Of a stretch of DNA of 35,643 nucleotides, positions 1-35,643 are shown piece after piece (positions within the stretch are counted from its first letter, which is position 1; every line of letters begins with the position of its first letter). Position numbers and translations under genes: made by a program. Source of the stretch: Lawsonibacter sp. (lineage in GTDB: Bacteria > Bacillota > Clostridia > Oscillospirales > Oscillospiraceae); NCBI GenBank assembly GCA_022801435.1, contig JAAWSG010000020.1, positions 1 through 35,643 on the forward strand, written 5' to 3'. The notes below the pieces were generated by a model. It was not told the DNA's origin and searched no databases. It saw nothing but the letters and a program-made list of their open reading frames with translations.

Positions 1-9
1 TATGGGGAG

Positions 10-30
10 CGTTATCAAATCGTTATCAAA
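10..30. repeat. 10-bp direct repeat downstream of guaA
   Basis: CGTTATCAAA occurs at 10-19 and again at 21-30, so the period is 11 bp, about one helical turn. It lies beyond the 3' end of guaA at the window edge. Spacing of one turn fits a protein-binding site for a neighbouring gene outside the window, but nothing else supports this and chance is possible. Confidence 0.4.
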
Positions 31-53
31 AGAGAGATATAAAACCGCAAAAT

Positions 54-68
54 CGTTGTGCCGCAACG
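54..68 (-). terminator. Weak candidate terminator of guaA
   Basis: Read on the minus strand after the guaA stop, CGTTG and CAACG form a 5-bp stem with a 5-nt loop, followed by ATTTT and a further T-rich stretch. The stem is short, so this is only a candidate; no better terminator is visible between guaA and the window edge. Confidence 0.3.
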
Positions 69-87
69 GGTTCGGAGTTTCAAAAAC

Positions 88-1629
88 TCACTCCCACTCG
101 ATGGTAGCGGGGGGTTTACTTGTAATATCATAGACGATACGGTTGATTCCCCGGACCTCATTGACGATACGGCTGCTGATTCTATCCAGCACCTCATAGG
201 GGATTCTGGCCCAGTCTGCGGTCATGAAGTCGCTGGTAGTGACGGCGCGCAGGGCCAAGGTATAGTCATAGGTCCGTCCGTCCCCCATGACCCCCACCGA
301 GCGGGTATTGGTGAGGACTGCGAAATACTGGTCCACCGCTCCGGTCAGGCTGGCGGCGGCGATCTCCTCCCGGTAGATGGCGTCGGCCAGCCGGAGGGTA
401 TCCAGCTTCTCCTTGGTCAGGTCTCCGATCACCCGGATGGCCAGACCGGGTCCCGGGAAGGGCTGGCGGCTGACCAGGTACTCGGGCAGGCCCAGCTCCC
501 GGCCCAGCTGGCGCACCTCGTCCTTGAACAGCAGGCGCAGGGGCTCAATAATCTCCTTAAAATCCACATAGTCGGGCAGGCCCCCCACATTGTGGTGGCT
601 TTTGATGACCGCGGCGTCCCCGCTTCCCGACTCAATCACGTCCGGGTAGATGGTCCCCTGGGCCAAAAACTCCACCTGGCCGATTTTTTTTGCCTCCTCC
701 TCAAAGACCCGAATAAACTCCTCCCCGATAATTTTCCGCTTTTGCTCCGGCTCGCTGTGGCCGGCCAGCTTCAGGAGGAACCGGGTCTCGGCGTCCACCC
801 GAACGAAGTGCATATCCCACTTGGAGAAGGCGTCCTCCACCTCATCCCCCTCGTTCAGGCGCATGAGGCCGTGGTCCACGAAAACGCAGGTGAGCTGCTC
901 CCCCACCGCCTCGGCCAGCAGGGCGGCGCAGACCGACGAGTCCACCCCGCCGGACAGGGCCAGCAGCACCCGGCCCGTCCCCACCTTCTCCTGGATGGCC
1001 TGGATAGCTGTGCGCTTGTAGTCCCCCATGGTCCAGTCCCCTGCGGCCCCGCACACCTCATAGAGGAAGTTGCGGATCATTGCCGTACCGTACTGGGTGT
1101 GGCTGACCTCCGGGTGGTACTGCACGCCATAAAAGCCGCGACCCTCGTCAGCGATGGCCACATTGGGGCAGGCCGCGCTCCAGGCGGTGAGCCGGAAGCC
1201 CGGCGGGACCTTGGCCATATAGTCGCCGTGGCTCATCCAGGTGACGCTCTCAGAGGGGAGGTTTTGGAACAGTCTGCACTCCGTGTCAAAGCCGGTCTGG
1301 GTCCTGCCGTACTCCCGGGCGGAGTCCTCCTGAGCGGGTGTAACCTCTCCTCCCAGCAGGCGGGCCATGAGCTGGCAGCCGTAGCAGATCCCCAGGACAG
1401 GCACGCCCCAGGTGAAGATGGCCGGGTCCACCTGGGGGGAGCCCGCCTCATAGACGGAGGACGGTCCGCCGGTAAAGATGATGCCGATGGGCTCCATCGC
1501 TTTCAGCTCCGCCAGGGGAGCGGTGCAGGGCTTGACCTCGCAGTACACGCCGCACTCCCGTACCCGCCGGGCAATGAGCTGATTATACTGGCCGCCGAAG
1601 TCCAGCACGATGACAGTCTGATGGGACAT
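88..1629 (-). CDS. guaA: GMP synthase (glutamine-hydrolysing)
   Basis: Converts XMP to GMP using ATP and ammonia from glutamine; last step of guanine nucleotide synthesis, cytoplasmic. The 513-residue length is normal for GuaA. The N-terminal class I glutamine amidotransferase domain has the nucleophile in GICYGCQ (Cys82) and the His/Glu pair in YHPE (His172, Glu174). The ATP pyrophosphatase domain has the P-loop SGGVDSS at about 226-232, and the protein ends in the usual GMPS dimerisation domain with VEWE-like tail (TIEWE). The start is the ATG at 1629, with AAAGGAG nine bases upstream; a TTG two codons earlier has no site of its own. It lies 91 bp after carB on the same strand, so it may be read from the carAB transcript, with a G/C-rich hairpin between them. 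Confidence 0.97.
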
Positions 1630-1645
1630 AGACAAAGGCTCCTTT

Positions 1646-1675
1646 CCCTCCCCCTTCCGCCGCGTTGGGGGAGGG
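1646..1675. other. Hairpin just upstream of the guaA ribosome site
   Basis: CCCTCCCCC (1646-1654) and GGGGGAGGG (1667-1675) are perfect 9-bp complements with a 12-nt loop. The hairpin directly abuts AAAGGAG (1639-1645), the guaA Shine-Dalgarno sequence, which itself sits in the small palindrome AAAGGAGCCTTT. No T-run follows on the minus strand, so it looks like an mRNA structure in the carB-guaA gap rather than a terminator. It could affect guaA translation or protect the message. Confidence 0.5.
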
Positions 1676-1720
1676 GGAGCGTTTTTCCGTCTCCCACCCC
1701 AGGCGGGAGGGGAAGAACCG

Positions 1721-4929
<3,209 letters not shown>

Positions 4930-4930
<1 letters not shown>

Positions 4931-6030
4931 TACTTGTCACCTCCCGAAAACTTCTTGCTCTCCATAGCGTCAATAAAGCGGTTGAACAGGTATTCGGTAT
5001 CCTTGGGGCCGGCATTGGCCTCGGGGTGGAACTGGGTGGTGAAGCAGTTGGGCCGCCGGTAGCGCAGGCCCTCGCAGGTCCCGTCGTTCACGTTGATGTG
5101 GGAGACCTCCGCCACCGCCGGGTCCACCGACTCGGACAGGACCATATAGCCGTGGTTCTGGCTGGTGATAAACACCCGGTTCTTCTCCAGGTCCCGGACC
5201 GGATGGTTCCCCCCCCGGTGTCCGTAGGCCAGCTTTCCCGTCCTCGCCCCGGTGGCCAGCGCCAGCAGCTGGTGGCCCAGGCAGACGCCGAACAGGGGGA
5301 GGTCGCTGCTGTAGAGCTCCTTCAGCTGGGCGATGATCTCCACATTCTCCGCCGGGTCGCCGGGGCCGTTGGAGAGCATCACCCCGTCGTAGCCGCCGGC
5401 CAGCACCTCCCGGGCGGGGGTGGAGGCGGGCAGGGCGGTGACCCGGCAGCCCCGCCGGCGCAGGCACTCGATCATGTGCTGCTTGACCCCGTAGTCCATC
5501 ATGGCCACATGGAAGCGCTCCTCCCCCTCAGCGGGGAAGATCTCCGGCTGGCTGCGGGTAACCTTGGAGACCGTGTCCTTCACCTGATAGGCCCGCAGCT
5601 GCTCCAGCACCTGGGCAATATTAAAATGCTCCGCACAGGTGAGCATTCCGTTCATGCTCCCCTGACTGCGGAGTATTTTGGTCAGCGCCCGGGTGTCTAC
5701 CCCCTGGATGCCGGAGATATTGTGTTCCTTCAAAAAGCTGTCCAGGTCCCCCTCGCACCGGAAGTTGCTCCCCCGGGGGGACAGATGCCGCACCACCAGA
5801 GCCTCCACCCAGGGGCGGCGGGACTCGTTGTCCTCATGGTTGACCCCGTAGTTGCCGATGAGGGGGTAGGACATCACCACCCCCTGTCCGGCGTAGGAGG
5901 GGTCGGTCAGAATCTCCTGATAGCCGGCCATGGAGGTATTGAAGACCATCTCACACACCCGGGTCTCAGTACTGCCGATGCTGGTCCCGGAGAAAATGCT
6001 CCCGTTCGCCAGGATCAAAGTCGCTTTCAT
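4930..6030 (-). CDS. carA: Carbamoyl-phosphate synthase small subunit
   Basis: Glutaminase subunit that feeds ammonia to CarB. It has 366 residues from the ATG at 6030; the preceding TTG is in frame but less likely. The N-terminal CPSase small-chain domain is followed by a class I amidotransferase domain with the nucleophile in FGVCLGHQ (Cys250) and the His/Glu pair in FHPE (His335, Glu337). GGAAGGCGAG lies upstream as a moderate ribosome site. First gene of carA-carB, possibly with guaA behind. The 5' leader holds competing hairpins and the promoter carries an inverted repeat (separate entries), so pyrimidine-linked control is possible, but I do not recognise a known PyrR element. Confidence 0.97.
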
Positions 6031-6060
6031 CAATTTTCACTCGCCTTCCGTACAGAACTG

Positions 6061-6092
6061 CCGCTCCCCGCCTTCTCCCGGAACGGGAGCGG
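6061..6092 (-). promoter_or_regulatory. Competing stems in the carA leader
   Basis: Two mutually exclusive hairpins share sequence: CTCCCG (6075-6080) with CGGGAG (6084-6089), 3-nt loop; and CCGCTCCC (6061-6068) with GGGAGCGG (6085-6092), which encloses the first. All pairs are perfect. The region is in the inferred carA 5' leader. There is no T-run, so classic terminator attenuation is not shown; effects on ribosome access or pausing are possible. Confidence 0.4.
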
Positions 6093-6110
6093 GACCGGGG
6101 CGCTTGTCAA

Positions 6111-6153
6111 GATACAATCAAGTTATTGTATCGGAAATTGCTCCGAAATGCAA
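6111..6153 (-). promoter_or_regulatory. Candidate carA promoter with overlapping inverted repeat
   Basis: On the minus strand TTGCAT (6153-6148), 17 bp, TACAAT (6130-6125) fits a sigma-A promoter giving a leader of about 85 nt. GATACAAT (6111-6118) and ATTGTATC (6125-6132) form a perfect 8-bp inverted repeat, 6-bp spacer, over the -10 and start point, which is where a repressor would bind. The same stretch read rightwards gives TTGTCA, 16 bp, TTGTAT, a weaker candidate for the divergent DUF421 gene. Confidence 0.45.
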
Positions 6154-6237
6154 GATGGAGTTTTCCTTTTTCTGTCTGAATTTTCGGGGGAGATTTTGGG
6201 CAAAATGAAACAAAGCTGAAGCAAGGAGGGAACTGCC

Positions 6238-6912
6238 CTGTTCACCGGTCTGACACGCACCGTCATTCTCTATCTGCTCATCATCGCGGGCATCCGCCTG
6301 ATGGGCAAGCGGCAGGTGGGGGAGCTGGAGCCCTCCGAGCTGGTGCTCTCCCTCATCATCGCGGACCTGGCCTCGGTCCCCATGCAGGACTACGGCATCC
6401 CCCTGCTCACCGGGGTGGTCCCCATCCTCACCCTGCTGTCCCTGACCATGATTTTGTCAGTGCTCACCATGAAGAGCGTCCGCTTCCGGGCTCTGCTGTG
6501 CGGGCGGCCCAGCATCGTCATCCAAAACGGGAGCCTGGACCAGCGGGAGATGGCCCGGAACCGCCTGACCCTGGACGAGCTGCTGGAGGAGCTGCGGGGC
6601 AAGGGGTACACCGACCTGTCCGCGGTGAAGTACGCCATTCTGGAGACCAACGGCCAGCTGTCCGTCCTCCCCTACGCCAACCAGAAGCCCCCCGCCGCCC
6701 GGGATCTGAAGGTCACGGTGTCCGAGCTCGGGCTGCCCCGGGTGCTGGTCAGCGACGGTCGGCTGATGGAGCACAACCTGAAGGCTCTGGGCCACGACCG
6801 CCCCTGGCTGGACAAGCAGCTGGCCCAGCGGGGATGCAGGGACCTGTCCAGTGTCTTTCTGCTGCTGGCGGACGAGGCGGACGGGATCTATTTGGCCAAA
6901 AAGGAGCATTAG
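6238..6912 (+). CDS. DUF421 (YetF/YdfS-type) membrane protein, CTG start
   Basis: A 224-residue membrane protein of the DUF421 family; function unknown in detail, often found next to DUF4363 genes in Clostridia and linked to spore or envelope biology. The N-terminal part has hydrophobic helices (ILYLLIIAGI, then ELVLSLIIADLA, then LLTGVVPILTLLSLTMIL) and the family signature MGKRQVGELEPSELV. The C-terminal soluble half has DGRLMEHNL. The obvious ATG at 6301 would remove the whole first helix. The frame is open back to a TGA at 6217-6219 with no ATG, GTG or TTG between, while AGGAGGG (6224-6230) sits 7 nt before an in-frame CTG at 6238. Starting there gives MFTGLTRTVILYLL, typical of the family. 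I therefore choose CTG. DUF4363 follows 39 bp downstream. Confidence 0.85.
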   Translation: MFTGLTRTVILYLLIIAGIRLMGKRQVGELEPSELVLSLIIADLASVPMQDYGIPLLTGVVPILTLLSLTMILSVLTMKSVRFRALLCGRPSIVIQNGSLDQREMARNRLTLDELLEELRGKGYTDLSAVKYAILETNGQLSVLPYANQKPPAARDLKVTVSELGLPRVLVSDGRLMEHNLKALGHDRPWLDKQLAQRGCRDLSSVFLLLADEADGIYLAKKEH

Positions 6913-6951
6913 CAGGCCCTGGAGGCTGTCTGCGGAAGGAGGTAAACGGAG

Positions 6952-7332
6952 ATGAAACGGCTTTGGATCGCGGCGGGCCTGCTGGTTCTGCTGCTGGGGG
7001 CCAGTCTGGTCAACGCCTGGTACGCCCGGGAGCTCACCGGCGGCCTGGGGGAGCAGCTGCGTCAGGCCCAGGACTGCGCCCGGCGGGAGGATTGGGACCA
7101 GGCGGAGGCGCTGACCCGGCAGGCGTTCGCCGGCTGGCAGGAGCACCACCTCTACCTCCACTGCGTCATGCGCCACAGCGACACCGACCAGATTCTGCGC
7201 AGCTTTCAGGCGGTGCTGGAGTACCTGCCCCTCCAGGAGCCCGACCAGTACAACGCCGCCAACGCGGACCTCATCGCCCAGCTGGAGCTGCTGGCGGAGA
7301 TGGAGCAGGTCTCTGTGGCCAATGTGCTGTAG
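6952..7332 (+). CDS. DUF4363 family protein
   Basis: A 126-residue protein with one N-terminal hydrophobic segment (about residues 4-20, LWIAAGLLVLLLGASL), likely a membrane anchor or uncleaved signal, followed by a helical extracytoplasmic domain rich in Gln, Glu and Ala. Length, topology and position behind a DUF421 gene match DUF4363. The function is not established. AAGGAGG precedes the ATG. It is the second gene of a two-gene rightward operon that ends at the strong terminator at 7365-7402. Confidence 0.75.
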   Translation: MKRLWIAAGLLVLLLGASLVNAWYARELTGGLGEQLRQAQDCARREDWDQAEALTRQAFAGWQEHHLYLHCVMRHSDTDQILRSFQAVLEYLPLQEPDQYNAANADLIAQLELLAEMEQVSVANVL

Positions 7333-7364
7333 CCCGGAGGGCTGTCAGCGCCCAAAATAACATC

Positions 7365-7402
7365 TCCCCGCCGGAAGCCTCTGCCTCCGGCGGGGATTTT
7401 TT
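7365..7402 (+). terminator. Terminator of the DUF421-DUF4363 pair (repeat copy 1)
   Basis: A 14-nt stem (7365-7378 with 7383-7396, one mismatch), 4-nt loop CTCT, then six T. The 38 bases are identical to 8052-8089. Its last T overlaps the stop codon of the convergent antitoxin gene, and on the other strand the hairpin is followed by a T-rich stretch, so it may act in both directions. Confidence 0.85.
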
Positions 7403-7587
7403 CAATTTGCTGTAAATTTTGCGGGATTCACTCGTCTGAATTTTATCGCCTGCTCCGGTGTGACCTCCGGACAGTCCTCGTCAAAGGTGATTGGCATTGA
7501 CCTGGCCCGCGCCAGCTCTTCCAGCTCTTTTTGCGTAAATCCCAGCTCCAAGCTCTCTTTTCTTCCCAAATCAGATGTGCTTTCCAT
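7402..7587 (-). CDS. Putative antitoxin of a BrnT-type toxin-antitoxin pair
   Basis: A 61-residue acidic protein, the presumed cognate antitoxin of the overlapping BrnT-like toxin. The visible feature is a C-terminal ITFDEDCPEVTPEQ segment like those in small proteins encoded after BrnT toxins; no full ribbon-helix-helix fold is obvious. The ATG at 7587 has AAAGGGG about eight bases upstream; an in-frame TTG six codons earlier is less likely. It overlaps the toxin gene by 17 nt, so translation is coupled. Toxin first, antitoxin second is the usual brnTA order. The region is far more AT-rich than its neighbours. Confidence 0.65.
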   Translation of the reverse strand: MESTSDLGRKESLELGFTQKELEELARARSMPITFDEDCPEVTPEQAIKFRRVNPAKFTAN

Positions 7588-7966
7588 AGTAGACACCCCT
7601 TTCAAAACTGGTTGCCAAACGAGCAGAGATCAATCGTGTTATTTCAACCGTCCTGCCTTCTTCGTCAATACTCGCTCTCTCTGTATATACTACAAACAAG
7701 ATATCGTCTGTTCTGGTATTGTTCCTCCGCAAATTCCCAATTGTAGTCAAGTTTCCTGATGAAATATCGCCTATTGTGTTATAGCGGTCCTCCTCTGCAC
7801 TATGCGCTTCATCATAAAGTTCAATTCGATCATAGTCAAAAAATACCCGTGCGGCGCTTTTGAAAGAGATTCCATGCTTTGTGATATTCTTTTCGTTCTT
7901 CTCCGGGTCATATTCAAAAAGCATACCACCCATCACAAACCGCACCACTGATCCAGAAATCTCCAT
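7571..7966 (-). CDS. brnT: BrnT family toxin
   Basis: A 131-residue protein of the BrnT (RelE-like fold) ribonuclease toxin family. The diagnostic N-terminal block FEYDPEKNEKNITKHGISF is at about residues 17-35, followed by ARVFFDYDRIELYDEAHS, a LFVVYTER strand and the C-terminal ISARLATSFER block, all in family order. It is longer than the usual 90-100 residues: about 15 extra residues precede FEYDP, and a loop rich in Asn, Thr and Arg is inserted before LFVVYTER. The start is the ATG at 7966 after AGGCGGTGAAG; ATG codons at the MGGM segment are alternatives. AT-rich composition and enclosure between duplicated terminators suggest acquisition by transfer. The toxin activity is inferred from family only. 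Confidence 0.8.
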   Translation of the reverse strand: MEISGSVVRFVMGGMLFEYDPEKNEKNITKHGISFKSAARVFFDYDRIELYDEAHSAEEDRYNTIGDISSGNLTTIGNLRRNNTRTDDILFVVYTERASIDEEGRTVEITRLISARLATSFERGVYYGKHI

Positions 7967-7987
7967 ATCTTCACCGCCTGTAAACAT

Positions 7988-8016
7988 AGTATAACATAAA
8001 TCTATAAAAATGAAAA
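7988..8016 (-). promoter_or_regulatory. Candidate promoter of the toxin-antitoxin pair
   Basis: Minus-strand TTTTCA (8016-8011), 17 bp, TATACT (7993-7988), within an AT-rich stretch just upstream of brnT. Such operons are usually repressed by their own antitoxin; no clean operator repeat is visible. Confidence 0.5.
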
Positions 8017-8051
8017 GGTATCTGCTCCATAAAAATTTTCTGGGAAAACAA

Positions 8052-8089
8052 TCCCCGCCGGAAGCCTCTGCCTCCGGCGGGGATTTTTT
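8052..8089. terminator. Terminator downstream of galT (repeat copy 2)
   Basis: Exact 38-base copy of 7365-7402: 14-nt stem, CTCT loop, T6 on the plus strand. On the minus strand, downstream of galT, the same hairpin is followed by ATTGTTTT, so it can also end the galK-galT transcript. Together the two copies bracket the toxin-antitoxin pair in direct orientation. Confidence 0.75.
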
Positions 8090-8125
8090 GTGTAGGGACA
8101 CTGGCGCGCATTTGGAGCAGACCCT

Positions 8126-9622
8126 CTACAGCGTCTCCAGGAACCGCAGGAACGCGGCCTGTCCCTCCGGGGTACGTTTATACACTCCGGCGTGCTCCAG
8201 CACCTGGGCAAACACCAGTCCGGTCTCCTTCTGGACGATATCCAGGGCGTTGTCCGGGGTGATGGTGTAGCTTTTGGCAAAGGATTCTGCCCAACCGGCG
8301 TGTTTTTCGGTGAGCTCGCTGGAGCGCAGGTCTGTTCCGGACACCAGGGCATCCGCCACCGCGGCCAGCTCCTCCTTCAGCCGGGCGGGGAGGACCGCCA
8401 GCCCCATCACCTCAATCAGGCCGATGTTCTCCTTCTTGATGTGGTGCAGCTCGGCGTGGGGGTGATACAGGCCCAGGGGATGCTCCTGAGTGGTCAGGTT
8501 GTTGCGCAGCACCAGGTCCAGCTCGTACTTCTCCCCCCGGCGGCGGGCGATGGGGGTGATGGTGTTGTGGGGCTCGCCCTCGGTCTCGGCGAAGATGACC
8601 GCGTCCTTGTCGGTATAGCCCCGCCAGGCGGTAAGGATTTTGTCCGCCAGCTCCACCAGCCGCTCCGGCTGGAGGGAGGAGACCCGCACCACTGACATGG
8701 GCCACTTGACGATGCCCGCCTCCACGTCCTCGAAGCCGGGGAAGGTGAAGGGCGTTTCAATCGGGGCCTTCTCCATGGCGAAGGTGTAGTGTCCCCCCTG
8801 GAAGTGGTCGTGGGCCAGGATGGAGCCCCCCACGATGGGCAGGTCGGCGTTGGAGCCCACAAAGTAGTGGGGGAACTGCCGGACGAAGTCCAGGAGCTTT
8901 CCAAAGCAGGCCCGGTCGATCTTCATGGGGGTGTGCTCCCGGTTGAAGCAGATGCAGTGCTCGTTGTAGTACACATAGGGGGAGTACTGCAAAAACCAGG
9001 GGGAGCCGTTGATCTCAATGGGGACCACCCGGTGGTTCTGCCGGGCGGGGTGGTTGACCCGGCCGGCATAGCCCTCGTTCTCGGCGCACAGCAGACACCG
9101 GGGGTAGGCGGAGGCGGGCAGGTTCCGGGCGGCGGCGATGGCCTTGGGGTCCTTCTCCGGCTTGGAGAGGTTGATGGTGATGTCCAGCTCCCCGTACTGG
9201 GTGGGGGCCTTCCACTGGATGTCTTTGGCGATGCGGTCCCGGCGGATGTAGTTGGTGTCCTGGCTGAATTTGTAGTACCAGCTTGTGGCTTTTTGGGGAT
9301 CCTGGTCGTAAAGCAGCCGGAACAGTCTCTGCACCTCATAGGGCCGGGGGGTCAGCCGGCCCATGAGCTCGGTATCGAACAGGTCCCGGTAGACCACGGA
9401 GTTTTCGGCCAGCACGCCCCGGGCATGGGCGTCGTCCAGGAGTTCCTCCAGGATGGGGGCCAGCTCCAGGCGCTCCGGGTCCCAGGTCCGCTCCTGTTCC
9501 GTATAACTATCCAGTTTTAATACATCCAGTATTGTATTGACCGCCCAGACGCGCTCGCACTCTGAAATGAGGCCGGTGTGTTCGGCGTAATCCGCCAGCT
9601 TTAACACAGCGCTGTCAACCAT
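8126..9622 (-). CDS. galT: UDP-glucose--hexose-1-phosphate uridylyltransferase (class II)
   Basis: Second Leloir enzyme: exchanges UMP between UDP-glucose and galactose 1-phosphate. The 498-residue length fits the large class II GalT of Firmicutes, not the roughly 350-residue E. coli type. Family landmarks: WDPERLELAPILEELLDDA near the N-terminus, FSQDTNYIRRDRIAKD, NHPARQNHR, and the catalytic region GGSILAHDHFQGG with its HxH pair. The start is the ATG at 9622, preceded by GGGGAGGATGCAGCT and 14 nt after the galK stop; upstream extension into galK has no support. It is the last gene of the galactose locus. galE, needed to complete the pathway, is not in this window. Confidence 0.95.
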   Translation of the reverse strand: MVDSAVLKLADYAEHTGLISECERVWAVNTILDVLKLDSYTEQERTWDPERLELAPILEELLDDAHARGVLAENSVVYRDLFDTELMGRLTPRPYEVQRLFRLLYDQDPQKATSWYYKFSQDTNYIRRDRIAKDIQWKAPTQYGELDITINLSKPEKDPKAIAAARNLPASAYPRCLLCAENEGYAGRVNHPARQNHRVVPIEINGSPWFLQYSPYVYYNEHCICFNREHTPMKIDRACFGKLLDFVRQFPHYFVGSNADLPIVGGSILAHDHFQGGHYTFAMEKAPIETPFTFPGFEDVEAGIVKWPMSVVRVSSLQPERLVELADKILTAWRGYTDKDAVIFAETEGEPHNTITPIARRRGEKYELDLVLRNNLTTQEHPLGLYHPHAELHHIKKENIGLIEVMGLAVLPARLKEELAAVADALVSGTDLRSSELTEKHAGWAESFAKSYTITPDNALDIVQKETGLVFAQVLEHAGVYKRTPEGQAAFLRFLETL

Positions 9623-9636
9623 AGCTGCATCCTCCC

Positions 9637-10932
9637 CTATTCCGCCACGGCACAGCCGCCCTGGGGACGGATGTGGAGCACGTGGCACTTGCCCTGACCC
9701 AGAAGCTTCTCCATCCCGGACCGGAAGGAGGTAAGCCTCTCATTGGGGACAAAGGCCTGGACCGTTCCGGCAAAGCCGCCGCCGTGGACCCGGATGGCCC
9801 CTGTTCCCTCCAGCAGCTCCCTGCCCAGGGCCAGCACCATAGGGATGGCCTGCTGCTTCGGCTCGGCAATGGACCAGGTGTTTTGCAGGTGGAGGGCGGA
9901 GGAGAGCCCCGACTGGTTCACCAGGGCCAGGAAGCGGGCAAAATCCCCCTCCTCCAGGGCCTGGGCCTCCTGCACCGCCCGGCGGTCGTCCTCGTAGTAG
10001 TGGAGGGCCCGGAGCACCGCCCGATCCCCGCACCGCACCCGGAGGGAGGGGATGGCCGCTTTAAACTCCTCCTCCGGCACGTCCCGCAGGACCGTTTTGC
10101 CAAAATGGGCCGCCGCCGCCCCCATTTCCCGGGTGATGTCGGCGTAGTCCCCGGTGAGGTCCCCGTGGCTGGAGCAGGTGTCCACGATACACAGGGTATG
10201 CCCCGAGCGGGTGAAGTCGTAGTCCGCCCGCTTCACCACGGGTTCGGCGGGGTCGGCGAAGTCGATGGACACCGCCCCCCCCACGGAGGAGCCCATCTGG
10301 TCCATCAGGCCGCAGGGCTTTCCGAAGTAGACATTTTCCGCATACTGCCCGACCTTGGCGATTTCGATGGGGTCCAGCCGGTCCCCGCAGCAGAAGCGGT
10401 TAAGGATGTTCCCCACCAGCACCTCATAGGCGGCGGAGGAGCTGAGTCCCGAGCCGGAGAGCACGGTGGAGGTCACGCAGGCGTCAAAGCCGGACAGCGT
10501 ATAGCCCAGCTCCCTGAGCCTGGCGGCCACCCCCCGCACCAGTGCAGCGGAGGTGTTGACCTCCTCCGGCTTGACGGTCAGATCCTCCAGCTCCACCTCC
10601 AGGGCGGGGTAGCCCTCGGAGCAGATGCGGATGACATTTTTTCCATTGGGGGCGGCGCAGGCCAGCATATCCATGTCCACGCTGCCGCACAGGACATGGC
10701 CGTGCTGGTGGTCGGTGTGGTTGCCGCCGATCTCGGTGCGGCCCGGTCCGCTGAACAGGGCGGCCTGTCCGACGCCGGGAAAATTCTCCTCCAGGGAGCG
10801 CACTGCGCGGCAGGCTCTCTCTCTGCCGCGGTCCAGGCTGGACCGTGTGCCGTCCAGGGCGTACAGCCCGGCCAGGGCCTGGTCATATCTGCCCTCTTCC
10901 AGGGCTTGGAGCAGTTGTGCGGGGGTGTTCAT
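9637..10932 (-). CDS. galK: Galactokinase
   Basis: Phosphorylates galactose to galactose 1-phosphate with ATP. 431 residues, slightly longer than E. coli GalK because of an N-terminal extension of about 50 residues seen in clostridial enzymes. GHMP kinase motifs: GRTEIGGNHTDHQHG (about 64-78, the galactokinase signature with Gly for the usual Glu), LSGSGLSSSAAYE (about 158-170, ATP loop), the catalytic Asp in GLMDQMGS (Asp211), and RVHGGGFAGTVQAF near the C-terminus. AGGTGA precedes the ATG. It may be transcribed from its own promoter in the 68-bp gap after the lipoprotein gene as well as by read-through. Confidence 0.95.
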   Translation of the reverse strand: MNTPAQLLQALEEGRYDQALAGLYALDGTRSSLDRGRERACRAVRSLEENFPGVGQAALFSGPGRTEIGGNHTDHQHGHVLCGSVDMDMLACAAPNGKNVIRICSEGYPALEVELEDLTVKPEEVNTSAALVRGVAARLRELGYTLSGFDACVTSTVLSGSGLSSSAAYEVLVGNILNRFCCGDRLDPIEIAKVGQYAENVYFGKPCGLMDQMGSSVGGAVSIDFADPAEPVVKRADYDFTRSGHTLCIVDTCSSHGDLTGDYADITREMGAAAAHFGKTVLRDVPEEEFKAAIPSLRVRCGDRAVLRALHYYEDDRRAVQEAQALEEGDFARFLALVNQSGLSSALHLQNTWSIAEPKQQAIPMVLALGRELLEGTGAIRVHGGGFAGTVQAFVPNERLTSFRSGMEKLLGQGKCHVLHIRPQGGCAVAE

Positions 10933-10968
10933 AAGCCGGTCACCTCATATTCATTTTAGGCTGTCTCT

Positions 10969-10997
10969 ATCATAGGACAAGTTGGGAAAAAATGCAA
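10969..10997 (-). promoter_or_regulatory. Candidate internal promoter for galK-galT
   Basis: Minus-strand TTGCAT (10997-10992), exactly 17 bp, TATGAT (10974-10969), lying entirely in the 68-bp gap before galK. Good spacing and hexamers for sigma-A, giving a leader of about 30 nt with AGGTGA before the ATG. Confidence 0.6.
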
Positions 10998-11000
10998 CCC

Positions 11001-12059
11001 TCAGCTGTCCCATTCGTCCCGGAACCGGGCCAGATTTTCCCGGGTGACCGGGAGGTAGGGCAGCCAGACATAGTGCTCCTCCTCCAGCGCCACCGCCTGG
11101 GCCGGGTCCTCCCCGTGGTAGAGGGCCAGCGCCAGGTCCAGCATAGCCTTGGCCTGTCCCTGGGCGTCGTTGAACACTGTGCCGTACAGCTCCCCCGCCT
11201 CCAGGGCCTCCAGGGCGGGCTTGGTGGCGTCGATCCCCACCACCATGGGCCAGTCCTCCAGGGGGCGTTCTGTCTCCTTCAGGGCGTCGATGGCTCCCAG
11301 GGCCATGTCGTCGTTGTTGGACAGGATGACCTCGACCTGCCCGCCGAACTCCTCCAGCCAGCGGGCGGTCCGGGCGGAGGCCTGAGCCCGGTTCCAGTTG
11401 GCGGTGTCCCGGGCCAGCCGCTCCACCTCCACCCCGCCGTCGGCGATGGTCTGGATGGCGTACTCGGTGCGCAGCAGGGAGTCCTGATGGCCTGGCTCCC
11501 CCTCCAGCATGACGTACTGCACCACCCCGTCCCCGTTCCGGTCCCACCGCGCCGGGTCGGAGGTCCAGGCGTTCAGGACCAGCTCCCCCTCCAGGGTTCC
11601 GCTCTCCTGGGCGCTGGCCCCCACGTAGTAGGTGTGCTCCCAGCGCTGGATGTCCTCATCCACCGGCTGGCGGTTGAAGAAGATCAGGGGGACCCCCTCC
11701 GCCTCCGCCTTGTCCACAATCACCGCCGCCCCCGTCCGGTCCACCATGTTGACGCACAGGATGTCGCACCCCCGGGCCAGAAAGCGGTCCACGTGGTCCA
11801 TCTGGGTGGTCTGGTTGTGCCGGCTGTCCGAGATGAACAGGATGATTTTTTGTCCGATGCGGCTCTCCTCCTCCTGGGCCAGCTGCTCCAGGCTCTGGGA
11901 CATGGAGGAGATGAAGGTGTCGTCCTGGCTGTACAGGGTCACGCCAATGCGTAAAATGCCGTCCTCCTCCTCCCCGCCGCAGGAGGGCAGAAGGAGGAGC
12001 AGGGCCAGCAGCAGGCTAAGACGTGACCGGGAAGAGCAGCTTCTGGTTGTCGGGCGCAT
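11001..12059 (-). CDS. Galactose/glucose-binding lipoprotein (MglB-like, second copy)
   Basis: A 352-residue periplasmic-type sugar-binding lipoprotein. Signal peptide with LPSC lipobox (Cys27). Aligned by eye with E. coli MglB it keeps all the known sugar contacts: Asp47, Phe49, Asn104, His191, Asp193, Arg197, Trp222, Asn249, Asp277 and Asn297 (E. coli D14, F16, N91, H152, D154, R158, W183, N211, D236, N256). It also keeps the EF-hand-like calcium loop DRNGDGVVQ at about 173-181. It should therefore bind galactose or glucose. No permease or ATPase gene is adjacent; instead it follows the kinase and the anchored binding protein, so a sensing role is likely, though it could also deliver sugar to MglAC. 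The ATG has GGGGAGG seven bases upstream inside the previous gene, which it overlaps by 44 nt. Confidence 0.85.
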   Translation of the reverse strand: MRPTTRSCSSRSRLSLLLALLLLLPSCGGEEEDGILRIGVTLYSQDDTFISSMSQSLEQLAQEEESRIGQKIILFISDSRHNQTTQMDHVDRFLARGCDILCVNMVDRTGAAVIVDKAEAEGVPLIFFNRQPVDEDIQRWEHTYYVGASAQESGTLEGELVLNAWTSDPARWDRNGDGVVQYVMLEGEPGHQDSLLRTEYAIQTIADGGVEVERLARDTANWNRAQASARTARWLEEFGGQVEVILSNNDDMALGAIDALKETERPLEDWPMVVGIDATKPALEALEAGELYGTVFNDAQGQAKAMLDLALALYHGEDPAQAVALEEEHYVWLPYLPVTRENLARFRDEWDS

Positions 12060-12933
12060 AGATATCCTCCCCTCTCACGATGAAAAAGCTCAGCGGCTCC
12101 AGCTCCTCGGGCTGTCCCCGCACCGCCTGGACCGCCTGACGGACGGCCAGATAGCCGGCGGCGTAGTCGCTCCAGGCGGCCACGGCGGAGATGGTCCGGC
12201 GCTCCAGCTGGGCGGTGACGGCGGTGGAGGAGCCCACCCCGTAGAGGGCAAAGTCCAGCCCCTCCGCTATCTTTTGGGCTCCGGCCCGGCGGGTAGCCCC
12301 CGGCTCGAAGGTCATGACCCAGTCCGCCCCCCGCTCCGGCAGGCCGGCCGCCGTCTCCGCGGGGACTCCGGCCTGGACCAGGGCCTCCAGGGCGGCGTCC
12401 AGACGGGGCCCCGCCTCGGGACAGACCGAGCGGCTGTCCAGCAGCAGCACCTTCCCCCCGTCCCAGTCCTCCAGCAGGGCCTGAGCCAGGGCGCGGCCCA
12501 GCGCCCCTCCGTCCGGCGTCACCGTCCCCGTCCCCCTGTCCAGGCCGGAGCCCAAGCTGACCACCGGGGGCGGGCTGGAGAGCTGGTCCAGGGCGGCGGA
12601 CAGGGAGGCCGTGTCCACCGGGAGGACGATGAGGGCGTCCGCGCCCCCCTCCGCCTCCCGGCGCAGCAGCTCGGCCTGCTCCCGGCTGTCGCTCTGGACG
12701 GTGGGGGTGAGGAAGCGCAGCTCCGCCCCCAGCTCGTCCGCCGCCTGCTCCATCCCCTGGCGGGCGGCGGCGAAGGCGGCGCTGTCCGTGTCCCGGAGGA
12801 GGACGGACAGGGAGAGCAGCCGCGGCTCCCCCCGGTCCCGGAGGAGCTGGGGGATGAGGATGCTCAGCACCACCAGCAGGCCCAGCACCCCCAGGATGAC
12901 AATCTCCACCAGGTTGTTTTTTTGTGTCTTCAT
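12016..12933 (-). CDS. Membrane-anchored periplasmic-binding-protein-like protein
   Basis: A 305-residue protein with one N-terminal transmembrane segment (about 9-28, VEIVILGVLGLLVVLSILI) and no lipobox Cys, followed by a type I periplasmic sugar-binding fold: LSLSVLLRDTDSAAFAAARQGMEQAA at the first helix and GADALIVLPVD as the second strand. Most sugar-contact residues seen in the two MglB-like proteins are absent, and the ligand is unknown. The topology matches XylFII of Clostridium beijerinckii, a membrane-anchored binding protein that signals to a LytS-type kinase. Its ATG overlaps the kinase stop by 4 nt (ATGA), indicating coupled synthesis. I infer that it is the kinase's extracytoplasmic partner. 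A LacI-like regulator is excluded by the lack of a helix-turn-helix domain. Confidence 0.7.
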   Translation of the reverse strand: MKTQKNNLVEIVILGVLGLLVVLSILIPQLLRDRGEPRLLSLSVLLRDTDSAAFAAARQGMEQAADELGAELRFLTPTVQSDSREQAELLRREAEGGADALIVLPVDTASLSAALDQLSSPPPVVSLGSGLDRGTGTVTPDGGALGRALAQALLEDWDGGKVLLLDSRSVCPEAGPRLDAALEALVQAGVPAETAAGLPERGADWVMTFEPGATRRAGAQKIAEGLDFALYGVGSSTAVTAQLERRTISAVAAWSDYAAGYLAVRQAVQAVRGQPEELEPLSFFIVRGEDIYAPDNQKLLFPVTS

Positions 12934-14741
12934 AGCACCTCCCCCTGCTGCACACAGGCGGCCTGCTCCCGGGTGAGGGCAGGCAGGCGGATGCGGACCA
13001 GGGTCCCCTCGTCCGGCTCGCTGAGGATGGTCAGGCCGTAGGGCTCCCCAAAGGTGAGGCGGATACGCTGGTGGACGTTGCGCACCCCGATGCCCGAGCC
13101 GCTGCCGCCGGTCTGGGCCCCGCCCTCCTTCAGCAGGCCGGCCACCGTCTCCGGCGGCATCCCTGTGCCGTTGTCCTGCACGTCCACAATCAGGTCCCCG
13201 TCCTGCCGGTAGGCGGAGACCCGGATCTCCCCGTCGTCCTCCGCCCCCGCCATGCCGTGGTAGATGGCGTTCTCCAGCAGGGGCTGGACGATGAGCTTCA
13301 GGGTGTACAGCTCCCCGGTTTCCTCCTGGGCCTCAATCCGGGCGGTGAACCGGTTTTTGAAGCGGATCTGCTGGATGTTCATATAGTGCCGGGCGTGGTC
13401 CAGCTCGTCGGACAGGGGGATGATATTTTTCCCCTTGCTCAGGGAGATGCGGAAGAACCGGGCCAGGGAGGTAACCATCCGGATGGCCTCCTCCTGCCGC
13501 CCCGACTCCACCATCCAGATGACCGAGTCCAGGGTGTTGTAGAGGAAGTGGGGGTTGATCTGGGACTGGAGCACCTGGAGCTCGCTGCGGCGCTTCTGCC
13601 CCTCCTGCTGGATGACATCCTGCATCAAGTGGCGCATGGTGGACACCATGGAGCGCACCGAGCGGCTCAGGTGCTGCACCTCATAGCAGCCCCCCTCCTC
13701 AATCTCCACGTCCAGCCCCCGCTCCAGCGCCTTCACCGACTGGTCCAGCCGGCGGATGGGGTCGGAGATGCGGGCGGAGATGAGAAAGTTGAGGAAGGCC
13801 ATGAGAAAGATGGCGAAGAGGAGGAGGGACAGGCCGAACAGGAGCATCTGGGAGGAGCCGGTGAGCCGGCCGGAGGCGGGAGTGACTCCCACCAGCTTCC
13901 AGCCGGTGTAGCCCACCGTCTTGACCGTCACCTGGCGGGACTGGCCCTGGAAGCTCTCGGTGTGGCTTCCGTCCCGGTAGGCGGCGGCGGCCTGGTTGTT
14001 CTCCTCCAGCAGCCCGGCATAGATGAGCTGCTGCCGGGGGTGGTAGATGAGCTCCCCGTCCTTGTCGATGAGGTACAGATAGCCCCCGTTGGCCAACTTC
14101 ACATCCCGGCACACCTGCTCAATCCCGCTGAAGCCCATGTCCACCAGCAAGACCCCCCGCTCGGTGACCCCGTTCCGGGTGAGCTCCACATGGTGGCTCA
14201 GGGAGACCACCCAGCGGTAGGGCAGGTCGGGGTCGTCAAAGATGTTCTGCACGTGGGGGGTGGAGAAGTGGAGGTTCTCCATGTTCCGGCTGGCCTCCTG
14301 GAACCACTCGCTCCCGGCGGGGCTGGCGCTCTCCTTGAGGGTGGCCAGGGGGACGGCGGAAATCAGGCCCCCCTCCCCGTCGAAGACCGCCAGGGAGACC
14401 AGGTCGTCCCGGTTCTCCTCATAGAGCAGCCCCAGGGCCTCGGTGTAGCTGCTCTCGGCCAGGTCGGTGTTTTTGATGACCCGATAGTACACCGTGTCCG
14501 CAATGCGCATCATCCGGCGCAGGTAGCTGTCCAGGCTCAGGTTGGCCTGGGCCAGGACTCGCTGGCTGTTCTCCGCCACAAGCTTCTCCGTGGAGGAGGT
14601 GAAGCGCCAAATGAGGCTCCCGCCCATCAGCAGGATGCCCGCCGCCGCCACCGCGGTGAAGGACAGGGAGAGCACCATCTGAATGCTCATCTTCCGGTAT
14701 CGCTCCCCCCACTGGACGGCCAGGTCGTGAAAAACAGACAT
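12930..14741 (-). CDS. YesM-type sensor histidine kinase
   Basis: A 603-residue membrane kinase of the YesM/LytS-like His_kinase family. TM1 is about residues 20-46, then a large extracytoplasmic dCACHE-like sensor domain (about 50-295, with YLYLIDKDGELIYHP), TM2 about 298-322, a HAMP linker (ISARISDPIRRLDQ), the phosphoacceptor region QINPHFLYNTLD (His398), the N box PLLENAIYHG and the ATP-binding glycine motifs DNGTGMP and GSGIGVRNVHQRI. The ATG follows GGAGGGGATCGTT. It lies directly after the response regulator gene (36-bp gap) and overlaps the anchored binding protein gene, so these products probably form one sensing unit for galactose or a related sugar. Confidence 0.93.
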   Translation of the reverse strand: MSVFHDLAVQWGERYRKMSIQMVLSLSFTAVAAAGILLMGGSLIWRFTSSTEKLVAENSQRVLAQANLSLDSYLRRMMRIADTVYYRVIKNTDLAESSYTEALGLLYEENRDDLVSLAVFDGEGGLISAVPLATLKESASPAGSEWFQEASRNMENLHFSTPHVQNIFDDPDLPYRWVVSLSHHVELTRNGVTERGVLLVDMGFSGIEQVCRDVKLANGGYLYLIDKDGELIYHPRQQLIYAGLLEENNQAAAAYRDGSHTESFQGQSRQVTVKTVGYTGWKLVGVTPASGRLTGSSQMLLFGLSLLLFAIFLMAFLNFLISARISDPIRRLDQSVKALERGLDVEIEEGGCYEVQHLSRSVRSMVSTMRHLMQDVIQQEGQKRRSELQVLQSQINPHFLYNTLDSVIWMVESGRQEEAIRMVTSLARFFRISLSKGKNIIPLSDELDHARHYMNIQQIRFKNRFTARIEAQEETGELYTLKLIVQPLLENAIYHGMAGAEDDGEIRVSAYRQDGDLIVDVQDNGTGMPPETVAGLLKEGGAQTGGSGSGIGVRNVHQRIRLTFGEPYGLTILSEPDEGTLVRIRLPALTREQAACVQQGEVL

Positions 14742-14777
14742 AACGATCCCCCTCCTGAGTGCTCCGGGGCGTCCCCT

Positions 14778-16388
14778 CTAGGACGGAGTCTTCCCGCCGG
14801 CCCGGAATTTAGACGGCGACACCCCGAAGTGCCGCTTGAAGACGTAGCTGAAGTAGTTGGGGTCGGCGTACCCCGTCTGTCCGGCGATGAGGTAGGTCTT
14901 CTCATCCGTGTCCCGGAGCAGCCGGGCGGCCTGCTCCATGCGCACCTCGGTGACATAGGCGGTGAAGGTCATCCCCACCTCCCGCTTGAACAGGGTGGAG
15001 AAGTAGGTGGGGGACAGGTGGAGGTGGGAGCACAGGCAGTCCACGCTCAGCGTCTCGTCGGCGTAGTGGCCGGCGATGTAGTCCTTGGCCTGCTCCACCA
15101 TGCGCCCGGCGGAGTCGGTGCGCTGGCGGCCCAGCAGCTCCCGGAGGCGGAGGCAGCGCTCCTCCAGCCACCGGCCCAGCTCCTCCGGCCCGGAGAAGTC
15201 GGACACCGGGACCGCGCCGGTGAAGTTTTTGCCGAACACCTCCTCCACCGCCACGCCCCCCAGCCGGGCCAGCCGCACCAGGCAGGTGACCAGCTCCAGC
15301 AGGAAGAGGCGGCACTGGGCCAGGGACAGCCCCGCCTGCCCCAGCCGCTCCATCAGCCCCCGGACCGCCTGCTCCACCTGCTCGGGGGAGCCCAGCTTGA
15401 CGGCGGCGGACAGAGCCCGCTGGTCCGCCTCCTCAAAGGAGAGCTCGGCGGCGGGCTGCTCCTCCAGGTCCCCGATGTAGAGCACCCGGTCCTTGCCCAT
15501 CAGCACCCGGTAGTCCAGGGCGGAGCGGGCCTCCTCCACACTGCGGTGCAGCTCCTCCGGTCCGGGGCAGAGGCGGCCCACCCCGGCGGCCAGAGAGACC
15601 CCCAAATAGCTCTGGGACAGGCGGGACAGCCGCTCCAGCTCCTCCAGCAGGGGATAGAGCCGGTCCTCCCCGGACAGCTGGACCAGCAGCGCCGCCGCGT
15701 CCCCGTAGAGCACCGTCCGGACGCCGCAGCCCTCCAGGGCGAAGTGCTCCTCCAGGAAGGACTGCACCGACAGCAGCAGCAGCTCGTCCCGGTCCTCCTC
15801 CCCCTCCCCGGGCAGGTCCGCGTGGACCAGGGCGGCGGTCCACAGGCCGGGGCGCAGCTCAATCTCATACCGGGCGGCCCGGTCCTGGATCTGCTCGGGC
15901 GGCAGCTGTCCCCCCAGCAGGCGGGTGTAGAACAGCTCCCGGAGGACGGGCAGGCTCTCCTCATACCGGCGGCGGAGGGTCTCCATATCCCGCCGCTCCA
16001 GCCGCTGGCGGTCCAGCTGTTCCCGCAGGCGGGTCAGCACCTGGGACAGCTCGGGGGCGTTGATGGGTTTCAGGATATACTCCGACACCCCCATGCTCAC
16101 CGCCTGCCGGGCGTACTCAAAGTCGTCAAAGCCGGAAAAAACCACCAGCCGCGCCCCGGGCAGGGACTGGCGCAGGCGGCGGCACAGCTCCAGCCCGTCC
16201 ATGAAGGGCATTTTTATGTCGGTGAGCACCACATCGGGCCGCAGCTGCTCGGCCAGCTCCAGGGCCTCCTCCCCGTTGCCCGCCTCCCCCACCAGAGAGA
16301 AGCCCAGGGCGCTCCAGTCGATTTTCAGGCTGATGCCGGTGCGGATCTCCTCCTCATCGTCCGCCAGCAGGACGCGGTACTCCTCCAT
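14778..16388 (-). CDS. AraC-type response regulator (YesN-like)
   Basis: A 536-residue two-component regulator. The receiver domain (1-120) has the acidic pocket ADDEEE (Asp10, Asp11), phosphoacceptor Asp57 in LTDIKMPFMDG and the conserved Lys in YILKPINAPEL. A long middle region of about 300 residues links it to a C-terminal AraC/XylS helix-turn-helix pair (about the last 100 residues, SPTYFSTLFKREVGM and PNYFSYVFKRHFGVSPSKFR). Such regulators normally activate a sugar transporter operon, here presumably mglBAC upstream. The start is the ATG at 16388 with GGAGGGAG five bases before it; a start ten codons earlier would cross that ribosome site. Only about 30 bp separate it from the upstream terminator. 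Confidence 0.92.
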   Translation of the reverse strand: MEEYRVLLADDEEEIRTGISLKIDWSALGFSLVGEAGNGEEALELAEQLRPDVVLTDIKMPFMDGLELCRRLRQSLPGARLVVFSGFDDFEYARQAVSMGVSEYILKPINAPELSQVLTRLREQLDRQRLERRDMETLRRRYEESLPVLRELFYTRLLGGQLPPEQIQDRAARYEIELRPGLWTAALVHADLPGEGEEDRDELLLLSVQSFLEEHFALEGCGVRTVLYGDAAALLVQLSGEDRLYPLLEELERLSRLSQSYLGVSLAAGVGRLCPGPEELHRSVEEARSALDYRVLMGKDRVLYIGDLEEQPAAELSFEEADQRALSAAVKLGSPEQVEQAVRGLMERLGQAGLSLAQCRLFLLELVTCLVRLARLGGVAVEEVFGKNFTGAVPVSDFSGPEELGRWLEERCLRLRELLGRQRTDSAGRMVEQAKDYIAGHYADETLSVDCLCSHLHLSPTYFSTLFKREVGMTFTAYVTEVRMEQAARLLRDTDEKTYLIAGQTGYADPNYFSYVFKRHFGVSPSKFRAGGKTPS

Positions 16389-16419
16389 AGCTCCCTCCAT
16401 TCTTGCGCGGCGCGCCATT

Positions 16420-16450
16420 AAAAAGGGGCCGGCGCGGTCGCGCCGGCCCC
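16420..16450 (-). terminator. Terminator between the transport and sensor genes
   Basis: GGGGCCGGCGCG (16425-16436) and CGCGCCGGCCCC (16439-16450) are perfectly complementary; on the minus strand the stem is followed by T5. This should end most mglBAC transcripts. It lies 31 bp before the response regulator start, leaving little room for a separate promoter, so the sensor genes may depend on partial read-through. Confidence 0.85.
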
Positions 16451-16463
16451 ACAGACCATTGGT

Positions 16464-16637
16464 TCAGCGGTTCAGAATGCCCAGAGCGATCACTCCCACC
16501 AGGGCGGCAACACACAGTCCGATGAAAATATCCAAATATTTCAGGGGCACTCTGCGAAAATTCTCATAAAAGTTCTCAAAGGCGTTGAGCTGGCTGCGGT
16601 CGGGCCGCTCCTCCAGCCGCTTTTCGTCCCGGTCCAT
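16464..16637 (-). CDS. 57-residue single-span membrane protein after mglC
   Basis: A small protein with a charged N-terminal half (MDRDEKRLEERPDRSQ), an aromatic stretch (AFENFYENFRR), then one transmembrane helix (about residues 34-54, YLDIFIGLCVAALVGVIALGI) and a short NR tail. Its ATG overlaps the mglC stop as TAATG, so it is translationally coupled to the permease, and it is the last gene before the mgl terminator. I do not recognise a family. Coupling and topology suggest a small subunit or stabiliser of the transporter, which is inference. The predicted orientation puts the charged N-terminus in the cytoplasm. Confidence 0.75.
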   Translation of the reverse strand: MDRDEKRLEERPDRSQLNAFENFYENFRRVPLKYLDIFIGLCVAALVGVIALGILNR

Positions 16638-17641
16638 TACTTCTTGGCCAGGTACTTGCGCAGGTCAAGGGCCACGGCGATGATGATGACCAGGCCCTGG
16701 GCCACGAAGGTGTAGGCGGGGTCCACGCCCAGGAACTGCAGGCAGATTTTCAGGGCCTCGAAGACCAGCACGCCCACCAGGATGCCCGACACCCGGCCCA
16801 CGCCGCCGTTGGCGGAGACGCCGCCGATGGTACAGGCCGCGATGGCCTCCAGCTCATAGCCGAAGCCGGTGGCGGTGGAGGCGCCGCCCGCCTTGGCCCC
16901 CACCAGGAAGCCGGCCAGTCCGTACATCATGCCCGCCAGCAGGTAGATGCGGATGATGGTGGCGGTGACGTTGACGCCGGCCACCTGGGCGGCGGACTCG
17001 TTGCCGCCGATGGCGTACATGTACTTGCCGTGGCGGGTCTTGTTGTACAGGAAGAGGAAGTAGATGCCCACCAGGATAGCAAAGATAGCCAAATAGGGGA
17101 GCACACCCCCCACCGAGCTCCGGGCCACGTCGGAGTAGCTCTCCTTAAACCCGCCCAGAGGCTGGTTGTTGGTAATGATCTGGCAGGCGCCGTAGACGAT
17201 GGTCTGCATACCTAGGGTAGCGATAAAGGGGGGGACCTTCAAAAAGGCGATGACGCAGCCGTTGATGCCGCCGATGACCCCCATGATGATCATGACGATA
17301 ATCAGGGCCACGATCCAGTGGATGTCGGGGAACCAGGGGAGCATCCGGGCGGCGTAGGTGATGTCCTGAAGCATCATGGCGGACAGACAGGCGGCCAGGC
17401 CCACCTGACGGCCGGCGGACAGGTCTGTTCCCTTGGTAATCAGACAGCCGGACACACCGCAGGCAATGATGAACCGGGGGGACATGTTGATGAACAGGTT
17501 GCTGAAATTCCGGGGGGTAAAGAAGTTCTTGGTGGTCAGTCCAGTGATGATGGCCAGGAGCAGCACCAGCAGGATGATGGCGTTGTCCGACATGAATTTC
17601 AAAAGATTAAAGCCATTGGCCTTGTCCATTTTTTTCTCCAT
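16637..17641 (-). CDS. mglC: Galactose/methyl galactoside ABC transporter permease
   Basis: A 334-residue inner-membrane permease of the BPD_transp_2 family (MglC/RbsC type) with eight or more hydrophobic helices. Landmarks include ISGCLITKGTDLSAGRQVGLAA near residues 55-80 (degenerate form of the usual GIDLSVG motif), NGCVIAFLKVPPFIATLGM, and AIAACTIGGVSANGGVGRVSGILVGVLVFE, all typical of galactoside permeases. It forms the channel for MglB-delivered sugar with MglA. The ATG follows AGGAGAGAACACT and lies 15 bp after mglA; its stop overlaps the small membrane protein start. Substrate is assigned from family and from the galKT context. Confidence 0.93.
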   Translation of the reverse strand: MEKKMDKANGFNLLKFMSDNAIILLVLLLAIITGLTTKNFFTPRNFSNLFINMSPRFIIACGVSGCLITKGTDLSAGRQVGLAACLSAMMLQDITYAARMLPWFPDIHWIVALIIVMIIMGVIGGINGCVIAFLKVPPFIATLGMQTIVYGACQIITNNQPLGGFKESYSDVARSSVGGVLPYLAIFAILVGIYFLFLYNKTRHGKYMYAIGGNESAAQVAGVNVTATIIRIYLLAGMMYGLAGFLVGAKAGGASTATGFGYELEAIAACTIGGVSANGGVGRVSGILVGVLVFEALKICLQFLGVDPAYTFVAQGLVIIIAVALDLRKYLAKK

Positions 17642-17656
17642 AGTGTTCTCTCCTCC

Positions 17657-19165
17657 TTACTCAAACTGGGTCGCCAGGGCCATGATGTTCTCCTGATTGG
17701 CGTCTTTGCCGTCGATAAAGCCGGTGACCCGGCCGTCGCACATGACCATGATGCGGTCCGCCATGCCGATCAGCTCGCTCATCTCAGAGGAAATCATGAT
17801 GATGCTCTTGCCCTGCTTGGCCAGCTCGGCGATGATGCAGTAGATCTCATACTTGGCCCCCACGTCGATACCTCGGGTGGGCTCGTCCATAATGAACACG
17901 TCCGGGTCGTTGGCCAGCCAGCGGCTGATGAGCACCTTCTGCTGGTTGCCGCCGGACAGGGTCTGGATCTGGGTCTTGGAGGAGGGGGTCTTGATGGACA
18001 GCTTGGCCACGTTGTCCTGGACCAGCTTCTCAATCTTCCCGTCGTTGAGCATGATGCCCGCCACCAGGTACTGGTCCAGGGAGGCGATGGACACGTTGTC
18101 CGCGATGGACAGCACCCCCAGGATGCCGGTGGCCCGCCGGTCCTCGGTGAGCAGGGCGATGCCGTTTCGGATGGCGTCCTGGGGCTGGTTGATCTTCAGC
18201 TCCTTGCCCTTATAGACGATGCGACCGGCGCTGTGGCAGCGCAGGCCGAACAGGCCCTCCATCAGCTCGGTGCGCTGGGCCCCAACCAGGCCGGCCACCC
18301 CCAAGATCTCCCCCTTGCGGACGCTGAAGGTGGCGTGGCGGAAGCTCTTGGGGTTGATGGAGGTGAAGTCCTCCACCTCAAAGACCGCCTCGCCGGGGAT
18401 GTTCTCCCGCCTGGGGTAGAGGTTGGACAGCTCCCGGCCCACCATCTTGGTGATGATGAAGTCGGTGGTCAGCTCCTTGGCGCTCCAGGTCCCCACGTAC
18501 TGGCCGTCCCGCATGATGGTGACCTCGTCGCTGATACGCAAAATCTCGTCCATCTTGTGGCTGATGTAGACGATGGACACCCCCTTGCTCCGCAGCTCGT
18601 TGACGATGGTGAACAGGGCCTCCACCTCGGCGGCGGTGAGGGAGGAGGTGGGCTCGTCCAAAATCAGCACCTTGCAGTCGGCGGAGACGGCCTTTGCGAT
18701 CTCCACCAGCTGCATCTGGGAGACGCTGAGGGTCCCCAGCTTGGCCTTGGGGTCGTAGTTCAGGTGGACCTCCTGGAGCACCTTGGCCGCGTCCTGATAC
18801 ATTTTCTCGTGGTCGATGAGCTGCATGGGTCCGAAGTGCCTGACCGGGTAGCGGCCCACATAGATGTTTTCCCCGATGGAGCGCTCCGGGATGGGCTGGA
18901 GCTCCTGATGGACCATGGCGATGCCCCGGTTCAGGGCGTCCAGAGGTCCGTTGATCTGGACCCGCTGGCCCTCATAGATGACCTCTCCCTCGTCCATGTG
19001 ATAGATGCCGAACATGCACTTCATCAGGGTGGACTTCCCCGCGCCGTTCTCCCCCATCAGGGCGTGGACAGTACCGGGGCGGAGCTTGAGCTGGGCGTGG
19101 TCCAGGGCCTTGACCCCGGGGAAGGTCTTGACCACCCCGCTCATTTCCAAACGATATTCTGACAA
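17657..19165 (-). CDS. mglA: Galactose/methyl galactoside ABC transporter ATPase
   Basis: A 502-residue double-domain sugar ABC ATPase of the MglA/RbsA type. First cassette: Walker A GENGAGKST (about 38-46), signature region LSVSQMQLVEIAKA and Walker B VLILDEPTSSL. Second cassette: a degenerate Walker A around GLVGAQRTE, signature LSGGNQQKV and VFIMDEPTRGIDVGAK. This asymmetry is normal for the family. The start is a TTG at 19165 with GAGGGGG nine bases upstream; the next ATG, seven codons in, has no ribosome site. It is separated from mglB by a 178-bp gap holding stable stem-loops. Confidence 0.95.
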   Translation of the reverse strand: MSEYRLEMSGVVKTFPGVKALDHAQLKLRPGTVHALMGENGAGKSTLMKCMFGIYHMDEGEVIYEGQRVQINGPLDALNRGIAMVHQELQPIPERSIGENIYVGRYPVRHFGPMQLIDHEKMYQDAAKVLQEVHLNYDPKAKLGTLSVSQMQLVEIAKAVSADCKVLILDEPTSSLTAAEVEALFTIVNELRSKGVSIVYISHKMDEILRISDEVTIMRDGQYVGTWSAKELTTDFIITKMVGRELSNLYPRRENIPGEAVFEVEDFTSINPKSFRHATFSVRKGEILGVAGLVGAQRTELMEGLFGLRCHSAGRIVYKGKELKINQPQDAIRNGIALLTEDRRATGILGVLSIADNVSIASLDQYLVAGIMLNDGKIEKLVQDNVAKLSIKTPSSKTQIQTLSGGNQQKVLISRWLANDPDVFIMDEPTRGIDVGAKYEIYCIIAELAKQGKSIIMISSEMSELIGMADRIMVMCDGRVTGFIDGKDANQENIMALATQFE

Positions 19166-19204
19166 ATCACGGTTCCCCCTCTCTTACAGTTCTCCCGTTC
19201 CCTC

Positions 19205-19325
19205 TGCGCGGGGCCGGGAGCGGCGTCGCTATGCGCGGAATAAGCTGCGGGCACACTGTCTCCCGCGGTTTGCCCCGCGCACAAGATATAATGCAGGGTG
19301 CGTGCGCACCTGCGCACGCACCCTG
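19205..19325 (-). other. Stem-loop structures in the mglB-mglA gap
   Basis: A perfect 15-bp inverted repeat, arms 19294-19308 and 19311-19325 (CAGGGTGCGTGCGCA and its complement), with only two bases between, follows the mglB stop. A second perfect 10-bp pair, TGCGCGGGGC (19205-19214) and GCCCCGCGCA (19272-19281), closes a 57-nt segment. No T-run follows on the minus strand. Such structures between a binding-protein gene and its transporter genes often stabilise the upstream message or cause partial termination, so the binding protein is made in excess. Confidence 0.7.
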
Positions 19326-19343
19326 AAGGTTCCGGAATACCGA

Positions 19344-20402
19344 TTACATGAAGTCGCCCACGTTGTCGGGAGTGACCTTCACATAGTCAACATAGACGCT
19401 CTGGTTGCCGGAGCTGAAGGTAGCGCCGCCCAGCAGAGCCTCCATCTGGTTGACCGCCTCGGTGGCCTGGCCCACGGCGTCGTTGAGCACGGTCCCGGTC
19501 ATGTTGCCGTTGCTGACCTCGTTCAGAGCGGCGTCCAGGGCGTCCACGCCCACCAGATAGATGTCCTCGTTGACCTTGCGGCCGGCGGCCTGGATGGACT
19601 GGAGGGCGCCGATGGCCATGTCGTCATTGTTGCAGAACACGACCTCGATCTGGTCGCCGTACTGAGCCAGGTCGTTGGCGCAGATGGTCTGTCCCTTCTC
19701 ACGGTCCCAGTCGCCGCGCTGCAGGTCCAGCTGCTCCACTTCCATGCCGGCGTCGGTCAGAGCCTTGACGGAGAACTCGGTGCGGTACTGGGCGTCGATG
19801 TTCTCAGGGTCGCCCTGGATCATGATATAGGAGATCTTGCCGTCGCCGTTGATGTCGCCCTTGTTGGGGGTGTCCAGGATGAGCTCGCCCTGCATGGTGC
19901 CGGACTGGCGGGCGTCGCAGCCCACATAGACCAGCTTGTCATAGGCGGCCATCTGCTCGGCGGTGGGCTCACGGTTGATGAGCACAGTGGGGATACCGGC
20001 GGCCTTCACGGTGGCAATGATGGAGTCGGCGGCGGAGGTCATGCAGGGGTTGATGATGAGGGCGTCCACCCCCTGGGTAATGAAGGTGTTGATCTGCTCG
20101 TTCTGCTTGGACTGGTCGTTGTTGCCGTCCACGGTAAGGGGCTTGTAGCCCTTGCTCTCCAGGATCTCCTCCAGGGCGTTGCGGTAGGTGGTCATGAAGG
20201 CGTCATCGAACTTGTAGATGCACACGCCCACGGTTCCGCCGCCCGCGGGGGCCTCGGGGATGGAAGAGGCCGCGCCGGGCTGGCTCTGGCTGGCCCCACC
20301 CGGGGCAGGGGTGCTGGACTTATCCCCGCCGCCGCCGCCGCAGCCGGCCAGCAGGCCCAGGGACATCACAGCGGCAAGGGCAAGCGCAAGTGCTTTTTTC
20401 AT
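19344..20402 (-). CDS. mglB: Galactose-binding lipoprotein of the MglBAC transporter
   Basis: A 352-residue sugar-binding lipoprotein. Signal peptide ends in LLAGC (Cys21), followed by a Gly/Ser/Pro-rich linker and a type I binding fold. By eye against E. coli MglB the contacts are kept: Asp67, Phe69, Asn118, Asp203, Arg207, Trp232, Asn259, Asp287 and Asn308. The position of E. coli His152 is Asn201, a change not found in the second binding protein at 11001-12059. The calcium loop DINGDGKIS is at about 183-191. AGGAGG precedes the ATG. First gene of the galactose locus; its sequence and codon use suggest high expression. Confidence 0.93.
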   Translation of the reverse strand: MKKALALALAAVMSLGLLAGCGGGGGDKSSTPAPGGASQSQPGAASSIPEAPAGGGTVGVCIYKFDDAFMTTYRNALEEILESKGYKPLTVDGNNDQSKQNEQINTFITQGVDALIINPCMTSAADSIIATVKAAGIPTVLINREPTAEQMAAYDKLVYVGCDARQSGTMQGELILDTPNKGDINGDGKISYIMIQGDPENIDAQYRTEFSVKALTDAGMEVEQLDLQRGDWDREKGQTICANDLAQYGDQIEVVFCNNDDMAIGALQSIQAAGRKVNEDIYLVGVDALDAALNEVSNGNMTGTVLNDAVGQATEAVNQMEALLGGATFSSGNQSVYVDYVKVTPDNVGDFM

Positions 20403-20498
20403 TCTTGGTTCCTCCTACAATTTCATTTCTTTTGCGGGACAGAGCAGACGCGTCCTGACCCACGCTCCCCATTTTAGCGCAGCTCTGCCGCAAAAACG

Positions 20499-20527
20499 AT
20501 AGAAAATTCTTGGATGTTCTATGAAAA
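20499..20527 (-). promoter_or_regulatory. Weak candidate promoter of mglB
   Basis: Minus-strand TTTTCA (20527-20522), 17 bp, TTCTAT (20504-20499). The -10 and the sequence ending the -35 region form a small inverted repeat ATAGAA/TTCTAT. An alternative -10, TAAAAT at 20476-20471, lacks a good -35, as expected if an activator such as the AraC-type regulator is needed. Confidence 0.3.
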
Positions 20528-20596
20528 AACTAAGATTTCTCTTCCCGCCCGCCCCTGCCATTCCCTGGAAAGGGGCTGTTCAAAGGGAGCGGAACG

Positions 20597-20605
20597 TGAT
20601 ATAAT
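20597..20605 (+). promoter_or_regulatory. Extended -10 promoter of nrdR
   Basis: TGATATAAT at 20597-20605 is a perfect TATAAT with the TGN extension. The -35 region (TGTTCA at 20577-20582, 17 bp) is poor, as usual for extended -10 promoters. The nrdR start is about 45 nt downstream of the predicted start point. Confidence 0.65.
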
Positions 20606-20656
20606 GCCTATTACAGCAGCGGTCCCAGCCGCCAAAAACATCAGGAGGTATGCGCC

Positions 20657-21112
20657 ATGAAATGTCCCTACTGCGCCCATTTAGAGAGTAAGGTCGTGGA
20701 CTCCCGCCCCGCCGATGAGGGGGCCAGCATCCGCCGCCGCCGGGAGTGCCTGTCCTGCCACAAGCGGTTCACTACCTATGAGACCATTGAGAGCCTGCCC
20801 CTGATGGTCATCAAAAAGGACGGCAGCCGGCAGAGTTTTGACCGCAACAAGGTCATGGGCGGGCTGATCCGGGCCTGTGAGAAGCGCCCCGTCCCCTACC
20901 AGATCCTGGAACAGCTGGTGGCGGAGATCGAGCAGGTCCTCCAGAACCAGATGGAGCGGGAGGTCAGCTCCGCCCAGATTGGGGAGCTGGTGATGGAGCG
21001 GCTGAAAAAGGTGGATGAGGTGGCCTATGTCCGCTTCGCCTCGGTCTACCGGCAGTTCAAGGATATCAACACCTTTATGACCGAACTGAATAAGCTTTTG
21101 GCGGATAAATAG
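20657..21112 (+). CDS. nrdR: Transcriptional repressor NrdR
   Basis: A 151-residue regulator of ribonucleotide reductase genes; it senses ATP/dATP. An N-terminal zinc ribbon has CPYC and CLSC (Cys3, Cys6, Cys31, Cys34) and an RRRREC basic patch, followed by an ATP-cone domain from about residue 48 ([15 protein letters not shown], then [14 protein letters not shown] segment [13 protein letters not shown]). Length is standard. AGGAGG is seven bases upstream of the ATG. It is monocistronic: it has its own promoter and a strong terminator, and flanking genes are on the other strand. I see no NrdR box near it. Confidence 0.97.
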
Positions 21113-21123
21113 CCCAATCCCGC

Positions 21124-21167
21124 CAGCAGCCCCCCGGTCCGCGGCTGGACCGGGGGGCTGCTGTTTT
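21124..21167 (+). terminator. Terminator of nrdR
   Basis: A perfect 17-bp stem (21124-21140 with 21147-21163), 6-nt loop, then TTTT. On the minus strand no T-run follows, so it mainly serves nrdR. Confidence 0.9.
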
Positions 21168-21201
21168 CATAGATGACATCTTTCCCAATGGGCGGGGGCG
21201 G

Positions 21202-21906
21202 CTACGCTTTGCGCAGGATACCCATCGGGGTACACTCCTCCCCCTGGCCCAGCGGGTTGTCCCCCAGCGCCCGGGCCAGGAAGTCCATAGAGGGAGATTT
21301 TTCCGAAAAGCCCAAAATATTGGCCCCCAGGTCGTTGATATCCACAATGGCCACCGGATGCCCCAAAGCCTGAGCCAGCCTCTTCGCCGTGCCCATGGGG
21401 TCCGCCGGAGTCAGCACCACATAGTGGTCATAGGGCGGGATGGTCCCCTCGGTAGGGCCGTCGATGCCCCGCGCCTTGGGGCCGGCCACCATATAGAACC
21501 AGCCCTTCCGCCCCAAAAGCTTGCCCAGGATGGAGCAGAAGGCGGCGAACAGGATGCGCAGGGTCCCGCACTCCTGAAGGGCCATCTCCATGGTCTCCGG
21601 GATGCCCAGCCCGATGCCGGCGGGGGTTTTGGTTACGTAGCGGCTCAGGGTGACCGCCAGCTTTCGGGGCCGGATGTCCTCCATGGGGATGGCCCGGCTC
21701 TGGGTACAGGCCACCGCCTTCTCGGAGATGAACAAAATATCCCCGGCCCGCATCTTGTCCTTGGGGTACTTGTTCACCACCTCCGCCATGTCGTCCTCCT
21801 TGGTAATCAGGTGGGTTTTGACCGGGATACGCAGGTAATCCACGCCGTCTACCCTGCGGACCAGCTGCTTGCCGGGGTTGGCGCTGTAATTCATTTCCTC
21901 GCTCAT
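21202..21906 (-). CDS. CofE-like (coenzyme F420-0:L-glutamate ligase family) protein
   Basis: A 234-residue protein with the CofE/FbiB-N ligase fold: IPVKTHLITKEDDMAEVV near the N-terminus, GDILFISEKAVACTQSRAI, a C-proximal PADPMGTAKRLAQALGHPVAIVDINDLGANILGFS. In archaea and actinobacteria CofE adds glutamate to F420-0. Clostridia of this kind are not known to make F420, and no other cofactor F420 gene is nearby, so the substrate here is unknown; another amino-acid ligation is possible. The segment GRKGWFYMVAGPKARGID is typical of the Firmicute branch. It is the last gene of a leftward series after mtaB (66-bp gap); GAGGAG precedes the ATG. Confidence 0.75.
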   Translation of the reverse strand: MSEEMNYSANPGKQLVRRVDGVDYLRIPVKTHLITKEDDMAEVVNKYPKDKMRAGDILFISEKAVACTQSRAIPMEDIRPRKLAVTLSRYVTKTPAGIGLGIPETMEMALQECGTLRILFAAFCSILGKLLGRKGWFYMVAGPKARGIDGPTEGTIPPYDHYVVLTPADPMGTAKRLAQALGHPVAIVDINDLGANILGFSEKSPSMDFLARALGDNPLGQGEECTPMGILRKA

Positions 21907-21972
21907 AGGGCAGGACTCCTCTCAATTGGTACAAAATTCCGTCCTTATTATACCACTCTTTTCCCCCAGGCG

Positions 21973-23277
21973 CTACCCGTTTTCCAAATTTAATAATTCC
22001 CCCCGGAGCCAGCCCTCCTCCACGGCGGCGGCCTGCACCCTCCGCAGCTGGTTGTGGAGGTTTTCTCCGCTGGGGACCCCCACCTTGCAGTACTGACGGG
22101 TGCGGCCCCACCACAGGCCGTCCCGCTCCTCCTCAAAGAGGACGGTCACCTTGTCCCACTGCTGCAAATAGCTGCGTTCCATCCGGGCGGCGGTCTCTAT
22201 GGCCAGGCGGGCCCGCTCCTCCTTGACCGTCCTGGACACCTGGCCGGGCATGGAGGCCGCCGGGGTCCCGGGCCGCTTGGAGTAGGGGAAGATGTGCATG
22301 GAGGAAAAGGCGCACCGCTGGATAAAGTCCAGGGATTCTGCAAACTCCTCCTCGGTCTCCCCGGGAAAGCCCACAATCATGTCGGCGGTGATGGCGGGGA
22401 CGGGGGTTTGAAAATACTTCCAGATCAGGCCCGCGCTCTCCATAAACCGGGCGGTGTCATACTTCCGGTTCATCCGCTTCAGGGTGGCGTCACAGCCGCT
22501 CTGCATGGACAGGTGGAAGTGGGGGCACAGGTTGTCCAGCCGGGCCGCCCGCTGGCAGAACGTCTCGGTGATGGTCCGGGGCTCCAGGGAACCCAGGCGG
22601 ACCCGGCAGTTCGGGGCGGCGGCACAGACCCCTTCAATGAGGTCGATGAGCTCCGGTCTCCCCTCCAGGTCCCGCCCCCAGGAGGAGATCTCGATTCCGG
22701 TGAGCACCAGCTCCTGATAGCCCGCCGCCGCCAGCTCCTTTGCCTGGGCGGCGGCCTCCTCCAGGGGGAGGGAGCGCACCGGCCCCCGGGCGTAGGGGAT
22801 GATGCAGTAGGCGCAGAAGTTGACACAGCCGTCCTCCACCTTGAGCATGGCCCGGGTACGCCCCTCCAGCCCGCCGGGGGGCAGCTGCTCGAAGCGCCTC
22901 CGCCTCATGGCGTCGTCCAGGGAGGTGAACCGCCGGCGCTCCGCCCAGGTCCGCTCTGCCAGCTCCGCGAAGCCCAGCCGGTCCCCCGTCCCCGCCACCA
23001 GGTCCACCGGCAGCTCCGCCATGTCCTCCGGGTGGGTTTGGGGGTAGCAGCCGCACAGGGCGATCACCGCCTCGGGGGCCCGCCTGCGCACCTGCCGGAC
23101 GGTCTGCCGGGATTTTTTGTCGCTCACCGCCGTCACGGTGCAGGAGTTGACCACATACAGGTCCGCCTCCCCCTCGAAGGGGACCAGCTCGTGCCCCCGG
23201 GCGGCGAAGAGCTGCTCCAGGGCCTGGGTCTCGTACTGGTTGACCTTGCAGCCCAGGGTGCAGAAGGCTACCCTCAT
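21973..23277 (-). CDS. mtaB: tRNA t6A37 methylthiotransferase MtaB
   Basis: Radical SAM enzyme that adds a methylthio group to t6A at position 37 of tRNAs reading ANN codons, giving ms2t6A. 434 residues. The N-terminal UPF0004 domain carries the auxiliary cluster cysteines (Cys10 in TLGCKVNQYE, Cys46 in NSCTVTA, Cys77 in CGCYPQ). The radical SAM motif CVNFCAYC supplies Cys151, Cys155 and Cys158, and a C-terminal TRAM domain binds tRNA (about the last 65 residues). TLGCKVNQYE marks the MtaB rather than the MiaB or RimO branch. The ATG overlaps the cupin stop by 4 nt (ATGA). Confidence 0.95.
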   Translation of the reverse strand: MRVAFCTLGCKVNQYETQALEQLFAARGHELVPFEGEADLYVVNSCTVTAVSDKKSRQTVRQVRRRAPEAVIALCGCYPQTHPEDMAELPVDLVAGTGDRLGFAELAERTWAERRRFTSLDDAMRRRRFEQLPPGGLEGRTRAMLKVEDGCVNFCAYCIIPYARGPVRSLPLEEAAAQAKELAAAGYQELVLTGIEISSWGRDLEGRPELIDLIEGVCAAAPNCRVRLGSLEPRTITETFCQRAARLDNLCPHFHLSMQSGCDATLKRMNRKYDTARFMESAGLIWKYFQTPVPAITADMIVGFPGETEEEFAESLDFIQRCAFSSMHIFPYSKRPGTPAASMPGQVSRTVKEERARLAIETAARMERSYLQQWDKVTVLFEEERDGLWWGRTRQYCKVGVPSGENLHNQLRRVQAAAVEEGWLRGELLNLENG

Positions 23278-23609
23278 GCCCTGTGCTCCGGGACCACGGC
23301 GAAGAAGACCAGGTCCGCTCCGCTGTCATTGATGAGGCTGTGGGCGCAGCCCTTGGGGCAGTAGTGGCAGGAGCCGGGGGCCAGGGGCTCGTACTCCCCG
23401 CCGCACAGCACCTTCCCCGTCCCCGACAGGATGTAGATGATCTCGCTGCTGGTCTCGTGGGTGTGCAGGCCGATGGTACACCCCGGCGCCAGCAGCCCCC
23501 GCATGATCTTGTTGTCCCCGTCGGTGTGCATATGGGAGACCACCTGCCCCTCTCCCCCCCGCATATGGGGGATGACGGTCTCGGGTATCTGGTCAAATTG
23601 AATCAGCAT
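23274..23609 (-). CDS. Small cupin-domain protein
   Basis: A 111-residue single-domain cupin (beta-barrel). Metal-site motif 1 is GLHTHETSSEIIYILSGTG (about 57-75, His-x-His plus Glu) and motif 2 is CPKGCAHSLINDSG with its His. The family holds metal-dependent enzymes and small-molecule sensors; the substrate cannot be told. It overlaps mtaB by ATGA and follows the unknown gene by 12 bp, so it lies in the same operon. GAGGAG precedes the ATG. Confidence 0.85.
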   Translation of the reverse strand: MLIQFDQIPETVIPHMRGGEGQVVSHMHTDGDNKIMRGLLAPGCTIGLHTHETSSEIIYILSGTGKVLCGGEYEPLAPGSCHYCPKGCAHSLINDSGADLVFFAVVPEHRA

Positions 23610-23621
23610 GTTGACTCCTCC

Positions 23622-24389
23622 TCATTGGTTTTCAAATTGACAGTCCTCCCAGCGGAGGCTGTAGTGCTCGTTATTGTAGTCCGGGTCCCCGCGATCACCG
23701 GCCAGGGCGGGAAAGACGGTACAGGCCCCGCCGGTCCCCAGGTGCAGCTTGGCGGGCCGGGGGAACGCCGCGCCCTGGGCCTCGCAGAAGATCATCTGCT
23801 GAAAAATCTCCGCCGCCCGCCCCTGCTCTGACTGCGGGACCCCCTTCAGTCCGATATCCGGACGGCCGAACTTCAGCATCCCCCTGGTATGGAGCCAGAG
23901 TGTTCCGTCCTCCATAGGGCTGCTCAGGATGGACGCATGTACCCAGGGAGAGAATGGCTCGGAAAAAATCTCCCGCGTCCACCGCTCCGAAGAAAAAAAG
24001 CGCAAAGCAAACAGGTCCAGTACCGCCGCCGCGCCTGTTTCCAGGGCCGCCTGAACGATGCCCACCGCGTTGCGGAGATAGTCCAGGGTGTCATCCCTTT
24101 GGACCGTCCCCTGAAGGATCAGCCAATTCCGGGCGGCTTTGGCCTGCTCGTACAGAGCGGGCCCTTCCAGCAGTCTGCTGGGGAAGATGTTCAGCAGCTG
24201 GTCCATCTCTCTGCCGTGCTGCGCCCTCCGGAAGCCGCTCAGAGTCAGCCCGGCGGGTATCTCATCTACCCGGTGGCGGCTGCGGGAGATTTCCAGCTCC
24301 TTCCCCTCCTCCATCCCGATGACCGCGTAGTAGAGGCAGGGCCGGCGGCCTGTGTCCTGATAATAGGGGCGGGCGCAGTCTGCGCTCAT
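23622..24389 (-). CDS. Conserved hypothetical protein (unrecognised)
   Basis: A 255-residue, apparently soluble protein with no signal peptide or membrane helix. I do not recognise the family with confidence. Visible features are a long helical middle (GIVQAALETGAAAVLDLFALRFF), a WLHTRGMLKFGRPDIGLKGVP block that reads as a conserved core, and a C-terminal YSLRWEDCQFENQ. The WLHTRGM and GRPD segments recall immunity-type or DUF4261/SUFU-like proteins, but that is only an impression. AAAGGAG precedes the ATG. It starts 6 bp after the DUF2716 gene, which also belongs to a family seen around polymorphic toxins, and precedes the cupin by 12 bp. Confidence 0.6.
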   Translation of the reverse strand: MSADCARPYYQDTGRRPCLYYAVIGMEEGKELEISRSRHRVDEIPAGLTLSGFRRAQHGREMDQLLNIFPSRLLEGPALYEQAKAARNWLILQGTVQRDDTLDYLRNAVGIVQAALETGAAAVLDLFALRFFSSERWTREIFSEPFSPWVHASILSSPMEDGTLWLHTRGMLKFGRPDIGLKGVPQSEQGRAAEIFQQMIFCEAQGAAFPRPAKLHLGTGGACTVFPALAGDRGDPDYNNEHYSLRWEDCQFENQ

Positions 24390-24395
24390 ACAAAA

Positions 24396-24926
24396 TCACT
24401 CCTTTTTCGGTGTCCGCTTGGCAGGAAAGCCCAGCGCCTCCAGCCGGGGGGACAGCAGGGAGACCAGCGGCTCGCCGTACAGCCAGATCTCCCTCCGCCA
24501 GGGGTGTCCCAGCCAGCCCCAGTTCAGCTCCCGCTGGACAAAGAAGTAGTAGTCCCCGTCAGGGTAGAAGTCGGGGAAGTACGCGTTGTACCCTCCACCG
24601 CTGTAACGGCGGTCCTCCACCCAGAAGCTGTGCCCGGTGATGGGCTGGCGGGGGTCGTACCGGAAGCCGCTGTGATGCCAGTCCAGGGCGTAAATCCAAT
24701 CGTCCTCCCCCAGGCTGGCGGCTAAGGTCTCCCGGGCGGCGGCCTCAAATGCCTCATACTGCTCGTCAATAGGGAAATACGGCAGCCCATGAACCACCCA
24801 GGGCTCCGGGACCTGGAACGCCGGCCCGTTCTCCCGCACGCTGGGCCGAAATTGCAGCTCCTCATAGACGCGGTCCCAGATCGCGCGCTCCTCCGGCTCC
24901 TCCAGCAGCTGTATGAACCCCTCCAT
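24396..24926 (-). CDS. DUF2716 family protein
   Basis: A 176-residue soluble protein. The diagnostic segment YALDWHHSGFRYDP (about 96-109) together with an N-terminal WDRVYEELQFRPS matches DUF2716, where the core reads like YALDWQH-x-Y-x-F-P. The C-terminal half is aromatic-rich with repeated Tyr/Phe (YFPDFYPDGDYYFFVQRELNWGWLGHPWRREIW). Function is unknown; related proteins occur as predicted immunity proteins. The start is the ATG at 24926 behind AGGAGGG; the longer reading frame upstream has no ribosome site. It probably shares a transcript with the next gene. Confidence 0.75.
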   Translation of the reverse strand: MEGFIQLLEEPEERAIWDRVYEELQFRPSVRENGPAFQVPEPWVVHGLPYFPIDEQYEAFEAAARETLAASLGEDDWIYALDWHHSGFRYDPRQPITGHSFWVEDRRYSGGGYNAYFPDFYPDGDYYFFVQRELNWGWLGHPWRREIWLYGEPLVSLLSPRLEALGFPAKRTPKKE

Positions 24927-24981
24927 GTTGATTCCCTCCTCTTCTCCCGCGCGCGGATACGCCCCGGGGACGTTATGTGGT

Positions 24982-24999
24982 GACACGACTTGTTGTGTC
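24982..24999. repeat. Inverted repeat in the AAA+/DUF2716 gap
   Basis: GACAC (24982-24986) and GTGTC (24995-24999) are inverted arms; the RNA can extend the pairing inward through a wobble pair. It lies in the 87-bp gap upstream of the DUF2716 gene, where a promoter is expected, so an operator is possible. Confidence 0.35.
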
Positions 25000-25013
25000 C
25001 CTGCAAAATCGCG

Positions 25014-26432
25014 CTACCCTTCCGCTTCCCCCAGGTCCTCCGTGTTCAGCTCCATCAGCTGTTCCTTGGTAGGCTCCTCCAGCTGGGACACCCGGTCCGC
25101 CTGCCGGGCGACGGCCTGCTCAAAGAGGTTGCGCACCTCCCGGGCGTTGCCGAAGTTCTCATCCCGCTCCTCATAGAGGGATTGCAGGTCCTCCTTTAGA
25201 AACGCTTCCCCCTCCTGGGAGAGGACATATCCGTTTTTCCTGCACATGGACCGGAAAATTTCCAGCAGCTGTCCCGCGTCATAGTCCTCAAAGCAGATAT
25301 ATTTATTGAACCGGGATTCCAGGCCGGGATTTGCGTGGATAAACTGCTCCATCCGGTCCGTATACCCCGCGGCGATGACAATCAGGTCCTCCCGGTGGTC
25401 CTCCATGTTTTTCAAAATGACCTCAATGGACTCGTGGCCGAAATCGTTGGCGTTCTCCGCGTTGACCAGGGCGTAGGCCTCATCAATGAACAGCACCCCG
25501 CCGATGGCCTTCTGCACCGCCTCCTGGGTTTTCAGGGCGGTCTGTCCCACGAAGCCCGCCACCAGGCCGGAGCGGTCCACCTCCACCAGCTGCCCCTTGG
25601 AGAGCACCCCGATGGCGTGGTAAATGCTGGCCAGAAGCCGGGCCACCGTGGTTTTGCCCGTGCCTGGATTGCCCATAAAAACCAGGTGGAGGGACACGGG
25701 CGGCACAGGCAGCCCCGCCTCCTGGCGCAGCTTGCGCACCTTCACCAGGTTGATGAGGCTCTTTACGTCCTTCTTCACCCGCTCCAGGCCGCACAGCCCA
25801 TCCAGCTCGGCCAGCAGTTCCTCCAGCGCGGGAGGTTTTTCCTGGGCCTCCTCCTGGAGCGCACCGGTCTGCTCCCTTGCGGACTGGGCGGGCCGGGCGG
25901 GGGCGGCGGGGGTGATGAACTCATCCGCCCTCAGCGCGGGACGGCCGGCGGTCAGCCCGTCCCGGTCACACAGGCTGGACAGGAGCTCCGCGCAGGAATT
26001 GACAAATCCGGCCTCCCGCTCGCTGACCATCCCGTCCGCCGCGGCGAAGAGGAGGAGCAGCAGGGTCAGCTGGTCGGTGAACCGCCGGGCCAGGCCGGTC
26101 CCGAACCGCCGGTCGTACTGGCGCAGATCCTCAAAAAACGCCGGGGGCTGGAACTGCCCAAACTCGGCTGAACCGGTGGCCACCTCCCAGTACAGGGCGG
26201 AGGGGGCGGGGTTTTCTCCGGAGTAAATGGCGTTGTAGCACTCCACATGCCGGGGGGCGATGGAGCCGCCGTTGTCCGCCTTCCACACCCCCAGGGCGTA
26301 CTGGCGCATATACCCGTCCACCTGGCCGCTGAACCGGACGCGCAGGGCCGGGTCGGGGATCATCCTGCGGAAGGCGGTGATCACCTCGTTATACTGCTTG
26401 TGCATCTCGCTGGCGGTCATGATATTCCCCAT
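25014..26432 (-). CDS. CbxX/CfqX-type AAA+ ATPase with TerB-like N-terminus
   Basis: A 472-residue protein. The N-terminal 200 residues include a segment LLLLLFAAADGMVSEREAGFVNSCAELL (about 124-151) that looks like a TerB/DjlA-type domain, followed by a Pro/Ala/Gln-rich linker. The C-terminal AAA+ module is of the CbxX/CfqX (SpoVK, EccA-like) type: Walker A GNPGTGKT (254-261), Walker B VLFIDEA (313-319), arginine finger region LESRFN (Arg374) and NAREVRNLFEQA as sensor 2. Members are remodelling ATPases, e.g. of Rubisco in CbbX and in sporulation for SpoVK; the client here is unknown. AGGAGG precedes the ATG by eight bases. It begins a leftward gene series. Confidence 0.85.
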   Translation of the reverse strand: MGNIMTASEMHKQYNEVITAFRRMIPDPALRVRFSGQVDGYMRQYALGVWKADNGGSIAPRHVECYNAIYSGENPAPSALYWEVATGSAEFGQFQPPAFFEDLRQYDRRFGTGLARRFTDQLTLLLLLFAAADGMVSEREAGFVNSCAELLSSLCDRDGLTAGRPALRADEFITPAAPARPAQSAREQTGALQEEAQEKPPALEELLAELDGLCGLERVKKDVKSLINLVKVRKLRQEAGLPVPPVSLHLVFMGNPGTGKTTVARLLASIYHAIGVLSKGQLVEVDRSGLVAGFVGQTALKTQEAVQKAIGGVLFIDEAYALVNAENANDFGHESIEVILKNMEDHREDLIVIAAGYTDRMEQFIHANPGLESRFNKYICFEDYDAGQLLEIFRSMCRKNGYVLSQEGEAFLKEDLQSLYEERDENFGNAREVRNLFEQAVARQADRVSQLEEPTKEQLMELNTEDLGEAEG

Positions 26433-26581
26433 TGCGGCGGCCTCCTGTGTTCTGTGGTGGGTCCTCCCCTATTATAGGGAAAAGGGGACCTCCGGTCAAG
26501 CGGCTTTGTCCCTTCCGCCCCGGATTTTTCCCCAACGGCAGACAGAAAGATGTAAACATTTTGTTATTTTGCGTTTTTTCG

Positions 26582-26610
26582 TTGACGGGAGGAGAAAATC
26601 ACGTTAAAAT
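26582..26610 (+). promoter_or_regulatory. Sigma-A promoter of the zinc-ribbon surface protein
   Basis: TTGACG (26582-26587), 17 bp, TAAAAT (26605-26610): one of the best matches in the window. The transcript would have a leader of about 45 nt with GCGGAGGA before the ATG. Confidence 0.75.
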
Positions 26611-26660
26611 AGAAACTGTCCGCGATTACGGACCAATCAGGTTAAGCGGAGGAATGCACA

Positions 26661-27803
26661 ATGGCAGACAGACAGGAGCCCTCCCGGCGTCCCCCGGAGC
26701 GGCGCGCCCCCACCCCCGGCAGCCGGCAGGCCGCCCCTTCCAGCAGCCGGCAGGCCACCCCTTCCGGCAGCCGGCAGGCCCCTCCCCCCATCCGGAGGAG
26801 CCCCCAGGGACAGACCCCTCAACAAAACACCACCCGCCGTACCGACACGGTGCGGTGTGAAAATTGCGGAGAGGACTACTCCACCACCTACAAGCGCTGT
26901 CCCTTCTGTGACGAGCGGCCCGGACGCAGCGCCGCCGGGGGCAAGCGGGTGTCCAACTCCAGAGGCGGAGGCTACGGCGCCCCGGCCAACCCCCTGCGGG
27001 TGGCGGTGCTGGTCATCTCTCTGGTGCTGATTATCGCAGCCATGTTTATCGTGTTCCGGTTCTTCAGCAGCGCCATCTTCGGCGGCAAGAACGGAGGGGA
27101 CGCGTCCAGCAGCGGCACGGGCTCCAGCACCAGCCAGCCCGACAACTCCTCCGGCTCCGGACAGGGCGCCGTCAGCCAGCCCGGCGGCAGCGTCTCCACC
27201 CCGGACACCAGCAGCCCCAACACAGTGACCCCGCCCGTCCAACTGGCCCCCCAGTCCATCTCCCTGAACAAGTATGATATGACCCTCCGGCCCAATGAGA
27301 AGTTCCAAATGCAGGCCACCGTCTCCCCCGCCGGCGTGACCCAGCCCGTCACCTGGGCCACCAGCAACTCCAGCGCCGCCTCCATTGACGAGAACGGCCT
27401 GGTCACCAACCGGCACAGCGGAACCTCCACCGCCAAGGTCATCATCACCGCCACCTGCGGGGAGGTCAAGGCGGAGTGTATCGTCTACTGCAAGGTCCAG
27501 AACTCGGACACGGTGACCACCGGCCCGGGGACTGGTGACGACCCCGGCGCGGCCACCACTACCCCCGCCAATCCCACCACCCCCTCCGGACCGGTGGCCC
27601 CCAACAGCAAGGGAACCATCATCAACGCGGAGAACGGCCTGAACATCCGCTCCGGACCTGGGCGGGAGCACAGCGTCGTTGCCAGCGCCAACAACGGGGC
27701 GGAGATCACCATCCTGGGGGAGGAGAACGGCTGGTATCACATCAACTACGGCGGCAGCAACACGGGCTACGTGTCCAAGGACTACGTCTCGGTGAAGGGC
27801 TAG
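26661..27803 (+). CDS. Zinc-ribbon, membrane-anchored protein with Ig-like and SH3 domains
   Basis: A 380-residue protein in five parts: a Pro/Arg/Gln-rich N-terminus with three eight-residue repeats (about 20-43); a four-Cys zinc ribbon CENC/CPFC (Cys66, Cys69, Cys80, Cys83); one membrane helix (about 112-136); a Ser/Gly/Thr-rich external linker with a BIG2 Ig-like domain (about 198-282, TWATSNSSAASIDENGLVT); a second linker; and a C-terminal bacterial SH3 domain (about 320-380, NGLNIRSGPG and GWYHINY). The zinc ribbon is predicted in the cytoplasm and the BIG2/SH3 part outside, bound to cell wall. The function is unknown; a wall-sensing or anchoring role fits. It is monocistronic, with a good promoter and terminator. 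Confidence 0.85.
   Translation: MADRQEPSRRPPERRAPTPGSRQAAPSSSRQATPSGSRQAPPPIRRSPQGQTPQQNTTRRTDTVRCENCGEDYSTTYKRCPFCDERPGRSAAGGKRVSNSRGGGYGAPANPLRVAVLVISLVLIIAAMFIVFRFFSSAIFGGKNGGDASSSGTGSSTSQPDNSSGSGQGAVSQPGGSVSTPDTSSPNTVTPPVQLAPQSISLNKYDMTLRPNEKFQMQATVSPAGVTQPVTWATSNSSAASIDENGLVTNRHSGTSTAKVIITATCGEVKAECIVYCKVQNSDTVTTGPGTGDDPGAATTTPANPTTPSGPVAPNSKGTIINAENGLNIRSGPGREHSVVASANNGAEITILGEENGWYHINYGGSNTGYVSKDYVSVKG
26718..26789 (+). repeat. 24-bp tandem repeat within the zinc-ribbon gene
   Basis: Two near-identical 24-bp units, 26718-26741 and 26742-26765, and a third partly diverged unit from 26766, each with the core AGCCGGCAGGCC. They encode SRQA-containing octapeptides. In-frame copy-number change would alter the length of the cytoplasmic tail without breaking the gene. 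Confidence 0.7.
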
Positions 27804-27815
27804 TCCGCAGAAAGC

Positions 27816-27851
27816 AGCGGAGGGAGAAGAAAATCCCTCCGCTCCGCTTTT
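27816..27851 (+). terminator. Terminator of the zinc-ribbon surface protein gene
   Basis: AGCGGAGGGA (27816-27825) pairs perfectly with TCCCTCCGCT (27834-27843), 8-nt loop, followed by CCGCTTTTG. The T-run is short. Confidence 0.7.
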
Positions 27852-27866
27852 GTTCCGGAAAAGCAA

Positions 27867-27901
27867 GCGCCTCCCTCCGCCTGGGCAGCGGAGGGAGGCG
27901 C
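27867..27901 (-). terminator. Terminator of the CdaR-type regulator gene
   Basis: A perfect 14-bp stem, 27867-27880 with 27888-27901, 7-nt loop. On the minus strand it is followed by TTGCTTTT and on the plus strand by GATTTT, so it probably works in both directions between the convergent genes. Confidence 0.75.
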
Positions 27902-27918
27902 GATTTTGCTGTGGGCGC

Positions 27919-29010
27919 TCAGGACTCGATCCCCCGGGAGATGAGGTACTTCTTGACCATCAGCGCCACCTTGAAGGTGATGGCGTCGTCAAACTCCCGC
28001 AGATCCAGGCCAGTGAGCTTTTTGATCTTCTCCAGCCGGTAGACCAGCGTGTTCCGGTGGACGAAGAGCTTCCGGGCGGTCTCTGACACGTTCAGGTTGT
28101 TTTCAAAGAACTTGTTGATGGTGAGCAGAGTTTCCTGGTCCAGGGCGTCAATGGGATTTTTCTTAAAAACCTCCTGGAGGAACATCTGGCACAGAATGGT
28201 GGGCAGCTGGTAGATGAGCCGGCCGATGCCCAGGTTCTCGTAGTTGATGACCGTCTTCTCCGTGTCGAAGACCTTGCCCACATCGATGGCCACCCCCGCC
28301 TCCTTATAGGCCCGGGCCAGGTCCCGGATGTGGCCCACCACCGTACCGATGCCGATGACCACCTTGATGCCCAGCTCCTGGGTAACGGCGGTGGACACCT
28401 GCTTGGCAATCTTTTGCAGGTCCCGGGTGTTCGCCCCCTCGGGGAGCTGCTTGATGAGGGCGATATCGGTCTCATTGATGGAGATGACAAAGTCGGTCTG
28501 CTTATCGGGGAACAGATTCTGAATCACGTCGATGGCAGTCACATCGGCGGGACCCAGCTGGCGCACCAGGAAAGCCGCCCGGGGGGCCTCCGATACGAAG
28601 TGCAGCTCCTTGGCCTGGGTGTAGATATCCCCCAGAAGGATATTGTCTGAGATAATGTTTTTGACAAAGGTGGCCTTGTCGTGCTTCTCCTCATAATAGG
28701 TCTTGGCTCCGTTGAAGGCCACCACGGCCATGGCGCACAGACTGGCGGCCGTCTCGTCCTCCCCCTTGATGAAGGCGGCGTAGTCGAACTGGGCCCCCCA
28801 GCCGGCCAGAGGTCTGAAGGTTTTTCCTTCAAAGCAGACGGGAACACTCTCCCCCCCGCTGATAGCCGCCGCCGCTCCGGGCCATTGCTCGCCGATGCAG
28901 GTCAGTTCGCTGCAAGCGACCACGACCCCCTCGGCGTCCACTACACCCACTGTGCGGTCCACACTGTCCTTCATTTGGAGTACGACACCTTGGAACATCC
29001 TGCTTGACAC
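27919..29010 (-). CDS. CdaR/PucR-type transcriptional regulator
   Basis: A 363-residue regulator. An N-terminal region (VVDAEGVVVACSELTCIGEQWPG) resembles the sugar-diacid-recognition segment of CdaR; a GGDEF-like degenerate middle contains IGIGTVVGHIRDLARAYKEAGVAIDVGK; and the C-terminal PucR helix-turn-helix is clear (NVSETARKLFVHRNTLVYRLEKIKKLTGLDLREFDDAITF). In E. coli CdaR senses glycerate/galactarate, but no sugar-acid genes are near, so the ligand is unknown. The start is a GTG at 29010 with AGGAGGG six bases upstream; the ATG four codons later is too far from that site. It has its own promoter and terminator. Confidence 0.85.
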   Translation of the reverse strand: MSSRMFQGVVLQMKDSVDRTVGVVDAEGVVVACSELTCIGEQWPGAAAAISGGESVPVCFEGKTFRPLAGWGAQFDYAAFIKGEDETAASLCAMAVVAFNGAKTYYEEKHDKATFVKNIISDNILLGDIYTQAKELHFVSEAPRAAFLVRQLGPADVTAIDVIQNLFPDKQTDFVISINETDIALIKQLPEGANTRDLQKIAKQVSTAVTQELGIKVVIGIGTVVGHIRDLARAYKEAGVAIDVGKVFDTEKTVINYENLGIGRLIYQLPTILCQMFLQEVFKKNPIDALDQETLLTINKFFENNLNVSETARKLFVHRNTLVYRLEKIKKLTGLDLREFDDAITFKVALMVKKYLISRGIES

Positions 29011-29049
29011 AGCGATCCCTCCTACACACTGATTCCGCTCTATGTCCTT

Positions 29050-29079
29050 ATTATAACGGCTGTCCCCCCTGCTTGGCAA
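29050..29079 (-). promoter_or_regulatory. Promoter of the CdaR-type regulator gene
   Basis: Minus-strand TTGCCA (29079-29074), 18 bp, TATAAT (29055-29050). Two copies of CAATTTTTT (29090-29098 and 29111-29119, 21 bp apart, two helical turns) lie just upstream, possibly an A/T-rich activating element. Confidence 0.65.
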
Positions 29080-29117
29080 GTGTTTTTTTCAATTTTTTGT
29101 TCAGTTTGCCCAATTTT

Positions 29118-29837
29118 TTATCGGACCCCCCGCAGGCTTTGCAGAGCAAGCACCTCCTGGGGCCGCAAAAACCGCCATTCTCCCGGCTTCAGCGCCCTGT
29201 CCAGGGCCAGCGGACCCATAGACAGCCGCTTCAGGGCCAGGACAGGCTTTCCCCGGGCGGCCAGCATCCGCTTGACCTGGTGGTACTTCCCCTCCCGCAG
29301 GGTGACCCGGCACTGGGAGCCGTCCTCCAAAATCTCCAGCTCCGCGGGCAGGCAGCGCAGGCCGTCCCCCAGGGTCATTCCCTCTCTCAGGGCGTCCGCG
29401 TCCCCGGCGTCCAGGGTCCCCTCCACCCGAGCCCAATACACCTTGTCCACGTGGCGGCGGGGGGAGAGCAGGGCGTGGGACAGAGGGCCGTCATCGGTGA
29501 GGAGCAGCAGGCCGGTGGTATCCTTGTCCAGCCGCCCCACGGGGAAGAGCCCCCGCCGGCCCAGCTCGGGGGGGAGCAGGTCCAGAACGGTGGGCTGGCG
29601 GCGGTCCTCGGTGGCGGACAGCACCCCCGCCGGCTTATGCAGCATGAGGTAGAGGAAGGCCGCGCAGTACACCCGCTGGCCGTCCACCTGGAGCTCCGCC
29701 CGCTCCGGGTCGAGCTTCTCCTCCGGGCTGTCCGCGGGCCGTCCGTCCACCAGCACCCGGCTCTGGCGGACCAGCTGTTTGACCTCCCTCCGGCTCCAGC
29801 GGCCGGTGGAGCACAGCAGCTTGTCCAGACGCTCCAC
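29118..29837 (-). CDS. rsuA: RsuA-family 16S rRNA pseudouridine synthase
   Basis: A 239-residue pseudouridine synthase. An N-terminal S4 RNA-binding domain (ERLDKLLCSTGRWSRREVKQLVRQSRVLVDG) precedes the catalytic domain with GRLDKDTTGLLLLTDDG, where Asp104 is the expected catalytic residue, and the family block EGKYHQVKRML. RsuA/RluE/RluF-type enzymes modify 16S or 23S rRNA; the RsuA assignment (16S U516) follows overall length and order and is not certain. The start is the GTG at 29837 with GGGAGGAG a few bases before it; the longer frame beginning MWKEER would make an atypical N-terminus. Confidence 0.88.
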   Translation of the reverse strand: MERLDKLLCSTGRWSRREVKQLVRQSRVLVDGRPADSPEEKLDPERAELQVDGQRVYCAAFLYLMLHKPAGVLSATEDRRQPTVLDLLPPELGRRGLFPVGRLDKDTTGLLLLTDDGPLSHALLSPRRHVDKVYWARVEGTLDAGDADALREGMTLGDGLRCLPAELEILEDGSQCRVTLREGKYHQVKRMLAARGKPVLALKRLSMGPLALDRALKPGEWRFLRPQEVLALQSLRGVR

Positions 29838-29922
29838 AGCTCTCCTCCCGCCCTTCTCCTTGAGACATAACCGCTCCTCCTTCCACATACCTTAGAGGGA
29901 GAACACACTGACGGAAGGAGCG

Positions 29923-30405
29923 ATGACATTGTTGATTGTAACCGCGAAAATGCCCCGCCGCAGGCTGGCGCTGGGGGTAGCGGCGGCGGCTCTGCTGTGC
30001 TGCTGCGCCGTGGCGCTGAATCTGGGCCAGGGGCTCAGCCGGGAGGTCTCCGCCTCCGCCGCCCCCAGCCCCAAGGGGGTCAAGACCAATGAGGACCGGG
30101 TGGAGTACCTGTCCGCCTACGGGTGGCAGGTCAGCCAGGAGCCCATCGCCACCCAGGAGCTGCTCATCCCCGAGGAGATGGACGACAGCTATGACGAGTA
30201 TCTGGCCCTCCAGAGCGGCCAGGGCTTCAACCTGGAGAAGTACGCGGGCAAGCGGGTGAAGCGGTACACCTATGAGATCACCAACTACCCCACCGGGGAG
30301 ACGGGCGTGCAGGCCAACCTCCTCATCTGCAGGAACACCGTGGTGGGGGGTGAGGTGCTCTCCCCCCAGCTGGACGGTTTTCTTCACGGGCTGGCCATGC
30401 CTTGA
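29923..30405 (+). CDS. Secreted DUF4830 protein
   Basis: A 160-residue protein. A hydrophobic N-terminal stretch with Cys residues (about 10-33, RLALGVAAAALLCCCAVALNL) is a signal peptide or anchor; the mature part is a DUF4830 domain: RVEYLSAYGWQV, LIPEEMDDSYDEYLALQSGQGFNLEKYAGKRVKRYTYEITNYP and GGEVLSPQLDGFLHGL. Function is unknown; such proteins are common in spore-forming Clostridia. GGAAGGAG precedes the ATG. It is divergent from rsuA (85 bp) and converges with mscS; a G/C-rich 29-bp gap separates the two stops. Confidence 0.8.
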   Translation: MTLLIVTAKMPRRRLALGVAAAALLCCCAVALNLGQGLSREVSASAAPSPKGVKTNEDRVEYLSAYGWQVSQEPIATQELLIPEEMDDSYDEYLALQSGQGFNLEKYAGKRVKRYTYEITNYPTGETGVQANLLICRNTVVGGEVLSPQLDGFLHGLAMP

Positions 30406-30434
30406 AGGCCCCGGGGCGCGGGGGCGGAGCTGGC

Positions 30435-31265
30435 TTAGGACCGGGGCTCCACAATGTGTACGTTCAGATGGTCGTAGGTCATCTCCACCTCCCAGCGAAT
30501 AAAACTCTCCCGCACCCCCTCCAGCAGGGCGTAGTACACCTCCCAGTAGTCCTCCGACCGGGTCCACAGGCGGAGCAGGTACTGGATGCTGCTGGCCTGG
30601 TACTCCGAGAGGTAGACCGCCGGGGCGGGGTCGTCCAGAATCTGGGGGAGGGCGGACACCGCCTCCAGGATGGCGTCCCGCACCCGCTGGGTAGAGGCGT
30701 CGTAGGAGGCGGAAAATTTCAGGTCCAGCCGCCGTTTGCCCAGGGCGTTGTAGTTGATAATCTTCACCGCAGCCAGCTGGCTGTTGGGGACGAAGATCTC
30801 CTTGTTGTCCGGGGTGGTGAAGGCGGTATAGGACAGGGTGATGGCGGTGATGGTCCCGTCCACCCCGTCCGCCTCCACATAGTCCCCCACCTGGAAGGGC
30901 CGGGTGACCAGCAGCACGATGCCCCCCGCCAGGTTGGACAGGGTGCTCTGGAGGGCCAGGGAGACGGCGATGCCCGCCACGCTGAGCACGGCAATGATGG
31001 AGGTCACATCCACATTCAGGGACTCCGCCACCGTCAGCCCCAGCAGCAGCCACAGGACCGCCTGGACCGCGGTGCGGATATAGATGCGGACTCCGGTCAG
31101 GGACTTGGCCCGGTCCAGCAGCCGGTCGGTGAGCTTCAGCACCACGCGGATGGTCAGCAGCCCCACCAGGACAAGCAGCAGAACCCCCGCCAGGCGCTCC
31201 AGGGTCAGGGCCTTGAGCCACCCGCTCTGGACGGCGGAGGAGACCGCCTGTTGAATGTCCTCCAC
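30435..31265 (-). CDS. Small-conductance mechanosensitive channel (MscS family)
   Basis: A 276-residue membrane channel that releases solutes on hypo-osmotic shock. Three hydrophobic helices lie at about 22-45, 66-84 and 88-115; the third, pore-lining one has the Gly/Ala pattern SVAGIAVSLALQSTLSNLAGG, followed by the MscS beta domain (GDYVEADGVDGTITAITLSYTAFTTPDNKEIFVPNSQL) and a C-terminal alpha/beta vestibule. The start is a GTG at 31265 after AAAGGAGAGCCGCC. It begins 12 bp after mreB, so it is co-transcribed with the cell-shape gene, an uncommon pairing. Confidence 0.92.
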   Translation of the reverse strand: MEDIQQAVSSAVQSGWLKALTLERLAGVLLLVLVGLLTIRVVLKLTDRLLDRAKSLTGVRIYIRTAVQAVLWLLLGLTVAESLNVDVTSIIAVLSVAGIAVSLALQSTLSNLAGGIVLLVTRPFQVGDYVEADGVDGTITAITLSYTAFTTPDNKEIFVPNSQLAAVKIINYNALGKRRLDLKFSASYDASTQRVRDAILEAVSALPQILDDPAPAVYLSEYQASSIQYLLRLWTRSEDYWEVYYALLEGVRESFIRWEVEMTYDHLNVHIVEPRS

Positions 31266-31277
31266 GGCGGCTCTCCT

Positions 31278-32309
31278 TTAATAGTTCATCTGCTTCCGGC
31301 GGGACAGGTTCATGGTCCCGTCCTGCATGGAGTCCAGCCCATCCAGGCTTTTGCCCGTGCCGTAGGCCACGCAGGAGATGGCGTCCTCGGCCACGTGGGT
31401 CTCGATGCCGGTGTGGGACTGGACCAGCTTGTCGAAGCCCCACAGCAGGGACCCGCCGCCGGTCATGACGATGCCGTTGGTGGAGATATCCGCCACCAGC
31501 TCCGGGGGGGTACGCTCCAGCACGCTGTGGATGGCCTCCAGAATGCGGCCGGAGACCTCGTCAAAGGCCTCGATCATCTCGCTGGAGGATACGTTGAACA
31601 CCCGGGGCAGGCCGGTCATCAGGCAGCGGCCCTTGATCTCCATGGTGACCTCCTCGGGCCGGGGGAAGACGCAGCCGATGTTGATTTTCAGCTCCTCAGC
31701 GGTGCGGTCCCCGATGAGGACGTTGTGCTTGCGGCGGATATACTTGACCACCGCCTCGTCAAACTTGTCCCCGGCGATCTTGATGGAGGCGGACTCCACC
31801 ACCCCGCCCAGGGAGATGACGGCGATGTCCGCGGTCCCGCCGCCGATATCCACCACCATGTGGCCGTCGGGCTTGGAGATGTCGATGCCCGCGCCGATGG
31901 CGGCGGCCACAGGCTCCTCAATGAGGTAGGCCCGCCGGGCTCCGGCCTGGATGCCCGCGTCCACCACGGCGCGCTCCTCCACCTCGGTGATGCCGGAGGG
32001 GATGCAGATGAGCAGGCGGGGCTTGAACAGCGAAAAGGTCGCTACCTTTTTAATAAACTCCTTGAGCATCCGCTCGGTCATGTCGTAGTCCGAGATGACC
32101 CCCTCCCGCAGGGGACGCATGGCCACAATATTGCCCGGAGTGCGCCCCAGCATGGCCTGGGCCTCGGTCCCCACCTTGAGCAGCTTTCCGGTATTTTTAT
32201 CCATAGCCACCACGGAGGGCTCCCGCAGGACCACGCCCTTGCCCTTGATATAGACCAGCACCGAAGCGGTACCCAGATCAATGCCAATATCCTTGCTAAA
32301 CCAACCCAT
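31278..32309 (-). CDS. mreB: Rod-shape determining protein MreB
   Basis: A 343-residue bacterial actin that organises lateral wall synthesis. The actin ATPase motifs are present: phosphate 1 IGIDLGTASVLVY (about 8-20), phosphate 2 VVDIGGGTADIAVI (about 157-170) and the adenosine motif MTGGGSLLWGFD (about 282-293). MreB and its paralogue Mbl are hard to separate by eye, so mbl is an alternative. No mreC, mreD or rodA follows; the next gene is mscS. AAAGGTGG lies before the ATG. A strong promoter and a structured leader lie upstream. Confidence 0.95.
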   Translation of the reverse strand: MGWFSKDIGIDLGTASVLVYIKGKGVVLREPSVVAMDKNTGKLLKVGTEAQAMLGRTPGNIVAMRPLREGVISDYDMTERMLKEFIKKVATFSLFKPRLLICIPSGITEVEERAVVDAGIQAGARRAYLIEEPVAAAIGAGIDISKPDGHMVVDIGGGTADIAVISLGGVVESASIKIAGDKFDEAVVKYIRRKHNVLIGDRTAEELKINIGCVFPRPEEVTMEIKGRCLMTGLPRVFNVSSSEMIEAFDEVSGRILEAIHSVLERTPPELVADISTNGIVMTGGGSLLWGFDKLVQSHTGIETHVAEDAISCVAYGTGKSLDGLDSMQDGTMNLSRRKQMNY

Positions 32310-32341
32310 AATGTTCCACCTTTATTTATGATATCGTGTGT

Positions 32342-32396
32342 ATAGGCCGGTGGAAAACAGCCGGCCCTATATCTCTCAGCCGTCCTCTTGGGCGGC
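32342..32396 (-). promoter_or_regulatory. Two hairpins in the mreB leader
   Basis: GCCGTCC/GGGCGGC (32379-32385 with 32390-32396, one wobble) and ATAGGCCGG with CCGGCCCTAT (32342-32350 with 32361-32370, one bulge) lie in the roughly 100-nt leader between the promoter and the mreB ATG. There is no T-run. They could tune message stability or translation. Confidence 0.45.
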
Positions 32397-32416
32397 CTTA
32401 TGCTTCTGCATTCTAT

Positions 32417-32445
32417 ATTATAGCCGGACAGCGCCGGGTTTTCAA
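32417..32445 (-). promoter_or_regulatory. Sigma-A promoter of mreB-mscS
   Basis: Minus-strand TTGAAA (32445-32440), exactly 17 bp, TATAAT (32422-32417). A strong match, with the predicted start point about 100 nt before the mreB ATG. Confidence 0.8.
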
Positions 32446-32455
32446 TCGTTTTTTC

Positions 32456-33160
32456 CTACAATTTTCCCGTTTTCTCGGGAAGTTTTGGGGCAGACCTGTC
32501 CTCATCCCCCCGGGCTTGGGCCAGGGTGAGGCCGTATACCGCCTCCGCGCCCGCCTCCCGCAGCAGCCGGGCGCACTGGGAGAGGGTCGCGCCGGAGGTG
32601 ACCACATCGTCCACCAGCACCACCCGCTTCCCGGACAGCGCCGCCCCGGGCAGCAGCTCATAGGCCCCTTCCGCGTTGGCCTTCCGCTCACCGTCCCCAG
32701 CCAGACCGGACTGGGGGCGGGTGTGCCTGATCTTGCGCAGAGTGGGAGCGCAGGGCAGGCCGCACAGCTCCCCCACCCGCCGGGCCAGCAGCTCCGCCTG
32801 ATTGAAGCCCCGCTCCCGCAGGCGCTTTTGGCTCAGCGGGGCCCAGGTGACGAGGTCCGCCCCCTGGGGAAGCCGGTCCTGGAGACACTGGGCCATCAGT
32901 TCCCCCAGAGGCTCTGCATAGGCCCGCACCCGCTGAAACTTGTACCGCTTCACCGCCTGCGCCGTTCGCCCCCGGTAGCCCAGAGGAGAGAAACACCCGC
33001 AGGTAAAATCCACCCGCCGCTCCCCCGCCGCCCCCTCCAGCCAGGCCAGCTCGGGCTGACAGGCGGGACACAGCGGCGCTCGGGGATGCTCCAGAATCTT
33101 CTGGCAGAACGGACACTTGGGCGGAAAGAGCAGGTCCAGTATCCCCTCCGCCAGGCTCAT
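32456..33160 (-). CDS. comFC: ComFC-like phosphoribosyltransferase domain protein
   Basis: A 234-residue protein of the ComF/GntX type. An N-terminal four-Cys zinc-binding segment (CPFC, CPAC: Cys16, Cys19, Cys31, Cys34) is followed by the type I phosphoribosyltransferase fold with PRPP motif VVLVDDVVTSGATL (about 178-191) and RGFNQAELLA. In naturally competent bacteria ComFC acts in the cytoplasm during DNA uptake; its exact reaction is unknown and many non-competent Clostridia also keep it. Its ATG overlaps the ribbon-helix-helix gene stop by ATGA, so the two are coupled. comFA is absent here. Confidence 0.9.
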   Translation of the reverse strand: MSLAEGILDLLFPPKCPFCQKILEHPRAPLCPACQPELAWLEGAAGERRVDFTCGCFSPLGYRGRTAQAVKRYKFQRVRAYAEPLGELMAQCLQDRLPQGADLVTWAPLSQKRLRERGFNQAELLARRVGELCGLPCAPTLRKIRHTRPQSGLAGDGERKANAEGAYELLPGAALSGKRVVLVDDVVTSGATLSQCARLLREAGAEAVYGLTLAQARGDEDRSAPKLPEKTGKL

Positions 33161-33333
33161 TTCAGCTCCTCTTCCGGGATGGGGCCGTTTTCTTTCTCAT
33201 AATCCCGGACATATTTCTGAATCAAATACAGAATCTGCCCGCTCATGGTGCGGCCATCCGCAGCCGCTGTGTATTTGAATTTGTCGTGCAGCTTGCTGTC
33301 CATGCGGATGCTCAAATGAATCTTATCTGCCAC
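33157..33333 (-). CDS. Arc-like ribbon-helix-helix protein
   Basis: A protein of about 58 residues with an Arc/MetJ-type ribbon-helix-helix: a strand KIHLSIRMDS, then helix DSKLHDKFKYTAAADGRTMSGQILYLIQKYVRDY and an acidic tail GPIPEEELK. This is the usual small DNA-binding dimer fold. A GTG at 33333 with GTGAGG eight bases upstream gives the compact form; a GTG at 33369 would add 12 residues and has no clear ribosome site. It is translationally coupled to comFC, and tandem direct repeats lie upstream, so it may repress its own promoter and comFC. A plasmid-type antitoxin is an alternative, but no toxin gene is beside it. Confidence 0.75.
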   Translation of the reverse strand: MADKIHLSIRMDSKLHDKFKYTAAADGRTMSGQILYLIQKYVRDYEKENGPIPEEELK

Positions 33334-33400
33334 ACACTCTGCCTCACTTTCTTCTCTGACTGTGAACACAGCATATTCTATGGCCTAACTCTCAATTTAT

Positions 33401-33438
33401 TTTTACGGCAATTTTACGGCTTAAAATTTTCAAAGCAA
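33401..33438 (-). promoter_or_regulatory. Direct repeats over a candidate promoter upstream of the ribbon-helix-helix gene
   Basis: TTTTACGGC occurs at 33401-33409 and 33412-33420, an 11-bp period. A minus-strand promoter TTGCTT (33438-33433), 16 bp, TAAAAT (33416-33411) would place the -10 inside one repeat. Direct repeats one turn apart are a usual target for ribbon-helix-helix dimers. Confidence 0.5.
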
Positions 33439-33464
33439 AACCGCCCCCGGAGGAGGGGGCGGTT
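33434..33464 (-). terminator. Terminator of dpaA-dpaB
   Basis: AACCGCCCCC (33439-33448) and GGGGGCGGTT (33455-33464) form a 10-bp stem with a 6-nt loop; on the minus strand it runs into TTTTGCTTTG. It starts six bases after the dpaB stop and overlaps the next candidate promoter. Confidence 0.85.
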
Positions 33465-33469
33465 CCAGG

Positions 33470-34048
33470 TCAGGCGCGGAGGAGGAGGGGCTGGAGCTGG
33501 TTTCCCTCCAGCGCGGCCCGGGCGGCGTCGGCGACCTGGGAGAAGTCGGCCACCAGGGAGGCGGGTTTTTTCTCCGGGTCGTCCTGACCGAAGGGGACGA
33601 AGTAGATGTATTTTCTGGCCAGCAGCGCTCCGATGCTTGCGGCGGAGGCGGCCAGTCCGTCATTGGTGGAGGGGGCCAGGAGCAGGGGCCGGCCGTTGCG
33701 CAGGTGTGCCTTGGCCGCCATAGTGACGGAGGAGTCCGCGATACCGGCGGCCAGCTTGCCCAGGGTGTTTCCGGTGCAGGGGGCGATGATGAGCAGGTCC
33801 AGCAGCTTTTTGGGGCCGATGGGCTCCGCCTCCTTGATGGAGGAGATGACCCGGTGGTCACAGATACGCTCCATCTCCCGCATCAGGTCGTGGGCCGCGC
33901 CGAACCGGGTGTCGGTCCCGGCGGTGCACTCGGACACGATGGGGACCACCCGGGCGAAGCGGGCCTTCACCTGCTCCAGCGCCCCCATGGCTTTATCGTG
34001 GGTACAGAAGGACCCGCATACCGCGAATCCGACTGTTTTGTCTTCCAA
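33470..34048 (-). CDS. dpaB: Dipicolinate synthase subunit B
   Basis: Flavoprotein-type subunit (SpoVFB) of dipicolinate synthase, which makes the dipicolinic acid stored with calcium in the spore core; expressed in the mother cell. 192 residues, normal for the family. Landmarks: VGFAVCGSFCTHDKAM at the N-terminus, IIAPCTGNTLGKLAAGIADSSVTMAAKAHLRNGRPLLLAPSTNDGL, and IYFVPFGQDDPEKKPASLVAD. The start is a TTG at 34048 with AAAGGA about ten bases upstream; no ATG or GTG lies between. It follows dpaA by 30 bp. Confidence 0.95.
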   Translation of the reverse strand: MEDKTVGFAVCGSFCTHDKAMGALEQVKARFARVVPIVSECTAGTDTRFGAAHDLMREMERICDHRVISSIKEAEPIGPKKLLDLLIIAPCTGNTLGKLAAGIADSSVTMAAKAHLRNGRPLLLAPSTNDGLAASAASIGALLARKYIYFVPFGQDDPEKKPASLVADFSQVADAARAALEGNQLQPLLLRA

Positions 34049-34078
34049 AATATGATCTTCCTTTCCGCCGGGAGGGGT

Positions 34079-34954
34079 TCACATACCGTTCTCCCGCAGG
34101 ATATTATAAATGGTGTCCCGGATGGCTCCGCCGGCGGTGACGGGGGCGACCTTGCCGGGGAGGGAGAGGGCCCATATTACCGTCAGCCCCAGTTCCCCCG
34201 CCGCCCCCAGGTCCACCCCGCCCGGCTTGGAGGCCAGGTCCAGGATCAGGCAGTCGTGCCTCAGCTCCTCCAGGGCGGTCCGGTCCAGCACCCGGGCGGG
34301 GACCGTGTTGACGATCAGGTCGTACCCGCACAGCCAGCCCCCCAGCCGGTCCAGCCGCTCCGCCCCCAGCCCCGATGCCTGGGCCCAGGCCAGCTGGTCG
34401 CACCGCCGGGCCGCGACGCTGACCCGCGCTCCCAGGGCCAGGAACCGCTGGGCGGTGAGTTTTCCCACCCGCCCGAAGCCCAGCACCAGCACCCGGGCGC
34501 CGTGGATGGTGATGGGCAGGTGCTCCATAGCCAGCTGGACCGCCCCCTCCGCCGTGGGGACCGCGTTGGCAACCGCCAGCTCCTCCCGGTCGAAGTAGTC
34601 CCAGAGGGTCAGACCCCGGGCCCGGGCCAGTTCCCGCACGGCGTTGTCCGCCCACCCGCCGCACAGCAGCTGACACGGGTCCAGCCGGTCCAGAATGGGT
34701 TTTAGAGGATGCCTCTCCGGGGACGCAGGGGCGTTGAGTCCTCCGTCCTCCCCTGTGACGGGCAGGGGCAGGACTACGCAGTCCGCCCGGCTGATGTGCT
34801 CCAGGCTCGTTTCAGGATACAGGCCCTCTGTCTCCTCCTGGGGCTCCCCCAGGGCGTAGGTGTGGACCGTGTGGCCGTCCTCCGCCAGCAGCTGGGCCAG
34901 CTTTTCCTGACGCAGGTCGCCGCCCAGCACCCAAAAATTCAGTTCATGCCTCAT
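34079..34954 (-). CDS. dpaA: Dipicolinate synthase subunit A
   Basis: NAD(P)-binding subunit (SpoVFA) of dipicolinate synthase, working with DpaB to turn a dihydrodipicolinate-pathway intermediate into dipicolinate. 291 residues. The N-terminal domain has FWVLGGDLRQEKLAQLLAEDGH, and a Rossmann fold is marked by VLVLGFGRVGKLTAQRF; the C-terminus has PGKVAPVTAGGAIRDTIYNIL. The start is the ATG at 34954 with GGAGG eight bases before it; a longer frame adds 14 residues with no ribosome site. It is the first gene of dpaA-dpaB. The usual neighbours asd, dapG and dapA of Bacillus are not present. Confidence 0.95.
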   Translation of the reverse strand: MRHELNFWVLGGDLRQEKLAQLLAEDGHTVHTYALGEPQEETEGLYPETSLEHISRADCVVLPLPVTGEDGGLNAPASPERHPLKPILDRLDPCQLLCGGWADNAVRELARARGLTLWDYFDREELAVANAVPTAEGAVQLAMEHLPITIHGARVLVLGFGRVGKLTAQRFLALGARVSVAARRCDQLAWAQASGLGAERLDRLGGWLCGYDLIVNTVPARVLDRTALEELRHDCLILDLASKPGGVDLGAAGELGLTVIWALSLPGKVAPVTAGGAIRDTIYNILRENGM

Positions 34955-34982
34955 GACAAACGCCTCCATGCTTGTGCTGTTC

Positions 34983-35010
34983 CAGACTATGCGCACAGGG
35001 AGTCAGAGGT
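34983..35010 (-). promoter_or_regulatory. Candidate sigma-K-like promoter of dpaA
   Basis: On the minus strand AC (35010-35009), 17 bp, CATAGTCTG (34991-34983) resembles the mother-cell sigma-K consensus AC, about 16 bp, CATANNNTA, with the final TA reduced to TG. The leader would be about 25 nt. A sigma-A-like alternative (TGCACA, 17 bp, TATATT) lies farther upstream around 35055-35083. Confidence 0.35.
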
Positions 35011-35212
35011 GCGGAGAGACAGAAGAGGACTGGATCAGTGTCCGGTCCGTTGTTGGAATATATTTAAGATTGTTGGGAGTGTGCATTACTGAACCTCTCC
35101 TTTCTCTTTGATGCAGCGCGGACAAGCCTTACACCCCCACTGTACACTATCAAGGCCCTTTACAGTCAGCCATCTGTTGGGAAAAGCCTGGGACAAATTT
35201 TATTTTCGGCTT

Positions 35213-35246
35213 TTTGTATAGTTTCCAGGGTAAAAAACTGTACAAA
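35213..35246. repeat. 12-bp inverted repeat upstream of the bcd promoter
   Basis: TTTGTATAGTTT (35213-35224) and AAACTGTACAAA (35235-35246) are inverted arms with a 10-bp centre and one mismatch (a wobble pair in RNA). Size and symmetry fit a repressor operator, and it lies 20 bp upstream of the -35 hexamer at 35265. Confidence 0.5.
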
Positions 35247-35264
35247 TTGCCAGGGATGTCCCCC

Positions 35265-35293
35265 TTGCGCCTGGAGGGGAAAAAGGCTATAAT
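35265..35293 (+). promoter_or_regulatory. Candidate sigma-A promoter upstream of bcd
   Basis: TTGCGC (35265-35270), exactly 17 bp, TATAAT (35288-35293). The predicted start point is near 35300, about 165 nt before the bcd ATG. Confidence 0.65.
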
Positions 35294-35300
35294 TTCAGTT

Positions 35301-35360
35301 GCATCGGATACCTCAAATAGAGCGCCGCAACTGCGGGACAGACCCGTGTTGCGCTTTTTT
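35301..35360 (+). terminator. Short leader ending in an intrinsic terminator
   Basis: About 20-60 nt after the promoter, GCGCCGCAAC (35322-35331) pairs with GTTGCGC (35348-35354) with a one-base bulge, enclosing CGGG/CCCG (35334-35337 with 35343-35346), then T6 at 35355-35360. GCAACTG (35327-35333) can instead pair with CAGTTGC (35296-35302), which would break the terminator stem, though the predicted start point cuts into that upstream arm. Either a small terminated RNA or an attenuator before bcd. Confidence 0.5.
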
Positions 35361-35370
35361 CGGGTTTTTA

Positions 35371-35388
35371 TTGTTAAAAATCTAACAA
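35371..35388. promoter_or_regulatory. Rex-type redox operator
   Basis: TTGTTAAAAATCTAACAA matches the Rex consensus TTGTTAANNNNTTAACAA at 13 of 14 defined positions. Rex senses NADH/NAD+ and commonly represses butyrate-pathway genes in Clostridia. Here it lies 78 bp before the bcd ATG, downstream of one candidate promoter and upstream of another. Confidence 0.75.
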
Positions 35389-35465
35389 AGCCCCTCCCGC
35401 CGGAGAGGGGGCGTTCATTGCGTTTCCCGGTAAACCAGCGTAATATAAACTAGGAGGACTGCAAA

Positions 35466-35643
35466 ATGGATTTTCATCTGACGAAAGAGCAAGAGATGGT
35501 CCGCAAGATGTACCGCGAGTTCGCCGAGACTGAGGTCAAGCCCCTGGCCGAGGAGATCGACGAGGAGGAGCGCTTCCCCATGGAGACCGTGGAGAAGATG
35601 GCCAAGCTGGGCATGATGGGCATCTACTTCCCCAAGGAGTACG
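35466..35643 (+). CDS. bcd: Butyryl-CoA dehydrogenase, N-terminal part (cut by window edge)
   Basis: The first 59 codons of an acyl-CoA dehydrogenase; the window ends inside the gene. MDFHLTKEQEMVRKMYREFAE, then VKPLAEEIDEEERFPMETVEKMAKLGMMGIYFPKEY match the N-terminus of clostridial butyryl-CoA dehydrogenase closely. The enzyme reduces crotonyl-CoA to butyryl-CoA with electron-transfer flavoprotein EtfAB. AGGAGG (35452-35457) lies eight bases before the ATG. etfB and etfA are expected next, outside the window. The Rex-like site upstream supports redox control. A different short-chain acyl-CoA dehydrogenase remains possible. Confidence 0.88.
   Translation, partial: MDFHLTKEQEMVRKMYREFAETEVKPLAEEIDEEERFPMETVEKMAKLGMMGIYFPKEY

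Follow-up and report, generated by a model that had tools for sequence, protein, structure and literature searches.

A candidate four-component galactose switch in Lawsonibacter sp. combining an MglB-like receptor with an anchored binding protein of altered cleft

The window, i.e., the whole stretch of 35,643 nucleotides from Lawsonibacter sp. that was analysed, carries a galactose locus. All its genes, mglB through galT, are on the minus strand, where a preliminary description had placed them (Table 1). The gene list given there is confirmed: mglB-mglA-mglC, a 57-aa membrane protein, a YesN-type regulator (RR), a YesM-type kinase (HK), an anchored binding-protein-like protein (BP1), an MglB-like lipoprotein (BP2), galK and galT. 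The gene order stands as well; galK and galT run in the same direction but are located outside 10933..20402, the interval to which the locus had been assigned. As described, two binding proteins directly follow the kinase with overlapping genes, HK/BP1 by 4 nt (ATGA) and BP1/BP2 by 44 nt. The large dCache ectodomain of the kinase itself was absent from that description. The 57-aa membrane protein turned up in 13 rows, representing 12 distinct loci; each of them has a window-type MglA, and the protein was detected nowhere else.

Table 1. Features of the galactose locus (positions in the window).
Feature	Position	Strand	Remarks
Putative operator AGTTTTTTC-N12-AGAATTTTCTATCG	20497..20531	-	two direct-repeat half-sites at 21 bp, then TAAAAT -10-like box
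mglB, transport galactose/glucose-binding lipoprotein	19344..20402	-	Pfam Peripla_BP_4, E 4e-55
14-bp hairpin, weak T tail, between mglB and mglA	19294..19325	-	
mglA, sugar ABC transporter ATPase	17657..19165	-	Pfam ABC_tran
mglC, permease	16637..17641	-	Pfam BPD_transp_2
Small membrane protein, 57 aa	16464..16637	-	
Terminator-like hairpin between mglC and RR gene	16425..16450	-	11 G-C pairs, then TTTTT
RR, YesN-type response regulator	14778..16388	-	Pfam Response_reg, GGDEF_2-like, AraC HTH
HK, YesM-type histidine kinase	12930..14741	-	dCache_1, HAMP below cut-off, His_kinase, HATPase
BP1, membrane-anchored binding-protein fold	12016..12933	-	N-terminal helix, no lipobox, Peripla_BP_4, E 2e-20
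BP2, MglB-like lipoprotein	11001..12059	-	lipobox ending in Cys27, Peripla_BP_4, E 9e-54
galK, galactokinase	9637..10932	-	Pfam
galT, galactose-1-phosphate uridylyltransferase	8126..9688	-	Pfam; start codon provisional

HK and RR have the domains of a YesM/YesN pair, i.e., His_kinase (PF06580) with HATPase, and Response_reg with an AraC HTH. The dCache_1 ectodomain of HK (residues 52-285) is positioned between two hydrophobic stretches. Its nearest folds are ligand-binding dCache domains of chemoreceptors, and direct binding of a ligand by the ectodomain is conceivable. The 50 matches listed for it do not include LuxQ; complexes like those of LuxPQ or ChvE/VirA are possible all the same.

The preliminary description had proposed to look for the same gene order in relatives. 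Among the 80 closest of 306 kinase relatives HK is followed by BP1 in 78 and BP1 by BP2 in 77 loci. Where BP1 or BP2 is lacking the contig ends; one of these loci also has a split kinase frame. This recurrence of HK-BP1-BP2 in 77 of 80 loci puts the arrangement beyond chance. The 4-nt overlap of HK and BP1 is present in 69 of 78 loci, and BP1 was individually checked and found in L063, L085, L110 and L118. As in binding protein-kinase-regulator (three-component) systems for sugar sensing, the gene for a protein of sugar-binding fold adjoins those for a kinase of the YesM/LytS type and a regulator of the AraC type. The transporters accompanying this module in the 68 loci with mglA are of window type in 24, of another type in 38, and divergent in 6. 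Carriers that can be cultivated include Clostridium beijerinckii and Pseudoflavonifractor phocaeensis. Counts of the main 80-locus set and of the deeper relatives were not summed because loci partly repeat: L035-L042 partly duplicate L050-L129, L161 is a repeat of L049, and L172 and L093 apparently are one contig.

Pairwise distances were compared in 59 of 81 loci, those with all seven genes complete. BP2 correlates with HK and RR (r 0.94 each), as BP1 does with HK (0.92). The correlation of BP2 with MglA is 0.40, versus 0.96 for MglB-MglA and 0.95 for MglB-MglC. Without the six divergent loci the values are 0.91 for BP2-HK and 0.30 for BP2-MglA. Judged by these distances BP2 evolves with the kinase, not with the transporter; exchange of whole blocks alone could yield this pattern, since mglBAC adjoin and BP2 sits near HK.

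When searched with phmmer against structures of MglB/galactose-binding proteins BP2 has a best E of 1.6e-85. In the numbering of the E. coli galactose-binding protein, each of 11 sugar-contact positions is kept in 77-78 of 78 BP2 sequences. The positions of the Ca loop are kept in 76-77 of 78, except one, at which 61 sequences have Asn and 16 have Ser. BP2 thus has the galactose/glucose contacts and the Ca loop of an MglB, and by its residues the pocket is intact. In a BP2/MglB tree of 43 sampled rows the BP2 sequences (21 rows) group as a single clade separate from MglB (SH-aLRT 99).

A different picture emerges for BP1. The model (pLDDT 93.2) has the fold of sugar-binding proteins, and BP1 matches XylFII by profile and by fold. 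The position of Asp236 is Gly in 78 of 79 BP1 sequences, that of Asn211 is replaced, and 72 of 79 have a gap at that of Trp183; Arg158 is the sole sugar-contact position which BP1 keeps (79/79). The sugar pocket seems lost. The changed cleft is itself conserved, with Arg47 in 77/79 and Glu/Asp210 in 79/79. It appears to be maintained rather than decayed and for this reason may accommodate another ligand. A salt-bridge lock across the cleft was considered, given the conserved and nearly invariant charges of the pairs 47/210 and 128/177. The BP1 of the window has Gly at 128 where 72 of 79 have Glu. BP1 set A4 comprised 72 of the 79 sequences, leaving out near-copies and one with an unsure start. 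A lipobox pattern flagged none of 79 BP1 and none of 14 four-component rows; the pattern is simple and misses evident cases, flagging 11 of 23 three-component rows. By eye, all of these 23 rows except L047, L170 and L181 seem to bear a lipobox.

What we call three-component relatives are 23 rows (22 loci) without a protein of the BP2 clade. Here, the first binding protein keeps Asp236, Asn211 and Arg158 in 23/23 rows. The label is our reading, since in 16 of the 23 rows the next gene codes for a binding protein that leads transporter genes. In a kinase tree of 59 rows, from which the short kinase L185 was left out, the kinases of four-component loci group together as a single clade (29 rows, SH-aLRT 99); kinase set A5 comprised 50 of 81 kinases. 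The tree is consistent with one origin of the four-component type among three-component systems. There are exceptions among the deep four-component relatives: L183 retains Asp236 at its position, and L043 and L184 are without Arg158.

Upstream of mglB a 21-bp direct repeat is present in 56 of 62 loci which reach that far, as counted with a weight matrix trained on 54 of these same sites. Whole genomes were examined by plain pattern (reversed control, 0). The window's own genome has a single copy. Of 119 related genomes 20 have repeat and kinase, one the kinase alone, one the pattern alone (with 3 mismatches) and 97 neither; this co-occurrence is partly linkage because both are in one operon. 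Eight of nine module genomes have one copy (one with 3 mismatches) and G160 has none; the six divergent loci, like G160, are without the repeat as modelled. Concerning a wider regulon, no second copy was found in the own genome, in the nine module genomes or in any of the 21 related genomes (of 119) that match. The repeat is visible only by comparison between loci: a direct-repeat search of the mglB upstream region returned none at the thresholds used, and a promoter scan flagged nothing at the repeat site. An operator pattern with an 11-base gap gave zero matches; the actual gap between those words is 10. A hairpin with a T run is present in 32 of 65 mglB-mglA gaps, and in 50 of 69 mglC-RR gaps versus 6 of 78 RR-HK gaps, a control of unmatched gap length.

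Taken as comparisons, the gene order, the two separately evolving blocks, the pocket that BP2 retains and BP1 has lost, the repeat which occurs once per genome and tracks the kinase, and the kinase tree suggest a four-component galactose switch, to which we assign a probability of roughly 60%. BP2 would detect the sugar and BP1 would be the anchored adaptor to the dCache kinase. The ligand, all protein contacts, the signalling direction, the binding of RR to the repeat and the read-through are inferred as follows. BP2, a relative of MglB, would be the receptor for galactose (or glucose) and, once loaded, act on the kinase through, or together with, BP1, a partner of binding-protein fold which has lost sugar binding and may function as adaptor or lock. 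HK would phosphorylate RR, which would bind the direct repeat beside the -35 region of the mglB promoter and switch on mglB-mglA-mglC. Read-through of the frequent terminator-like hairpin would then supply RR-HK-BP1-BP2, perhaps also galK-galT. Two observations count against a shared galK-galT switch: galK is present in just 30 of the 80 fetched loci, many of which are short, and in the window it has a promoter-like match of its own just upstream, at 10980-10953. More tentatively, with a chance somewhat short of even, BP1 may be a pseudo-receptor. An ancestral three-component sugar sensor would have turned into an anchored adaptor or lock, perhaps closed by opposite charges in the cleft, and detection would have passed to a relative of the transport binding protein. 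This would have taken about one event, whose outcome is seen today across several families of the bacterium's order as well as in Clostridium.

Initially, both binding proteins had been suggested to serve as sensors, which the results support in part. One may still envisage two receptors, BP2 for galactose/glucose and BP1 for another ligand, with a kinase that integrates both signals. The conserved altered cleft and the intact fold of BP1 (pLDDT 93) are compatible with it, and in LevQRST both binding proteins affect sensing (PMC3043104). Nevertheless we regard it as unlikely, considering that Asp236 and Asn211, invariant in the three-component rows, are replaced in BP1 and that Trp183 mostly falls into a gap.

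Even less probable is that MglAC uses BP2 as another transport binding protein, with only BP1, or the dCache domain by itself, left to serve the kinase. Like MglB, BP2 is a lipoprotein, and its pocket is a complete one of the transport type, yet its distances follow HK and RR instead of MglA, and the same module is combined with window-type, other and divergent transporters. Direct sensing by the dCache domain, with BP1 and BP2 merely modulating or buffering, has a slim chance. It would fit the chemoreceptor folds nearest to the ectodomain and the report that CuaS may weakly sense cellobiose without CuaD (PMC10384115); against it, the BP genes are present in the 80 closest loci wherever the contig reaches, and their distances follow the kinase.

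So far, sugar sensing from binding protein to kinase is known system by system. The four-component reading would provide a natural series, from three-component systems whose first binding protein is intact to four-component ones in which it is degenerate and an MglB-like receptor has been added. Together with a candidate operator and a readout by the operon, this makes the change from receptor to adaptor and the recruitment of a transport-type protein into signalling testable. Further, it predicts the way in which many gut bacteria of the Oscillospiraceae type turn on galactose uptake.

XylFII-LytS-YesN reportedly senses through a single binding protein, whose xylose pocket is functional. GanP/GanPST and AraP/AraPST of Geobacillus stearothermophilus are likewise said to consist of a sugar-binding protein, a kinase and a regulator, with one sensing binding protein each. 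The locus resembles XylFII-LytS-YesN of Clostridium beijerinckii (5xss/5xsj) in that a binding protein goes with a kinase and an AraC-type regulator; it differs in having two, the anchored one apparently degenerate, and an added MglB-like receptor. GanPST and AraPST share the sugar-binding protein with kinase and regulator, whereas the window has two binding proteins, BP2 following BP1 with distances that track HK. By the titles of structure entries GanP binds glucose and galactose (6guq, 6gt9 and 6sw4 are the GanP/AraP comparison structures). PMC10384115 describes CuaDSR of Ruminiclostridium cellulolyticum as a three-component system for cellobiose whose sensing protein is a high-affinity cellobiose-binding lipoprotein. 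The locus would share with it a dedicated sensing binding protein separate from that for transport; CuaDSR, as described there, has one sensing protein and no second.

We found no paper in the open-licence PMC literature on a system for galactose that pairs a single kinase with two binding proteins. The earlier claim that a galactose version with two receptors is undescribed is too strong all the same, because LevQRST of Streptococcus mutans is a published precedent with two binding proteins. According to PMC3043104, kinase, regulator and two ABC-type sugar-binding proteins form one sensor for fructose/mannose. The order is levTSRQ with the binding proteins flanking and no ABC transporter genes nearby; LevQ is predicted to be membrane-anchored, and LevS to have up to 5 TM segments with little outside the membrane. 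As in LevQRST, two binding proteins are encoded and evolve with one kinase-regulator pair, a likeness of arrangement. Unlike LevQRST, with its multi-TM kinase and flanking genes, the order here is RR-HK-BP1-BP2, the kinase has a dCache domain, the module is beside mglBAC, and one pocket appears lost. The locus is probably best regarded as a variant of known binding-protein/kinase sensing, in which the anchored degenerate BP1 together with the MglB-like BP2 would be new.

On the minus strand of the window mglB, mglA, mglC, a gene for a 57-aa membrane protein, RR (an AraC-type response regulator), HK (a YesM-type histidine kinase), two binding-protein genes (BP1 and BP2), galK and galT follow one another, in the order of the preliminary description. 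HK consists of a dCache_1 ectodomain (residues 52-285, Pfam) and catalytic domains. BP1 is binding-protein-like with a membrane helix at its N-terminus; BP2 is an MglB-like lipoprotein. The HK and BP1 genes share an ATGA overlap, and BP1 and BP2 overlap by 44 nt. The draft assembly of the source genome (2.45 Mb in 108 contigs) is 81% complete; the nearest named relatives of its kinase are labeled Oscillospiraceae, Oscillibacter, and Lawsonibacter.

Coordinates of features at the galactose locus and in one related locus
Feature	Sequence	Position
Promoter-like match just 5' of galK	window	10980-10953
Hairpin with T run between mglC and RR	window	16450-16425
57-aa single-helix protein after mglC	window	16464-16637
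mglBAC block	window	16637-20402
Strong hairpin between mglB and mglA	window	19294-19325
Repeat upstream of mglB	window	20497-20531
Kinase frame split in two	L120	9998-11818

The arrangement is widespread among relatives. BP1 has a match at E 1e-5 in 28 of 200 genomes of the family, and RR, HK, BP1, and BP2 stand together in 9 of 15 fetched neighborhoods (L035-L043). The species-genome collection was scanned with two peptide patterns from the sensor region of HK and yielded 306 kinase relatives, of which the best 80 (53-85% identical) were used; the counts thus apply to the closest relatives. BP1 follows HK in 78 of the 80 and BP2 follows BP1 in 77, i.e., the proposed search for kinase, anchored binding protein, and MglB-like lipoprotein in this order was positive. 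The exceptions are two loci which end too early (L108, L054) and L120, where the contig stops inside BP1. The split kinase frame of L120 is either a disrupted gene or a sequencing error. In 69/78 loci the HK and BP1 genes overlap by 4 nt. Isolates in this set include Pseudoflavonifractor phocaeensis, Anaerotruncus colihominis, Fournierella massiliensis, and Clostridium beijerinckii. Some Clostridium-type loci (L111, L112, L114, L125, L127, L129) carry one or two extra MglB-like genes after BP2.

The closest solved relatives of BP2 are MglB/galactose-binding proteins (best E 1.6e-85). Eleven sugar-contact positions were scored, numbered as in the E. coli galactose-binding protein: Y10, D14, F16, N91, H152, D154, R158, W183, N211, D236, and N256. 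BP2 retains each in 77 or 78 of 78 sequences; four positions of its Ca site are retained in 76-77 of 78, whereas the fifth carries Asn in 61 sequences and Ser in 16. The pocket is less well kept in the transport MglBs of the same loci, with Asn at H152 in 60/65 and Gln at N256 in 36/65. Among the 11 positions BP1 retains only R158 (79/79): Y10 is Arg in 77, N91 Glu in 72, N211 Glu or Asp in all 79, and D236 Gly in 78, with a gap at W183 in 72. A profile alignment yields the identical mapping for Y10, N91, R158, N211, and D236. A pattern search for a lipobox found none in the 79 BP1 proteins. The evidence points to BP1 as a putative adaptor which has lost sugar binding; the main alternative would be a different ligand.

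In 23 related rows (22 distinct loci) the kinase is followed by a BP1-like protein without a member of the BP2 clade. This first binding protein, in most cases lipoprotein-like by eye, has Asp236, Asn211, Asp at N91, and Arg158 in 23/23. In 16 of these rows the next gene is a binding protein heading transporter genes, which we take for the transport protein, so that "three-component" is a reading of these loci. In 14 four-component rows (RR-HK-BP1-BP2) aligned alongside, position 236 is Gly in 13 (L183 has Asp), no row retains Asn211, and two (L043, L184) lack Arg158. A quick IQ-TREE analysis of 59 kinase rows, with seven other YesM-type kinases as the root, unites the 29 four-component rows in a single clade (SH-aLRT 99) that stands beside the 23 three-component rows; long branches were flagged, which makes any sister-group placement tentative. 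The tree is consistent with a single origin of the four-component kinases, and therefore the locus counts are not independent events. A separate class (L044, L046, L160-L166, L193, L194) has RR, kinase, a first binding protein with intact pocket, a divergent second one, then MglA and an unusually long permease of about 550 aa; some of these loci continue with galK and galT.

Does BP2 belong to the signaling block or to the transporter? Pairwise distances were correlated for 59 loci in which all seven proteins are complete. BP2 correlates with HK and RR (0.94 each) and weakly with MglA (0.40; 0.25 once HK is allowed for). BP1 behaves similarly (0.92 with HK, 0.35 with MglA); MglB sides with MglA (0.96), not with HK (0.42). 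Leaving out six divergent loci gives 0.91 for BP2-HK and 0.30 for BP2-MglA. Exchange of whole blocks could yield the same pattern without direct contact because the genes within each block adjoin. Even so, the distance pattern shows BP2 to be tied to no particular transporter. Two main transporter lineages occur with the same signaling block: of the 68 loci with mglA, 24 have the window type, 38 the other, and 6 a divergent transporter. Sampled BP2s form one clade apart from MglB (21 rows, SH-aLRT 99). At least two lineages of the mglBAC block, which lies between repeat and RR gene, are combined with the same signaling module (window and L036-L043); their MglAs are about 52-55% identical and the block looks swapped in place. 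The 57-aa protein was detected in 13 rows from 12 distinct loci, always together with the window-type transporter.

The repeat upstream of mglB, AGTTTTTTC-N12-AGAWTTTTCTATCG, has two half-sites 21 bp apart and a TANAAT-like -10 box 20 bp beyond. Exactly one site is present in 56 of 62 loci reaching this region, with both main transporter lineages, and none in the 6 divergent loci. The window's genome has a single copy, and eight of nine other module genomes have it once each. The repeat occurs in 21 of 119 relatives, and the kinase in 21 of 119 relatives drawn the same way: 20 have both, 97 have neither, one has the kinase alone (G221), and one has the pattern alone, with 3 mismatches (G227). 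The repeat is a putative binding site of RR. A hairpin with T run lies between mglC, or the small protein, and RR in 50/69 loci, compared with 6/78 RR-HK gaps, whose lengths are unmatched. In the window, the short distance of 36 nt from hairpin to RR start suggests that the sensing genes are expressed by read-through, at a low level driven by feedback. The promoter-like match ahead of galK is one of five in the region (expectation, 1.5); galK-galT may have a promoter of their own. The mglB-mglA hairpin, similar in close relatives, may lift mglB expression above that of mglA.

The preliminary description had proposed two binding proteins as sensors. For BP2 a role as sensor is well supported by these comparisons, while BP1 is rather a presumptive adaptor. 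A search of open-licence PMC papers found no galactose system with two such binding proteins. Judged from its genes, the system is a variant of the binding-protein-assisted two-component systems. A published precedent with two sugar-binding proteins for one kinase and regulator is LevQRST of S. mutans (PMC3043104). CuaDSR has a dedicated sensing protein with a separate transport protein alongside, and the discussion of that paper (PMC10384115) describes systems of C. beijerinckii and G. stearothermophilus likewise.
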